From Corynebacterium glaucum (GTDB taxonomy: Bacteria; Actinomycetota; Actinomycetes; Mycobacteriales; Mycobacteriaceae), in assembly GCF_002287505.1 (NCBI RefSeq), contig NZ_CP019688.1, forward strand, positions 1,042,674 to 1,106,673: a stretch of DNA of 64,000 nt. Direction: 5' to 3'. Shown piece by piece: positions 1-64,000 of this stretch; the first letter of the stretch is position 1; every line of letters starts with the position of its first letter. The translations under genes were made by a program, and so were the position numbers. Below the pieces are notes generated by a model, which was given only the letters and a program-made list of their open reading frames with translations, had not been told where the DNA came from and did no database searches.

Positions 1-180
1 AAAAAGGGCGTGCCGGAGACCGCGGTCGTTGAGGCAGCGGGGTTGACCGACTTGCAGCATTACCGGCAGTTCTTGGTCGAACCGACACACGTTTCGGCAC
101 GCGAGGCGAGAAGTCTGCTTTCCGGGACGTTGCACGAGACGCCGAAGCGAGGGCTGACGCTCATTCACGGCAGCGCGTAG
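1..180 (+). CDS. C-terminal 59 codons of an unrecognised protein (cut by window edge)
   Basis: Frame 1 is open from the window edge to a TAG at 178-180 and encodes about 59 residues ending in LTLIHGSA. I do not recognise a family. It has the same base use as the transposase that follows: its only Ile codon is ATT and its Asp codon is GAC, with no ATC or GAT triplet. It is therefore probably part of the same mobile element. The 5' end lies outside the window. Confidence 0.45.
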   Translation, partial: KKGVPETAVVEAAGLTDLQHYRQFLVEPTHVSAREARSLLSGTLHETPKRGLTLIHGSA

Positions 181-282
181 GCGCTTTTCACACAAACTTT
201 TAACCCCATAAAACACCTGGTCGCGACCCAGGGTGAGTTTTCTATTGCCAAAAACAGACCACTTGAAAAGGAGGTGACAACA

Positions 283-2139
283 ATGTCGAAGGGACTTCGC
301 ACACGCAAATACGCACCCGCGAAGAAAGGCCACCGCCACAACATTCGCCTGGTGGAGGAGCGCCGCGTGTCCTACGCGAACATGCAGTTGGCCCAGCGCA
401 TTGTTGACACCTCCGGCGCGGTTGGTCTCGTGGACTCCTGGCGCGTCGCTGACGGGCTGAAAACCGACAAGGGCGGCCGCCCGCCTGAGGTGGACACCCG
501 CGCGGCGCTGACGCTGTGGACCTACCAGGCAGTCACACAGTCGCCACAGCTCATTGCCCACATGGCAAAGGCCGTCGCCTTCGGTTTGGAAGGTAAGGGC
601 TGGGAACTTCTGGGGCTCACCCCATTCGACTGGGACGAAGCCGACCCGAAGGCGCATTTCGACACCTACATGACGTGGTACAAGCGTATTGCAGCCTGCC
701 TCGACCGCGTTCGCGCGACCATTGAGCCCTTCCCGGAGGTGAGCAAGAAGCGCCGCTACACCGTTGAGGAGTGGGTGCCGTTCATTGCCTACTACGACGA
801 AAAGAAGGGCAAGAAGGAAGTCTTAGCCAAAGTCGAGGAACGCAAAGCCCGCGGCGTCGAACTCGTCAACCGCCTCGTGTGGGCGACTGTGGAACTCATG
901 GACTCCGAGGCCTTCGCCAAGTGGAACGGCGACATTGCCGTGGACGGCACCATTATTCCGGTGTCGAAAAACGGCAACCCGAACAAGAAGGATATGCTCT
1001 CTGGCAAGACCAACAAGCACCGCCTTGTCGCCTCGACCCCGACACTTGGCTGGCACGCCAAGGAAGGCGACCACGACGGCGAGAACACGAAGAAGACCGC
1101 GACACACACCTGGGGGTTGGAAGCCACTGTTGTCGCCATGTGCGGTGAGGGTTTTGCCGAGCCGGGTGGCGCGCCGGGGCTCATTCTCGGGGTGACTGGC
1201 GGAGTACCTGCTGTGGCACCCTCGCAGCGCGTCTTCGAGTCGCTAAAGAACCTCACCGACCGTCCGGAACTCCCGCGCCGGCATTTCATTGCTGACCGCC
1301 TGTACTCGCCGGGTCAGAACCCGGTGAAGTTCCAAATGCCTATGCGCAAACTGGGCTACGGGTTCGTCGCTGACATGCGCCGTGACACCCGTGGTGTGCA
1401 GACTATTACGACGTCTGGTGCGCCCATTGTGGACGGTACTGCGTACTGTCCTGCAATTCTCAACATGCCGCGCCTGCTCGACCCGTACACCGCTTGGGAA
1501 AAGGGGCAACTGACCGACCAGCAGTTCTCAAACCTGCTTCAGGCTCGCAAGCGTCTCGCGCTCGCCCGTTATGGCACGAAGCCGAACAAGAAGGGCGACG
1601 TGCGCCTGGGCTGTCCTGCCCGCGCAGAGGGCGCGGAAATTACCTGTCCGCTGGTCCCGCCTGCCGAGGAAGGCAAGAAGAAGGCCGGCTTCCAAAAAGA
1701 CGAGCTGACCGACTCCGAGGTGCCCTCGAAGGCTGCATGCCCCAAGGTGTGCCAACAGCGCACCGTGACGCTGAAGAACACCGCCGAGGACGGTGCGAAG
1801 TTCCTTCAACACGGTCCGGCTTTTATGACCGCCGAGTGGCGTAAAGAGTACGGCCGCCGCAACACCATTGAGTCGCGCAACGCCATGCTCAAGAACGGTT
1901 CCTACCAGGGTGCCGGCGACGTCACCACGCGCCTTATGCGTGGCTGGGCAGCGCAAATGCTGTGCATGGCCATGGCCGCGGTAGGGGTGAACCTCGCCAT
2001 GCTCGACGCGGCTGCCTGGTCGCGTCCACACACGGGTCAGAAGCCGACTCCGCCTCCGCCGCGGGGCGGCCGCAAGCCTGACGCTGACGACATTGAGCAG
2101 TGGAAGTTGGGCGACAACGCGCCACCGAAGGCGGCGTAA
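283..2139 (+). CDS. Large DDE-type transposase, 618 aa
   Basis: The start is ATG 283, with a strong Shine-Dalgarno AAAGGAGGT at 268-275 and 7 nt spacing; an earlier GTG at 274 lies inside that site. Catalytic-type acidic motifs fit a DDE fold: VDGTIIP for the first Asp, FIADRLY for the second, and RRNTIESRNAMLK for the Glu. Between the second and third motifs is a Cys-rich insert (CPA, TCPL, ACPKVC) that may bind zinc. The C-terminus is Pro/Gly-rich. Overall architecture recalls IS1182-like transposases, but I cannot assign an IS family. All 17 Ile codons are ATT and only one Asp codon is GAT, unlike all neighbours, which points to recent transfer from a different codon-use background. Confidence 0.75.
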   Translation: MSKGLRTRKYAPAKKGHRHNIRLVEERRVSYANMQLAQRIVDTSGAVGLVDSWRVADGLKTDKGGRPPEVDTRAALTLWTYQAVTQSPQLIAHMAKAVAFGLEGKGWELLGLTPFDWDEADPKAHFDTYMTWYKRIAACLDRVRATIEPFPEVSKKRRYTVEEWVPFIAYYDEKKGKKEVLAKVEERKARGVELVNRLVWATVELMDSEAFAKWNGDIAVDGTIIPVSKNGNPNKKDMLSGKTNKHRLVASTPTLGWHAKEGDHDGENTKKTATHTWGLEATVVAMCGEGFAEPGGAPGLILGVTGGVPAVAPSQRVFESLKNLTDRPELPRRHFIADRLYSPGQNPVKFQMPMRKLGYGFVADMRRDTRGVQTITTSGAPIVDGTAYCPAILNMPRLLDPYTAWEKGQLTDQQFSNLLQARKRLALARYGTKPNKKGDVRLGCPARAEGAEITCPLVPPAEEGKKKAGFQKDELTDSEVPSKAACPKVCQQRTVTLKNTAEDGAKFLQHGPAFMTAEWRKEYGRRNTIESRNAMLKNGSYQGAGDVTTRLMRGWAAQMLCMAMAAVGVNLAMLDAAAWSRPHTGQKPTPPPPRGGRKPDADDIEQWKLGDNAPPKAA

Positions 2140-2229
2140 GCCACAGGCCACCGGCAAAGACCTTGTGTTTTCCAAGGACTTCATGCCGAGTGGCCTAAAG
2201 GTCGTGCAGCAACACCAGTTTCAACACAA

Positions 2230-2276
2230 AAAACCGGCCGGCAAAGCCTTTTTCAGGCTCAAAACCGGCCGGTTTT
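2230..2276 (+). terminator. Bipartite terminator after the transposase
   Basis: AAAACCGGCCGG at 2230-2241 pairs perfectly with CCGGCCGGTTTT at 2265-2276. Nested inside is a second small stem, AGCCT 2245-2249 with AGGCT 2255-2259. The outer arm ends in TTTT on the + strand. Confidence 0.8.
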
Positions 2277-2391
2277 CGCGTTGTCGGGGATAGTCTCTCC
2301 AAAAGTTACCGAATTTTGAAAACCCGGGTTAACCTGGAAGGAGTTTCCTGAATTGAACGGAAAAGTTAACCGAAACCCCCACAACACATGG

Positions 2392-2465
2392 TGTCCCCGA
2401 CAGGATTCGAACCTGCGACCTTTGGTACCGGAAACCAATGCTCTAATCCACTGAGCTACGGAGAC
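2392..2465 (-). tRNA. tRNA-Arg (anticodon CCG)
   Basis: Read on the minus strand, the molecule starts GTCTCCG and ends CGGGGAC plus discriminator A. It has a 7-bp acceptor stem with one G-U pair. The anticodon stem is TTGGT/ACCAA around a 7-nt loop TTCCGGT, giving anticodon CCG (codon CGG). The T-arm contains GGTTCGAATCC. CCA is not encoded. The transposon-like element lies directly downstream of its 3' end. Confidence 0.93.
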
Positions 2466-2474
2466 AATCGGTCT

Positions 2475-2505
2475 GCGCAACAATTGCGCTGACTGAGCAA
2501 GCCTA
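2475..2505 (-). promoter_or_regulatory. Promoter and leader hairpin of tRNA-Arg
   Basis: On the minus strand a TAGGCT box (2500-2505) lies about 35 nt upstream of the tRNA 5' end. Between them is a perfect GCGCAA-CAA-TTGCGC hairpin (2475-2489), likely part of the precursor leader. Confidence 0.45.
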
Positions 2506-2680
2506 GCACCGCCCCCATTGGCCATTGAAATCGCCTGCACCCCTAACCGCGTAACGGGTTCCAGGCGGTTTCTAAGAAATGCATGAGGAACTTGCAGGAA
2601 ATAACAATTCAATTACAAACGGTGCTCTGCCATACTGTTTCTTGCGCGATGAAAATCGTGGCACGGGAAACAATGACAGC

Positions 2681-2719
2681 GAAACGGCCGGATCCTCCTT
2701 TCGGAGGGCCGGCCGTTTC
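2681..2719 (-). terminator. Terminator of the lldP-lutABC operon
   Basis: A long stem-loop, GAAACGGCCGG ... CCGGCCGTTTC, encloses an inner TCCTCC/GGAGG stem with a small TTTC loop. It lies just downstream of the lutC stop. It has no strong T-tract, so it may work in both directions or by folding alone. Confidence 0.6.
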
Positions 2720-2734
2720 GTGGTGTTCGGGGTG

Positions 2735-3424
2735 TTACTTGATGATCATGACGATCAGGTCGCGCGGGCCGTGGACACCCTCCACTCGCACCAGCTCGAT
2801 GTCGGAGGTTGCGGATCCGCCGGAGATCATCGTGGCGGGCTTCAGCGGGTCCAGACGAGCAATCATTTCGGGCACGCCGTAGACAACCGAGTCTGGGCGC
2901 ACGAACACGACGTGGCGGTCGGGGACCAGCGACAGCGAACGGCGGCCGCAAACGCCGTCCGCCTCCAGCACGATGGTGCCGGTCTCGGCACACGTCACGT
3001 GGGAATCGGTCACGGCAACGACATCGCCGAGTTCGCGCGGGTCGCTCGCCGGGTCGTCGGCACGGGCGGTGCCATCGAAGTCGTCGAAAAGCTTCGAGTC
3101 GAGCTCCGGAGCGTAGACGATCTCCTTGGAGCCGCGCTCGGCGAGGATCTTGGCGATGTCCTTGCCAAGCTCGCCCTCGGTGGTCTGGACCACGGTGGCA
3201 CCGTAGTCAACGAGGCGGTCAATGAGCAGCTCGCGCAGCTCCTCGGTGCCCATGTCGGAAGTGGTGCGGTATTCGCGGATTACCTCGACGCTTGACGGGG
3301 CGTTCGACAGCTTCTGCGCGTTACGAATGCGGGTTAGCATCTCCTGCTTCGCGTCAGCGTTGCGGCGCTCGTCGTCGCCGAAACCGCCCTTGGACGGGGT
3401 GCTAGCAGTAACTTTGTTCGTCAT
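2735..3424 (-). CDS. lutC: L-lactate utilization protein LutC (LUD domain), 229 aa
   Basis: LutC is the small LUD-domain subunit of the LutABC L-lactate oxidation complex, which converts L-lactate to pyruvate without a flavin LldD enzyme. The LUD core is seen in AETGTIVLEADGVCGRRSLSLVPDRHVVFVR-type sequence in the C-terminal half, with the typical SGGSATSDIELVRVEGVHGPRDL ending split over residues about 198-223. The ATG overlaps the lutB stop by one base (TAATG), so translation is coupled. It is the last gene before the terminator at 2681-2719. Confidence 0.93.
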   Translation of the reverse strand: MTNKVTASTPSKGGFGDDERRNADAKQEMLTRIRNAQKLSNAPSSVEVIREYRTTSDMGTEELRELLIDRLVDYGATVVQTTEGELGKDIAKILAERGSKEIVYAPELDSKLFDDFDGTARADDPASDPRELGDVVAVTDSHVTCAETGTIVLEADGVCGRRSLSLVPDRHVVFVRPDSVVYGVPEMIARLDPLKPATMISGGSATSDIELVRVEGVHGPRDLIVMIIK

Positions 3425-4992
3425 TACTTCTCGAACTCCTCCGGGGTGGTCAGGTAATCGTCGACGTCAGGGGTTCCCTCACGGCTCGGGATACCTTCCT
3501 CGCGCGCCTTTGCCAGCAGCTCCTGCGCCTCGTCGGTGTCCCACCACTGGCGGAACGACTTCTTCGGCGGCACCGCGACATCGCGGTACTCAGTCCAGCC
3601 GGAGATTGGCGGCGGCATGGTCTCGATCTCGCCGTTGAAACCGCCAAGCACGCGGCCGAGCGCGACCATGCGCACAGCGCGGTTCCACAACTTCGGCTTG
3701 CCCCACAGCAGGCTGATTGTGCCGAACGCCTTGGACTCAAGGAACGGGGTCTCGTTCTTGACCTTCTGGTGGCGCAGCTCGAGGAGAATGTCGGTGATCG
3801 GGATGCGCACCGGGCAAACCTCGTCACAACGGCCGCACAGCGAGGACGCGAACGGCAGGGTGCCGTTCGGGTCGTCGCCGGACTCGATGCCGGTGAGCTG
3901 CGGGGTCAGAATCGCGCCGATCGGGCCCGGGTAGGTCGAGCCGTAGGAGTGGCCGCCTGCGCGCTCGTAGACCGGGCAGACGTTCAGGCACGCGGAGCAG
4001 CGGATGCACTTGAGCGCCTCGCGGCCGATCTCGTTGCTCATCGCAGCGGTGCGGCCGTTGTCCAGGAGCACGATGTGGAAGTTCTTCGGGCCGTCGCCCT
4101 CGGTCACACCGGTCCAGAGCGAGGTATACGGGTTCATGCGCTCCGCGGTGGAGGAGCGCGGCAGCAGCTGCAGGAAGACACCGAAGTCCTCGTACTTCGG
4201 CAGCAGCTTCTCAATGCCCATGACGGTGATCAGGGTCTCCGGCAGGGTCAGGCACATACGGCCGTTGCCCTCGGACTCCACGATGGAGACGGTGCCCGTC
4301 TCCGCCACACCGAAGTTCACGCCGGAGATAGCGACCTTGGCCTTCATGAACTGCTCGCGCAGGTACACGCGTGCGGCCTCGGCGAGCTCCTGCGGATCAT
4401 CCGTCAGCGTGTCATCCGTGTTCGGCATCTTCGCCACGAAGATGTCGCGGATCTCGGAGCGGTTGCGGTGGATGGCCGGCACGAGGATGTGGGAGGGGAA
4501 GTCCTCGCCGAGCTGGACGATGAGCTCAGCCAGGTCTGTCTCCTGTGCGTGGATGCCGCGCTTTTCCAGCTCCTCGTTCAGCGCGATTTCCTGGGTGGCC
4601 ATCGACTTAATCTTGACCACGTTTTTCTCGCCGGTCTCTTCGACCAGACGGGCGATGATCTCGTTGGCTTCCTTGGAATCGCGTGCCCAGTGGACATGGC
4701 CGCCGCGAGCGGTGACGTTGCGCTCGAACTCCTCGAGCAGCTCCGGCATGCGGGCTGCGACGTCCTGCTTGATGGTGGAGCCTGCGGTGCGCAGATCCTG
4801 CCAGTCATCCAGCTCGTCGACTGCGCCCTGACGCTTCACGCGAATGGTCGTGGTGGCGTAGTTCAGGTTGCGGCGCTTGGTGACGTTGTCGAGCTCGTTG
4901 TGCGCGGCCTTCTGGAACTTCTCGGTGCCACGCAGGTGGTTCGGGCCGACTGCATGCGGCGGCATCGCGGGTTTGCCCAGTGCAACTTTCAC
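3424..4992 (-). CDS. lutB: L-lactate utilization iron-sulfur protein LutB, 522 aa
   Basis: LutB is the large iron-sulfur subunit of LutABC. An N-terminal LUD domain is followed by ferredoxin-type 4Fe-4S motifs: CIRCSACLNVCP with Cys329, 332, 335 and 339, and CGRCDEVCP with Cys386, 389 and 393. I chose the GTG at 4992 because it overlaps the lutA stop (GTGA), has GGAG 6-7 nt upstream, and gives the usual family N-terminus (MKVALGKPAMPPH). The reading frame stays open upstream to an ATG at 5034, but that would run into lutA. The length is normal for the family. Confidence 0.92.
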   Translation of the reverse strand: MKVALGKPAMPPHAVGPNHLRGTEKFQKAAHNELDNVTKRRNLNYATTTIRVKRQGAVDELDDWQDLRTAGSTIKQDVAARMPELLEEFERNVTARGGHVHWARDSKEANEIIARLVEETGEKNVVKIKSMATQEIALNEELEKRGIHAQETDLAELIVQLGEDFPSHILVPAIHRNRSEIRDIFVAKMPNTDDTLTDDPQELAEAARVYLREQFMKAKVAISGVNFGVAETGTVSIVESEGNGRMCLTLPETLITVMGIEKLLPKYEDFGVFLQLLPRSSTAERMNPYTSLWTGVTEGDGPKNFHIVLLDNGRTAAMSNEIGREALKCIRCSACLNVCPVYERAGGHSYGSTYPGPIGAILTPQLTGIESGDDPNGTLPFASSLCGRCDEVCPVRIPITDILLELRHQKVKNETPFLESKAFGTISLLWGKPKLWNRAVRMVALGRVLGGFNGEIETMPPPISGWTEYRDVAVPPKKSFRQWWDTDEAQELLAKAREEGIPSREGTPDVDDYLTTPEEFEK

Positions 4993-5774
4993 AGCATTTT
5001 CTCCTTCGAGTACGCGGCCTTCGTCGGCGTCCACGGGTTTTCCTTGGTCGACGCCAGGATCTCAGCCATGTGCAGCGCACGAACACCATTGTGCTGGCGG
5101 CTCATGGCACCCGCAATGTTCATCAGGCAGGAGGAGTCACCGGCGGTGACGTACTCGGCCTTAGTTTCCTTGATGTGGCGAGCCTTGTCGGACACCATCG
5201 CCGCGGAAACTTCGCTCATCTTCACCGCGAAGGTGCCGCCGAAGCCGCAGCACTCTTCCTCGTTGGGAAGATCCACCAGCTCGAGGCCCTCGACCGCGCG
5301 CAGCAGGTCCTTCGGGCGCTCGCCGACCTTGATAAAGCGGCGGGAGTGGCAGGAGGAGTGGTAGGTCACGCGGTGCGGGAAGAAGGCTCCCACGTCGTAG
5401 GTGCCGGCGACGTCCACGATGAATTCGGACAGATCGTAGGTCTTCTTGGCGGTCTGCTCCGCGCCGTCGGCAAGCGCCTTGCTCCCGTAACGATCCGCGA
5501 TGCGCACGTGCTGCTCGCGAACCGCACCCGTGCACGAACCGGAGGGGACGATCACGTAGTCGATCGAGGGATCGGAGAACGCGTCGACGTAGGACTCGAT
5601 GATCGGCACGGCCTGCTCTTGGTAGCCGGTGTTGATGTGCATCTGGCCGCAGCAAGTTTGGCCTTCGGGGAAGACAACCTCGTAACCAAGACGCGAGAGC
5701 ACAAGCGCGGAAGCTTTGTGCGCGTCGGGGAAGAGGGCATCACCGATACAAGTAGAAAACAGCGCTACTCGCAT
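4989..5774 (-). CDS. lutA: L-lactate utilization Fe-S oxidoreductase LutA, 261 aa
   Basis: LutA is the CCG-domain subunit of the lactate oxidation complex (heterodisulfide reductase-like). Two CCG motifs are visible: QTCCGQMH near residue 40 and EECCGFGG near residue 188, each with an upstream partner Cys (TCIGD, SSCHSRRF). A clear AAGGAG lies 8 nt before the ATG at 5774. The gene lies 56 bp downstream of lldP on the same strand. lldP-lutA-lutB-lutC thus forms one uptake-plus-oxidation operon. Confidence 0.93.
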   Translation of the reverse strand: MRVALFSTCIGDALFPDAHKASALVLSRLGYEVVFPEGQTCCGQMHINTGYQEQAVPIIESYVDAFSDPSIDYVIVPSGSCTGAVREQHVRIADRYGSKALADGAEQTAKKTYDLSEFIVDVAGTYDVGAFFPHRVTYHSSCHSRRFIKVGERPKDLLRAVEGLELVDLPNEEECCGFGGTFAVKMSEVSAAMVSDKARHIKETKAEYVTAGDSSCLMNIAGAMSRQHNGVRALHMAEILASTKENPWTPTKAAYSKEKML

Positions 5775-5830
5775 GTATGGACTCCTTGAATGGTGGTTTT
5801 AATGTGGGACACAGGCATGACCGTACTCTG

Positions 5831-7513
5831 TTACTGCACGACCGGCGCGAGTGCGGTGAGAATGTTGGTCTGTAGGAAGACCATCACGCAAACTGCGAGC
5901 AGGAAGACGAAGGACCACGGAAAGACCTTCTTGAAGATCTCGGACTCCTTGCCCTCCATGTTCACCGAGGTTGCGGCGATGGCGAGCGACTGCGGGGAGA
6001 TCATCTTGCCCACGACACCACCGGTGGTGTTGGCCGCGAGCAAAAGATCCGGGTTAAGGCTCAGGCGGTCTGCCGCAGTGACCTGGAGGTTGGCAAACAG
6101 CGCGTTGGCGGAGGTGTCGGAGCCGGTGACGGCCACGCCGACCCAGCCAAGAACCGGGGCGAAGAACGCGAATGCCGGGCCGAGGTTGGCGAAGAACTCG
6201 CCGATAGTCACGGTCTGGCCGGAGTAGTTCATCACGAACGCGAGCGCGAGGACGAGGAAGATCGTCGCTGCAGACCAGCGCATGCGGTAGGCGGTGTCGC
6301 CGAACTCCTTGCCCACCTGGCCCCAGGTAAGCGGGTAGCGGCCGTCCTCGTCCCAGATCATGTAAATCACGGCCACGATCAGGCCGGAGATGATCAGCAG
6401 GGTGCCCGGGTTGTTGATGTAGGCAAACGAGTAGTCGGTCTTGACCTCGCCGCCGGTGGCGTTGAGCAGCTTGCCGGTCTCGATGCCCGGCCAGGCGAAT
6501 TTGATCTGGAAGCTCTTCAGCCAGTTCGGGATGGTGGTGCCCAGGTTCGCGAGGCCGAAGATGACCACGACGATGGCGTAGGGTAGCAGCGCCATCCAGA
6601 CGCGGTTCGCCGGCAGTTCGATTTCGTCGGAGGAGTGGCCGTCAACCTCGAGACCGAGGCGTTCGCGCAGCTCCGGCACACCCTTCGGGGTCCAGAATCG
6701 CAGCAGGACGAATGCCGCGCCGAGGGCGACGATGCAGGCCACCACGTCGGTGAGCTGGTACTGGAAGAAGTTGGAGGTCCACCACTGGGCGATACCGAAG
6801 GAAAGGCCGATGACGAAGGCCGCCGGGGCGGTCTCCTTGACGCCACGCCAACCGTCGACAAGGAACGCGATGATGAACGGCACGAAGAAGGCCAGGAACG
6901 GCGTCTGGTGGCCGACAATGGCGGCGATGTTCTCGGTCTGCTCGAGGCTGCGGCCGCCGACTTCGCCGGCGGTGGTGATCGGAATCGCCACGGCGCCGAA
7001 GGCCACCGGGGCGGTGTTGGCCAAAAGCACGATGGTGGCGGCCTTCAGCGGCGGGATGCCCAGGGTGAGGATCATGGTGGCGGTAATGGCCACCGGCGCG
7101 CCGAAGCCGGCGAGTGCCTCAAGCAGGCCACCGAAGCAGAAGGCGATAAGCATCGCCTGGATGCGCACGTCGCCGTTGCCCATCTTGTCAAAGACCAGGC
7201 GCAGGTCTTCGAAACGGCCGGAAGCCACGGTGATCTGGTAGAACCAGATCGCGCTGAGGATGGTGAAGACGATGGGGAAGAGGCCGTAGAGGCCGCCGCG
7301 CAGGGCGGAGGACAGGGCCATGGCCGTGGGCATGTTGAAGCCGAGGATTGCAACCAGGATGGCCACAACCAGTGCGACAAGTGCGGAAGTGTGAGCGCGG
7401 GCTTTGACGCCCAGCAGCATGATGAAGAACGTGATCAGCGGCAGGGTAGATACCAGTGCCGAGAGCCCGACGCTGCCTCCGACAGCGTCGGTGTACACCT
7501 GGAATTGGTCCAT
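5831..7513 (-). CDS. lldP: L-lactate permease LldP, 560 aa
   Basis: This is a polytopic lactate/proton symporter of the LctP family with about 12-14 hydrophobic segments. The family hallmark GGLLEALAGFGAPVAI is at about residues 130-145, and GVVGKMISPQSLAIA is near the C-terminus. I start it at ATG 7513 (MDQFQVYTDAVGG), preceded by GAGGAG at 7 nt; the frame continues upstream to 7786 but without a recognisable domain and across the argS promoter. The length is typical. It is the first gene of the lactate operon. Confidence 0.92.
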   Translation of the reverse strand: MDQFQVYTDAVGGSVGLSALVSTLPLITFFIMLLGVKARAHTSALVALVVAILVAILGFNMPTAMALSSALRGGLYGLFPIVFTILSAIWFYQITVASGRFEDLRLVFDKMGNGDVRIQAMLIAFCFGGLLEALAGFGAPVAITATMILTLGIPPLKAATIVLLANTAPVAFGAVAIPITTAGEVGGRSLEQTENIAAIVGHQTPFLAFFVPFIIAFLVDGWRGVKETAPAAFVIGLSFGIAQWWTSNFFQYQLTDVVACIVALGAAFVLLRFWTPKGVPELRERLGLEVDGHSSDEIELPANRVWMALLPYAIVVVIFGLANLGTTIPNWLKSFQIKFAWPGIETGKLLNATGGEVKTDYSFAYINNPGTLLIISGLIVAVIYMIWDEDGRYPLTWGQVGKEFGDTAYRMRWSAATIFLVLALAFVMNYSGQTVTIGEFFANLGPAFAFFAPVLGWVGVAVTGSDTSANALFANLQVTAADRLSLNPDLLLAANTTGGVVGKMISPQSLAIAATSVNMEGKESEIFKKVFPWSFVFLLAVCVMVFLQTNILTALAPVVQ

Positions 7514-7747
7514 GTACAGACTCCTCGTTGTTAGGTGAGCGATAGTGACCTGTCGCACGAGATTGCGCAACGTGTGATCGAAGCGAATTATCGCACCTAG
7601 CGCATAGAACTCGTGCATGGAAGGCGCGCGGATTTCGCCGCCACCCACCAACCTGACAGTTGTCGCTGTACAGCCACTGTTTAGCGCCGCCACCGGGGGT
7701 AATTCAGAAGGCGGAGAGGGGGTAGTACGCGTGTATGTCGCGGGCGC
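7514..7747. promoter_or_regulatory. Divergent lldP / argS promoter region
   Basis: The region holds the 5' leaders of two divergent units. On the minus strand a GATAAT-like box lies about 75 nt before the lldP start. A sequence one base off the TNGTNNNACNNA pattern that I remember for the corynebacterial lactate repressor LldR (TCGTGCGACAGG on the minus strand, near 7550-7561) lies downstream of it. The operator assignment is an inference only. Confidence 0.3.
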
Positions 7748-7753
7748 TACACT
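7748..7753 (+). promoter_or_regulatory. Leaderless -10 box of argS
   Basis: TACACT is followed by 8 nt and the ATG at 7762, with no Shine-Dalgarno in between. This is the spacing expected if transcription starts at the start codon. Confidence 0.65.
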
Positions 7754-7761
7754 TTCACCAC

Positions 7762-9414
7762 ATGACCCCAGCAGATCTTGCAACAACTGTCAGGCAAGTC
7801 ACCGTCGATGTGCTGCGCGAGCGCGACCTTGACACCACCGCCGTCCCCGAGGCGGTCACCGTCGAGCGCCCCCGCAACCCCGAGCACGGCGACTACGCCA
7901 CCAACGTTGCGCTGCAGGTGGCCAAGAAGGTCGGCATGAACCCGCGCGAGCTCGCGCAGTTGCTTGCGGACGTCCTGGCCAACCACCCCGCCATCGACAC
8001 CGCCGAAATCGCGGGCCCCGGCTTCATCAATCTCCGCCTGGCCAGCGATGCGCAGGGCCAGCTCGTCGCCACCATCTTGGAGGCAGGGGAGCAGTTCGGG
8101 CACTCAGAGCTTTACGACGGCCAGGTGATCAACCTGGAGTTTGTCTCAGCGAACCCCACCGGGCCGATCCACCTGGGCGGCACCCGTTGGGCTGCAGTGG
8201 GTGACTCTCTCGGCCGCGTGCTTGAGGCGTCCGGCGCCAAGGTGACGCGGGAGTACTACTTCAACGACCACGGCGGTCAGATTGACCGCTTTGCCCGGTC
8301 CCTCGTCGCTGCTGCGAAGGGCGAGCCGACTCCGGAGGACGGCTACGGCGGCGGGTATATCTATGACATTGCTCAAGTGATCGTCGATAAGCACCCTGAA
8401 GCTCTTGAGGGGGATGCCGCAACGGTGCAGGAAACCTTCCGTGCGGAGGGTGTGGAGCTGATGTTTGCGCAGATCAAGCGCTCGCTGCATGAGTTCGGCG
8501 TGGATTTTGACGTGTACTTCCACGAAAACTCGCTGTTCGAGTCGGGGGCGGTGGACAAGGCCGTGCAGACGCTGAAAGACAACGGGAATCTGTATGAGGC
8601 GGAGGGCGCGTGGTGGTTGCGCTCGACGGACTTTGGCGATGACAAGGACCGTGTGGTGATTAAGTCGGACGGCGATGCTGCGTACATCGCCGGCGACATC
8701 GCGTACGTGGCGGACAAGTTCGACCGCGGCCACACGCTGGCGATTTACATGCTGGGCGCGGACCACCACGGCTACATCGCGCGTCTGCGTGCGGCGGCGC
8801 AGGCGCTGGGCTACGACGCGAACGCGGTCGAGGTGCTCATCGGCCAGATGGTGAACCTGGTGCGCGACGGCGAGGCCGTGAAGATGTCCAAGCGTGCGGG
8901 CACCGTGATCACGCTGGAGGACCTGGTGGAGGCGATCGGCGTGGACGGCGCGCGGTATTCGCTGGTGCGCTCCTCGGTGGACTCTTCGTTGGATATCGAC
9001 CTGGATCTGTGGCAGAAGCAGTCCAGCGACAACCCGGTGTACTACGTGCAGTACGGCCATGCGCGGCTGTGCTCGATCGACCGAAAGGCCGCTGAAGCGG
9101 GCGTCAGCGTTGAAGGCGCCGACCTCTCGCTGCTCACGCACGAGAAGGAAGGCGACCTGATCCGCACGCTCGGCGAATTCCCGGCCGTGGTGAAGGCGGC
9201 CGCCGAGCTACGCGAGCCGCACCGCATCGCGCGCTACGCCGAGGAACTGGCCAGCGCCTTCCACAAGTTCTACGACTCGTGCCAGATCCTGCCCAAGGCC
9301 GCCGAGGACCCGCAGCCCATCCACGGCGCGCGCCTCGCGCTGGCGCAGGCGACCCGGCAGGTGCTGGCGAATGCGCTGGGCATGCTCGGTGTCAGTGCGC
9401 CGGAGCGGATGTAG
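7762..9414 (+). CDS. argS: Arginyl-tRNA synthetase, 550 aa
   Basis: Class I synthetase that charges tRNA-Arg. It has the N-terminal Arg-tRNA domain (residues 1-100), the HIGH-equivalent HLGG at 137-140 ([10 protein letters not shown]), the KMSKS-equivalent VKMSKRAG near residue 375, and the C-terminal DALR anticodon-binding domain. The start MTPADL at ATG 7762 matches the leaderless box; an upstream in-frame ATG at 7735 would place the promoter inside the gene. lysA follows 13 bp downstream. One copy of the 11-mer CGTCGATAAGC lies inside at 8382-8392, read as IVDKH. Confidence 0.95.
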
Positions 9415-9427
9415 GAGGCGCCACCGC

Positions 9428-10786
9428 ATGGAAACTCGATCTGCGGCGCAGGCCGCTATTGACGCGTTCAACGAGCTGCCCGCGCACGTGTGGCCGCGCA
9501 ACGCCCGCCGCCAGGAAGACGGGGTGGTCACCATCGCGGGCGTGCCCCTGACGGAGATCGCCGAAGAATACGGCACGCCGGTCCTGGTGGTGGATGAGGA
9601 CGACTTCCGCTCCCGCTGCCGCGACATGGCCGACGCGTTCGGTGGGCCCGCCAACGTGCACTACGCCTCGAAGGCGTTTCTGACCCGCCACATCGCGCGC
9701 TGGGTTGAAGAAGAAGGCCTGGCGTTGGACGTAGCCAGCGAGAACGAGCTGCGCATCGCGCTCGCCGCGGACTTTCCGGCGGAGCGCATCACGGTGCACG
9801 GCAACAACAAGTCGGCGACTTTCTTGCAGCTGTGCCTAGATTCCCGGGTTGGCCACGTGGTCATCGACTCGCACCAGGAACTCGCGGAGCTCGAAGCGCT
9901 CGCGCGCGAAGCCGCTGTAACCCAGGACGTTTTCGTTCGCGTGAAGCCGGGTGTGGACGCGCACACGCACGAGTTCATCGCGACCAGCCACGAGGACCAG
10001 AAGTTCGGCCTCTCCCTGGCCTCCGGTTCCGCGTACAAGGCGGCGGTCGACGCGATCCGCTCGCCCCACCTTGAGCTGACCGGCCTACACGCCCACGTGG
10101 GCTCGCAGGTCTTCGACGCCGAAGGTTTCAAGCTCGCCGCCCAGCGCGTGCTCGCGCTCTACGCCCAGATCTTCAAAGAGACTGGAGTAGCCCTCGGCTA
10201 CCTCGACCTCGGCGGTGGCTACGGCATCGCCTACACCACCGAGGAGCTGCCGCTGGACGTACGCGCTGTCGCCGCGGATCTGCTCAGCGAGGTCCAAGAC
10301 GTCGCCGACGACCTCGGCATCGCCGCGCCGACCGTCGTCGTCGAGCCGGGCCGCGCGATCGCCGGCCCATCCACCGTCACGGTCTACGCCGCCGGCGTGG
10401 TCAAAGACGTCCACACCTCCTACACCACCACGCGCCGCTACATCGCCGTCGACGGCGGCATGAGCGACAACATTCGCCCCTCGCTGTACGCATCGCTTTA
10501 CGACGGCCGCGTGGTCAACCGCTTCGCGGAAGGCGAGCCCACCCAGACCAGACTTGTCGGTTCCCACTGCGAATCGGGCGACATCCTGATCAACGATGCG
10601 ATGTGGCCCGACGACATCGCGCGCGGCGACCTCATCGCACTGCCGGCCACCGGCGCCTACTGCTACGCCATGAGCTCGAACTACAACGCCTTCGGCCGCC
10701 CCGCGGTGGTCGCGGTGCGCGCCGGGCGGGTCAAGCCGATGGTGCGCCGCGAGACCGTCGAGGACATATTGGCCCGCGAATACTAG
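9428..10786 (+). CDS. lysA: Diaminopimelate decarboxylase, 452 aa
   Basis: A fold-III PLP enzyme that decarboxylates meso-diaminopimelate to L-lysine, the last step of lysine synthesis. The PLP-binding Lys is K82 in VHYASKAF. The HVGSQ motif follows near residue 220, the EPGRAIAG phosphate-binding loop near residue 317, and the HCESGDIL active-site Cys segment near residue 378. The ATG at 9428 has AGGAGG at 9413-9418 overlapping the argS stop region, so it is expressed together with argS, as I remember for C. glutamicum. Confidence 0.95.
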
Positions 10787-10811
10787 CTGCCTTTCGCGTC
10801 GGAACACCCAG

Positions 10812-10817
10812 TACACT
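10812..10817 (+). promoter_or_regulatory. -10 box of the hom-thrB operon
   Basis: TACACT lies 55 nt before the hom ATG, in the gap between lysA and hom. No convincing -35 hexamer is visible. Confidence 0.5.
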
Positions 10818-10872
10818 GACTCCGGACTAATCCATCTTGATCCACTGAAGAACAACGAGGAGTGCACCACGC

Positions 10873-12222
10873 ATGAGCGTCGTAAGCGCTGAGAGCAACG
10901 GCAATTACCCAGGCAAGGGCGTTGGCGAACCGGTTGGTGTCGCCATTCTGGGCAAGGGCACCGTGGGTACCGGCGTGCTGCGCCTGCTCTCGGAGTTCTC
11001 GCACAACCTCGAACAACGCATTGGTGGGCCGCTGGAGGTCCGAGGCGTCGCGGTATCGAACGTCGATAAGCATAAGGATGCTCCGGAAGCTGCGGGCCTG
11101 TACCTGACTGACAACGCACTCGAGCTGATCGAGCGAGACGATGTTGACGTGGTTGTCGAGGTCATCGGCGGCATTGATTATCCGCGTGAGCTGGTGCTGA
11201 AGGCGCTGCGTGCAGGCAAGTCCGTAGTCACGGCGAACAAGGCACTGGTGGCCGCGCACGGTTCGGAGCTTGCCGATGCCGCGAACGAGGCCGGCGTAGA
11301 CCTCTACTACGAGGCTGCGGTGGCGGCGGCGATTCCGGTGGTGGGCATGCTGCGTCGCTCACTGGCCGGTGACCAGGTGCAGCGCATCTCGGGCATTGTC
11401 AACGGCACGACCAACTTCATCCTGGATGCGATGGCGTCGACCGGCGCGAGCTACGAGGACGCGCTGGCGGAAGCGACGCGACTGGGCTACGCCGAAGCTG
11501 ACCCGACCGCGGACGTAGAGGGCCACGACGCGGCGTCGAAGGCCGCGATTCTCGCATCCATGGGCTTCCACACCCGCGTGACCTTTGATGATGTGTACTG
11601 CGAGGGCATCACCGGCATCACAGCCGAGGACATCGCGGCGGCGGCGAAGGCGAACCAGACCATCAAGCTGCTGGCGATCTGCGAGCGCCTGGTGAACGAG
11701 GACGGCACCACCCGTGCCGTGAACGCGCGCGTGCACCCGACGCTGGTGCCCAACGAGCACCCGCTGGCGAGCGTGGACAAGAGCTACAACGCGATCTTCG
11801 TCGAGGCCGAGGCCGCCGGGCGCCTCATGTTCTACGGCAACGGTGCCGGTGGCGCGCCAACCGCGTCCGCGGTGCTCGGCGACCTGGTCGGTGCCGCCCG
11901 CAACAAGATCCACGGTGGCCGCGCACCAGCGGAAAACCCGTACGCGAACTACGACGTCGTGGGATTTGAAGAAGTGGAAACCCGCTACCACGTGAATATG
12001 ACGGTCAACGATCGCGTCGGCGTGCTCGCTGACTTGGCGCGAATGTTCTCCGAGGCCGACGTGTCGCTGTCCGCGGTACGCCAGGAGGAATCCGGCAACG
12101 AGGCCCACCTGATCGTGGTTACGCACAAGGCGCGCGAGAAGAACCTGCATGAGATCGTGCAGCGCTTGAGTGATCACGACGACGTGATCGCCGTGAACTC
12201 CGTGCTCCGTCTGCACGACTAG
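10873..12222 (+). CDS. hom: Homoserine dehydrogenase, 449 aa
   Basis: Reduces aspartate semialdehyde to homoserine with NAD(P)H, the branch point to Thr and Met. The Rossmann motif [14 protein letters not shown] is at about residues 18-31. The catalytic domain shows [25 protein letters not shown] and KAAILA. A C-terminal ACT domain ([18 protein letters not shown] onward, about residues 370-449) is the usual threonine feedback site. GAGGAG lies 9-14 nt before ATG 10873. thrB starts 10 bp after its stop. A copy of the 11-mer lies at 11061-11071 (NVDKH). Confidence 0.95.
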
Positions 12223-12232
12223 GGGAGAGGTT

Positions 12233-13177
12233 ATGTCCGAACTTGCTGCCCTTCCCGTCGGCCTGAAGGCCAACGTCCGCGTGCCGGGTTCTTCCGCGAA
12301 CTTGGGTCCCGGCTTTGACACCCTCGGCCTCGCGCTGGGAATCTACGACACCGTCGAAGTGGAGGTCACCGACTCCGGCTTGGAGATTGAGATCCACGGC
12401 GAAGGCGCCGACGACCTGCCGCGCGACGAGTCGCACCTGGTCGTGCGCGCCATACGCTCGGGTTTGGACGCCGCCGGCGTGACCGCGCCAGGTTTGCGCG
12501 TGGTGTGCCACAACACGATTCCGCAGTCCCGCGGCCTCGGCTCCTCGGCCGCCGCAGCAGTCGCCGGAGTCGTCGCCGCAAATACGCTGGCAGGTTCGCC
12601 GCTTGACGACGACGCGGTGGTGCAGCTTTCCTCCGAGTTCGAGGGCCATCCGGATAACGCCGGTGCCTCGGTCGTGGGCGGGGCCGTCGTCTCCTGGACC
12701 GACATTCCGGTCGACGGCCACTCGAAGCCGCAGTACCGAGCAGTGCGGATCCCGGTGGATCCGTCGATACGCGCTGTGGCTCTGGTGCCGAACTTCCATG
12801 CTTCGACTGAGGCCGTGCGCGAGGTGCTGCCCTCGCACGTCACGCACATCGACGCGCGCTTCAACGTTTCGCGTACCGCGGTCATGACCGCGGCGCTGCA
12901 GTCCCACCCCGAGCTGCTTTGGGAAGGCACCCGCGACCGCCTGCACCAGCCGTATCGCTCCGATGTCCTGCCGGTCACCGCCGAGTGGGTCAACCGCCTA
13001 CGTAACCGGGGCTACGCCGCATACCTCTCCGGCGCCGGACCGACCGCAATGGTGCTGCTCACCGGCGAGGTTGACGAGACTTTGAGCAGTTTGCTTAACG
13101 ACGCCCGCGCCGCCGGCCTCACAGTGCACGAGCTGGAAGTAGCGGGGCCGGCGACAGCCGAGCTCACCCGCCCCTAG
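12233..13177 (+). CDS. thrB: Homoserine kinase, 314 aa
   Basis: GHMP-family kinase that phosphorylates homoserine in threonine synthesis. The N-terminal [13 protein letters not shown] motif (about residues 20-32), the ATP-binding [16 protein letters not shown] (about residues 97-112) and the C-terminal [14 protein letters not shown] are all present. It is in an operon with hom (10-bp gap, GGGGAGAGG as ribosome site). thrC is not next to it. An inverted repeat follows at 13224-13260. Confidence 0.95.
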
Positions 13178-13208
13178 CCTGGCTCCGCGCGTAGCCTGGC
13201 TCGGCGCG
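13175..13208 (+). repeat. 17-bp tandem duplication at the thrB stop
   Basis: TAGCCTGGCTCCGCGCG at 13175-13191 is repeated at 13192-13208 with a single C-to-G change. The first copy starts with the thrB stop codon. It looks like a recent local duplication. Confidence 0.7.
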
Positions 13209-13223
13209 TAGCTCCGCTCCTGC

Positions 13224-13260
13224 TGAGGTCTACAACCGACGACCCCAGTTGTAGACCTCA
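13224..13260 (+). terminator. Perfect 13-bp stem after thrB
   Basis: TGAGGTCTACAAC (13224-13236) pairs fully with GTTGTAGACCTCA (13248-13260) around an 11-nt loop. There is no T-tract, so it may be a Rho-assisted or bidirectional terminator, or an operator for the gene at 13340. Confidence 0.5.
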
Positions 13261-13339
13261 GCCGGGGTGGGTGAAATCAGGGTCGATATCGGGGCAATCC
13301 CCGTTGTCCAACTGCACGTCTGAAGATTGACTTGAAAGT

Positions 13340-14662
13340 ATGACCGCACCGCACGCTGACACTCTCGCCCGCGCTCCAAAGCGCACCCTGCCCACATCCG
13401 CGAAGGTGCGCTACCTCGCCCCTGATGTCGCACGCGGCGTGGCACTGCTGGGGATCGCAATGGCTAATGTGGTCACCGCCTGGCTTCCCGGGCACGCGAA
13501 CTTCCCTTTTTACTACGGTGACGACCTCAGCGACCCGAGCGTGCTGGATAAGGTGCTCGTGGTCTTCCAGACGATGTTCGTGCACGTGCGCGGGCTACCC
13601 ATGTTCTCGACGTTGCTCGGGGTGGGCATCGGCATGATCACTGCGAGCCAGCTCTCGAAGGGTAGGTCCGTGAAAGCCACTCGGCGGCTCCTGTGGCGCC
13701 GATACGCCTGGCTCATGGTTTTCGGCGTGCTCCATGCTGCGCTGCTGTTCTGGGGCGACATCATGACCGCGTACGGTGTGATCGGCCTGCTCATGGGCGT
13801 GCTCATCAGCCGAAGCGACAGATTCCTGAAAGCCACCGCGGTGGTGGTCTACATCGTGGCGTCGATAGCGATGCTTGTGGCTGGGTACTTCCTTACAGGC
13901 CATTTCAAAGCTGCAGTCTCCGAGGCTGACTTGATGCCGCCGGTTGAGACTGGGGTGCCGCAGTCGTGGGACGAGCTCGGGGAGAACCTGGTTGGCGCCG
14001 TGGTTGGAATTGCCGGGGGGCTCCTCGCCGCACTGGCGCTGCTCCCGATCGTCCTCGTGGGCTTCCTGTGGGGACGCAGTGGCGTGTTCGCCGACATCGA
14101 TGCGCACCGGCGGATGCTGCTGCGCTGGGTGTGGGTTGCGGTCGCGGTGATCCTGCTGAACGGCCTGCCCGTCGGCCTTGCTGCCGTTGGTGTGTCGCCG
14201 GACGCGTGGTCTGAGCCACTCTTCATGCTGGTAGAGGTGGTGGGCGTGCTCACCGGGCCCGGCATCCTCGCGGCCATTGCGCTGCTGGTGCAGCCTGTGC
14301 AGCGCCAGGTGGCGGAAACCGGAATCCCGAGGTGGCTCTACCCGGTCAATGCATTGGGTAAGCGGTCGATGAGCGGCTACCTCATGCAGTCGGTGATCTT
14401 CGTGCTTGTGATCCAGTTCGTGTCGTACTCCTACCTCGAATGGATGAGCATTGCCGAGAAGATGCTGCTAGCTGTTGCGGTGTGGCTGGTCACCCTGGTG
14501 CTGGCGACGCTACTCGAGCTCGCGGGGCTGCCGGGCCCGTTCGAATGGGCGCACCGCCGCTTGAGCTACAGAGAGCCGAGGCGGAAGCGGAAGCAAAGGC
14601 GCGGTGTCGAGCAAGAGCAAGCTCCGGTACTTACGTCACCACAGCCGGCCGGGCCGCAGTAG
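13340..14662 (+). CDS. DUF418 family membrane protein, 440 aa (first of two paralogs)
   Basis: A polytopic membrane protein with about 9-10 hydrophobic segments. Its N-terminal signature is RYLAPDVARGVALLGIAMAN and its C-terminal signature ALGKRSMSGYLMQS, both typical of DUF418/YeiB-type proteins, which are related to heparan-acetyltransferase-like membrane acyltransferases. The substrate is unknown. It ends in a basic cytoplasmic tail. The paralog at 14791 has the same two signatures, so this is a tandem duplication. Confidence 0.75.
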   Translation: MTAPHADTLARAPKRTLPTSAKVRYLAPDVARGVALLGIAMANVVTAWLPGHANFPFYYGDDLSDPSVLDKVLVVFQTMFVHVRGLPMFSTLLGVGIGMITASQLSKGRSVKATRRLLWRRYAWLMVFGVLHAALLFWGDIMTAYGVIGLLMGVLISRSDRFLKATAVVVYIVASIAMLVAGYFLTGHFKAAVSEADLMPPVETGVPQSWDELGENLVGAVVGIAGGLLAALALLPIVLVGFLWGRSGVFADIDAHRRMLLRWVWVAVAVILLNGLPVGLAAVGVSPDAWSEPLFMLVEVVGVLTGPGILAAIALLVQPVQRQVAETGIPRWLYPVNALGKRSMSGYLMQSVIFVLVIQFVSYSYLEWMSIAEKMLLAVAVWLVTLVLATLLELAGLPGPFEWAHRRLSYREPRRKRKQRRGVEQEQAPVLTSPQPAGPQ

Positions 14663-14673
14663 GCGGATTGACA

Positions 14674-14732
14674 TTCCGCGGCGCGGAATTCTGCCGCGCG
14701 GAAAATCGCTACGCCGATTCCGCCGCGCGGAA
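14674..14732 (+). repeat. Three clustered TTCCGCGNCGCGGAA-type palindromes
   Basis: Between the two DUF418 genes lie TTCCGCGGCGCGGAA (14674-14688, perfect odd palindrome), TTCTGCCGCGCGGAA (14689-14703) and TTCCGCCGCGCGGAA (14718-14732). The reverse complement of the third copy recurs exactly at 48916-48930. They may be operators or a small dispersed repeat family. Confidence 0.6.
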
Positions 14733-14790
14733 TTTTGTGGAGCCCCAGACTCGTCGCGCGCGAAGCTAGGTTCTGAGTTTCAATGATCGC

Positions 14791-16065
14791 GTGCCCAAGA
14801 CACGCGTGACCCAACACGCTGCCCACCAGGCATCGGTCAGCGCGCGCTACCTTGCTCCGGATGTAGCCCGCGGCCTCGCATTGCTCGGCATCATCATGGC
14901 AAACACCATGACCGGTTGGTTCAACATCTGGCCGGTGAAGTATTCCGCAGGTTCTGAGACGCCGGATCCTCTTGAACAGGCATGCATCGTCTTTGAAGCG
15001 GTGTTTCTACATAACCGCGGCCTGCCGATGTTCATAACGCTCTTCGGGGTAGGGGTGGCCTTCATCGTTCAACGGGAGCTGGCTCGCGGTAAGTCTGTGA
15101 GTCAGGTGCGGTGGCTTCTTGCACGCCGTTCCTTCTGGCTCATTGTGCTTGGGATTCTGCACGCATCGTTGCTTTACGAAGGCGACGTGATCCTCATCTA
15201 CGGATCGATGACCTTCATCTTGATGTGGCTCATCACCCTGAGCGATAAATCACTCAGAACGGTGGTCTTTCTTCTGGTTGCACTGACCGGAGTGGTGTTC
15301 CTTCCAATGATCATTGGATCGTTCAGATCTACCCTGGTGGTCGGCTCAGGTGAGGTCATTCCTTCCCACGCGCTGCCCTGGAGCATCGAAAACTTCGGCT
15401 TCCGGTTGGAAGAAGCCCTTTGGGGAGTTTTGCTTACCCCGTTCGTGGCGGTGTTTTGGCTCCCACTCATGTTGATCGGTTTCATGTGGGGCAGGGCCGG
15501 GGTCTTCGCTGATGTTGACGCTCACCGCGGCATGCTTTCACACTGGGCTATCGCCGCCGCGGCAGTGATGATCTGCGTCGGTATTCCGGTTGGGTTCGAA
15601 GCCGCGGGCATCGTTTCGGCTGGATGGTTCCACTTCTTCCGCAACATCGACGGTGCACTCACGATTGTGCTTGGACCGGGCATTCTCGCGATGATCACGC
15701 TTGCGGTACAGCCGGTGCAACGCGCTGTAGCTACGCCCGGCATCCCATGGTGGCTAGTGCCGGTGGATGCATTGGGCAAGCGCTCTCTGAGCGGCTATCT
15801 CGTGCAACACATCATCATGGCGACGATCATCGAAACAGCACCGATGGGCACGCTAACTGCGCTCGAAAGGCCGCAGTTCCTGCTGCTTGCGTTCCTTATC
15901 TGGCTCGCCACGTTAACCATAGCGACACTGCTGGAACTTGCCCATCTCCCGGGTCCATTCGAATGGATCCACCGCCGGCTCACCTACGGTGCCGCCTGGA
16001 AGGAGCGCGGGCTGGTGACTACTGTGCCTCCCGCGAGCGGTTACCCGGACCGGGCAGGGCAATGA
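14791..16065 (+). CDS. DUF418 family membrane protein, 424 aa (second paralog)
   Basis: Same architecture as the gene at 13340: the RYLAPDVARGLALLGIIMAN start, several membrane helices, and the end signature ALGKRSLSGYLVQH. It begins with GTG at 14791; the ATG at 14783 is out of frame. No clear Shine-Dalgarno is seen. Its last 47 bp overlap the 3' end of the convergent acyl-CoA synthetase gene (16019-16065). Base composition is slightly lower in GC than the first copy, so it may be an older or separately acquired paralog. Confidence 0.7.
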   Translation: MPKTRVTQHAAHQASVSARYLAPDVARGLALLGIIMANTMTGWFNIWPVKYSAGSETPDPLEQACIVFEAVFLHNRGLPMFITLFGVGVAFIVQRELARGKSVSQVRWLLARRSFWLIVLGILHASLLYEGDVILIYGSMTFILMWLITLSDKSLRTVVFLLVALTGVVFLPMIIGSFRSTLVVGSGEVIPSHALPWSIENFGFRLEEALWGVLLTPFVAVFWLPLMLIGFMWGRAGVFADVDAHRGMLSHWAIAAAAVMICVGIPVGFEAAGIVSAGWFHFFRNIDGALTIVLGPGILAMITLAVQPVQRAVATPGIPWWLVPVDALGKRSLSGYLVQHIIMATIIETAPMGTLTALERPQFLLLAFLIWLATLTIATLLELAHLPGPFEWIHRRLTYGAAWKERGLVTTVPPASGYPDRAGQ

Positions 16066-17749
16066 TGTCGAACTCGTCGCGCGCGAGGTGTTTGCGCAGG
16101 TCCTTCTTGTCAAACTTGCCCACGGACGTCTTATCAATGGAGTCAACGAAGGTCCAGTACTCCGGCGCCATCCAACGCGGCAGCACGTCGGCAAGCGCTT
16201 CGCGAAGCCGCTTCGCGGTCTCCGAGGTCGGCTCGATCTCCGGCAGCAGCACCGTCACGGCCAGCGGCCGCTCACCCCACTTTTTATCCGGGATGCCGAT
16301 CACCGCGCATTCGATGACCTCTTCCGACTCCATGATCAGGTTCTCTACCTGCGCGGAGTAGATCCACTCGCCGCCGGAACGAATCACGTCACGAGCACGG
16401 TCGTACAGGTTCATGAACCCGTCGTTGGTCACGGTGCCCACGTCGCCCGTGCGAAGCCAGCCGTCGGCAGTGAAATGCTCCTGCTCATCGGTGACTTGCT
16501 CGCCTCGAAACTCCGAAGCAAGCTGCCCGGCCTCCTGCGAAGGGGAGTGGTAGTAACTCGAAGCGACCAGATTGCCGCGCACCTGGATCTCGCCCTGGGT
16601 GAGGTCGTTGGAGTGCATCACGCGCCCGTCGTTGACCACCCGGTACTCCAACCACGGCGCGAAGCGGCCCTGCGAGATACGGTACGCCCAGCGTGCCTCG
16701 CCAGCAGCGCCCGATGGCGGCCGAGCCACGGTACCCACGGTCGAGGTCTCCGTCATACCCCACACGTGCACCACGTCAACGCCGTAGCGCTCCTCCCACA
16801 CCTTGATCAGCGTCGGCGGCGCAGGGGAGCCACCGACGTAGAGCTCCTGCAAACTCATGCGCTCCGGCGGATTGTGCAGGTAGTGCACCATCAACTGAAT
16901 CCACAGCGTCGGCACACCGTGCGCCACACGCGGGTGTGTGCCCGCGATCAGCTTCGCCAGCGTCGGCGCGGAAACGTCCGCATCCGGCAGCACGAGGGGA
17001 GTGCCGGCCAGAAACGCCGCAAGCGGAACTCCCCAGCTCAGCACGTGGTAAATCGGGATGCAGCACAAGAAGGACTCACCGTGCGTCACCGCGAGCGAGT
17101 CCGTCGCCCGCAAGCTCATCGCCTCCAGCCAAATGGAGCGGTGCGAGTACGCCACACCCTTCGGCGCACCGGTGGTCGCGGTCGAATACACCAGTGCCGC
17201 AGCCGTCGTCTCGGGCAAGGTCGGCCAGTTGAATACGGTCGACCGGCCGTCGAGAAGCATCTCGTAGCTATGCTTTTCGACGCCCTCTGGAAGCGCCTCG
17301 GCCAATTCCCCGACGGGTTCTAGACCGGTGAAGACGACCGCGCGAACTAGCGGGCACTGCTTGAGGATGCGGCCGAGCTTCTCCGCGAGGCGCGGATCGG
17401 CGACGATGACTTCTGCCTCGGAGTGGTTGACGATGTAGGCGATCTGATCTTCCATCAGCTGCACATTGAGCGGGTTGAACACCGCGCCCTTCGCCGCGAC
17501 GGCGAACATCACTTCGAGGTGCTCCGCGCAGTTGTAGAGCATTGTGGCCACGCGCTGGTCCGAATCAATGCCCAAGTCATCGTGCAAGGCGTTCGCGAAT
17601 GCGCCGGCGCGCGCACCGATCTGAGCGAAGGTGGTTTCTTCCGCCGTGCCCGTCCGCCACGTGGTGCATTTAGTGGAGCCGTGCAAGGTGGATCCGTACT
17701 CGAGGATGCGAGCAACGGAAAACGGAACTTCCTGCATCGTGGAAAGCAT
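16019..17749 (-). CDS. Long-chain acyl-CoA synthetase (FadD-type), about 576 aa
   Basis: ANL-superfamily ligase that activates a fatty acid as acyl-adenylate and then acyl-CoA. Motifs: YSTATTGAPKGVAYSHRS (the P-loop, with S-T-A in place of the usual S-G-T), GMTETSTVG, and GWLRTGDVG followed by DRARDVIRSGGEWI. C-terminal KTSVGKFDKKDLRK holds the catalytic Lys. I start it at ATG 17749 (MLSTMQEVPFSVARIL) because a TAGAGT box ends 7 nt upstream, making it leaderless; a GTG at 17758 overlaps that box. Substrate chain length cannot be told. Confidence 0.85.
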   Translation of the reverse strand: MLSTMQEVPFSVARILEYGSTLHGSTKCTTWRTGTAEETTFAQIGARAGAFANALHDDLGIDSDQRVATMLYNCAEHLEVMFAVAAKGAVFNPLNVQLMEDQIAYIVNHSEAEVIVADPRLAEKLGRILKQCPLVRAVVFTGLEPVGELAEALPEGVEKHSYEMLLDGRSTVFNWPTLPETTAAALVYSTATTGAPKGVAYSHRSIWLEAMSLRATDSLAVTHGESFLCCIPIYHVLSWGVPLAAFLAGTPLVLPDADVSAPTLAKLIAGTHPRVAHGVPTLWIQLMVHYLHNPPERMSLQELYVGGSPAPPTLIKVWEERYGVDVVHVWGMTETSTVGTVARPPSGAAGEARWAYRISQGRFAPWLEYRVVNDGRVMHSNDLTQGEIQVRGNLVASSYYHSPSQEAGQLASEFRGEQVTDEQEHFTADGWLRTGDVGTVTNDGFMNLYDRARDVIRSGGEWIYSAQVENLIMESEEVIECAVIGIPDKKWGERPLAVTVLLPEIEPTSETAKRLREALADVLPRWMAPEYWTFVDSIDKTSVGKFDKKDLRKHLARDEFDIIALPGPGNRSREAQ

Positions 17750-17756
17750 GTGTCTC

Positions 17757-17762
17757 ACTCTA
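17757..17762 (-). promoter_or_regulatory. Leaderless -10 box of the acyl-CoA synthetase
   Basis: On the minus strand TAGAGT is followed by 7 nt and ATG 17749. Confidence 0.6.
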
Positions 17763-18116
17763 GCTTGGGTGGGAAACAGAGCCGGGATATGGAATCGCGG
17801 GGCATGCGCTATACTTCCGGGAAGGATCGCCGCACCTAAGCCGCGGAAGTTCGCGGGGATAGCTGGTAAGCGCCCCGGAACGTGACCTCAATTCCATCAT
17901 TGGAAGGCAGCGAGGCCTGATCCGCCCCCTAGAGTTTTACCTGGCGCTGGCGCGCGGTTTTCAACCCTGCGTAGTGGTGTCACCTGGGGTTTGACGCGCA
18001 GTTGCTGCGCGAAACGTGAACGACATAACTTGCACACGAAAGCACCCGGTGTGTCCGCGGGAGTCCCGTTCTACTCCGCACGCACAGGCCGCCGGCAATG
18101 CGACGAAAGGACATCC
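17763..18116 (+). promoter_or_regulatory. Promoter and about 300-nt leader of rho
   Basis: This 354-bp gene-free stretch holds a good -10 box TATACT at 17810-17815, implying a leader of roughly 295 nt before the rho GTG. The -35 region is poor. Small stems are visible (for example TTCCATCATTGGAA, and CACAC...GTGTG near 18035-18055), but I recognise no riboswitch or T-box. Rho genes in other bacteria are autoregulated through their leader; whether this one is remains inference. GAAAGGA at 18105-18111 is the ribosome site. Confidence 0.5.
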
Positions 18117-20006
18117 GTGACCGAATCGGGTAATACGGCTGCAGGCCAAGACCTTGCCTCGCTGAAGCTCCCCGAGCTCCGCAAGATTGCGTCTGAGCAG
18201 GGACTGAAAGGCATCTCTGGTTTGCGAAAAGGTGAGCTGATCCAGGCCATCACTACCGGCCGAGTGCCGGCGAAAGCGGCGAACGAGCAAGCTCAAGGGG
18301 GCACCCAGGACGGTCACCGCAGTGACCGCAACGAGCGCAGTGAGCGCGACGAGCGCAACGAACACACTGAGCGCAACGAACACACTGAGCGCGATGAGCG
18401 TCCGGCACGTGAGACCGCTGTCTCGGACGACGAGCAGCACGAATCCCGCTCCACGCCACGGCGTGCGCGCCGCAGCCGCTCCCGCGACGAGCAGAGCGAG
18501 CACGGTGAAAGCGGAGCGACTGCTGACAACAATTCGGGCCAGAATTCCGATTCGAACGACCGCGGTGGCAACGAAGACCGCCGTGACAATGAGGACCGGG
18601 GCGGGAACAACCGCCAACGGGATAACCGCGACAACCGCGACAACCGCGACAACAACAACCGCCGCGACGGGGGCCAAAACCGCGACGACAACGACGGCGG
18701 CGGCCGCCGTGGGCGCCGAGGACGTCGAAACCGGAACCGCAACCGGGACAATCGTGACAACCGCGATAACGGCAACAACCAGGGCGGCAACCGCGACAAC
18801 CAGCACGACAACAACCAGCACTTCGAGCCGGAAGAGCTGCAGGAAGTCGCCGGCATCGTCGACGTGGTTGACAACAACACCGCGTTCATCCGCACCACCG
18901 GCTACCGCCACAACCAGGCAGACGTGTTCATCAACAACAAGCTTGTGCGCCAGAACGGTCTGCGTTCCGGCGACGCCGTGATCGGCCAGGTGCGTGCGAA
19001 CGGCCAGGGCCACCAGCACGGCAACGGCCGCAACCGCCAGCGCTACAACCAGCTCGTGCGCGTCGATTCCATCAACGGCATGACCCCGGATGAGGCAAAG
19101 GGGCGCAAGGAGTTTCACAAGCTCACGCCGCTGTACCCAAACAAGCGCCTGCGCTTGGAGACGGAGCCGAACATCCTTACCACCCGCGTGATCGACTTGG
19201 TTATGCCGATCGGCAAGGGCCAGCGCGCGCTGATCGTCTCCCCGCCGAAGGCCGGTAAAACGACGATCCTGCAGAACATCGCCAACGCGATCGCCACGAA
19301 CAACCCGGAGTGCTACCTCATGGTTGTGCTTGTCGACGAGCGCCCGGAAGAAGTCACCGACATGCAGCGCAGCGTGCGCGGCGAGGTCATTGCTTCCACC
19401 TTCGACCGCCCGCCGTCAGAGCACACAGCCGTGGCGGAGCTGGCCATCGAGCGCGCGAAGCGCCTCGTGGAGATGGGCCAGGACGTCGTCGTCCTGCTCG
19501 ACTCGATCACCCGCCTGGGCCGCGCGTATAACAACTCCTCGCCGGCATCGGGCCGTATCCTGTCCGGTGGCGTGGACTCCAACGCGCTCTACCCGCCGAA
19601 GCGCTTCCTGGGTGCCGCCCGCAACATCGAAGAAGGCGGCTCGCTGACCATCATCGCCACCGCGATGGTGGAGACGGGTTCCGCCGGCGACACCGTGATC
19701 TTCGAGGAGTTCAAGGGCACCGGCAACGCCGAGCTCAAGCTGGACCGCAAGATCGCCGAGCGCCGCGTCTTCCCGGCGGTGGACGTCAACCCGTCCGGCA
19801 CCCGTAAAGATGAGCTGCTCATGGCTCCGGACGAGGCCCGCGTCATGCACAAGCTGCGCCGCATCCTCTCCGCGCTGGATCCGCAGCAGTCCATCGACAT
19901 GCTGATCAAGCAGCTGAAGAAGACCAAGACCAACGGCGAGTTCCTCATGGGCGTGGCCAACTCCGCACCCATGGCAGCCGATCAGACCGAGGAGGAATAC
20001 GTCTAA
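18117..20006 (+). CDS. rho: Transcription termination factor Rho, 629 aa with Asn/Arg/Asp-rich insert
   Basis: Hexameric RNA-dependent ATPase that ends transcription. Order of domains: N-terminal Rho-N helix ([20 protein letters not shown], about residues 16-35), then a long charged low-complexity insert (about residues 50-235, many NRDNRDN-type runs). Next is the RNA-binding domain from [12 protein letters not shown] (about 236), then the ATPase with Walker A PPKAGKTT (about residue 376) and [11 protein letters not shown]. Such inserts are known from other actinobacterial Rho proteins. Start GTG 18117 has GAAAGGA 5 nt upstream. The stop overlaps prfA by one base. Confidence 0.95.
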
Positions 20007-21085
20007 TGGCAGGCAATTCGCATGTCTCGCTTGTCGACGACTACGTCTCGGAATACGAAGGCATCCAGGCCCAGATGGGCGATCCAGATGTCGCGGCGGA
20101 TCAAGACCAGTTCCGCAAACTGTCCAAGCGCTACGCCGAGCTGCAGCCGATTATCAAGGTCAACACCGAGCTGACCCAGGCCCGCGAGGACCATGAGGCC
20201 GCGCTTGAGATGGCCAATGAGGACAAGGAGTTCGCCGAGGAAGCGACCCGCCTTGAAGGCGAGATCGTGCGCCTCGAGGAGGAGTTGGCCGACCTGCTCG
20301 CCCCGCGCGACGAGCACGACGGCGACGACATCATCATGGAGCTCAAGGCCGGTGCCGGCGGCGAAGAAGCCGCGCTGTTCGCAGGCGACCTGGCGCGCAT
20401 GTACCAGAAGTTCTGCGAGAAGAACGGTCTGACCTGGGAAGTTCTCGACGTTGCGGAGTCTGACCTCGGCGGTGTCAAAGACATGACCGTGGCTGTGAAG
20501 GCGAAGAACCCGTCTCGCGACGGCGCCTGGTCCAAGCTGAAGTTCGAGGGCGGCGTGCACCGTGTGCAGCGCATCCCCGTGACCGAGTCCCAGGGCCGCA
20601 TCCAGACCTCGGCCGCCGGCGTCTACGTCTTCCCGGAGGCCGACGAGGTCCAAAGCGTGGACATCGACGAGAAAGACATCCGCGTCGATGTTTACCGTTC
20701 CTCCGGCAAGGGCGGCCAGGGCGTGAACACCACCGACTCGGCGGTGCGCATCACCCACCTGCCGACTGGCATCGTCGTGACCTGCCAGAACGAGCGCTCC
20801 CAGATCCAGAACCGCGCTCGCGCCATGCAGGTGCTCCAAGCCCGCCTGGACCAGCTCGAGCGCGAGAAGGCCGAGGCCGCCGAGGCTGAGGGCCGCGCCA
20901 GCCAGGTGCGCACCATGGACCGCTCCGAGCGCATCCGCACCTACAACTGGCCGGAGAACCGCATCTCGGATCACCGCATCAACTACAAGGCCAACAACCT
21001 TGATTCGGTGCTCGACGGCAACATGGATGAGCTGATCACCGCGCTGCAAACTCACGAGCGCCAGGAACGCCTTGAGGCCGAGTAG
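20006..21085 (+). CDS. prfA: Peptide chain release factor 1, 359 aa
   Basis: Recognises UAA and UAG stop codons and triggers peptide release. The tripeptide anticodon PVT is at 191-193 (RF1 type PxT) and the catalytic GGQ at 236-238 within [17 protein letters not shown]. Its ATG overlaps the rho stop (TAATG). The next gene, prmC, methylates the Gln of GGQ, so enzyme and substrate are made together. Confidence 0.96.
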
Positions 21086-21977
21086 TCCGGGGAGCACAAC
21101 CCACCCGGACCTGCGTGAGCTCGTGCGCGAGGCGACCTGGGCACTCGCGCACGCCGGCATCGACTCCGCAGCCAACGACGCGCGCCTCATCGCCGCACAC
21201 CTCCTCGGCATCGGGCCACTCCAGCTCACCTTCGCCGAGGCCACTGAAGGCTTCGAGTCCGAGTTTGCCGCAGCCATCGCCCGCCGCGCCGCCCGCGAGC
21301 CACTCCAGCACATCACGGGCATCGCCCAGTTCGGCCCGCACGAGCTCGCCGTCGGCTCAGGAGTCTTCATTCCCCGGCCGGAGACAGAGGTCCTCGCAGA
21401 GTGGGGGGCTTCATTGCTTGACGACGGTCGCGTTTCGGCGCCCACCGTCATCGATTTCGGCACCGGCTCCGGCGCCCTGGCGATCTACATCGCTGCGCGG
21501 CACCCGAACGCCCGCGTCATCGCTGTGGAAGCGTCGCCGGTCGCGCGCGGGTACGCGGAGCGGAATGCGGGGACCAATGGGGCGTCGATAAGCATTGTGC
21601 CTGGCGATATGACCGACCGTGAGCTTTTGTGCGAGCTTGACGGCCAGGTGGACCTGATTGTGGCGAACCCGCCGTACGTGCCGGAGACTGGGGAGCTTGA
21701 CCCCGAGGTTTACCGCGACCCGCACGAGGCGGTGTTTTCTGGTGCCGACGGGATGGATGCAATCCGGGGGCTGGTGCCGGTGGCCGCGCGGCTGCTGAAA
21801 CCTGGCGGCCAGATCGGCATCGAGCACGACGACACAACATCGCAGGCGGTGCTGGACGTAGTGGGGGCATCGGGCCAGTTCACCGACGCGCGCAGGTTGC
21901 TGGACCTGACCGGTCGGGCGCGGTTTGTCACGGCGAGTAAGCTACCCCTATGCCCGCCACCACCTACAACTGCCTAG
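21072..21977 (+). CDS. prmC: RF1/RF2 glutamine methyltransferase PrmC, about 301 aa
   Basis: SAM-dependent methylase of the release-factor GGQ glutamine. Substrate-binding NPPY is in [18 protein letters not shown] motif I is [17 protein letters not shown]; the N-terminal helical domain ends with [10 protein letters not shown]. The start is uncertain: a TTG at 21072 overlaps the end of prfA and has AGGA 5 nt upstream, while an in-frame GTG near 21123 would trim the N-terminus. One copy of the 11-mer (21583-21593) is read in a different frame here (ASISI). Confidence 0.9.
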
Positions 21978-22609
21978 ACCCCGACGAGCGCGCCCAGGGT
22001 GTCGCCGCTGCCGCCGACGCGATCCGCTCCGGCGACCTTGTGGTCTTGCCGACGGACACCGTCTACGGCATCGGCGCGGATGCGTTCAACAACGCGGCCG
22101 TGGAAAAGCTGTTGGCTACGAAGCGCCGCGGCCCTGATATGCCGGTGCCGGTGCTCGTGGGCTCGTGGCTGACCATTCAGGGGCTGGTGCGCGAGTTCAC
22201 CGACACGGCGGCGACCTTGGTGGAGGCGTTTTGGCCTGGCGGTCTGTCCATCATCGTGCCCGAGGCGCCGAGCCTGCCGTGGAACCTTGGTGATACCCGC
22301 GGCACCGTGCTGCTGCGCATGCCGAACCAGCCGCTCGCGCTCGAGCTTCTGCGCGAGGTGGGGCCGATGGCGGTGTCATCGGCGAACATCTCCGGCAACG
22401 CGCCAGCGACGAAGATCCACCAGGCGCGTCAACAGTTTGGCTCTGCCGTTCCGGTGTATTTGGACGGGGGAGAGGCTGAGATTGGGGAGCCGTCGACCAT
22501 CATCGACATCTCCTCCGGCCACCCAGTGATCTTGCGCGAGGGCGCGATTACCCCGGAGCGGATCGGTGAAGTCTTAGGCGTTGACCCAGAATCAATGCGG
22601 AGGAAGTAG
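21950..22609 (+). CDS. sua5: Threonylcarbamoyl-AMP synthase (Sua5/YrdC), 219 aa
   Basis: Makes L-threonylcarbamoyladenylate from Thr, bicarbonate and ATP for the t6A37 modification of ANN-decoding tRNAs. The YrdC core is present: VVLPTDTVYGIGADA (about residues 30-44), KRRGPDMPVPVLV, and PMAVSSANISGNAPAT. It overlaps the end of prmC by 28 bp. TAAGCT lies 6 nt before the ATG and could give an extra leaderless start. wecA follows immediately (TAG then ATG). Confidence 0.92.
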   Translation: MPATTYNCLDPDERAQGVAAAADAIRSGDLVVLPTDTVYGIGADAFNNAAVEKLLATKRRGPDMPVPVLVGSWLTIQGLVREFTDTAATLVEAFWPGGLSIIVPEAPSLPWNLGDTRGTVLLRMPNQPLALELLREVGPMAVSSANISGNAPATKIHQARQQFGSAVPVYLDGGEAEIGEPSTIIDISSGHPVILREGAITPERIGEVLGVDPESMRRK

Positions 22610-23776
22610 ATGACCGGGGCCGGCGTACCCTTGCGCGAGCTTGGGCTCGTGCTGCTTGTCGCCACCGCGATCACCTACCTGGTCACCGGGGTGGTGCGCT
22701 CGGTACTGGTGCGCACCGGCCGGGTCGCGGAGGTTCGCCAGCGCGACGTGCACACCCAGCCAACGCCCTCAGTGGGTGGCGTGGCCATGTTCACTGGCCT
22801 CGTGTGCGCGGTGCTGCTTGCCGCGCAGCTGCCGGCCCTGACCCGCGGGTTCGCGCCCGTGACCCCGGAGATGACGGCGGTGATCGCGGGCGCGTTCGCG
22901 ATCGTGGTCGTCGGCATTGTCGACGACCTTTACGAACTCGGCGCATTAGCCAAGCTAGCGGGGCAGTTCTTTGCCGCGCTGCTCATGGCGTTCATGGGGA
23001 TCGTGTTCACTGTGTTCTACGTGCCGTTTGCCGGCGGCACCACGCTCATCCTCGACCAAGTCCAGGGTGTGGCCTTGAGCGCGATCTTCACCGTGCTGCT
23101 GATTAACGCGGTGAACTTTGTCGACGGCATCGACGGGCTTGCCGCGGGACTCGGCATGATCGCGGGGTCGGCGATTCTCGTGTTTGCGCTTACCGTGCTG
23201 CACGACCAAGGCGGGGCGGTTTCCGCGTACCCTCCGGCCATCATCTGCGCTGCGCTAGTGGGCATCTGCGCGGGGTTTTTACCGCACAATTTCGAGCCGG
23301 CGCGCATCTTCATGGGGGACTCCGGCTCGATGCTCATTGGGCTGCTGCTCTCCGCAGCCAGTGTCTCGGCATCGGGCAAGATCAACATGTCGCTGTACGG
23401 GGCTGCTGACTTGGTGGCACTGGTTAGCCCGATCATTGTCGTGATTGCTGCGATCGCGCTGCCGGTGTTGGACCTGGTGTGGGCGGTGGTGCGGCGTACC
23501 GCGCGAGGGGAGAGCCCGTTCAAGGCCGACGCCGGACACATTCACCACCGCTTGCTGCGCCTTGGGCATACGCACCGGCGCACAGTGCTGGTGCTCTACA
23601 TGTGGGTCTCCGCGGTCGCGTTCGGGGCCGTGAGCTTCTCCATCGTTCCGGTCCGCTACGCCGCGGCGTTCACTGCGATCGCTCTGGTGCTGGCCTTCGT
23701 CGCCACGTTGGTGCCTTGGGCTAAGGGCAAGATTGGACCGCAGCGGAGCGTCGATAAGCAAACTGCCCTTCTGTAG
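22610..23776 (+). CDS. wecA: Polyprenyl-phosphate GlcNAc-1-phosphate transferase (WecA), 388 aa
   Basis: Integral membrane enzyme that transfers GlcNAc-1-phosphate to decaprenyl phosphate, the first step of the arabinogalactan linker in mycolata. Family motifs: VDDLYELGALAKLAGQ, NAVNFVDGIDGLAAG, HNFEPARIFMGDSGSMLIG, and HIHHRLLRLGHTHR. About 10-11 membrane helices. ATG directly follows the sua5 stop, with GGAGGAAG upstream. A copy of the 11-mer encodes part of its C-terminal tail (23749-23759, SVDKQ). Gene order matches Rv1301-Rv1302 as I remember it. Confidence 0.92.
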   Translation: MTGAGVPLRELGLVLLVATAITYLVTGVVRSVLVRTGRVAEVRQRDVHTQPTPSVGGVAMFTGLVCAVLLAAQLPALTRGFAPVTPEMTAVIAGAFAIVVVGIVDDLYELGALAKLAGQFFAALLMAFMGIVFTVFYVPFAGGTTLILDQVQGVALSAIFTVLLINAVNFVDGIDGLAAGLGMIAGSAILVFALTVLHDQGGAVSAYPPAIICAALVGICAGFLPHNFEPARIFMGDSGSMLIGLLLSAASVSASGKINMSLYGAADLVALVSPIIVVIAAIALPVLDLVWAVVRRTARGESPFKADAGHIHHRLLRLGHTHRRTVLVLYMWVSAVAFGAVSFSIVPVRYAAAFTAIALVLAFVATLVPWAKGKIGPQRSVDKQTALL

Positions 23777-23787
23777 GATCAGTGCGC

Positions 23788-24243
23788 GTGAGTACTCCCG
23801 AAGCCCGCGAACCTGACCTGACCGTGCGCGATGCGGACGAGTTTGTCGACCACCGGCGGCCGCTAATCCGCGCGCTGAAGGCGGGTGGCTGGGCCCTGGT
23901 GGTGCTGACGGTGATCTCGCTGATGGCGTGGGGTGCCACCCGTGACCTGCCCGGGATTTGGGGAGTGCTGCTCGGGGTGGCGATTGGCGGCGGCTTTGTG
24001 CTCGCGACGGCGGCGAGTGTGCTTGCAACCGCGAATACCTCGATCACAACGACGGCCGCGGTGATATTCGGCGGGTGGCTGATCAAGATCGTCGTGGTGC
24101 TGATGCTTTTGCTGTGGCTACGCGGGTTCGACTTTTACGACACGGCGGCTTTCGGCGTGACGACGATTGCAGCGCTTGTGGTCGCTCTTGTCGCGGAAAC
24201 CTGGGGCGTGCTCACGGTGCGCACGGCGTACGTTACCCCGTAG
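23788..24243 (+). CDS. AtpI-like membrane protein, 151 aa
   Basis: Small protein with about four hydrophobic segments directly upstream of the ATP synthase genes, the position of Rv1303-type AtpI-like proteins in mycobacteria. A charged N-terminal tail of about 35 residues precedes the helices. GTG 23788 (MSTPEAREPD) is 8 nt from TAGGAT (23774-23779), so I favour a leaderless start there; the GTG at 23782 is too close to the box. A role in Fo assembly is inferred from position only. Confidence 0.75.
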   Translation: MSTPEAREPDLTVRDADEFVDHRRPLIRALKAGGWALVVLTVISLMAWGATRDLPGIWGVLLGVAIGGGFVLATAASVLATANTSITTTAAVIFGGWLIKIVVVLMLLLWLRGFDFYDTAAFGVTTIAALVVALVAETWGVLTVRTAYVTP

Positions 24244-24282
24244 TTTTCATGCTGTGACTGACTTAACAGTTAGGTGAAAACT
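24242..24282 (+). terminator. 8-bp inverted repeat at the end of the AtpI-like gene
   Basis: AGTTTTCA (24242-24249) pairs with TGAAAACT (24275-24282). The loop contains a smaller CTG...CAG stem. The left arm overlaps the stop codon. Confidence 0.4.
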
Positions 24283-24587
24283 ATCTGTACCCAGCTCAAT
24301 TTGGGACGTGAGTCACAAGGGGGTGGGGGATGGTGGGTGCAGCCCACCCCTGTCACGTGAAAACCCCTCGCCACCTGTTAGAGTAGCCGCTGGGTTTGCT
24401 TGAGGTAGGGGACGGCCCGCATGCCGGGCTGCGCCACGCCTTCGAGGTCCATCCCCTGTTCCGCGGTAGCAGATGTGCGACGGAGTCCGCCGCGGAATCA
24501 GTTGTCTTTCAAGACGTCCATCGCACCGCATTCTTCCTGGATGCGGCCCGAGAACGGGAGAGAACGCTGAGCGTTACAACTTTGGCC
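24283..24587 (+). promoter_or_regulatory. Promoter and structured 5' leader of the atp operon
   Basis: Gene-free. In order: ACGTGA 24306-24311 pairing with TCACGT 24353-24358 around an inner GGTGGG/CCCACC stem (24332-24348); a -10 box TAGAGT at 24379-24384; a GCCCG/CGGGC hairpin (24415-24429); and TTCCGCGG 24459-24466 pairing with CCGCGGAA 24490-24497. This predicts a leader of about 195 nt. I see no known riboswitch class. Confidence 0.5.
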
Positions 24588-25382
24588 ATGAAGGGCAGCT
24601 TCCACGCACCCGAACTTGGTCCAGAATTTTTCCCGGGGCACGAGTTCGGCCACATGGTCGGCGAAGATTTCGCCGGTGGGTGGTTCGCGCTGGATCGCAT
24701 CATGGTCGTTCGTCTGCTTGTGGCGGCGATCCTGGTGCTTCTCTTTGTTATCGCCTTTAGGAAGCCGCAGCTGGTTCCCAAAGGCCTGCAGAACCTCGCC
24801 GAGTTAGGCGTGGACTTCGTTCGCGTCAACATCGCTGAGGACACACTGGGTAAGAAGGATGGCAAGCGGTTCCTTCCGGTGATCGCCTCCATCTTCTTCA
24901 CAATCCTGTTCATGAATGCCGCCACGATCATTCCTGGCCTGAACATCTCGCCTAACTCGCGCATTGGTATGCCGATCGTTTTGGCGCTGGTGGCTTACGT
25001 CGCGATGATCTACGCGGGTGTGCAGCGCTACGGCGCCGCGTACTTCAAGCACTCGGTTGTGATTCCGGGGTTGCCCCCGGCACTCCACCTCCTGGTGGTG
25101 CCCATCGAGATTTTCTCGACCTTCATTCTGCGACCGGTCACCCTGGCGCTTCGTCTCATGGCGAACTTCCTAGCCGGCCACATCATTCTCGTCCTGCTGT
25201 ACTCCGCCACGAACTTCTTCTTCTGGCAGTTGAACGCATGGACGGCAGTGAGCGGCCTGACCATCGTCGCAGCGATCCTGTTCACCCTGTACGAGTTGAT
25301 CATTATCTTCCTGCAGGCGTACATCTTCGCCCTTCTGACGGCGGTGTACATCGAGCTGTCGCTGCACGCAGATGCGCACTAA
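24588..25382 (+). CDS. atpB: ATP synthase subunit a (Fo), 264 aa
   Basis: Membrane subunit forming the proton half-channels against the c-ring. The essential Arg lies in PVTLALRLMANFLAGHI in the fourth helix; the end YELIIIFLQAYIFALLTAVYIELSLH is typical. ATG 24588 gives MKGSFHAPELGPEFFPG, the corynebacterial N-terminus. The frame is open upstream into the leader, but no better start is seen. No clear Shine-Dalgarno precedes this ATG. Confidence 0.93.
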   Translation: MKGSFHAPELGPEFFPGHEFGHMVGEDFAGGWFALDRIMVVRLLVAAILVLLFVIAFRKPQLVPKGLQNLAELGVDFVRVNIAEDTLGKKDGKRFLPVIASIFFTILFMNAATIIPGLNISPNSRIGMPIVLALVAYVAMIYAGVQRYGAAYFKHSVVIPGLPPALHLLVVPIEIFSTFILRPVTLALRLMANFLAGHIILVLLYSATNFFFWQLNAWTAVSGLTIVAAILFTLYELIIIFLQAYIFALLTAVYIELSLHADAH

Positions 25383-25471
25383 CAAAGCGCGAACTACCGG
25401 CCAAACTGAATAACCCCACACATTGTCACTCGCGCCGATCGCGGTACACCTCAAGGCGGCGGCGCACCTAG

Positions 25472-25732
<261 letters not shown>

Positions 25733-25783
25733 AAAGCACCACGCGTTTTCACCCCGTAACACTTTTTAGATCAGGAGCACCCA

Positions 25784-26365
25784 ATGACTAACGTCATCGA
25801 ATTCCTCGTCGCCGCTGAAGGCGCCGAGACGCTGCCGCTGGAGCACACGGACAACATGCCGTCCATCCTCCTGCCGGCACCGTACGATGTGGTCTGGTCG
25901 CTCGTTGTCTTCATCATCGTGTTCCTGCTCTTCTGGAAGTACGTGCTTCCGAAGTTCCAGGAAGTGCTGGCGGAGCGCGAGGACCGGATCAAGGGCGGCA
26001 TCGAGCGTGCTGAGGTCGCCCAGAAGGAAGCCAAGGCTGCTCTGGAGAAGAACAACGCTGAACTCGCTGAGGCACGTGCCGAGGCGGCCGAGATCCGCGA
26101 AGCTGCGCGTGCGCGCGGCAAGGAGATCGAGGCCGAGTCCCGTCTGCGTGCTGAGGAAGAGTCCCGTCGCATTGTCGAAGCTGGCGAGAAGCAGCTGCAA
26201 GCATCCCGCGAGCAGGTTGTTTCCGAGCTTCGCAACGAGATGGGCCAGAACTCGATCAACCTCGCCGAGCGTCTGCTGGGCACCGAGCTGTCGGATTCCA
26301 CCCGCCGCTCGAACACGATCGATGACTTCCTCTCTGAGCTCGACAACGTGTCGACGAGGAAGTAG
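25784..26365 (+). CDS. atpF: ATP synthase subunit b (Fo), 193 aa
   Basis: Peripheral-stalk subunit. One membrane helix ([21 protein letters not shown], about residues 34-53) is followed by a long charged coiled coil with many EAR/EAE repeats to residue about 165. A preceding stretch of about 33 residues is the extra N-terminal segment usual in actinobacteria. atpH starts 5 bp after its stop. Confidence 0.94.
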
Positions 26366-26370
26366 GCGAG

Positions 26371-27207
26371 ATGAAGGCAGCTAGTCGCGAAGCAAAGACG
26401 CACGTGGAAGGTCAGCTCGATTCGCTGATCCGCAACTCCGACAACGCCGTCGCCGTTGCCGCACAGGTTGGCACCGAGCTCTTCCTGATTGTGGATCAGC
26501 TTGACGCCGAGCGCTCGCTGCGCGTCGCTGTCGCGGACACCTCGCTCGAGCCGTCTCAACGTGAAGGCATCATCAGCGAGGTCTTCGGCGACAAGATCGC
26601 GGAGCCCACCAAAGAGATCCTCACGTCTGCTACGTCGCAGGAATGGTCCACCCCGCGCGAATTCCGCACTGGGCTGATCGCCTTTGGCCGCCGTGCACTC
26701 ATGCTCGGCGCTGAGGCTCAGGGCCAGCTCGAGCAGGTTGAGGATGAGCTGTACCAGCTCTCCGTCCTGCTGGAAAGGGAGAGTGAGCTCACCCAGCTCC
26801 TGTCCGATCGCACTGCGACCCCAGCCCAGAAGCGCGGCCTGATGGCCAGCGTGATCTACGGCAAGGTCACCATGTTCACCGAGGCGCTCGCGCTGCAGGT
26901 GATCGGTCGCTCCGAACACAACCCGGTTGACGACTTGGCAGCACTTGCCGAGCAGGTTGCCGAACTGCGGGGCAAGTCGGTGGCACGCGTCGTCGCTGCA
27001 GAGGAACTTTCCTCTACCCAGCGCGAAGCCTTGGCGCAGAAGCTTGAGAACATCTACGGTCGCGAGATGGCCGTCCATGCCGAGGTTGACCCCAGCCTCC
27101 TCGGCGGGATGATCATCCGGGTTGGCGACGAGGAAATTGACGGTTCGACGCGCGGCAAGTTGACGCGCCTTCGTACCGACCTCGCAGCGAGCACGACCCT
27201 TTACTAA
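26371..27207 (+). CDS. atpH: ATP synthase subunit delta (F1), 278 aa
   Basis: Links the F1 head to the b stalk. OSCP-like helical N-domain is followed by the conserved C-terminal signature VDPSLLGGMIIRVGDEEIDGSTRGKL split over residues about 237-262. It is longer than the about 180 residues of E. coli delta, as is normal for corynebacteria. Starts 5 bp after atpF. Confidence 0.94.
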   Translation: MKAASREAKTHVEGQLDSLIRNSDNAVAVAAQVGTELFLIVDQLDAERSLRVAVADTSLEPSQREGIISEVFGDKIAEPTKEILTSATSQEWSTPREFRTGLIAFGRRALMLGAEAQGQLEQVEDELYQLSVLLERESELTQLLSDRTATPAQKRGLMASVIYGKVTMFTEALALQVIGRSEHNPVDDLAALAEQVAELRGKSVARVVAAEELSSTQREALAQKLENIYGREMAVHAEVDPSLLGGMIIRVGDEEIDGSTRGKLTRLRTDLAASTTLY

Positions 27208-27246
27208 AAACACATGCTGGAAGAATCTACCGAGAGCAGGAAGAAC

Positions 27247-28881
27247 ATGGCGGAGCTGACGATCTCCTCCGATGAGATCCGTAGCGCGATAGCGAACTAC
27301 ACCTCGAGCTACTCCGCGGAGGCCTCCCGTGAGGAGGTCGGCGTGGTGACTTCGGCTGCAGATGGTATTGCCCAGGTTTCCGGGCTGCCAGGCTGCATGA
27401 CGAACGAGCTGCTCGAGTTCCCCAACGGCGTCATCGGCGTCGCACAGAACCTTGACACCGACACGATCGGCGTTGTGGTGCTGGGTAACTTCGAGTCCCT
27501 CCACGAGGGCGACAAAGTCCAGAGGACCGGCGAGGTCCTGTCCGTACCGGTTGGGGAGGACTTCCTCGGCCGCGTGATCAACCCACTGGGCCAGCCGATT
27601 GACGGCTTGGGCCCGATCGAGTCCAACGAAGAGCGCGCCCTGGAGCTGCAGGCTGCTGGCGTTCTCGACCGCCAGCCGGTCGAGGAGCCGATGCAGACAG
27701 GCCTCAAGGCGATCGACGCGATGACCCCGATCGGCCGTGGCCAGCGCCAGCTGATCATTGGTGACCGCAAGACCGGTAAGACCGCGGTCTGCATCGACAC
27801 CATCTTGAACCAGAAGGCGTTCTGGGAGACCGGTGACCCGTCGAAGCAGGTTCGCTGCATCTACGTCGCGGTCGGCCAGAAGGGCTCCACCATCGCTGGC
27901 GTGCGCCAGACCCTCGAGGAGGCTGGTGCACTCGAGTACACCACCATCGTGGCAGCTCCGGCATCTGACTCCGCCGGCTTCAAGTGGCTCGCGCCGTTCA
28001 CCGGTGCCGCCCTTGGCCAGCACTGGATGTACCAGGGCAAGCACGTTCTGGTGATCTACGATGACCTAACCAAGCAGGCAGAGGCATACCGCGCCATCTC
28101 GCTGCTGCTACGCCGCCCGCCGGGCCGCGAGGCATACCCGGGCGACGTGTTCTACCTGCACTCCCGCCTGCTGGAGCGCGCCGCCAAGCTCAACGACGAG
28201 CTCGGTGCAGGCTCGCTCACCGCGCTGCCGATCATCGAGACCAAGGCAAATGACGTCGGCGCGTTCATTCCGACCAACGTCATTTCCATTACTGACGGCC
28301 AGTGCTTCCTCCAGTCCGACCTGTTCAACCAGGGTGTGCGTCCGGCTATCGACGTGGGTATCTCCGTCTCCCGTGTCGGTGGTGCCGCACAGACTAAGGG
28401 CATGAAGAAGGTCGCCGGTAACCTGCGTCTGGACCTCGCTGCATACCGCGACCTGGAGTCCTTCGCTGCCTTCGCGTCCGACCTCGACGCCGCTTCCAAG
28501 AAGCAGCTCGAGCGCGGTCAGCGTCTGGTTGAGCTGCTGAAGCAGTCCGAGAACTCGCCGCAGCCGGTTGAGTTCCAGATCGTGTCGATCTGGGCCGCCA
28601 ACCAGGGTGTCTTCGATCCCGTTCCCGTCGAGGATGTCCGTCGCTACGAGTTCGAGCTGCAGGAGCAGATCCGTGCATCCGCTCCGGAGGTCTACGAGCA
28701 GATCGCCGGTGGTGCACAGCTGAGCGATGAGTCCCAGCAGGCCATCCTCCGTGTCAACGAGCAGTTCGCCCGCACCTTCCAGGCATCTTCCGGCGAGCGC
28801 ATCGTGCGCGAGGCCGAGGCTGAGGCTCTGGAATCGTCGCAGGTGTCCAAGAACCAGCTCAACGTCAGCCGTTCCAAGTAG
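27247..28881 (+). CDS. atpA: ATP synthase subunit alpha (F1), 544 aa
   Basis: Regulatory nucleotide-binding subunit of the alpha3beta3 head. Walker A GDRKTGKT is at residues 172-179; [23 protein letters not shown] is the conserved C-terminal region signature (split). Start ATG 27247 ([15 protein letters not shown]) has AGGAAG at the right distance; the in-frame ATG at 27214 lacks one. The C-terminal extension to residue 544 is common in actinobacteria. Confidence 0.95.
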
Positions 28882-28933
28882 CCAGCAAGTGCTACTGCAG
28901 GATTACTAATTACAGGAAGGGAGGAAGTACACC

Positions 28934-29908
28934 ATGGCAACACTTCGCGAATTGCGTGACCGCATCCGGTCCGTCAACTCTACGAAGAAGATCACCAAGG
29001 CTCAGGAGCTGATCGCGACCTCGCAGATCACCAAGGCCCAGCAGCGCGTTGCCGCTGCGAAGCCCTACGCCGATGAGCTAAAGGAAGTCATGGAGCGCCT
29101 CGCGGCTGCGAGCTCCCTCGACCATCCCATGCTCCACGAGCGTGAGAACGGTCGAGTCGCAGCGATCCTCGTGGTCAGCTCTGACCGCGGCATGGCTGGC
29201 GGTTACAACCACAACGTTCTCAAGAAAGCAGCGCAGCTTGAGCGCATGCTTAAGGACGCGGGCTATGACGTGGTTCGCTTCGTCACCGGTAACAAGGGCG
29301 TGACCCACTACCGGTTCCGCGGGATGGACGTTGCGGGCGCGTGGACCGGTTGGTCCCAGCAGCCGTCGTGGGACGCAACCCACGATGTGCGTCACCACAT
29401 GGTCGGAGGCTTCATGGCCGGCTCCGAAGGCACCGTCAAATGGCGCGAAGGCGTCGACGGTGCCGAGGGCGAGTCGGTGCGGGGCTTTGACCAGGTGCAC
29501 GTGGTCTACACCGAGTTTGTCTCCATGCTTTCGCAGGAGGCTACAGTGCACCAGCTGCTCCCGATTGAGCCGGTGCTGTCCGAGTCCAAATACGAGTACG
29601 AGCACATGCTCGCTGAGAACGAAGGCGTCGGCCCGGACATGGAGTTCGAGCCGGACCCGGACACTCTGATGGCTGAGCTACTGCCCGTGTACGTCTCTCG
29701 TGCGCTGTTCTCGATCTTCTTGGAGGCCTCGGCGTCGGAGTCCGCTTCGCGCCGTACCGCCATGAAGAACGCGACCGACAACGCGACGGATCTGGCTAAC
29801 CAGCTGTCTCGTGAGGCAAACCAGCTCCGCCAGGCAAAAATCACCCAGGAAATCACCGAGATTATCGGCGGCGCTGGCGCGCTGTCCGGCAGTGGAGAAA
29901 GTGACTAA
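28934..29908 (+). CDS. atpG: ATP synthase subunit gamma (F1), 324 aa
   Basis: Central rotor shaft. N-terminal helix MATLRELRDRIRSVNSTKKITKA and the C-terminal helix with SRRTAMKNATDNATDLANQL and IT-QEI-TEIIGGA are typical. In between is an insert around residues 165-185 (KWREGVDGAEGESVRG), comparable to the extra loop reported for mycobacterial gamma. GAAGGGAGGAAG precedes the ATG. Confidence 0.95.
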   Translation: MATLRELRDRIRSVNSTKKITKAQELIATSQITKAQQRVAAAKPYADELKEVMERLAAASSLDHPMLHERENGRVAAILVVSSDRGMAGGYNHNVLKKAAQLERMLKDAGYDVVRFVTGNKGVTHYRFRGMDVAGAWTGWSQQPSWDATHDVRHHMVGGFMAGSEGTVKWREGVDGAEGESVRGFDQVHVVYTEFVSMLSQEATVHQLLPIEPVLSESKYEYEHMLAENEGVGPDMEFEPDPDTLMAELLPVYVSRALFSIFLEASASESASRRTAMKNATDNATDLANQLSREANQLRQAKITQEITEIIGGAGALSGSGESD

Positions 29909-31444
<1,536 letters not shown>

Positions 31445-31454
31445 GGGATTGGAC

Positions 31455-31823
31455 ATGGCTGAACTTACCGCTCAACTGGTCGCGGTGGACCGCATGCTCT
31501 GGCAGGGCCAGGCAAGCATCCTCACCGCCCAGACCACCGAAGGTGAGATCGGCATCCTGCCTGGTCACGAACCGTTCTTGGGGCAGCTCAAGAACAACGG
31601 TGTGGTGACCATTAGCCCGGTTGACGGCGAGCGCATTGTGGCCGCTGTGCAGGGCGGGTTCCTCTCCGTACAGCGCGACCGCGTGACCGTCCTCGCGGAC
31701 TTCGCGGTCTTCTCCAGCGAAGTCGACTCGGCTGAAGCCGAGGCTGGCCTCCAGGATGAAGATGAGCTGACCAAGGCCCGCTCCGAAGCGGAGCTGGCCG
31801 CGGTGCGCCGCGCATCCAAGTAG
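31455..31823 (+). CDS. atpC: ATP synthase subunit epsilon (F1), 122 aa
   Basis: Couples rotation to the head and can inhibit hydrolysis. The N-terminal beta-sandwich is conserved ([19 protein letters not shown], residues about 27-45). The C-terminal helical part is short, ending in [12 protein letters not shown]. Starts 10 bp after atpD and is the last gene before the terminator at 31856. Confidence 0.94.
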
Positions 31824-31855
31824 GAAGGCAGACGCCAACCTCAACGCCTGAAAAG

Positions 31856-31901
31856 ACCCGCACGTTCCACGAGTTCAGACTCGCGGAGGGTGCGGGTTTT
31901 T
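31856..31901 (+). terminator. Rho-independent terminator of the atp operon
   Basis: ACCCGCAC (31856-31863) pairs with GTGCGGGT (31890-31897), followed by T residues to 31901. An inner stem CGAGT-TCAG-ACTCG (31870-31883) stacks inside it. Confidence 0.85.
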
Positions 31902-31930
31902 CGCGTTCGAAAACACGGGGCGTGGAGGGG

Positions 31931-31958
31931 TTGATTGCTTCGCGCGCGGGACTATGAT
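31931..31958 (+). promoter_or_regulatory. Promoter of the DUF2550 gene
   Basis: TTGATT (31931-31936) and TATGAT (31953-31958) are separated by 16 bp, the best sigma-A-like pair seen in this part of the window. Confidence 0.65.
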
Positions 31959-32020
31959 TGTCCGAAACGTTGTAAATAACGTAAAGAATGCGAAGAAAAC
32001 ACACGGAAAGTTCGGTGCGT

Positions 32021-32479
32021 ATGGAGATCCTCGGCTACATCGTGGCGTTGATCTTCGTGTTTGCTGCGATCGCCGTCGCTTGGCGATTCATGATGTTCCG
32101 AAATTCGGGTGCCCAGGGGCTGATCAGGTCTTTGCCTGCCGACGGGGTTCACGGCTGGCGCCACGGCGTCGTGCGCTACGTGGGTGAGGAAGCACGGTTC
32201 TACAAGCTGCGGTCTTTGTCGTTCAACTACGACATGTCGATTGACCGCCGCGACGTGACGTTCAATGGGGTGCGCGACCTCACCGATGACGAGCGCGACA
32301 TCATGCCCCAGGTAGAGAAAGTGCTTTCGTTGTCTGGGCCGATGGGGCAGTTCGAGTTCGCGGGCCAGCGCCACGCAGAGATGGCGCTGATTTCCTGGGT
32401 GGAGTCTGCGCCCGATTCGCGCGCACAGCGCGAGGATATGAATGCGCTCGCACAGCGGGCGAACCGCGGTCGTCGGTAG
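32021..32479 (+). CDS. DUF2550 family membrane-anchored protein, 152 aa
   Basis: One N-terminal membrane helix (ILGYIVALIFVFAAIAVAWRFMMF, first 25 residues) and a soluble domain with GVVRYVGEEARFYKLRSLS. This family follows atpC in actinobacteria (Rv1312 position). Function unknown. ATG 32021 gives the usual MEILGY start; GGAAAG lies about 10 nt upstream. Confidence 0.85.
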   Translation: MEILGYIVALIFVFAAIAVAWRFMMFRNSGAQGLIRSLPADGVHGWRHGVVRYVGEEARFYKLRSLSFNYDMSIDRRDVTFNGVRDLTDDERDIMPQVEKVLSLSGPMGQFEFAGQRHAEMALISWVESAPDSRAQREDMNALAQRANRGRR

Positions 32480-32490
32480 TGGACGTGAGC

Positions 32491-32501
32491 CGTCGATAAG
32501 C
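32491..32501 (+). repeat. Intergenic copy of CGTCGATAAGC
   Basis: One of 16 exact copies of the 11-mer in the window. It lies between the DUF2550 stop and the nucS promoter, free of coding constraint. The full list is in the findings. Confidence 0.85.
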
Positions 32502-32528
32502 AATTTCTAGCTCCTACTGACTCGCCGG

Positions 32529-32534
32529 TACGCT
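32529..32534 (+). promoter_or_regulatory. Leaderless -10 box of nucS
   Basis: TACGCT is followed by 7 nt and the ATG at 32542. Confidence 0.6.
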
Positions 32535-32541
32535 AGCACCC

Positions 32542-33234
32542 ATGCGTCTTGTCATCGCCCGTTGCTCCGTGGACTACGTCGGCCGCCTGGATGCCCACCT
32601 GCCGGAAGCGCTGCGCCTGATCATGGTGAAGGCGGACGGATCGGTGTCGATCCACGCCGACGACCGCGCGTACAAGCCGCTGAACTGGATGACGCCTCCA
32701 TGCACGTTGAAGGAAGAGCGCGTGGTGGACCTCGACGGCGAAGACACCGGCGAGCAACTGTGGATTGTGGAGAATCCGAAGGGAGAGCAGCTGCGCATTA
32801 CTATCGCCGAGGTGATCGCCGATACTTCCGTGGAGCTCGGTGAGGATCCGGGTTTGGTGAAAGACGGCGTGGAGGCGCACCTGCAAGAGCTGCTGGCAGA
32901 GCACATCACGACCCTTGGCTCGGGCTATACGCTGGTGCGCCGCGAGTACCCAACGGCGATTGGACCGGTGGACATTCTTGCGCGCGATCGCGATGGGGCG
33001 ACCGTGGCGGTGGAGGTGAAGCGCCGCGGCGGGATCGACGGGGTGGAACAGCTCACCCGCTACGTGGAGCTGCTGAACCGCGACGAGCTGCTGCGGCCGG
33101 TCACCGGCGTGTTTGCCGCGCAGGAGATCAAGCCGCAGGCGCGCACGCTTGCCGAAGACCGCGGTTTCCGCTGCGTGACCCTGGATTACGCGGAGCTGCG
33201 CGGCATCGAATCTGACGAGCTGCGGCTGTTCTAG
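32542..33234 (+). CDS. nucS: Mismatch endonuclease NucS/EndoMS, 230 aa
   Basis: Cuts both strands at mismatches and provides the MutS/MutL-independent mismatch repair of actinobacteria. The RecB-like nuclease core shows Asp144 ([10 protein letters not shown]), Glu158 and Lys160 ([10 protein letters not shown]). N-terminal [16 protein letters not shown] is the dimer/DNA-binding domain. The C-terminal ELRLF fits a sliding-clamp-binding tail. The length is standard. Confidence 0.95.
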
Positions 33235-33240
33235 CGCAGG

Positions 33241-33246
33241 TAGGGT
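33241..33246 (+). promoter_or_regulatory. Leaderless -10 box of the small zinc protein
   Basis: TAGGGT, 7 nt before ATG 33254. Confidence 0.5.
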
Positions 33247-33253
33247 AGGCGTC

Positions 33254-33541
33254 ATGCCGCGCAAGAACCGCAGGATGAACGTAAGCCCCAGCTACGTGCT
33301 GCCCAGAGACGGCTCGACGTTCATCGGCACCCAGGAGGTCGATGGGCCGAGCTGGACGCACGGGGAACCGTACTGCGTTCGCCAAATCGGCTCAGTGGCG
33401 GCGACGAAGTTCTATATTTGCCCCGGTTGCAACCAGAACATCCCACCCGGTGTCGCGCACGTGGTGGCGTGGCCGAAGGAGACCGGCCGCGGGGTGGATG
33501 ATCGGCGGCACTGGCACCGGCACTGCTGGGATCGTCGGTAG
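33254..33541 (+). CDS. Small putative zinc-binding protein, 95 aa
   Basis: A conserved actinobacterial neighbour of nucS with no known function. The likely metal ligands are Cys56 and Cys59 (YICPGCNQ), His69 and the HWHRHCW segment (His86-Cys91), spaced like an HNH-type or treble-clef zinc site. The VDDRRHWH core is typical of the family. It is sometimes annotated as an ATP/GTP-binding protein, but no P-loop is visible. Confidence 0.7.
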   Translation: MPRKNRRMNVSPSYVLPRDGSTFIGTQEVDGPSWTHGEPYCVRQIGSVAATKFYICPGCNQNIPPGVAHVVAWPKETGRGVDDRRHWHRHCWDRR

Positions 33542-33573
33542 CTGTCAGGCAGAGAGCCACTGCCCAAGGCGCG

Positions 33574-33579
33574 TAAGGT
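33574..33579 (+). promoter_or_regulatory. Leaderless -10 box for gene at 33587
   Basis: TAAGGT, 7 nt before ATG 33587. Confidence 0.5.
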
Positions 33580-33586
33580 GGGGCGC

Positions 33587-33898
33587 ATGATTGCAGCTTT
33601 CTCGGTCGCCCCAGCGGTGACGGATAACCCGAACGGGGAGATGTCTGAGGCGGTAGCGAGGGCGGTGCGCGTGGTGCGCGAGTCCGGGCTGCCGCACGAG
33701 ACCACCTCGATGTTCACCACGATCGAGGGGGAGTGGGACGAGGTGATGGACGTGATCAAACGCGCCACCGCCGCCGTCGAGGAAGTCTCGCCGCGGGTGT
33801 CGCTGGTGATCAAGGCGGACATCCGTCGCGGCTACACCGACATGCTGCACCAGAAAATGGATTCGCTGAACCAGCACTTCGAAGGGGAGGCCCACTAA
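33587..33898 (+). CDS. Thiamine-binding-like protein (DUF77/MTH1187 family), 103 aa
   Basis: Ferredoxin-like fold of the MTH1187/YkoF type, some members of which bind thiamine. Seen motifs: FSVAPAV at the start, MSEAVARAVRVVRESGLPHETTSMFTTIEGE in the middle, and VSLVIKADIRRG near residue 80. Starts leaderless at ATG 33587. Its stop overlaps the start of the next gene (TAATG). Function here is unknown. Confidence 0.75.
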   Translation: MIAAFSVAPAVTDNPNGEMSEAVARAVRVVRESGLPHETTSMFTTIEGEWDEVMDVIKRATAAVEEVSPRVSLVIKADIRRGYTDMLHQKMDSLNQHFEGEAH

Positions 33899-34785
33899 TG
33901 GCTGATTTCCAGGAACCGCAGTTCACCGGCGGCGCCGTCGACCTCGGTGCGCTCGCGCAGCAGGCGGAGGCGCGCAAGGAAATGGAAAGCTCGGCGTTCC
34001 AGCCGTTCATCACGGTCACTGAGCGCGACATCGAGGCGCAGGCGTTCCAGCGCTCGCTGCAGATCCCGGTGGTGCTGATGATCGGCACCAGCCGCTCCCC
34101 GGACTCAGAGTCGCTCAAGGCGACCCTCCGGGAGCTCGCGGCCGGTCAGCGCGGCTATCTTGTGGCCTACGTCGACGCCGACGCCACCCCCGAGGTCGCC
34201 CAGATGCTCGGCGTGCGCGCGCTGCCCACGGTGGTCGCACTTGCCGCCGGCCGCCCGGTCGCAGAGTTTGAGGGCAACCAGCCGCGCGAGCAGCTCATCC
34301 AGTGGGTCGACTCGCTGGTTAGCAACATCGGACCCCAGCTCCAGGGACTCAGCGAAGAACCGCAGGCAGGGGAGGAAGAACAAGAAGACCCTCGGCTCGC
34401 GGCAGCCACCGATGCGCTCAACGTCGGCTCGTTCGACGCAGCCATCGCGCTTTACGACGAAATCCTGGCCGACGACCCTACCAACAAGGAGATCGCCCAG
34501 GCCAAAGCAACGGTCGGAGTGCTGAAGCGGCTGGATCCGCAGAATCGGGAGACCGACCCGATCCAAGACGCCGAAACTGACCCGGAAAACCTGCAGAAGC
34601 AGCTCGATGCCGCCGACGCCGAGGTTGTCGCAGGCGTGCCGGAGCGCGCCTTCGAACGGCTGCTCGCGCTGGTGAAAACGCAGCCGGAGGCGAAGACTCG
34701 CCTCCTCGAGCTGTTTGGCCTCTTCGACGCAGCGGACCCGCGGGTCATCGAGGCTCGTACGAAGTTGGCGAGTGCGCTGTTCTAG
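33898..34785 (+). CDS. CnoX/YbbN-like thioredoxin-TPR protein, 295 aa
   Basis: Thioredoxin-like domain (residues about 35-145) followed by helical TPR-like repeats (about 160-295), the architecture of the CnoX/YbbN chaperedoxins that hand oxidised proteins to chaperones. The active-site CXXC is replaced by SRSPDS, so it cannot do disulfide exchange at that site. cis-Pro is kept in VRALPTVVAL. AGGGGAGG precedes the ATG. It is translationally coupled to the upstream gene. Confidence 0.8.
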   Translation: MADFQEPQFTGGAVDLGALAQQAEARKEMESSAFQPFITVTERDIEAQAFQRSLQIPVVLMIGTSRSPDSESLKATLRELAAGQRGYLVAYVDADATPEVAQMLGVRALPTVVALAAGRPVAEFEGNQPREQLIQWVDSLVSNIGPQLQGLSEEPQAGEEEQEDPRLAAATDALNVGSFDAAIALYDEILADDPTNKEIAQAKATVGVLKRLDPQNRETDPIQDAETDPENLQKQLDAADAEVVAGVPERAFERLLALVKTQPEAKTRLLELFGLFDAADPRVIEARTKLASALF

Positions 34786-34786
34786 G

Positions 34787-34797
34787 CGTCGATAAGC
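34787..34797 (+). repeat. Intergenic copy of CGTCGATAAGC between convergent genes
   Basis: It starts 1 bp after the CnoX-like stop codon and ends 9 bp before the glgB stop. The following GAAAAGCTC can pair with AAGC, giving a small hairpin. It fills most of the 21-bp gap. Confidence 0.85.
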
Positions 34798-34806
34798 GAA
34801 AAGCTC

Positions 34807-37011
<2,205 letters not shown>

Positions 37012-37070
37012 AGGGGGTCCTTCATGTTGGTAATTCTATTCATTGGTAGGTGGTTACCCACCGTAGCGGT

Positions 37071-39095
37071 TTACGGGCGGTAATCGTGGTCGGAGATTCG
37101 TCGATAAGCAAGAGCTTGTCGACGGCTCTTAGGCACCTGTGGGAGCCGGAACACGTGCGCGACATTGACCTGCGGCGCAAGGCGGACGTAGTTCTCAGTG
37201 CCCCACGTGTAGGTTTCGCCCGTGATCATGTCGTGAACCTCGAACGGCTCGCCAGGGTTGAGGCCCAGCTCGGTCACATCGAGGCGCAGCGTGCCTTCCT
37301 GGGTGAAGTAAGGATCGAGGTTCACCACCACGAGCACGGCGTTGCCGGTGACCGCGTCGACCTTTGAGTAGGCGATGACGTTGTCGTTGGCGATGTCGTG
37401 GAAGCGGATGTTGCGCAGCTGCTGTAGCGCCGGGTTGTCGCGGCGGATCTGGTTGAGCAGCGCGAGGTAGGGCTCGAGGGATTCGCCGCGCTTCAGTGCC
37501 GCGTCGAAGTCGCGCGGACGCAGCTGGTACTTCTCGCTGTCCAGGTACTCCTCCGAGCCGTCGGCTACCGGTTCGTGCTCGTAGAGCTCGTAGCCGGAGT
37601 ACACGCCCCATAGCGGGCTCATCGTTGCGGCCAGGGTGGCGCGCAGCGCGAACGTGGCAGGGCCGCCCTTCTGCAGGGACTCGTGGAGGATGTCGGGGGT
37701 GTTGACGAAGAGGTTGGGGCGGCTCACGTCTGCGACGTCGATGAGCAGCTGCGCGAAGTCGGTGAGCTCCGCTTTCGTCGTCTTCCAGGTGAAGTGGGTG
37801 TAGGACTGGCTGAATCCTGCCTTGGACAGGCCGTACATGCGCGGAGGACGGGTGAATGCCTCGGCCAGAAAGATCACGTCCGGGTCCGTCTCATGAACCT
37901 TGGAGATGAGCCAGTGCCAGAAATTCACTGGCTTGGTGTGCGGGTTGTCAACGCGGAAGGTGGTGATGCCCAAATCCACCCAGTACATGACCACGCGGTA
38001 GATCTCGTCGTAAATCGTCTCCGGGGCGTTGTCGAAGTTGATCGGGTAGATGTCCTGGTACTTCTTCGGCGGGTTCTCGGCGTAGGCGATGGTGCCGTCC
38101 GCGAGCACGGTAAAGAACTCCGGGTGCGCTTTCGCCCACGGGTGGTCGGGCGCGGCCTGCAGCGCGAGGTCGAGCGCGATCTCCAGACCCAGGTCAGTCG
38201 CGTGGTCGAGCATTTCGAGGAACTCTGCTTCGCCACCAAGTTCGGGGTGGAACGCGTCGTGGCCGCCGTCCTTGGAACCGATCGCCCAGGGCGAGCCCAC
38301 GTCGTGCTCCTCCGGGGTCAGCGTGTTGTTGCGGCCTTTGCGGTTGATCTCACCGATCGGGTGGATCGGCGGGAAGTACACGGTGTCAAAGCCCATCGCG
38401 GCGACGCGATCGAGCGCCGCCGCGGTGGTGGCCCAGGTGCCGTGGACGGGGTTGCCGGCCTCGTCCACGCCGCCGGTGGATCGGGGAAAGAGTTCGTACC
38501 AGGAGTTGACCAGAGCTTCGCGGCGCTCCACCAGGATGTCGCAGATCGGGCCGTGGGAGATCAGCTCGCGCAACGGGAAGGCTTCGAGCGCTTCAAGCAC
38601 CTCATCGGACAGGCCGGCTTCGACTCGGGTGCGCAGGTCCAAGGTGCCGTCGGCAAGCACCTTGCGTGCGTGCTCGAGTACCTCCCGCTCGGTGCGGGCT
38701 GCCTGCTCTGCCGCTTTGTCGAACAGGAGGATGCCGTGAGCGAGGTCATTGGCCATTTCTGCCTCGGTCTGGCCGGCGAGGAGCTTCTTGGACACCGCGT
38801 TGCGCCAGGTGGCCATGACGTCGCTCCACGCGTCGACGCGGAAGCGCCACAGCCCCTGCTCATCCGGCACGAAAATGGCGTGAACGTAGTCGGGGCGGTA
38901 AACCTCCTGCTCCATGGGTACGGAGTACTGCTCGCCGCTCGGTGCGGTGAGCTGGAGCGTAGCGCCGACGGCATCGTGCCCTTCGCGCCACACCAGCGCG
39001 GAAACCGGAACGACTTCCCCCACAACCGCCTTCGCGGGCAGCGTGCGACCTGAAACCTGGGGGCGGACATCATCAATACCGAAGCGGGCGACCAT
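37071..39095 (-). CDS. glgE: Maltose-1-phosphate maltosyltransferase GlgE, 674 aa
   Basis: Extends alpha-1,4-glucans from maltose-1-phosphate. GH13_3 barrel: GINRKGRNN-type loop (GEINRKGRNNTLTPEEHDVGSPWAIG, split), catalytic Asp in TFRVDNPHTKP, Glu in FLAEAFTRPP. AAGGATAA lies just upstream of ATG 39095. The protein should end near HVFRLP; here about 22 more residues follow (QVPKSRRQALAYRRISDHDYRP, split by the motif), and a copy of CGTCGATAAGC (37099-37109) lies inside that tail. Confidence 0.95.
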   Translation of the reverse strand: MVARFGIDDVRPQVSGRTLPAKAVVGEVVPVSALVWREGHDAVGATLQLTAPSGEQYSVPMEQEVYRPDYVHAIFVPDEQGLWRFRVDAWSDVMATWRNAVSKKLLAGQTEAEMANDLAHGILLFDKAAEQAARTEREVLEHARKVLADGTLDLRTRVEAGLSDEVLEALEAFPLRELISHGPICDILVERREALVNSWYELFPRSTGGVDEAGNPVHGTWATTAAALDRVAAMGFDTVYFPPIHPIGEINRKGRNNTLTPEEHDVGSPWAIGSKDGGHDAFHPELGGEAEFLEMLDHATDLGLEIALDLALQAAPDHPWAKAHPEFFTVLADGTIAYAENPPKKYQDIYPINFDNAPETIYDEIYRVVMYWVDLGITTFRVDNPHTKPVNFWHWLISKVHETDPDVIFLAEAFTRPPRMYGLSKAGFSQSYTHFTWKTTKAELTDFAQLLIDVADVSRPNLFVNTPDILHESLQKGGPATFALRATLAATMSPLWGVYSGYELYEHEPVADGSEEYLDSEKYQLRPRDFDAALKRGESLEPYLALLNQIRRDNPALQQLRNIRFHDIANDNVIAYSKVDAVTGNAVLVVVNLDPYFTQEGTLRLDVTELGLNPGEPFEVHDMITGETYTWGTENYVRLAPQVNVAHVFRLPQVPKSRRQALAYRRISDHDYRP

Positions 39096-39240
39096 GGCGT
39101 TATCCTTCGTACTTGCTTATTGCTTGCGTTTTCCGCGCGTGCACGTTCAGGCCAAGCGTAGCGAAGCAGCAGGGTTTTGACCGGTTAACTCCCGCGCCAC
39201 TTTCCACACAACCGCGCCCAAATAGGCCAAAATAGGACAG
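39096..39240. promoter_or_regulatory. Divergent glgE / ABC ATPase promoter region
   Basis: 145 bp with no gene. On + there are two close TAGG boxes (ATAGGCCAAAATAGGAC) just before the GTG at 39241, suggesting a short or absent leader. No clear operator is seen. Confidence 0.35.
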
Positions 39241-40101
39241 GTGAGTACGGAAACGACGCAAACAGCTCAGACGCAACCCACCACGGATGAGGATCTGCTC
39301 ATCGACTTCCAGAACGTCTCCTTCGTCCGCGGAGGAAAGACGCTCGTGGGACCGGTGGATTGGCAGGTCGAGCTGGATGAGCGCTGGGTGGTCGTCGGCC
39401 CGAACGGCGCAGGCAAAACCACGCTGATCCGAATGGCATCGGCGCAGGAGTTTCCGTCCTCGGGCGTGGCCTTTGTGCTCGGGGAGCAGCTGGGCAAGAC
39501 CGACATGCGCGATCTGCGTGCGGCGATCGGCATCACCTCGTCCGCCATCGCCCAGCGTGTTCCTGACGACGAGAAGGTCGGCGACTTAGTGGTCTCCGCC
39601 GGCTACGCGATCATGGGCCGCTGGCGCGAAGAGTACGAAGGCATGGACTACGAACAGGCGCTTGAGGTGCTCGAGCAGGTCGGTGCGATGCACCTGATCG
39701 ACCGGACGTGGGGGACGCTTTCGGACGGCGAGCGTAAGCGCGTCCTGGTCGCGCGCGCAGTGATGACCAACCCGGAGCTTCTGATCCTGGACGAGCCGGC
39801 GGCCGGCATGGACTTGGGCGGGCGCGAAGATCTCATCGGCTACCTCGGCGATCTCGCGCTCGACCCGGACGCCCCGGCGATTGTGATGATCACCCACCAC
39901 CTCGAGGAAATCCCTTTCGGTTTCACACACGCCATGCTTCTCGACGAAGGGTCGGTGGTCGCCCAAGGCTTAATCGAGGACGTTCTCACCTCCGAGAATG
40001 TCTCGAAGGCGTACCACCAGCCGATCGAGGTGACGTACGACGATGGCCGCTACTTCGCGCGCCGGGCACGCAAAGGCCGCGGGGGCGCGCACCGCGCTTA
40101 A
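39241..40101 (+). CDS. ABC transporter ATP-binding protein, 286 aa
   Basis: Stand-alone ABC ATPase. Walker A GPNGAGKTT, signature LSDGERKRVLVARA, Walker B LLILDEPAAGMD and the switch His in VMITHHLEE are all present. No permease gene is near. The sequence resembles ModF/YchF-unrelated single-subunit ATPases that sit next to glgE in corynebacteria; the transported substrate, if any, is unknown. Starts with GTG. Confidence 0.8.
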   Translation: MSTETTQTAQTQPTTDEDLLIDFQNVSFVRGGKTLVGPVDWQVELDERWVVVGPNGAGKTTLIRMASAQEFPSSGVAFVLGEQLGKTDMRDLRAAIGITSSAIAQRVPDDEKVGDLVVSAGYAIMGRWREEYEGMDYEQALEVLEQVGAMHLIDRTWGTLSDGERKRVLVARAVMTNPELLILDEPAAGMDLGGREDLIGYLGDLALDPDAPAIVMITHHLEEIPFGFTHAMLLDEGSVVAQGLIEDVLTSENVSKAYHQPIEVTYDDGRYFARRARKGRGGAHRA

Positions 40102-40207
40102 ACGCTGCGCGTCGCCGCACACGGCACCCAGGCTCGGCTGAGCCGGTATGAGTAGTGGTGGCACCACAAATGGAGCCGCGGATGAATGCGTAGGGAGGTG
40201 ATGGTCG

Positions 40208-41086
40208 ATGGAAAGGGCGGAAAAGCGCCGAACCGGTGCCGTGTCCACGGACGCCGGTGACACCATCGACGTCACCGAAACCAGCGGCTTCGGCGGCGCG
40301 CGACTATCCGCCACGGTGATCCTCATGCGCGATCGCACCGAAGGCTTCGAAGTCTGGGTCCAAGAGCGCGTGCTCAGCATGCCGAACTACCCAGGCATCA
40401 CCGTCTTTCCCGGCGGCGGTGTGGACACGCGCGACTTCCCCGGGCGCTCCTGGGACGACGGCGAGCTATGGACCGGGCGCTCCGCCATCTCGCTCGCCCG
40501 CCAGCTCGGCTTGACCAAGTACAAGGCGCACGCGGTGATGTTCGCCGCGGTGCGCGAGCTCTTCGAAGAAACCGGCATTTTCCTCGCCGTCGACCACTAC
40601 GGCAACCTGCTCGAGGACGCGAGCATCTTCCACGAGCACCGCAACGCGCTGGAAGAGCACACCATCTCCCTCACCGACGTGCTCCAACACAACGACCTGC
40701 GGGTCAACGGCGACCTGCTCACTCCGTACGCGCGCTGGATCGGCAAGTCCGAACGCGGCAACTGGTTCGACACCTTCTCATTCCTCGCCGTGAACCCAGA
40801 GGGCCAGGAGCCCGACGGCAACACAGGCGAGGCCGACGACGCCAACTGGTTCCCGCCGCAATTGCTTGTCGACGGCTGGCGCGCCGGCCTCGTCCGCTTT
40901 GCCCCCTCCACCTGGATGCACCTGCTCGACCTTGCCAAGTTCGAAAGCGTCGCAGAGGTCCTCGCGGCGAAGCAGAACGCCACCATCACCCCGATCGTGG
41001 ATGAGCAGCACGTAGACCACGAGGGCATGAAGGAGTTTCTCCACCGCGCACCGAAAGATCGGATCGGGCGGCGCATTGAGTTTTAG
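40208..41086 (+). CDS. Nudix hydrolase, 292 aa
   Basis: Nudix fold. The box is split by an insert: GGGVDTRDFPG ... AAVRELFEETGIFLA, with REL-EE-G metal ligands intact. Such longer proteins are often NUDT19/RppH-like CoA or nucleotide pyrophosphatases; substrate cannot be told. AGGGAGGTGAT precedes ATG 40208. The next gene starts 11 bp inside its 3' end. Confidence 0.78.
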   Translation: MERAEKRRTGAVSTDAGDTIDVTETSGFGGARLSATVILMRDRTEGFEVWVQERVLSMPNYPGITVFPGGGVDTRDFPGRSWDDGELWTGRSAISLARQLGLTKYKAHAVMFAAVRELFEETGIFLAVDHYGNLLEDASIFHEHRNALEEHTISLTDVLQHNDLRVNGDLLTPYARWIGKSERGNWFDTFSFLAVNPEGQEPDGNTGEADDANWFPPQLLVDGWRAGLVRFAPSTWMHLLDLAKFESVAEVLAAKQNATITPIVDEQHVDHEGMKEFLHRAPKDRIGRRIEF

Positions 41087-42260
41087 CCTTGAAGAGGTCG
41101 CGTTCCTCGCGGCCAACGCGCAGCGCATCGAGACCATCGCGCCTGAAATCGCGCTGACGAAGCAGTCCGTCTTCGCCGACCGTGCCGTGCTCGACCGCGA
41201 ATTCGGCGACTACGCGCGCGCGGTGAGTGTGCTCATTTACGCCCAGCGCGCGGCCGTCGGCAAGCTCCCTGCTCACTGGTTGACTGATTACGATGCGGCG
41301 CAGCAGGCCACCCCGCGTGCTGTGGCCGATGTGCGTGCCGGGCACGTGCGCGAGGCGGGTGCGACGCTGGTCCACGATGTGACCTGTTCCGTTGGCTCCG
41401 AGGCCCCCGCGTTCGCCGACGCCGGCCTCGCCTGGCTGGGCTCCGACCTCGACCGCTCCCGCATTGCTATGGCCCGCCACAACCTCGGAGACTTAGCGTG
41501 GCTCGCCGTGGCGGACGCGCTTGCGCCCGCGAGCCGCGCCGATGTGGTGGTCGCCGACCCTGCCCGGCGCGCGGACGGCAAGCGCATCACCGACCCCGCC
41601 AAGCTGATCCCGCCGCTGCCTGACCTCCTCGGCGCGCACGCCGGGCGCGAGCTGGCCGTGAAATGCGCGCCGGGCATCGACTACTCCGAGTGGGACGGCC
41701 TGGTCAGCGTCGTCTCCGTCGACGGCGGCGTCAAGGAAGCCTGCCTGTACACCCCAGGCTTCGGCCGCGGGCGCGAGGCGGTCGTGCTCAAGGAAGGCTT
41801 CGAAGAACGATGCTTATCGACGGCCCCTTCAACCGCCCCAGTCGAACCACCAGGCGCCTTCATCATCGAGCCGGATGGAGCCGTGATCCGCGCCGGGCTG
41901 GTTTCGCACTGGGCGACGCGGCACGGGCTGTGGATGCTGGATGAGCACATCGCGTTCTTGTCCGGCGACACCATCCCGTCCGGCTACTCGGGCTTTCCGT
42001 TCATCGAGGCAGTGCCGCTGAAAAAGCTGCGCACCGCGCTCGCCGCGCATGGGGCCTCGAGCGTGGAGATCCTCGTGCGCGGCGTCGACGTGGACCCCGA
42101 CCAGCTCCGCGCGAAGCTCAAACTCAAGGGCGGTAAAGGCGGCAAGGCCGGCAAGGGCGGCGCGAAACTCAGCGGCGGCGCGGCACCGATGGCGGTGGTC
42201 ATCGCGCGCATCGGCGACTCTGCGGTCGCCCACATCTGCGGCCCCCGCGTCCATGCTTAA
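41076..42260 (+). CDS. THUMP-like domain SAM methyltransferase, 394 aa
   Basis: Class I methyltransferase-like protein: the SAM region is LVHDVTCSVGSEAPAFADAGLAWLGSDLD (split over residues about 98-125) and the acceptor-type motif is VVVADPARR. The C-terminal THUMP-like part carries a Gly/Lys-rich loop (KGGKGGKAGKGGAK). RNA is a probable substrate, by family. TTG 41076 overlaps the Nudix stop. A copy of the 11-mer (41812-41822, minus orientation) is read as CLSTA. Confidence 0.75.
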   Translation: MSFSLEEVAFLAANAQRIETIAPEIALTKQSVFADRAVLDREFGDYARAVSVLIYAQRAAVGKLPAHWLTDYDAAQQATPRAVADVRAGHVREAGATLVHDVTCSVGSEAPAFADAGLAWLGSDLDRSRIAMARHNLGDLAWLAVADALAPASRADVVVADPARRADGKRITDPAKLIPPLPDLLGAHAGRELAVKCAPGIDYSEWDGLVSVVSVDGGVKEACLYTPGFGRGREAVVLKEGFEERCLSTAPSTAPVEPPGAFIIEPDGAVIRAGLVSHWATRHGLWMLDEHIAFLSGDTIPSGYSGFPFIEAVPLKKLRTALAAHGASSVEILVRGVDVDPDQLRAKLKLKGGKGGKAGKGGAKLSGGAAPMAVVIARIGDSAVAHICGPRVHA

Positions 42261-42272
42261 CCCCAACTTTTC

Positions 42273-42352
42273 AGCACCAAGTTGGTGTTCTTGGCGGAGT
42301 TAAACACCAACTTGGTGCTCAAGAGTTGGTGCTAAAGAGTTGGTGCTCAAGC
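42273..42352 (+). repeat. Cruciform plus 14-bp tandem repeats before the cysteine desulfurase
   Basis: AGCACCAAGTTGGTGTT (42273-42289) and its exact reverse complement (42303-42319) flank a 13-nt spacer; each arm is itself nearly palindromic (CACCAA-N-TTGGTG). From 42311 a 14-bp unit of the form NTTGGTGCTCAAGN is repeated three times (42311-42324, 42325-42338, 42339-42352) and then decays. It may terminate the upstream gene and/or bind a regulator. Confidence 0.75.
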
Positions 42353-42412
42353 GTTGGGGTTGGACGCCGCCGGCCACTGACAGACGGATCTCGGGACGGA
42401 AGGTGCGAGGTC

Positions 42413-42418
42413 TAGGCT
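42413..42418 (+). promoter_or_regulatory. Leaderless -10 box of the cysteine desulfurase
   Basis: TAGGCT, 8 nt before ATG 42427. Confidence 0.55.
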
Positions 42419-42426
42419 GGGGTGCC

Positions 42427-43569
42427 ATGACCTACCTCGACTACGCGGCGACGAGTCCGATGCGCCAGTGCGCGATCGACGCTTGGCGCGAGCACGCGGG
42501 CGCGCTCAACCCTGGCAGCCAGTACGCCTCCGGGCGCAAGGCGAACGCGGTGCTCCAAGAGGCCCGCGAGCAGATCGCTGAGCTGCTCGGCGCGGATCCG
42601 GTCGAGGTGGTCTTCACCGGCTCGGGCACCGAGGCGAACAACATTGGGGTGCGCGGGCTCTACGCCGCCAGCCGAGCCCGCGCCGGTGACGCTGCACCGA
42701 ACCGCGTGGTCGCGAGCACCATCGAGCACCCCGCAGTGCTCGAGTCGGTGCGTGCGCTCGAAGCCGCAGGCGCCGACGTCGCGTGGCTATCGGCAGGCCG
42801 AGACGGCCACGTCACCGACCTCACCCCGCTAGATACCCCGGCGGCGGTGGCGACCCTGATGTGGGCGAACAACGAATCCGGCGCGATCCAGCCAGTACAG
42901 GAGGCCGCCGAACGTGCCGCCGCCCACCACACGCCGCTGCACGTCGACGCAGTCCAGGTGGTTGGCAAGCTCCCCGTGGACTTTCACGCCCTCGGCGCCA
43001 CGACGCTCGCGGCCAGCGCCCACAAGTTCGGTGGCCCGCGCGGCACGGGCATCCTCCTGGCCAAGCGCTCTCCTGCACCGCAGCCGGTCATCGTCGGCGG
43101 GGGACAGGAGCGCGGCATCCGCTCCGGCACCGTCGATGTCGCCTCCGCCGCAGCCACCGCGGCAGCGCTCGCCGAGGCCACCCGAGAGATGGAGCAGGAA
43201 CAGACCAGGATCGCAACGCTTCGCGACGACTTCGCCAACCGCGTCCTCCGCCAAATCCCCGCCGCGGTCCTAACCACGCAAGAGCCCGCGCTCCCAGGCC
43301 ACGCGCACTTCCTGTTCCCGGGCGCGAACGCGGACGCGATGATCATGTTGCTGGATTCGCGCGGGATCGAAGTCTCCACCGGCTCCGCCTGCGCGGCAGG
43401 TGTGACGCGTTTTAGTCACGTTGTCGAGGCGATGGGCTACACCGAGGCCGAAGGTGGCGGTGCCCTTCGCGTCACGCTGGGGGAGGGGACGGTGCAAGGG
43501 GACGTCGATAAGCTCTTGCTCGAACTTCCCGAGGTGGTGCGACGCGCGCGCGATGTGGGACTGCTGTGA
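42427..43569 (+). CDS. Cysteine desulfurase (NifS/IscS type), 380 aa
   Basis: PLP enzyme that takes sulfur from Cys. The PLP Lys lies in AASAHKFGGPRGTG; the catalytic Cys loop is GIEVSTGSACAAGVTRFSHV; YLDYAATSP at the N-terminus is typical. In mycobacteria this type sits beside mnmA, to which it probably gives sulfur for 2-thiouridine in tRNA; here about 7.3 kb separate them. The 11-mer at 43503-43513 reads DVDKL near the C-terminus. Confidence 0.9.
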   Translation: MTYLDYAATSPMRQCAIDAWREHAGALNPGSQYASGRKANAVLQEAREQIAELLGADPVEVVFTGSGTEANNIGVRGLYAASRARAGDAAPNRVVASTIEHPAVLESVRALEAAGADVAWLSAGRDGHVTDLTPLDTPAAVATLMWANNESGAIQPVQEAAERAAAHHTPLHVDAVQVVGKLPVDFHALGATTLAASAHKFGGPRGTGILLAKRSPAPQPVIVGGGQERGIRSGTVDVASAAATAAALAEATREMEQEQTRIATLRDDFANRVLRQIPAAVLTTQEPALPGHAHFLFPGANADAMIMLLDSRGIEVSTGSACAAGVTRFSHVVEAMGYTEAEGGGALRVTLGEGTVQGDVDKLLLELPEVVRRARDVGLL

Positions 43570-43607
43570 ATCGTGTGTCTTTTGTGACTAAAGGGGCGAA
43601 TCGGCGT

Positions 43608-43613
43608 TACACT
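43608..43613 (+). promoter_or_regulatory. Leaderless -10 box of the GH25 gene
   Basis: TACACT, 7 nt before ATG 43621. Confidence 0.6.
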
Positions 43614-43620
43614 CGCGCCC

Positions 43621-44670
43621 ATGTATGCGCGCAGTCGAACCAACCATGCCCTCACCGCCGCAGTGCTCGCGGTGGTCATGGCCTTCACCTCTTTGCTTGC
43701 TCCCGCGACCGCTCAGGCGCAGACGCTGCCGGGTCTGGTCTCCGGCGTGGATGTCGCCGGGCACCAGCGTCCGGGCGGTGCGCCGATCAACTGGCGGCAG
43801 GTCTCCGGCCCCGGCGGGCAGCAATTCGCGTTTGTGAAGGCGTCGGAGGGCAGCGACTGGAAGAACGACTTCTACGACGAGGACGCCCAGGCCGCAGCCG
43901 ATGCCGGCATGCAGGTCGGCGCTTACCACTACGCGCGCCCCGCGGGCGATCCGCTCGCGCAGGCCCGCTTCTTCGCCTCCGTGATCAACGATGGCCCGGC
44001 CACCCAGCTACCGCCGGTGCTTGACCTCGAGGTCGACGAGGGCCTCGGCCCGCTACAGCTCGCGGCCTGGACCAGCATCTTCCTCAAGGAAGTCGAAGCC
44101 CAGACCGGCACTAAGCCGATGATCTACACCTACCGCTACTTCTGGTACGAGCACATGAACAACACCGACGCGTTCACGGACTACCCGCTGTGGCTCGCGG
44201 CGTACCAGAACCAGCCGCCGCGTCCCGTCGGTGGGTGGGACAAGCTGAGCTTTTGGCAGCGCAGCGATTCGGGCCGCGTCGCCGGCATCAACACCCCGGT
44301 GGACATGAACCTGTTCAACGGCACCAACTCCCAGCTCGGCCAGTTCGCCGGCGGCAACTACAGCGCAGGCGGCGGCGTGCTGGAGGCGTTCCAGGTGCCG
44401 GATTCCGACGAGCTGCGCGTGCTCGAGCAGGACAACACCAAGCTTGTCCTGGCCATCCTTGCGCTCGCGGGCGGCGCGTTCGGCATCAGCCAGCTCACCG
44501 AGGCTGCGGACCAGGCCGGCTTCGGCGCCACCGATGCCCGCAACATCGCCGGCCACGTGCAGAAGTTGGCCAACGAGGGCGAGCTCCCGCTCGACGACCT
44601 GGCCAAGATGGTCATCGGCGAGTACCAGATCGGCGACCTGCTCATCCTTCTCGATAACGCCGCGAAATAG
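43621..44670 (+). CDS. Secreted GH25 muramidase (lysozyme-like), 349 aa
   Basis: Signal peptide of about 34 residues with an AxA cleavage site (ATAQA). GH25 barrel: GVDVAGHQ (first Asp), FAFVKASEG, GAYHYARP, and the catalytic DxE in PVLDLEVDEG; DMNLFNG closes the domain. About 100 extra C-terminal residues are helical, with a hydrophobic stretch (LAILALAGGAFGI). It likely remodels or cuts peptidoglycan outside the cell. It could act on self or on competitors. Confidence 0.88.
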   Translation: MYARSRTNHALTAAVLAVVMAFTSLLAPATAQAQTLPGLVSGVDVAGHQRPGGAPINWRQVSGPGGQQFAFVKASEGSDWKNDFYDEDAQAAADAGMQVGAYHYARPAGDPLAQARFFASVINDGPATQLPPVLDLEVDEGLGPLQLAAWTSIFLKEVEAQTGTKPMIYTYRYFWYEHMNNTDAFTDYPLWLAAYQNQPPRPVGGWDKLSFWQRSDSGRVAGINTPVDMNLFNGTNSQLGQFAGGNYSAGGGVLEAFQVPDSDELRVLEQDNTKLVLAILALAGGAFGISQLTEAADQAGFGATDARNIAGHVQKLANEGELPLDDLAKMVIGEYQIGDLLILLDNAAK

Positions 44671-44679
44671 AGCTTTTTC

Positions 44680-44690
44680 GCTTATCGACG
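44680..44690 (-). repeat. Intergenic copy of CGTCGATAAGC (minus orientation)
   Basis: Located between the GH25 stop and the convergent SpeE-like stop. Reading on the minus strand, GAAAAAGCT follows the 11-mer and can fold back on AAGC. Confidence 0.85.
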
Positions 44691-44693
44691 ACT

Positions 44694-44716
44694 CCCCGGG
44701 GCGCTAGACCCCGGGG
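44694..44716. terminator. CCCCGGGG hairpin between convergent genes
   Basis: CCCCGGGG at 44694-44701 and 44709-44716 pair around a 7-nt loop that includes the stop of the minus-strand gene. Probably bidirectional. Confidence 0.55.
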
Positions 44717-45537
44717 CCTTCTGTGTCCGGCTTGCAATCCTCCGGGTCGCGGCGAGCGACTCCCTGCGCAGCCAGTGAGCGTGCCCACGCCTCATCCTTG
44801 AACTGCGCCGGCACCGCGCCCATGAGCAGGTTGCGCGTGAGCTCTGGGGTCGCCTCAACTGGCTGATTCGCACCGATGAGCACGATGTTGCCGTAGCGCC
44901 GGCCCTTGAGCATCGGCGGGTCCGCGATCGCTGCGACGTGCGGCCACACCTCCACCATGCCGGCCAGCTCATCTTTCGCTTCCTTCAAGTCCGCGTGCGA
45001 GCCGCAGTTCGCCAGGTACACACCACGCTCGCTTAACGACGCCCGCGCCGCCCCGTAAAACTCCACGGTGGTCAAGTTCCGGGGAGTCGTGGCCGACGTG
45101 AAGACGTCGCGGATAATCACATCGCGCGTCGCCGGTTTGAAGCCGTCAGTTTCTTCGCGCGCTTCGCCCACGCGGATCTTGACCGCGGGGGCGCGGGGGA
45201 CGTCGAAAAGCTCGCGGGCGAGCACCGCGAGCTCCGAGTCGATTTCGACGACCGTGTTGCGCGAGCCTTTCCAGGCGTGTGCAAAGTACCGCGGCATGGT
45301 GCAAGCTGCACCGCCGAGGTGGGTGAGCCGGGCTTTGTCTTTGGGGCCAGCGGCGTATACGTCATCGATGAAGTCAACCATCCAGCGCATGTACTCAAAG
45401 TCGAGCCGCTCGGGGTCCCCGGGCACGATGTGCGAGCTAGGAACCCCGTTGACCAGGAGCACCATGGAGCCGTCGGGTTCGTGGAGTACCTCGGCGATTC
45501 CGGTGTCGATCTCGTAGAACTCGCTTTTCTCTGCCAT
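44704..45537 (-). CDS. Spermidine-synthase-like protein, 277 aa
   Basis: Rossmann-fold protein of the SpeE/fused-MFS-like group: LTHLGGAACTMPRYFAHAW (nucleotide-binding region), VVEIDSELAVLARE and RDVIIRDVFTSATTP match the family. The usual aspartates for polyamine transfer are not all clear, so an aminopropyltransferase activity is uncertain. ATG 45537 is preceded by TACCCT at 6 nt, a leaderless start; the longer frame to 46104 runs under the permease gene. Confidence 0.7.
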   Translation of the reverse strand: MAEKSEFYEIDTGIAEVLHEPDGSMVLLVNGVPSSHIVPGDPERLDFEYMRWMVDFIDDVYAAGPKDKARLTHLGGAACTMPRYFAHAWKGSRNTVVEIDSELAVLARELFDVPRAPAVKIRVGEAREETDGFKPATRDVIIRDVFTSATTPRNLTTVEFYGAARASLSERGVYLANCGSHADLKEAKDELAGMVEVWPHVAAIADPPMLKGRRYGNIVLIGANQPVEATPELTRNLLMGAVPAQFKDEAWARSLAAQGVARRDPEDCKPDTEGPGV

Positions 45538-45543
45538 GGTGCG

Positions 45544-45549
45544 AGGGTA
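45544..45549 (-). promoter_or_regulatory. Leaderless -10 box of the SpeE-like gene
   Basis: On the minus strand TACCCT is followed by 6 nt and ATG 45537. Confidence 0.5.
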
Positions 45550-45572
45550 CCCGCCCGTCCCACTCGCCCTGC

Positions 45573-46322
45573 TTACAGGCGGGCATCGGCGCGCCGCAGA
45601 TACACCACGGACGCGAACCACCCGACGATGATCATGAGCGCCGATGCCGCGACGACGGTGAAGACGGTGCTGGCTGTCAAAGCACCTGCGTCGGCAACCG
45701 CCGAGCTGCCGAGCCATAACGTGTCCGAGAGCAGGGCAGGAGGCAGGAAGAACTTCACACCAGGAGCACCAGAGGCGAGTGCTCCGAACGACACGATGGC
45801 AACAACCAGACCGATCGCGATTGGTGCCGCGAAGTTGCGGATCACCATGGACAGCAGCGATTGCCATGAGGCCACCGCTGTCGCCGGCGCTAACGCGAGC
45901 AGCGCGGATGCAAGGAACTCCCGCGGGATGTTGCCCGGGATGCCCAGCAGCCAACCGCCCACGAGCGCGAGGAGGATCAGCACACCGTGCATTGCCGCGA
46001 TCGCGATGGTCGTCGATGCGACCTTCGATGCCACGAGGCTGCCCTCCGAACAAGTAGAGGTGAGCATGGTGAGCCAGTTGTGGCCGCGGTGTTCGACTCG
46101 CCATGCGGCTGCAGCGAGGATGGCGACACCGGCCGTCATGAAGATCAGCCCGTAGAAGAGCATGATCTGGGAGAGGTAGCTGTCCCAGCCCGCGCTGAGC
46201 ATCTCCGTGTTCACGGTGTAGTTACCTGCGCCGATGGCGACGGCGATGAGCGGGACGAGCAAAATGACGGCCCAGATGTGTGAACGGCGGAACTTCAGCA
46301 GGTCGTTTCGAATCAAGTTCAC
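45573..46322 (-). CDS. ABC-2 type permease, lantibiotic-immunity-like (second), 249 aa
   Basis: Six hydrophobic segments, starting with RNDLLKFRRSHIWAVILLVPLIAVAIGAGNY (split). This start and the layout recall LanE/LanG (MutE/EpiE) immunity permeases, which expel antimicrobial peptides from the membrane. It follows the other permease after 3 bp, so both are made from the same transcript with the ATPase at 47069. It may pair with that permease as a heterodimer. Confidence 0.78.
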   Translation of the reverse strand: MNLIRNDLLKFRRSHIWAVILLVPLIAVAIGAGNYTVNTEMLSAGWDSYLSQIMLFYGLIFMTAGVAILAAAAWRVEHRGHNWLTMLTSTCSEGSLVASKVASTTIAIAAMHGVLILLALVGGWLLGIPGNIPREFLASALLALAPATAVASWQSLLSMVIRNFAAPIAIGLVVAIVSFGALASGAPGVKFFLPPALLSDTLWLGSSAVADAGALTASTVFTVVAASALMIIVGWFASVVYLRRADARL

Positions 46323-46325
46323 GGC

Positions 46326-47072
46326 CTAGATCTCCTTTCGATCCAACACTTTGGTGCCGGCGCCGAAGAGCGCAGAAACAATCACGAGGTAGCCAGCCCA
46401 CAGCGGCCAGTGCGCCTGCACCGCTTCGACACCAGATTCGGCGAAGTTGAACGGGGTGAGCACGGCGAAGTAGCCGAACGGGTTTATCGCGGCCAACCAG
46501 GTGGGGGAGAGCAGCGCGGCGATGCCCAAGAACCCGCCGACGACTCCGACGGCAAGGACCACAATCTGCGAGTCAACGATCGCGGCGAGGAAGAGCATCA
46601 CGGCAAGCAGGGCAAGGCTGGTGCCGGTTGCCCCAAGGCCGAAACTAAACCACGTCCCAAGCATTTCGCCGTCCGGCGCCGGCGCACCGAGCGCAATCGG
46701 CAGCCCCAGCACTGCCGCGAACTCGATGGCTTTCAGCACGGCCACAATCAGCCCGGCGACGCCGAACTTGCGCACCAGCAACGCACCGGGTCTCGTGCCC
46801 GCGACGGCGTTCAACCGCCAGCCGCCGCTTGCGTGCTCCGCGTCCACAACTCGGCTGGCGATCAGGGCCAGCTGCAACGGCGCGAGAAACGCCTGCGCCA
46901 TGGAAAAGCCGACGAGGTAGCCACCCCAGGACGAGTGTGGGTCGGCCATGAACTGTTCGATCTGCCCGCCGGCGAAGAGGTTCATGCTGGCGAACAAGAT
47001 GATGCCGGCCGAAAGCACCAGCCCAAGCAGCAAGGTCTTGGTGCGGCGAAGTTTCGCGATCTCGATCATCAT
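46326..47072 (-). CDS. ABC-2 type permease, lantibiotic-immunity-like (first), 248 aa
   Basis: Six hydrophobic segments; the N-terminal MIEIAKLRRTKTLLLGLVL start and the ASRVVDAEHASGGWRLN motif after the second helix are typical of this permease group. The ATG overlaps the ATPase stop (ATGA). It forms an exporter with the ATPase and the next permease. Confidence 0.78.
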   Translation of the reverse strand: MMIEIAKLRRTKTLLLGLVLSAGIILFASMNLFAGGQIEQFMADPHSSWGGYLVGFSMAQAFLAPLQLALIASRVVDAEHASGGWRLNAVAGTRPGALLVRKFGVAGLIVAVLKAIEFAAVLGLPIALGAPAPDGEMLGTWFSFGLGATGTSLALLAVMLFLAAIVDSQIVVLAVGVVGGFLGIAALLSPTWLAAINPFGYFAVLTPFNFAESGVEAVQAHWPLWAGYLVIVSALFGAGTKVLDRKEI

Positions 47073-47986
47073 GCGCTCAGCGCCTCCCGTCCGGTCAAGC
47101 CGATGAACACTTCCTCCAGGCTGCGGCGCTTGCGCACCACCTGGTGCAGCGGGATTCCGTGGGACACCAGCTGCGCACAGACTTCGGCGACTTGCTCGTC
47201 GGTCAGGCCGGAGAGCTCCAACCCGCCGTCGGCGGGCGCAGGATGCAAACCGCGCAGCACCTCAGCCGCAATCGAGGCGGCCGGGGTTTGGATGAAGACG
47301 TCGGGCAACTGGGCGTCGTAAAGCTCCTGCTGCGAACCCTGAAAGACGCACCGACCTTGATTGATGATGGTGAGGTGCGAGGCCATCTTTTCAATCTCCG
47401 AGAGCAAGTGGCTGGAGACGAGCACCGTGCGGCCCTGCTCGCGCGCGAGGCTGACGATGAGCTCGCGGATCTCTTCGATGCCGGCCGGGTCGAGGCCGTT
47501 GGTGGGCTCGTCGAGGATGAGCAGCTGCGGGTCGCGCGCGAGCGCCATGGCGATGCCCAGGCGCTGTTTCATGCCCAGCGAGTAGTTCTTCACCAGCTTG
47601 TCCATCTGGTTTTCCAGCCGGACCAGCTCGATCGCTTGCTGCGTGTGCGCGGGATCGGCGTTGAGCAGGCGGGTGGCAATGCGCATGTTTTCCCCGCCGG
47701 TGAGGTGCGGGTACGCGGAGGGCGCCTCGATGAGCGAACCGACGCCGGTGAGCACCTGGGTGCGGGTAGCAGCGGTCATCGGCTGGCCGAGCATCGTGAT
47801 TTCGCCGCTCGTCGGAGCGATAAGGCCCAGCAACATCTTCATCGTGGTGGATTTGCCGGAACCGTTGGGCCCGAGCAGACCGTGCACCACGCCGGGCGCG
47901 ACCTCCAGGTTGAGGTTGTTCACCACGGGCGTGTTGCCGTAGGTCTTGGTCAGACCCCGCGTTGCAATGATTGGTTGTGTGTCCAT
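47069..47986 (-). CDS. ABC transporter ATPase, lantibiotic-immunity-like, 305 aa
   Basis: Walker A GPNGSGKSTTM, Q-loop region EAPSAYPHLTG, signature YSLGMKQRLGIAMA, Walker B LLILDEPTNGLDP and switch SSHLLSEIE. The C-terminal 80 residues end with RRRSLEEVFIGLTG-like sequence (RKRRSLEEVFIGLTG), typical of LanF/BcrA-type ATPases. Its promoter region carries the palindrome at 48050-48061, matching one before the kinase gene, which suggests control by the adjacent response regulator. Confidence 0.88.
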   Translation of the reverse strand: MDTQPIIATRGLTKTYGNTPVVNNLNLEVAPGVVHGLLGPNGSGKSTTMKMLLGLIAPTSGEITMLGQPMTAATRTQVLTGVGSLIEAPSAYPHLTGGENMRIATRLLNADPAHTQQAIELVRLENQMDKLVKNYSLGMKQRLGIAMALARDPQLLILDEPTNGLDPAGIEEIRELIVSLAREQGRTVLVSSHLLSEIEKMASHLTIINQGRCVFQGSQQELYDAQLPDVFIQTPAASIAAEVLRGLHPAPADGGLELSGLTDEQVAEVCAQLVSHGIPLHQVVRKRRSLEEVFIGLTGREALSA

Positions 47987-48049
47987 GGGTCCCAGGTTTC
48001 CGCAGATCAGGGGCTCGGCACATCGGCGCCGGGCACGATTTCGGCGGTG

Positions 48050-48061
48050 ATACCCGGGTAT
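48050..48061. promoter_or_regulatory. ATACCCGGGTAT palindrome upstream of the exporter
   Basis: A 12-bp perfect palindrome, extendable to 18 bp with one mismatched pair (48047-48064). It lies 64 bp upstream of the ATPase ATG. It shares the form ATAC-N4-GTAT with 49975-49986. Confidence 0.55.
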
Positions 48062-48074
48062 GACGTGACCGGGC

Positions 48075-48761
48075 TTAAGAATCCAGCAAGTCCGCGCGCT
48101 CGACCAGCCCGGTCCGGTACGCGAACAGCGCCGCGTGCACCCGGTCCCGCGAGCCCGTCTTCGCCAGCACGCGCCCCACGTGCGTCTTCACCGTCGGCAT
48201 CGAGATGAACATCCGCTCGGCGATCTCGGTGTTCGTCCACCCTCGCCCCATCGCCACCAGCACCTCGCGCTCGCGTTCGGTCAGCTCGTCCAGCGCGAGC
48301 CGGTCAGCAGGGGAAAGGGTCAAGGTCTGCTCGGGAGCTTCATTGAGCTTTGCGACGACCCGGTTAGTCGCCTTGGGAGAAATCACCGCGTCCCCGGCGG
48401 CGACCGTGCGAATCGCGTCGAGGAGTGCCTCCGGCTCGGCGTCTTTGAGGAGGAACCCGCTCGCGCCGGCTGCCAGTCCGCCGAGCACGTAATCCTCGTC
48501 GTCGAAGGTGGTCAAGATGATGACCTTCGTGTCCGGGTGGCGCTGGGTGAGTTGGCGCGTCGCGGCAATGCCGTCGAGGACCGGCATCTGCACGTCCATG
48601 AGCACGATGTCGATTGGCTGTTCCGCGGCGTTAGTCAGCGCCTCCTCGCCGTTAGCAGCGAGCCAACGGACTTCCAAGTCTGGCTGGGAATCGATCACGC
48701 CGCGGATGCCGTGGAGGAACAGAGCCTGGTCGTCGGCGAGGCCGATGGTGTGGGTGTTCAC
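48075..48761 (-). CDS. LuxR/NarL-family response regulator, 228 aa
   Basis: Receiver domain with phospho-acceptor Asp56 (VLMDVQMP) and Lys in FLLKDAEP, then a C-terminal LuxR-type helix-turn-helix (LTEREREVLVAMGRGWTNTEIAERMFIS, split over residues about 160-190). It overlaps the kinase gene by 4 bp (ATGA). Probable targets are its own operon and the exporter just downstream. Confidence 0.9.
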   Translation of the reverse strand: MNTHTIGLADDQALFLHGIRGVIDSQPDLEVRWLAANGEEALTNAAEQPIDIVLMDVQMPVLDGIAATRQLTQRHPDTKVIILTTFDDEDYVLGGLAAGASGFLLKDAEPEALLDAIRTVAAGDAVISPKATNRVVAKLNEAPEQTLTLSPADRLALDELTEREREVLVAMGRGWTNTEIAERMFISMPTVKTHVGRVLAKTGSRDRVHAALFAYRTGLVERADLLDS

Positions 48762-49936
48762 TGGGCCACCTCCCGCGGAGCATCGGTTCTGCGCAGCGGA
48801 ATCGTCGCCTCTGTCACCCAGGTGTTGGTCTCGGTAGGGGCGGCGGTGACGAAGCCGTCGATAAGCGATGCTCTCTCCTGCATGCCTTGCAAACCGGTGC
48901 CGGGTGAGGGGAGAGTTCCGCGCGGCGGAATCGGGTTGGTTGTACGGACTATGACGTTGTCCTCGTTCCAGTCGACAGTGAGCTGGGCGGTGCCGGTGCC
49001 GTGTTTGAGTGCGTTGGTGAGCGATTCCTGGATGATGCGTTGCACCGCGAGCGTGGTGGCGGGGGCGAGGCCCGCGGGTGGTTGGCCGTGGGTGGTGCAG
49101 TCGACGTCGAGTCCGCCGGCGCGGCTGGTGGCGACGAGCTGGTCGATGTCGAGGTTTTCGACGAGCGGGGTGACGGGGCGCTGCTCTGCACCCCGGAGCA
49201 GGCCAACGACGCCGCGCATTTGCTTCAGGGAATCGCGGCCGACCTTGGCAATAGTGCGCAGAGCTTCGTCTTTGGTTTCGGTGCGAGCGGCGTTGTCGGG
49301 TGCGCCGGCGTAGAGTGCGCCGTCGGCCTGCGCGACGATAACGGTGAGCGAGTGGGTGACAATGTCGTGGATCTCGCGGGCAAGGTGGGCGCGCTGTTCC
49401 TCGGATGCGCGCTCGAATTCTTCCCGCTGGCGTTCCAGCCGTGCCTGGAGCTCTTTTTCTGCGGTCTCTTCGGCGCGGCGGCGCAGTTCACCGAAGAGGC
49501 TCGCGGCGGTGAGGAGCGTAACGCTCCAGGCGATATACGGGGCTCGCTCTGCCAGTGTCAGCGCGGTGAGCGTCGGTGAAATGAGAGTCAGTGCGACGAT
49601 GTCGCCGACAAACAGGGCGGCGGTAATCAGGTCGCGGTGCGGCGAGGGCAGGTGGCGGCGGGCGACGTAGGCGGCAAAGGGTGCGAGCGCGACCGAGCCG
49701 GTGGGCAACGTTGGCCTGAACGCGCAGACTGCGAGCGCTGCGGTGATAGTTGCGACGGTGAGTAGCGGCCACCGCCCGCGCGTGAACGGAGCTGCGAAAG
49801 CGCAGAGCAGGAGCACCACATCTAGCGTGATGTGGCCTGAGGGTTGGAATCCGCCGAGCAAGCATGCAAACGCGAGTCCTGCGGCGAGAGCCAGGTCTCG
49901 GTATCGGGGCCAGCGAAGCGACGTTTGCTCATGCAT
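48758..49936 (-). CDS. Sensor histidine kinase (HisKA_3 type), 392 aa
   Basis: Four to five N-terminal membrane helices (residues about 14-148) with almost no outside domain, then a coiled coil, the phospho-acceptor His190 (AREIHDIVTHSLTVI) and an HATPase domain. The membrane-embedded sensor without a large loop is like intramembrane kinases that detect cell-envelope stress, often together with peptide exporters. GGATGG precedes ATG 49936. A copy of the 11-mer lies at 48856-48866 and a TTCCGCGC palindrome at 48916-48930. Confidence 0.88.
   Translation of the reverse strand: MHEQTSLRWPRYRDLALAAGLAFACLLGGFQPSGHITLDVVLLLCAFAAPFTRGRWPLLTVATITAALAVCAFRPTLPTGSVALAPFAAYVARRHLPSPHRDLITAALFVGDIVALTLISPTLTALTLAERAPYIAWSVTLLTAASLFGELRRRAEETAEKELQARLERQREEFERASEEQRAHLAREIHDIVTHSLTVIVAQADGALYAGAPDNAARTETKDEALRTIAKVGRDSLKQMRGVVGLLRGAEQRPVTPLVENLDIDQLVATSRAGGLDVDCTTHGQPPAGLAPATTLAVQRIIQESLTNALKHGTGTAQLTVDWNEDNVIVRTTNPIPPRGTLPSPGTGLQGMQERASLIDGFVTAAPTETNTWVTEATIPLRRTDAPREVAQ
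48916..48930 (-). repeat. TTCCGCGCGGCGGAA palindrome inside the kinase gene
   Basis: The exact reverse complement of the copy at 14718-14732. Confidence 0.55.
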
Positions 49937-49944
49937 GCCATCCC

Positions 49945-49950
49945 ACGCTA
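49945..49950 (-). promoter_or_regulatory. -10 box of the kinase/regulator operon
   Basis: TAGCGT on the minus strand, 8 nt past the start codon region, with GGATGG between it and the ATG. Confidence 0.35.
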
Positions 49951-49974
49951 GTCACCGCTCAGGCCGATCACGTC

Positions 49975-49986
49975 ATACTCCAGTAT
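49975..49986. promoter_or_regulatory. ATACTCCAGTAT palindrome upstream of the kinase
   Basis: ATACT and AGTAT flank CC. It lies 39 bp upstream of the kinase ATG, roughly at the -35 position, and shares ATAC-N4-GTAT with 48050-48061. Confidence 0.5.
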
Positions 49987-50003
49987 CATCTCGCGCTGTC
50001 GTG

Positions 50004-50097
50004 TAGTGTACCTGTGACCCGATTGGCTCTGAGTGGCTGCTTCAGCCATGAAACGTGAAAGTAGCCCCGAACTTGGAAGTTCGAGGCTACTTCTTCG
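50004..50097 (+). ncRNA. Candidate small RNA upstream of the Abi/HEPN gene
   Basis: A -10-like TAGTGT (50004-50009) is followed by a 6-bp hairpin TGGCTG-CTT-CAGCCA (50034-50048). Next comes a long hairpin, GTAGCC-C-CGAACTT with AAGTTCG-A-GGCTAC (50061-50090), extended by A-T pairs and followed by TTCTTC. The second hairpin looks like an intrinsic terminator, giving an RNA of roughly 80 nt. No ORF is inside. It lies in the same orientation as the Abi gene, 65 bp before it. The role as a partner RNA is inference. Confidence 0.45.
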
Positions 50098-50159
50098 TAG
50101 GTCCCTGAGGGAGGTGTTACCACCCACGATCCTCAGCGGCTCTGTGCTACATAGGCTAC

Positions 50160-50861
50160 ATGGCCGAAGCCTCAAATTCAATCAGTACTGAAGACGCGTG
50201 GCGAATTCGATCGGTGTTGAGTCCACCCCGGCTCAGCACCTATGAGCCTCCATCAGTCACTGCTAAACCTGGCGAGACCTCGGTCCAGGCCGCTGTTCGA
50301 CTTTATCAGTGGAACGCGGAGGTTAGTGCGGCGTTCTGGCCAGTCATCAACGTATTTGAGGTCGCAGTCAGAAACGCCATCTCGACAGTAATCAGTCAAG
50401 TACACGGTCAAGACTGGGCCCATGATCCGAGTTTCATTAATAAGCTTCCTAATCCTACGGGGCCGGTTTACAACCCCCGCAAGGATCTGAAAAGGATGGC
50501 TGATCTCCACAAAACGACCGGCAAGGTTATCCCTGAGCTGAAAATGAGCTTCTGGGAGAAAATGTTAACTAAACGCCACGACGGGGACTTCTGGAGCCTC
50601 TACATGAACGTAGGTTTTCCCTACCTTCCTCCCGGATCCCATCAAGCCCATCGAAATGAGCTCCGCAGTAGGTACGAACGGGTGCGAAAGATGAGAAACC
50701 GGCTTGGCCATCACGAGGCCATTTTCGATTCGACTCGCTTTAGTCTTCACGCGATCTTCTTCGACATGGTCCAAGTTCTTGAGTGGCGTGAACCTGAAGT
50801 GAGCGATTGGGTGATGCAATTCGAGTTAGTTCAACAGACGCTCACGAAAAGACCAACGTAG
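50160..50861 (+). CDS. Abi-family protein with HEPN ribonuclease motif, 233 aa
   Basis: Matches the Abi-like family (LYQWNAEVSAAFWPVINVFEVAVRNAI and RKMRNRLGHHEAIF signatures). The HEPN catalytic motif RX4H is R179 to H184 (RNRLGH), followed by H185 and E186. Such proteins are RNases used in abortive phage infection. The gene is clearly AT-richer than its neighbours, a sign of transfer. It sits alone between the kinase operon and mnmA. ATG 50160 follows TACATAGGCT and may be leaderless. No protein antitoxin is adjacent. Confidence 0.82.
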   Translation: MAEASNSISTEDAWRIRSVLSPPRLSTYEPPSVTAKPGETSVQAAVRLYQWNAEVSAAFWPVINVFEVAVRNAISTVISQVHGQDWAHDPSFINKLPNPTGPVYNPRKDLKRMADLHKTTGKVIPELKMSFWEKMLTKRHDGDFWSLYMNVGFPYLPPGSHQAHRNELRSRYERVRKMRNRLGHHEAIFDSTRFSLHAIFFDMVQVLEWREPEVSDWVMQFELVQQTLTKRPT

Positions 50862-50881
50862 TTTGGCCCAAACGCGGATTT

Positions 50882-50910
50882 TTGGGGACTTGAAGTTGGC
50901 TGACTACACT
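50882..50910 (+). promoter_or_regulatory. Promoter of mnmA
   Basis: TTGGGG (50882-50887), 17-bp spacer, TACACT (50905-50910), then 8 nt to ATG 50919: leaderless. Confidence 0.6.
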
Positions 50911-50918
50911 GCCGCACC

Positions 50919-52007
50919 ATGCGAGTACTGGCAGCAATGAGCGGGGGCGTGGACTCCTCCGTCGCTGCCGCGCGCCTTGTCGAGGCGGGGCACGACGTTA
51001 TCGGCGTCCACCTCGCGCTGAGCAAAGATGCGCAACAGACACGCGAGTCGGCCCGCGGTTGCTGCTCCCTAGAAGATTCCGCCGATGCGCGCCGGGTCTG
51101 CGACAAACTCGGCATCCCGTTTTATGTGTGGGATTTCTCGGACCGCTTCAAAGCGGACGTTATCGACGATTTCGTCGATTCCTACGCCCGCGGCGAGACC
51201 CCCAACCCGTGCCTGCGCTGCAACGAGAAGATCAAGTTCGCTGCCTTGCTCGACCGCGCGGTCACGCTCGGTTTCGACGCCATCGCGACCGGCCACTACG
51301 CCATCATCGACAGCGACGGCAACCTCCGCCGTTCCGCTGACCCGCTGAAGGACCAGTCCTACGTGCTCGGCGTGCTCACCCGCGACGAGCTTGACCGCTG
51401 CATCTTCCCGGTCGGCGACACCGAGAAGCCGCAGATCCGCGAGGAAGCCGCTCGCCACGGCTTCTCCACCGCGTCGAAACCGGACTCCTACGACATCTGC
51501 TTCATCCCCGACGGCAACACGCAGGCTTTCCTCGGCCGCTCCATCGGCATGCGACCTGGCATGATCAAGGACACCGACGGCAACGAGCTCAAGGAGCACG
51601 ACGGCGCGTTCCAGTACACGATCGGCCAGCGCAAAGGCCTGAACATCCGCGTGCCGGCCGCCGACGGCAAGCCGCGTTACGTCACTGATGTCGACGCCGC
51701 GACCGGCACCGTCACCGTTGGCCCGCGCGAGGCGCTGAAGGTCAGCGAAATCACCGCGGACCGTCTCAAGGTCCTCCACCCCGCAATGGAAGGCGAGTTC
51801 GAGGCCCTCGTTCAGATTCGCGCGCACGGGGGAGTCGTCGGGTGCAGGGCGCGTATCGACGGCTCGTCGATGACGCTCACACTCCACGAACCGCTCGAAG
51901 GTGTTGCCCGCGGTCAGGCCGCAGTGTTGTACCTGCCGGATCCGGACGGGCAGGGCGACATTGTGCTTGGCTCAGGCACGATCTGCGGCACCGCTTCAAC
52001 CGCCTAG
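50919..52007 (+). CDS. mnmA: tRNA-specific 2-thiouridylase MnmA, 362 aa
   Basis: Places sulfur on U34 of tRNA-Glu, -Gln and -Lys. The PP-loop is [11 protein letters not shown] (residues about 7-17); catalytic cysteines are in [12 protein letters not shown] and in YDICFIPDG. The central and C-terminal beta domains are complete. Sulfur probably comes from the cysteine desulfurase at 42427. Confidence 0.95.
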
Positions 52008-52018
52008 ACTCAGCATCT

Positions 52019-52522
52019 GTGAACGAACATCTCGTCTGGACCAACCCGCTCGCACCCAAGTGGCGCTGGGGGCTGATCGGGCTTGTGGTGCTTGCGGTCC
52101 TCGGCGTGCTGGCGGCCATGGCCACGCAGCGTTTGAATACCTGGATAGGCATCGCCATCATGCTCGCTTTCGCCGTGCTGATTAACCTCATCCACCGCAT
52201 CGGCACCTTCCTCATGGTGGATGCGGACGGTCTGCACTTCGGGATGTTCCCGCGTCCAAATGACGTTATTCCGCTCCAGCAAGTCAAGGAGGCACGTCTC
52301 GAGGAGTTGCCGGCCCACCACCGCGTGAAGCGCCCGTTCGGCTCGTTCGCGGATCCCGACAAACCAACCGTCAGCGTCGTAGACGCGAACTCGTCCACCC
52401 GTGCAGTGGTCCTGAAGACTCGCGACGGACGCACCATCAAAGTCGGCGTCGGCGACAACGGCCCAGCAGCAGAGACGTTCGTAGAATCCCTGCGCCAGCA
52501 GCGGCGGGGGATCCGTGGCTAA
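52019..52522 (+). CDS. Small two-helix membrane protein, 167 aa
   Basis: Two adjacent hydrophobic helices (WGLIGLVVLAVLGVLAAMA and IGIAIMLAFAVLINLI, residues about 15-55) are followed by a beta-rich soluble part with VDANSSTRAVVLKTRDGRTIKVGVGD. It looks like a DUF3093 or PH-like membrane protein of the mnmA-ligA region; I cannot settle which. GTG 52019 is 8 nt from TAGACT (52005-52010), which overlaps the mnmA stop: leaderless. Confidence 0.65.
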   Translation: MNEHLVWTNPLAPKWRWGLIGLVVLAVLGVLAAMATQRLNTWIGIAIMLAFAVLINLIHRIGTFLMVDADGLHFGMFPRPNDVIPLQQVKEARLEELPAHHRVKRPFGSFADPDKPTVSVVDANSSTRAVVLKTRDGRTIKVGVGDNGPAAETFVESLRQQRRGIRG

Positions 52523-53393
52523 CCAGCTTCCCTCCGCCCCGACCGCGTTCGGGCTCGGCCCGCTACCCGGCACCGACCTGGTGAACGCCGCCGACATCGT
52601 CATCTCCGAAACCCCACTGCCGCACATCCCGCAACTGCCTGACCGTGGCATCGGCTCCGACGCGATCGGGCGCACCGCAGCACTGCTCGACATCCCCGTC
52701 GAACCCGGCCCACGCGGCTGGCGTGTCGCCCCGCGCCCGCGCACCCAAACCCAATTCCGGGACCAGATGGAGCGTGACCTTGACGTTCTCGAGGAACTCT
52801 GGGCGGGCAAAGTCGATCAGCTCAAAGTGCAGCTTGTCGGCCCCTGGACGCTCGCGGCCGAAATCGAAATGGCCAACGGCCACCGAATGATCACCGACCC
52901 CGGCGCCCTTCGCGACATCACCGATGCGCTTGCCGGAGCGGTGGATCAGCATAAAAGTGCCGTCGATAAGCGAATTGCTTCAACCGTCCTGCAACTCGAC
53001 GAGCCGCGACTCGTCGACATTGCTGTGGGCAACCTCAAGGGAGCGACCGATTACGAGGAGATCCGCGCGTACCCCGAGCCCTTCGAGCGGCTCGCAGGTT
53101 TCGGGGAGTTTTTGCTCAATGCACCATTGCTTATCGACGCCCCCTGGCAGACTGCAGACCTGAAGTCGCTGACCTTGGCTGGGCAGCGCGATCGGGTCGC
53201 GGGGTTGTTGGAAAGCGGGGCGCGGTTGGCAATTGCGCCTATCGAGCCGTCCTGGCTTTGGCGCTACTTTGACGAGCTGCAGCTGGATCCGGCTGAAGCG
53301 GCGCTCGATGTGTACGCGGCTGGTGGCGGTACTTTGGCAGACTCCGCTGCGAACTACCGCGCCGCGAGGGAGATGGCGGAAGGTTTGCGGTAA
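52515..53393 (+). CDS. MetE-like (cobalamin-independent methionine synthase family) protein, 292 aa
   Basis: A shortened MetE C-terminal-like barrel, as in the Rv3015c-type proteins next to ligA in mycobacteria. PTAFGLGPLPGTD at the start and LKVQLVGPWTLAAEIE in the middle are family signatures. At about 290 residues it is far shorter than MetE (about 750), and the zinc-ligand His/Cys set is not evident, so methionine synthesis is unlikely. It overlaps the upstream gene by 8 bp. Two opposite copies of the 11-mer lie inside (52961-52971, 53129-53139). Confidence 0.75.
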   Translation: MANQLPSAPTAFGLGPLPGTDLVNAADIVISETPLPHIPQLPDRGIGSDAIGRTAALLDIPVEPGPRGWRVAPRPRTQTQFRDQMERDLDVLEELWAGKVDQLKVQLVGPWTLAAEIEMANGHRMITDPGALRDITDALAGAVDQHKSAVDKRIASTVLQLDEPRLVDIAVGNLKGATDYEEIRAYPEPFERLAGFGEFLLNAPLLIDAPWQTADLKSLTLAGQRDRVAGLLESGARLAIAPIEPSWLWRYFDELQLDPAEAALDVYAAGGGTLADSAANYRAAREMAEGLR

Positions 53394-53415
53394 CGCTTCG
53401 AAGCCAGCGGGGAGT

Positions 53416-53433
53416 ATGCGATAGTTATCGCAT
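53416..53433. promoter_or_regulatory. Palindrome over the start of the excalibur gene
   Basis: ATGCGATA-GT-TATCGCAT: 8-bp arms with a 2-bp centre. The right arm contains the first two bases of the ATG at 53432. If the transcript is leaderless, a protein bound here would block both promoter and start. Confidence 0.45.
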
Positions 53434-54178
53434 GAAGAAAACTGCACATTCTATGATTCTTGCGCTGGCCGTTGCGGTCGCCGCCATTGTTGTTCCAGCT
53501 CACGCCGCTGAAAGTGACGCTCCTTCGATCCAAAAAGAGGCCACAACCCAGACTGACGCATCAGAAAGTCCGTCTGCTGAACCGGCTGAGGAGACTGCTG
53601 GTGCAGCCGGCACCACCGAAGCGTCCGAGTCGGCAAGCGAGGCTGCCGCGACGACGAGCACGACGGCCACGTCCCCCGCAACCACCACCACGCCAGCGCC
53701 CGCGACGACGCCCGCGACGACGCCGACCTCGGCTCCGGTGGCAGTTCCGGCTCCAACTGAGCGTGACGGTTCGTCGACCGGCGCGATCGTCGGTGGCGTT
53801 GTGGTCACCCTCGGCGTACTCGCGGCGGCAGCCGGTGGAGCGTGCTGGGCGATGCAACAGGGCATTATCCCGAACCCGCTGCCGGGCATCATCCCGTGCC
53901 ACCCGCCGGCGCCGCCGGCCCCTCCGGCACCGGCGCCCGCTCCCGAACCTGCTCCGGCTCCGGCCCCAGAGCCGGCACCCGCACCGGCTCCAGCTCCTGC
54001 ACCCGCTCCGCAGCCTGCCCCGGCACCTGCGCCGAGGCCAGCAGCGACCAAGCAGTACAAGAACTGCACGGCGGTGTGGAACGACCTCGGGCGTCCGATC
54101 CGTCGCGGTGAGCCCGGCTACGGATCGCACCTTGACCGCGACGGTGACGGCGTCGGCTGCGAGCGCCGCCCGAAGTAA
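53432..54178 (+). CDS. Secreted/membrane excalibur-domain protein with Pro/Ala-rich region, 248 aa
   Basis: Signal peptide (residues 1-26, VPAHA cleavage site), a Ser/Thr/Ala/Glu-rich region (27-110), one membrane helix (GAIVGGVVVTLGVLAAAAGGACW, split, about 116-138), a Pro-Ala repeat region with alternating PAPAPEP units (about 155-207). The C-terminal excalibur calcium-binding domain (NCTAVWNDLGRPIRRGEPGY then DRDGDGVGCE). The DxDxDGxGCE loop is the metal site. Likely a cell-envelope protein. Its repeat region gives long open frames on other strands that are not genes. Confidence 0.8.
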   Translation: MKKTAHSMILALAVAVAAIVVPAHAAESDAPSIQKEATTQTDASESPSAEPAEETAGAAGTTEASESASEAAATTSTTATSPATTTTPAPATTPATTPTSAPVAVPAPTERDGSSTGAIVGGVVVTLGVLAAAAGGACWAMQQGIIPNPLPGIIPCHPPAPPAPPAPAPAPEPAPAPAPEPAPAPAPAPAPAPQPAPAPAPRPAATKQYKNCTAVWNDLGRPIRRGEPGYGSHLDRDGDGVGCERRPK

Positions 54179-54188
54179 CTAGCAGTAA

Positions 54189-54872
54189 CTAGCCCTTCAT
54201 CGGCCAAGCCAGCGAAAAGTCGGAGGTGTCACGGCCCTTCGACTGGAAGTGGCGGCGGAGGTTCTCCTGGCAGTTGTAGTACTCCACTGCCTGGTACTCC
54301 ATAAGTGAATCGGCGTCCATGTCGGCGAGTTCTGGCCAGATCTTGCGGACCTGCTTCCATGCAATACGTGCCGCGGCCATTGCGTCCGAGGTGGCTTCAT
54401 GCGCGTTGTCTAGACGCACTCCATAGAACTCCGAAAGCGCAGTCAGGTTGCGGCTGCCCTTGCGGTAGCGGTCCCGGGCGCGGTCGATCACCAGCGGATC
54501 GAAGACGGGGCCGGTGACTGTGAAATCGCCGGTGAGGTTGCGCAGCACGGTGAGGTCGTATGGCGCGTTGAACACGATCAACGTTAGCCCGTCCTCCCAA
54601 GCCTGCTTGATCGCGTCAACCGTTTCGCGCAGCACCTCGTCGTGGTCGCGCCCTTCGGCGCGGGCCTTCTCCGTCGTGATGCCGTGCACGGCGGCGGCTG
54701 CCTCCGGAATTTCCACACCAGGGTCGGCAAGTGCTTCCGTGGCGGTGACCTCGGAGCCGTCGATACGCACGAGCGCACTGGTGACAATGCGAGCTTCCTG
54801 CGGGTTTGCCGACGTTGTTTCGAGGTCGAACGAGAGCATCCGCGACGCATCGAAGCCTGGTGGGGTTGCCAT
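54189..54872 (-). CDS. DnaQ-like 3'-5' exonuclease, 227 aa
   Basis: DEDDh exonuclease: Exo I FDLETTSANP (Asp and Glu), Exo II FNAPYDLTVL, Exo III with His/Asp in NAHEATSDAMAAARI. This small stand-alone form is common in actinobacteria; it may proofread or trim RNA. ATG 54872 (MATPPGFDASRMLS) is 7 nt from TAGAAT, a leaderless start. Confidence 0.88.
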   Translation of the reverse strand: MATPPGFDASRMLSFDLETTSANPQEARIVTSALVRIDGSEVTATEALADPGVEIPEAAAAVHGITTEKARAEGRDHDEVLRETVDAIKQAWEDGLTLIVFNAPYDLTVLRNLTGDFTVTGPVFDPLVIDRARDRYRKGSRNLTALSEFYGVRLDNAHEATSDAMAAARIAWKQVRKIWPELADMDADSLMEYQAVEYYNCQENLRRHFQSKGRDTSDFSLAWPMKG

Positions 54873-54877
54873 GCGGA

Positions 54878-55069
54878 TTATTCTAACGGGCACCCCGACG
54901 CGCCAGCTCGAGTCTTTCGGAGCTCGCTTAAAGCTAGGGCAGTCCGAGGCTCACGCTGGTAGTTTCCGGGCAGGCTGCGACCCTCAAGCTGCATGGAATC
55001 AAGGGTTGATTTCCATGTCCGATCGCCCAGCTCCGCGACATCACGAGCAGCGGTCTTCCCAACGTCCAT
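54878..55069 (-). CDS. Possible small protein, 63 aa
   Basis: ATG 55069 is preceded by AAGGAGGAGAC, a very strong Shine-Dalgarno but with short spacing. The frame encodes MDVGKTAARDVAELGDRTWK and then a basic, low-complexity tail. I recognise no family. It lies in the 280-bp gap between the DnaQ-like gene and the cyclase. It may also be a decayed remnant. Confidence 0.3.
   Translation of the reverse strand: MDVGKTAARDVAELGDRTWKSTLDSMQLEGRSLPGNYQREPRTALALSELRKTRAGASGCPLE
54880..54885 (-). promoter_or_regulatory. Leaderless -10 box of the DnaQ-like gene
   Basis: TAGAAT on the minus strand, 7 nt before ATG 54872; it overlaps the stop of the small ORF upstream. Confidence 0.6.
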
Positions 55070-55154
55070 GTCTCCTCCTTCGTCAGAACGCTGACCCACT
55101 TGGAGCTGAATTTAAAAGTTGCCCCGTGAATAGGCGGGATCAATAGTCAAACGC

Positions 55155-57964
<2,810 letters not shown>

Positions 57965-57976
57965 CTGCCTGCCGGC

Positions 57977-58894
57977 CTACACTTCGTCCGGGTTCGCCGC
58001 GTAACGGTAACGGTAGATCTCTCGGGTTGTGTAGGCCGGATTGGTGCCGTTCCAGCGAAGCGTTCCCATGACGCGCAGACCCTTGTCGCGGGGTGGGAGA
58101 TCCTGGGCCACAATTTCTGCGGCGCGGAAACAGGCCGGAATCGCAGAATGAATCGGCTCGCCGTCCACCGCCGCCAAGCACTTTGGCCCTAGCTTCCGAA
58201 CGTCATCGTATCGCCGCTCGCGCAACGCGCATTCGAGGTCCCAAGAAAGGCTTCTGTCAGTGCGATCGAGTTCTGAAACCGGGAGGCGGTCCAGGTTCTC
58301 TGCCGTCACATCCGCGAGAAGGGCGTCGAGATCCACCGGGTCGAGTGCTGTGGTGACCAGGTCGATGATGGGGAAGTAGTTCGCGGTGATTTTGAGATAG
58401 ACCCGATTCCCGCGGTTCGGGCCACGCACTCCGCGGCGAGCTGCACTGACGTGCTGCAGCCGCTGAAGGCGACGCTCGAGCTTAGTTTGCGCAGCGATCT
58501 CGGGTGCGCCGTTGAACTCGTCGAACTCGCCAAGAAGCTCCAGGAACCAGACGAAACGGGATACGCTGAGCGCCCGCGGATCTATGCTCTCGATCGCTTG
58601 GGGTATCAACGATATTTCACGAAGCGCAAAGTACTGTTCGCCCGGCAGGTCGTGCTGCTCGGCCATGTACGTCATCTCATCGCGCTCATCCAACCATGCC
58701 GACACGCCGTTCTTCGAATGGTCAACGTTCCGCTCAGCGATGACGCGTTGAATGTTTGGTGGGATCAGGTGAGCATGGGGTTTCGCCACCTGCTCTACCA
58801 TTTCGTACATCAAATCAACGATGTCGTACTGCGTCAGATGCTCAAATATGCGCTCCGCAACAGGTTCGTACGGGTTTTGTTCGCGGCTGGTCAT
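57977..58894 (-). CDS. Protein of unknown function, 305 aa
   Basis: No family recognised. Soluble and mostly helical, charged. Notable parts: an N-terminal stretch YEPVAERIFEHLTQYDIVDLM, an Arg-rich middle (RRLQRLQHVSAARRGVRGPNRGNR, split), and a C-terminal GTLRWNGTNPAYTTREIYRYRY. The start ATG overlaps the upstream stop (ATGA), so it is the last gene of the four-gene operon beginning at 60649. GC is lower than in ligA, with which it is convergent (12-bp gap). Confidence 0.6.
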   Translation of the reverse strand: MTSREQNPYEPVAERIFEHLTQYDIVDLMYEMVEQVAKPHAHLIPPNIQRVIAERNVDHSKNGVSAWLDERDEMTYMAEQHDLPGEQYFALREISLIPQAIESIDPRALSVSRFVWFLELLGEFDEFNGAPEIAAQTKLERRLQRLQHVSAARRGVRGPNRGNRVYLKITANYFPIIDLVTTALDPVDLDALLADVTAENLDRLPVSELDRTDRSLSWDLECALRERRYDDVRKLGPKCLAAVDGEPIHSAIPACFRAAEIVAQDLPPRDKGLRVMGTLRWNGTNPAYTTREIYRYRYAANPDEV

Positions 58895-59172
58895 GACAAC
58901 GTTTCGCTTTCTGCGCGTCCCTTCTGTACAACGGCGAAAATCCTGGCGGTGTAGATGCCAAGAAGCGCTGCTGTCCACACGGCAACGAACCACCAGAGGG
59001 GGAGTGGGAGGGTGCCGTTCCAATCAAGGCCTGAGGCTATTACCAACACAACGACCGTGAGGATTAGCATCCCGAACAATCCAGTCCGCGGCCTATCCTT
59101 CTTGCGGAATACCTTGTTGGTCTCCCACGCCAGCATCGCGACCACGAAGATGATGAGGATGGCGTCCATCAT
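58891..59172 (-). CDS. Small membrane protein, 93 aa
   Basis: Three hydrophobic segments: ILIIFVVAMLAW at the N-terminus, LFGMLILTVVVLVIASGL, and LPLWWFVAVWTAALLGIYTARIF (split). Family unknown. Coupled by ATGA overlaps to the serine hydrolase upstream and the unknown protein downstream, so the three probably work together at the membrane. Confidence 0.6.
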   Translation of the reverse strand: MMDAILIIFVVAMLAWETNKVFRKKDRPRTGLFGMLILTVVVLVIASGLDWNGTLPLPLWWFVAVWTAALLGIYTARIFAVVQKGRAESETLS

Positions 59173-60182
59173 GAGATCACCTCAAGCAGTCCGACGCCTA
59201 AATCGTCCACCGGTTTGAAACTGTCTCCGGACACGTAGGCCGCCCTGTGGGGATCTTCACGATCCCAAACCAGCATGGAACTAAACCCAAACGTGCCGCC
59301 GTTATGGAACGTGTACGTGGGATCGTCGGCTTCAGTGATCCAGCCGTACTCCGGCCTCCCGTGCTCTGCCACCCACTCGACGTATTTCGCCATGTCGTAC
59401 GGTGTCGAACGGATCGCACCCGCTGGTGCCCACCCGTCCATGTCCCACGGCTCAATAGGCAAACCAGTGGACCACAGGCCCCGCCGAAGGCCGCCGGCCC
59501 GCCCAGGTGTGGACAAAAACGTCTCAGTCATACCGGCGGGTTCGAAGATTCGGGTCCGAAGCAACTCCTCATATTCCACACCGGTGCGTGCTGCGAGCAG
59601 CTGCCCGAGCAAGGCATGCCCGTAGTTTGAGTAGTTCTCCTCGCCGCGACCGTCCAACTTTGCGTTGCCGGCGGCGTCGAGAATGTCTTGTGCGCTCTGC
59701 CTGCGGTAGGGGTTTCCTCCGTCGCGAATGTCGGAAAGCAATGCCTCGTACCAGCTGATGCTTTCAAGACGCTTGAGCCCGGAAGTGTGGTTAAGAAGCT
59801 CCTCCAAGGTGACGTCGTCAACCTCGCCGCCGGTGTTTCCGATGATGTCGGCGACGGTGGTTTCGAGTGTGATTGATCCCTCTTCGATGAGCTGGCGCAC
59901 AAGCTCTGCGTTGAACGTCTTTGTCACTGAACCGATCTCAAACTCGGTGTGCTCGTCAGCACCGAGACCGCCGAAGGTGACCTCGCCGTTGTCGTAAATG
60001 AATCCTGCGAGCTGGTGGTGGCCCTTCTCCGCGTGATCAGCGAAAAAGGAGGCGATGCGTGCATCTCCGGTGCGGTCGCTGGCGAGAGGGATGTTGCGGG
60101 GGCCGAAGGCGATAAGCAGTGCTGCGGCGAGAACGCCGACACCGGCGCCGGCCAGGATGGAGGTGGTGGTGAGGTTGCGCAT
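59169..60182 (-). CDS. Serine beta-lactamase-like hydrolase (class C / PBP-like), 337 aa
   Basis: PF00144 fold with all three active-site motifs: SVTK (Ser85, Lys88), YSN (Tyr184) and HNG (His293-Gly295). One N-terminal helix (residues about 8-26) anchors it outside the membrane. It may be an esterase, D-amino-acid peptidase or beta-lactamase. Start ATG overlaps the regulator stop (TAATG). Confidence 0.82.
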   Translation of the reverse strand: MRNLTTTSILAGAGVGVLAAALLIAFGPRNIPLASDRTGDARIASFFADHAEKGHHQLAGFIYDNGEVTFGGLGADEHTEFEIGSVTKTFNAELVRQLIEEGSITLETTVADIIGNTGGEVDDVTLEELLNHTSGLKRLESISWYEALLSDIRDGGNPYRRQSAQDILDAAGNAKLDGRGEENYSNYGHALLGQLLAARTGVEYEELLRTRIFEPAGMTETFLSTPGRAGGLRRGLWSTGLPIEPWDMDGWAPAGAIRSTPYDMAKYVEWVAEHGRPEYGWITEADDPTYTFHNGGTFGFSSMLVWDREDPHRAAYVSGDSFKPVDDLGVGLLEVIS

Positions 60183-60649
60183 TAGTGGGCCCCCGAGGCG
60201 ATCATGATTGTCATCAGCGGAATCACGCGTGCTGGGGGGATCTCGTAGGCGCCGGCGGTTTTTGATACCCATCCGGCGGACTGGAGTTCCTTCAAGTGGT
60301 GGTAGGCGGTGCCGGTGGAGGAGACGATTTCTGCTTCGACGAGATCGGCAGCGGTGGCTGGTTTATTGAGCAAGTGGCGCAGCATTTCGCCGCGGACGGG
60401 ATGGGCGAGTGCTGCGATGCGTTCGATCTGGTCGTCCCATGGATCGTCCGTGATCCAGCGAGTTGGCCGGGCCCATTGGTATTCGTAATCACCTGTGCCG
60501 AGCGTGACAGAGCCATGCAGCGTCACGCCCCCGTCAACGGTGGAGTTGTAGTCAATGGGCACCTCGCCGGGGGAGCCGGGAAAGTGTGCTTCGAGTGCGG
60601 CAACGCGCGCCTCAAGCGCTTCGATGCGCTGTATGGCGTCTGAATTCAT
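60182..60649 (-). CDS. ArsR-like winged-helix regulator, 155 aa
   Basis: A short coiled N-terminus (IQRIEALEARVAALEAHF) is followed by a winged helix (RIAALAHPVRGEMLRHLLNKPATAADLVEAEIVSSTGTAYHHLKELQSAGWV, split) of ArsR type. No Cys metal site is present. It is first in the operon and its ATG is embedded in two overlapping palindromes (60642-60663), the expected place for autorepression. Confidence 0.78.
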   Translation of the reverse strand: MNSDAIQRIEALEARVAALEAHFPGSPGEVPIDYNSTVDGGVTLHGSVTLGTGDYEYQWARPTRWITDDPWDDQIERIAALAHPVRGEMLRHLLNKPATAADLVEAEIVSSTGTAYHHLKELQSAGWVSKTAGAYEIPPARVIPLMTIMIASGAH

Positions 60650-60663
60650 GAATTCTAGAATTC
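60642..60663. promoter_or_regulatory. Overlapping palindromes, likely operator of the ArsR-like regulator
   Basis: GAATTCATGAATTC (60642-60655) and GAATTCTAGAATTC (60650-60663) are both perfect palindromes and share GAATTC. On the minus strand the ATG at 60649 lies in the first, and a TAGAAT box in the second. Confidence 0.6.
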
Positions 60664-60801
60664 CAGAGAAGTGAAAACACGGCAACCTTGCGCCACACCT
60701 AAACCTCGGACCAAGCGCATCGGATCCGCGCCAGTTTTGCACTTTCCAGCGCATATCCAGGACATATGATCCGGGGTTTGCGTCGGGGGAGGAGCGCCGA
60801 A

Positions 60802-61416
60802 CTAGATGATGCGCCGCTGCCGCGCCGTATCCACCGCAGCAGTGCGGTTGTCCACGCCCAACTTGGAGTAAATGTGAATCAGGTGCGTCTTCACCGTCGC
60901 CTGCGAGATGAACAACCGCTGCGCAATCTCCCGATTCGACGCACCCGTCTGCAGAGCCTGCAGTAGCTCGATCTCACGCTCGGATAGCGCTCCGTCGGGG
61001 CGCATCACCCGCTCCGCCAACACATTTGCCACCTGCGGCGACAGCGCGCGTTCGCGCCGGGCGGCACGCACCACAGCGTCGTGTAGTTCGTCCTCGGGCG
61101 CGTCTTTGAGTAGGTAACCCATCGCCCCGGCTTCCACAGCGGCGACCACGTCTGCCTGCGTGTCGTAGGTGGTCAGGATGAGCACCGGCGGTCCGCCCTC
61201 TGCCACCAGGCGGCGTGTCAAGGCGATGCCGTCGGCCTTGGGCATTTGAATGTCGCTGACTACCACGTCTACACCCGCAGGCACCTCGGCGGTCCCGTCG
61301 GCGGCCTCGGCCACCACTTCGATGTCGCCGAACGAGTTCAAAACGGCTCGCAAGCCTGCACGGACGACAGGGTGATCGTCGATAAGCATGACCTGCAACT
61401 TCTCTGAACCCTGCAC
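60802..61416 (-). CDS. LuxR/NarL-family response regulator (ChrA/HrrA-like), 204 aa
   Basis: Receiver with Asp55 (VVVSDIQMP) and Lys in YLLKDAPED; C-terminal HTH (LSEREIELLQALQTGASNREIAQRLFIS, split). It starts with GTG 61416, overlapping the kinase stop (TAGTG). With the kinase it faces the exporter at 62687, the arrangement of heme-responsive ChrSA in corynebacteria as I remember it. A copy of the 11-mer lies at 61377-61387 (LIDDH codons). Confidence 0.88.
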   Translation of the reverse strand: MQGSEKLQVMLIDDHPVVRAGLRAVLNSFGDIEVVAEAADGTAEVPAGVDVVVSDIQMPKADGIALTRRLVAEGGPPVLILTTYDTQADVVAAVEAGAMGYLLKDAPEDELHDAVVRAARRERALSPQVANVLAERVMRPDGALSEREIELLQALQTGASNREIAQRLFISQATVKTHLIHIYSKLGVDNRTAAVDTARQRRII

Positions 61417-62564
61417 TATCGTCCTTCCTTTTGCCCACTGAGCGGCAACGTCGCTGCGAGCACGTTGCCCTCAACCGTGAGCTCCCCGCCAGCCTCCTCC
61501 ACCCGCGCGCGCAGCCCCTTCAGACCGAAACCTTCCGGGCCGGTGATGCCGCGGCCATTGTCGTAAATATCGACGGTTGCTTGGGCACCAAGCTTATCGA
61601 CGGTCACAACAGCGACGTTGGCCCCAGCGTGACGCACAACATTGCTCAAGCCTTCGCGCACGATGCGTTCGGTGACCGATGCCGCCGGTTCCGGAAGGTC
61701 AACAGCGTTAACGCGGACATCCAACGGTGTGCCCAGCGCGCGCTGGCGGGCCTCCGCGCCCCGGGCGAGCCGCTCGATGCGCGCGGTCAGCGGCTCGGGG
61801 GCGGGCGCGTCACCTACTGCTCCGGCCGCGTTGCCGGAGACGAAGCGGCGGGCTTCCGAGAGGTTATCGGCGGCGGTCTCTCGAATGACGGTGAGCGTGT
61901 CGTGGGCGGACGTGGGGGCGTCGATAAGCGAAAGCTCTTTGTCTAGAGCTCGGCCGAGCAACACGATGGAGCTCAAGCCCTGAGCCATGGTGTCGTGGAC
62001 CTCGCGGGAGAGGCGCGAGCGCTCCTCGGCGACTCCGGCCGCGTGCTCGGCGGCGGCGAGCTCGAGTTGGGCGGCCTGCAGATCCGCGGCGAGCTGGCGG
62101 TAGTGCTCCGCGTCGGCGCGAAGCACCTGGTAAGCGTGCACGATGCCGACGGCCAAAATCGTGCCAATCGTGGGGCCAATGAGGCCGCCGATGCCGCTTC
62201 CTGGGACGGTGACCGTGAGGGTGTAGGCCAACAGGCCTGCGGTGACGGCGAGCCCCCACCCGGTGGGCAAGACGAAACACGCAACCATGACCAGCGGGAA
62301 CTCCAGCCAGACGAAGGTGGGGGAGAGTGCGGCGAGGATGATCCAGAGCACGATGACCGCGGTGAGCCATACAGCCGCCTGGCCGTGTGTGTAGGCGCGA
62401 CCGCGGTTCTGGTGCACCGTGCCGAAGAGGTAGATGGCGGCGAACGCGGTGACTACGCACATCGTGAGCCACGAGCGGGTGCCGATCAGTCCCACCACCA
62501 ACAGGACGGCGACGAGCACGTGCAGGCTCACGCGCAGTGTGGCCAAGATCCGGTTCGAGCTCAT
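61416..62564 (-). CDS. Sensor histidine kinase (ChrS/HrrS-like), 382 aa
   Basis: Five to six N-terminal membrane helices (residues about 9-145), then a coiled coil and phospho-acceptor His190 in LSREVHDTMAQGLSSIVLLGRAL (split). The HATPase domain ends with IYDNGRGITGPEGFGLKGLRARVEEAGG-type sequence (split). The small membrane sensor fits heme-sensing kinases of this group, but ligand identity is inference. TAGTGT at 62572-62577 gives a leaderless ATG 62564. Two 11-mer copies lie inside (61592-61602, 61919-61929). Confidence 0.86.
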   Translation of the reverse strand: MSSNRILATLRVSLHVLVAVLLVVGLIGTRSWLTMCVVTAFAAIYLFGTVHQNRGRAYTHGQAAVWLTAVIVLWIILAALSPTFVWLEFPLVMVACFVLPTGWGLAVTAGLLAYTLTVTVPGSGIGGLIGPTIGTILAVGIVHAYQVLRADAEHYRQLAADLQAAQLELAAAEHAAGVAEERSRLSREVHDTMAQGLSSIVLLGRALDKELSLIDAPTSAHDTLTVIRETAADNLSEARRFVSGNAAGAVGDAPAPEPLTARIERLARGAEARQRALGTPLDVRVNAVDLPEPAASVTERIVREGLSNVVRHAGANVAVVTVDKLGAQATVDIYDNGRGITGPEGFGLKGLRARVEEAGGELTVEGNVLAATLPLSGQKEGR

Positions 62565-62571
62565 GCGCGCA

Positions 62572-62577
62572 ACACTA
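62572..62577 (-). promoter_or_regulatory. Leaderless -10 box of the second kinase
   Basis: TAGTGT on the minus strand, 7 nt before ATG 62564. Confidence 0.6.
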
Positions 62578-62607
62578 GCGCGCAGCACCTACAGCTAGGG
62601 GGACGGC

Positions 62608-62629
62608 GAATCAACCGATCGGTTGATTC
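62608..62629. promoter_or_regulatory. 22-bp perfect palindrome between kinase and exporter
   Basis: GAATCAACCGA followed by its exact reverse complement. A partial half-site (TTTCAACCGG) follows at about 62633-62642. It lies 44 bp from the kinase start and 58 bp from the exporter start, a fit for a shared operator. Confidence 0.65.
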
Positions 62630-62686
62630 CGATTTCAACCGGCTTCCCGATGTCTCAATGCCCTGGTCAGCGCCACAATCGGAGCC

Positions 62687-63667
62687 ATGTTCGTAGCAAT
62701 TCGAGAAATCAAGAAAGCGAAGGGGCGCTTCGGGCTGATCGTTGGCACCGTCGCGTTGATCACCCTTCTCGTTGTTGTCCTTACCGGCCTGACCTCGGGT
62801 CTGGGCAAGCAGAACACGTCTGCGCTGGAGGCACTCGCGCCAGAAGCTGTGGTGTTTGAGGACCCGGAGAATCCGTCCTTCACCACTTCCCGCGTAGACG
62901 CAAAGGACGGCACCGTGCCGCTGGGCACCGGCCAAACCCTGATGCAGGCCGCCGACGGCGAAGAGGACTCCGTCGCCGTCCTCGCGTTGCCGAGCGGCAC
63001 CGAGCTACCTGGCGGTGAAGTGCTGGGCAGCGGCGCTGTCGCGTCGGAGTCGATCGGGCTTGCCGCTGGCGAGTCGGTGCGTATCGGCCCGGCCGAGACG
63101 ACCGTCGACACGGTCACAGGTGACTTGCAGTTCTCCCACACTCCGGTGATCTGGGTGCCCACCGAGATCTGGCAGCAGGCGTTCCACACCGACGCGGACG
63201 GCACCGTGCTGCTTTCTCAGGACGCGCACATTGAGGGCGGCGTGAGCCTGAAGGAGTCCTTCCAGGGTCTGGCGGCATACGGCTCCGAGCGGGGATCGTT
63301 GATGCTCATCCAAGGCTTCCTCTACGCCATCGCGGCGCTGGTGATCATCGCGTTCCTCACCGTGTGGACCATGCAGCGCACTCGAGACCTGGCAATCCTC
63401 AAGGCCATCGGCGCATCGAACAAGTACCTGATGAAGGACGCGCTCGGCCAGTCCGCAGTACTGCTCGCACTCGGTGTCCTGGTCGGCGGCCTCGGCGCCT
63501 TCGGCATCGGCATGGCCATGGCCGGCGTCGCGCCCTTCACGCTTTCCGCGCCTGTGATCGCCGCGCCGCCGGTCGCCGTGTGGGTGCTCGGCATGGCCGG
63601 TGCACTCCTGGCAACCCGCTCCATCACCAAAATCAACCCGCAAAGCGCACTTGGAGGTGTCGCGTAA
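62687..63667 (+). CDS. FtsX-type ABC permease (HrtB-like), 326 aa
   Basis: MacB/FtsX layout: one N-terminal membrane helix (FGLIVGTVALITLLVVVLTGL, split), an extracellular domain of about 200 residues, and three C-terminal helices with the RTRDLAILKAIGASNKYL signature. Paired with the ATPase that follows (TAATG overlap). In corynebacteria such a pair next to a kinase/regulator exports heme (HrtBA). The substrate is inferred from context only. Confidence 0.82.
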   Translation: MFVAIREIKKAKGRFGLIVGTVALITLLVVVLTGLTSGLGKQNTSALEALAPEAVVFEDPENPSFTTSRVDAKDGTVPLGTGQTLMQAADGEEDSVAVLALPSGTELPGGEVLGSGAVASESIGLAAGESVRIGPAETTVDTVTGDLQFSHTPVIWVPTEIWQQAFHTDADGTVLLSQDAHIEGGVSLKESFQGLAAYGSERGSLMLIQGFLYAIAALVIIAFLTVWTMQRTRDLAILKAIGASNKYLMKDALGQSAVLLALGVLVGGLGAFGIGMAMAGVAPFTLSAPVIAAPPVAVWVLGMAGALLATRSITKINPQSALGGVA

Positions 63668-64000
63668 TGTCAAACGCCAATCTCGAGCTCAACAACGTCA
63701 CAGTCACCTTCCAAGACGGCCAGGAGCGCCTCACCGTACTCGACAACTTGGACTTCACAGCAGAACCCGGCCAGCTCACCTTCGTCGTTGGCGAATCCGG
63801 CTCCGGCAAGTCCACACTGCTCTCAGTCGCAGCCGGCCTGATTCAGCCCGATTCCGGCACCGCCACGCTCGGCGGGGTAGAGATCAATGACGAGGTGCGC
63901 CGCGACAAGATCGGCATGATCTTCCAGCAAGCTAACCTCATCTCCGCCCTCAACGTCCGCGACCAGCTCCTGGTCACCGACCACTTGCGAGGCATGAAGC
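63667..64000 (+). CDS. ABC transporter ATPase (HrtA-like), truncated by window end
   Basis: ATG 63667 overlaps the permease stop. 111 codons are visible: Walker A VVGESGSGKSTLLSVAAG and Q-loop MIFQQANLISALNV are present; the signature and Walker B lie beyond the window. MacB/LolD-type ATPase that powers the preceding permease. Confidence 0.9.
   Translation, partial: MSNANLELNNVTVTFQDGQERLTVLDNLDFTAEPGQLTFVVGESGSGKSTLLSVAAGLIQPDSGTATLGGVEINDEVRRDKIGMIFQQANLISALNVRDQLLVTDHLRGMK

Follow-up and report, generated by a model that had tools for sequence, protein, structure and literature searches.

A predicted divergent RNA partner of an AbiF-type HEPN gene in Corynebacterium glaucum, a sister RNA element in Actinomycetes, and related RNAs behind tRNA genes of Streptomyces phages

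Does the Abi-like gene carried by a 64,000-nucleotide stretch of the Corynebacterium glaucum chromosome (hereafter the window; the genome holding it is a single contig of 2.52 Mb) have an RNA partner, and on which strand would this RNA be made? A sequence-only reading had placed such an RNA on the plus strand, upstream of the gene and running towards it. The comparisons reported here point to the other strand. The features of the locus are the following.

49924..50901, no strand: accessory insert between a histidine-kinase-like and an mnmA-like gene (both named from reading the ORFs), delimited by comparison with genome G061.
50050..50145, minus strand: predicted divergent small RNA of ~96 nt (start A 50145, end approximate), from the z-score of its fold and the layout in relatives.
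50059..50092, minus strand: 3' hairpin of that RNA, terminator-like, 15-16 bp, perfect on this strand, with a weak U-rich tail UUUCACGUUUC, from folds.
50105..50136, minus strand: core hairpin, with outer helix CUGAGG/CCUCAG, inner helix GGUG/CACC and a conserved CCUCC, from seven loci and from alignment A4 of ten.
50145..50153, plus strand: possible extended -10 TGCTACATA, 6 nt before the ATG, from sequence only.
50153..50158, minus strand: -10 box TAGCCT, separated by 7 nt from ACAGAGCC, where the RNA is predicted to start, from sequence and a Rhodococcus plasmid homologue.
50160..50861, plus strand: gene for an Abi_2 / AbiF-like HEPN protein (P0001, 233 aa), from the ORF, Pfam and a structure model.
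50694..50711, plus strand: HEPN RX4H motif, R179-H184 (R179-N-R-L-G-H184), from an alignment of 53 sequences.

The gene is real, and its product is an Abi_2 protein with a fold modelled as PbAbiF-like. P0001 passes the curated cut-off of Pfam PF07751 (Abi_2, or AbiD-AbiF family; 31.1 vs 25.6 bits, E 3.5e-7, residues 39-189) and matches PD-T4-5 (E 3e-10) and AbiD (E 6e-7) in PADLOC; no match was obtained against NCBIfam. R179, N180, R181 and H184 are invariant among the 53 aligned sequences, as in the R-N-x-x-x-H site of HEPN proteins. The intact RX4H site read earlier from the ORF was therefore confirmed, and so was a GC content lower than that of the neighbours (53.8% in 50001-51000 vs ~65% on either side). 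The AlphaFold2 model of P0001 (mean pLDDT 94.5) has as its best structural match PbAbiF, solved with its bound ncRNA (8vz6_A; rmsd 3.5, 205 of 233 residues aligned), at a Z of 11.4, in a range (below Z ~13) where helical proteins may share merely a common arrangement. The second-ranked structure was a Csm6 HEPN protein (Z 6.7). Foldseek also ranked 8vz6 first, with a probability of 1.00 but an E of 0.013, and gave no match in the PDB at E<=0.001. At the sequence-profile level, the similarity of P0001 to PbAbiF is marginal (E 0.34).

The gene lies in an accessory segment. Genome G061, of the same species, aligns with the window as far as 49923 and resumes at 50902; the ~977 bp in between are a different, unrelated stretch. 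That stretch, a small insert at the equivalent chromosomal site (L037, G061:C1:1068300-1069700), has a membrane-like ORF of 169 aa, and the site is possibly a hotspot for small inserts. Elsewhere, the C. glaucum genome contains two canonical, longer Abi_2 genes, L127 (C1:1775993-1776580) and L061 (C1:1919685-1920302), the former with a co-directional abiF-like hairpin, CCCCCUC...CAAAUGAGAGGGGG. The window also holds, at 24455-24580, an ordinary known element, the atpB RNA (RF02916, 113.7 bits).

Upstream of the gene, the minus strand of 50050-50145 folds at -46.2 kcal/mol (z -5.67), with none of 200 shuffled sequences folding as well. When one 110-nt span was folded both ways, the minus strand reached -48.2 and the plus strand -41.9 kcal/mol, and one pair of the 15-bp hairpin reads as a C.A mismatch on the plus strand and as U.G on the minus strand. 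The box TAGCCT is followed after 7 nt by ACAGAGCC in the window, and TACGGT is followed after 7 nt by ACAGAGCC in a homologue on a Rhodococcus plasmid (L264, protein 50% identical over 97%); because the two agree, the start is predicted at 50145. Two observations count against the RNA: the U-tract after the 3' hairpin is weak, and the minimum-energy fold of L264 keeps the 3' hairpin and lacks the core hairpin. A scan upstream of abi returned no consensus promoter or terminator on either strand. Altogether, an RNA probably lies on the minus strand, divergent from abi, from ~50145 down to 50050. Promoter geometry and helix quality suggest this strand opposite abi, unlike the co-directional layout of RCd22, the RNA partner of a Clostridioides difficile AbiF. 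The abi mRNA itself is possibly leaderless, starting from the extended -10 TGCTACATA and overlapping the RNA promoter, since this box sits 6 nt before the ATG; leaderless mRNAs make up 33% of C. glutamicum mRNAs (PMC3890552). If this plus-strand -10 is real, position 50153 belongs to both promoters, and their use would be mutually exclusive.

What, then, becomes of the plus-strand transcription unit proposed at 50015-50097, from a -10-like box through a 6-bp hairpin to a 15-bp hairpin acting as terminator? Structured hairpins do exist upstream of the gene (50004-50110 on the plus strand folds with z -2.54, 2 of 200 shuffles being as good), and the unit that was to contain them found no support. 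Neither a sigma-70 promoter nor a terminator was detected there by the scanner, nor on the minus strand. The conserved -10 box sits on the minus strand, the putative terminator is perfect on that strand only, and no equivalent of the 6-bp hairpin (near 50036-50048) was seen by eye in the close relatives L003-L005. The hairpin that is common to relatives, at 50105-50136, had gone unmentioned. A plus-strand attenuator was rejected on helix quality and on the minus-strand TAnnnT geometry described below, and a plus-strand reading of the relatives' hairpins was dropped since their -10 boxes lie on the other strand. Membership of the Rfam abiF family was likewise ruled out: its model (RF03085) gave no match in 49900-50920 (E up to 10) or in the loci of 19 relatives (E up to 1), and it did find abiF in phage phiC2 (37.6 bits). 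Over 49900-50920 the Rfam matches listed were PinT (E 3) and COG3860 (E 6), both far under their cut-offs. The core of the sequence-only reading, an Abi/HEPN nuclease tied to a structured RNA that may restrain it, is thus upheld by comparative evidence, and its strand, position and Rfam class are revised.

This comparative evidence comes first from the same subtype of element. The divergent layout, with the same order of parts, is kept in six relatives: L003, L004 and L005, the closest in the genus (37-39% identical), L128 from the same family, L129 at the order level, and L253 from another family of the class. The L128 gene matches in two separate pieces (8-160 and 165-232), which counts against it. 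In these six loci and the window, with helices set by hand, the core and 3' hairpins read on the minus strand contain 153 Watson-Crick pairs, 7 G.U, 1 A.C and 2 other pairs, although the letters differ, and a stable hairpin follows the core hairpin in each of the seven. All seven loci have a TAnnnT beginning 16-22 nt ahead of the core helix, for a background of 3.9% per 8-nt stretch, this stretch having been chosen after the loci had been viewed. Plasmid homologues were read by eye. On alphaproteobacterial plasmids (L266 and L267, 43%) and in Zymomonas (L268, 36%), a GGC...GCCUCCC core with a following hairpin is seen, and the layout is divergent in the plasmid homologues L264 and L266-L268; a scan of L264 and L267 for consensus promoters and terminators gave none. 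The window subtype, as predicted from seven hand-aligned loci plus a few read by eye, is separate from the sister subtype described next.

Upstream of many other Abi relatives, we found a shorter minus-strand element, GAANGCCCCGG...CYCU...CCGGGGC, hereafter R1. Briefly, the R1 set consists of 41 sequences hand-picked from 76, omitting near-duplicates, misplaced picks and odd ones (L027, L094). Automatic choice of the best helix often took other helices, and CYCU (once also TGGTC) was later required near the 5' helix. In this set, standard pairs occupy 87.7% of pair cells (73.3% after shuffling), doubly changed cells number 99 (35.7 when shuffled, <=21 with the partner slid), and the covariation score is 0.410 vs 0.169. 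A minus-strand TAnnnT is present at -19..-16 from the first C of the outer helix in 40/41 loci (29 of them at -18; background 2.1%), the exception being L026. Base -5 is a G in 95% and is preceded by a pyrimidine in 95%. For C. glutamicum, the sigma-A box is given as TANANT, with an extended variant (PMC3890552), and the boxes found here agree with both. On the plus strand of the sister loci, the hexamer sharing the TA is followed 5-9 nt further by the first in-frame start in 20/39, and it ends in T in 18/40. Wobble counts in the R1 set (17 G.U vs 13 A.C) gave no clear preference for either strand. R1 was also discarded as a model of the window RNA, where it has no match; its sole match in the window is weak and lies elsewhere (31377-31420, minus strand, 14.5 bits, E 0.017).

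We then quantified how R1 is distributed and linked to the gene. As a model built from the 41 sequences, R1 matches 114 of 242 genomes of the genus (E<=0.01) and, at class level, 61 of 394 genomes and 34 of 137 genera of Actinomycetes (E<=0.001). When loci were collected by RNA first, a divergent abi-profile match was found near the RNA 5' end in 24 of the 28 loci fetched from Actinomycetes; 22 of these matches were near full length and two partial (L244, L250), and the four other loci had none. An abi-profile match on another side or strand was found in 0/28 (iE<0.01). These 28 loci omit the C. glaucum genome itself, G109 and matches for which there was no locus, and one of them, L228 (the same place as L145), was in the R1 training set. 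Conversely, among 89 genus loci found by protein, a set that includes the R1 training loci, 47 of 48 R1 matches (E<1e-4) lay on the strand opposite the gene, with L074 as the exception.

The layout may not be uniform across the family. In ten loci of another Abi subclade (L025, L086, L089, L103, L104, L113, L115, L116, L119 and L121), a minus-strand GAGCGUCGAUGUAGAUCGACGC-like hairpin followed by a terminator-like hairpin was seen by eye, and this GAGCGUCGAUGUAGAUCGACGC-like element looks like a further subtype. A different subclade (L018, L084, L085, L101, L102, L106) has a plus-strand, co-directional hairpin, in L085 with a -10-like box of its own. That L018, L084, L085, L101 and L127 of the C. 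glaucum genome appear co-directional counts against a general divergent rule, and RNA orientation may have switched within the Abi_2 family. No element was seen by eye in L111, L112, L114, L120 and L124.

If the RNA protects against the gene product, RNAs without gene should be tolerated better than genes without RNA. Among the 109 listed R1 matches of the genus (those with E up to 2.6e-8), a P0001-type match in divergent orientation lies within 700 nt of 51, and in 8 of these 51 it is partial or carries stops; the other 58 lack one, and no co-directional match occurs. Around the 58 listed RNAs without neighbour, an abi-profile piece (iE<0.05) was detected in 18, never spanning the profile in one piece, and nothing in 40. 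The TAnnnT at -19..-16 is kept in 41 of these 58. One of them, L191, may have kept an intact abi gene: its open frame runs to 225 residues and gives a partial match to abi. On the gene side, R1 matched at 45 of the 84 genus genes with an ORF >150 aa. For the 39 R1-negative genes, the nearest neighbour was R1-positive only in the case of L094, which itself has a weak R1 match (E 9e-4). Counting against this separation, L029, L083, L107 and L110 are 39-52% identical to the R1-positive L026 and have no R1 match; other hairpins are seen there by eye. Judged by these matches, RNA without gene is common in the R1 subclade and gene without RNA is rare. This asymmetry is the pattern expected of a toxin with its RNA antidote, to which decoy use or decay could contribute.

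Some of the RNAs without gene deserve mention. An R1-type RNA lies beside broken abi pieces in the C. glaucum genome (L154, G000:C1:8535-8590) and in the same-species genome G061 (L176, G061:C1:9918-9973). In six genomes (L171, L179, L184, L185, L186, L193), an R1 RNA without abi has a common start CATA(A/G)CCCC, similar flanks and not the usual promoter; these may possibly represent a separate conserved locus of solo RNAs.

Phage genomes provided another group of candidate, R1-like RNAs without gene. An exact R1-derived pattern matched three viral contigs; two further patterns gave no match in viral contigs. One of the three (L214) has the RNA and an abi gene apparently cut by a transposase gene. 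The two others are Streptomyces phages, Celia (identical) and, apparently, Salutena, where the R1 match starts at the base following the tRNA-Trp gene (L213 1395-1453 and L215 13322-13380); the ORFs listed nearby in Celia include none that is abi-like. A blastn search with the element (E<=0.01) retrieved 19 of 50,697 phage records, all from Streptomyces phages and corresponding to 14 distinct phages, with the gene absent. Of nine phages checked (L213, L215, L216-L222), eight have the element directly after a tRNA gene: tRNA-Trp in Celia, Salutena, Urza and Paolo, and tRNA-Phe in Puginator, Marav, Jevington and R4. Phage Paedore has an R1-like RNA without a tRNA there. The phage RNAs reach modest R1 scores of 18-28 bits (E 5e-4 to 3e-7); bulges or mismatches interrupt their outer helix, and the R1 hairpin is absent from their minimum-energy folds. 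By eye, the second helix is changed on both sides (CGAU/AUCG vs CAAU/AUUG). In genome G071, which belongs to the genus of the window, two tandem tRNA-Leu + R1 units were found (L209 861-915 and 3557-3611, 35.6 bits). A third RNA of this genome (L181 1699-1752) follows an apparent tRNA end without an ARAGORN prediction.

Taken together, we consider it likely that the window carries an AbiF-type two-part module, in which a minus-strand RNA is predicted to block a HEPN RNase toxin. The sequence supplies the gene, its predicted fold, a divergent structured element, the promoter geometry and the co-occurrence, so that a predicted structured non-coding RNA is linked to the toxin gene as expected of an RNA antitoxin. 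In such a module, the Abi_2 protein would be a HEPN-fold RNase toxin. The ~96-nt RNA would start on the opposite strand, 15 bp from the abi start codon, head away from it, and fold into the core hairpin, then the terminator-like hairpin. By analogy with AbiFr and RCd22, it would bind and block the toxin. Given the overlap of the two -10 boxes, RNA polymerase would probably start on one promoter at a time. When a phage takes over transcription or RNA turnover, the short RNA would run out and the nuclease would be released. For this module we infer transcription, RNase activity, binding, neutralisation, the trigger and phage defence.

Could the divergent RNA be real and yet serve another purpose? 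It might be a cofactor, bait or sensor needed by the HEPN protein, for example for phage recognition, or might regulate abi transcription only. Binding and inhibition of the toxin are assigned here by analogy, HEPN relatives include the RNA-guided Cas13 (PMC12737573), and overlapping promoters hint at transcriptional interference as well. However, RCd22 and AbiFr are described as behaving as antitoxins (PMC12373285, PMC12737573), and gene-less R1 RNAs are common whereas R1-subclade genes without R1 are rare, which would fit a gene that does harm on its own. We therefore regard this explanation as unlikely. A plus-strand RNA that ends at the 15-bp hairpin and, read in the direction of abi, attenuates it or serves as its antitoxin would recall RCd22 of C. 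difficile, likewise co-directional, where a terminator precedes the gene (PMC12373285); hairpins form on the plus strand too (z -2.54), and some other Abi_2 subclades look co-directional. We nevertheless find it very improbable, given a helix free of mismatches on the minus strand alone, a span that folds better on that strand, the TAnnnT geometry found there, a conserved core hairpin that falls outside the plus-strand unit, and the lack of a U run after the hairpin on the plus strand of L005. Finally, palindromes can serve as protein-binding sites and the RNA is a prediction, but inverted repeats acting as a DNA operator or insulator, or a chance structure without functional RNA, would be the least probable explanation, as compensatory changes preserve helices with asymmetric internal loops, the minus-strand TAnnnT is in place in 41 of the 58 listed elements without detected gene, and related elements come after phage tRNA genes.

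The RNA-antitoxin module thus favoured can be compared with known systems; the protein family and the principle of an RNA antitoxin are already known. The PbAbiF-AbiFr pair (PDB 8VZ6) likewise joins a HEPN Abi_2 protein having an R..H site to a small structured RNA, AbiFr, whose bulge nucleotides mediate the inhibition of PbAbiF (PMC12737573). By comparison, the window RNA is divergent, has a large 5' internal loop, the CCUCC and a terminator-like hairpin of its own, and does not match Rfam abiF; the proteins are related at the marginal level given above. AbiFCd-RCd22, from C. difficile prophages, also places an RNA of ~100 nt, made of hairpins and a terminator, beside an Abi_2 toxin that it neutralises in cis and in trans by direct binding (PMC12373285). 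Unlike the window RNA, RCd22 is described as co-directional, co-transcribed by readthrough and holding abiF motifs of RF03085 (PMC12373285); the Rfam scan made here finds one in phiC2. R1 did not match the RCd22 region of phiC2 (best 5.5 bits, E 0.44).

The fold of ToxN differs from the HEPN fold of the window protein. A region of phage sk1 protecting against AbiF was reportedly described by Rince in 2000. Phage PhiTE is reported to escape ToxIN, a type III system, through antitoxin mimics named pseudo-ToxI (PMC3475682); as here, the antitoxin of a ribonuclease is an RNA and the phage bears a mimic without the toxin, whereas the mimic-like RNAs found here come after a tRNA gene. An abiF RNA has also been noted in cyanophage S-CREM1, its role being unconfirmed (PMC12197685). 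This case shares with ours an Abi-linked RNA motif in a phage genome, but the motif is Rfam abiF, the host phage is a cyanophage, and the passage on it names no tRNA link. These two precedents make the logic of phage mimics plausible. Tentatively, and with a confidence that stays a little under even, we propose an unrecognised actinobacterial class of divergent RNA antitoxins for AbiF-type HEPN nucleases, countered by phages with tRNA-fused mimics that tRNA 3' processing would free; the antidote would also exist in chromosomal or prophage form, as the tandem tRNA-Leu units of G071 and as many of the RNAs without gene. In the openly available journal literature we found no published report of the divergent layout, the RNA architecture or the tRNA-linked phage copies, and the main text of the C. 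glutamicum small-RNA paper (PMC4046766) contains none of the words abortive, abi, phage and HEPN.

AbiF-type systems have been proposed as ancestors of Cas13 (PMC12737573), and two experimentally studied AbiF-type RNA partners were found in the literature. A divergent RNA class present across Actinomycetes and, by eye, on alphaproteobacterial plasmids would offer many natural pairs for studying the control of HEPN nucleases by RNA. The phage copies, for their part, predict that Streptomyces phages carry RNA antidotes behind their tRNA genes, which would give one testable reason for the retention of tRNA genes by phages.
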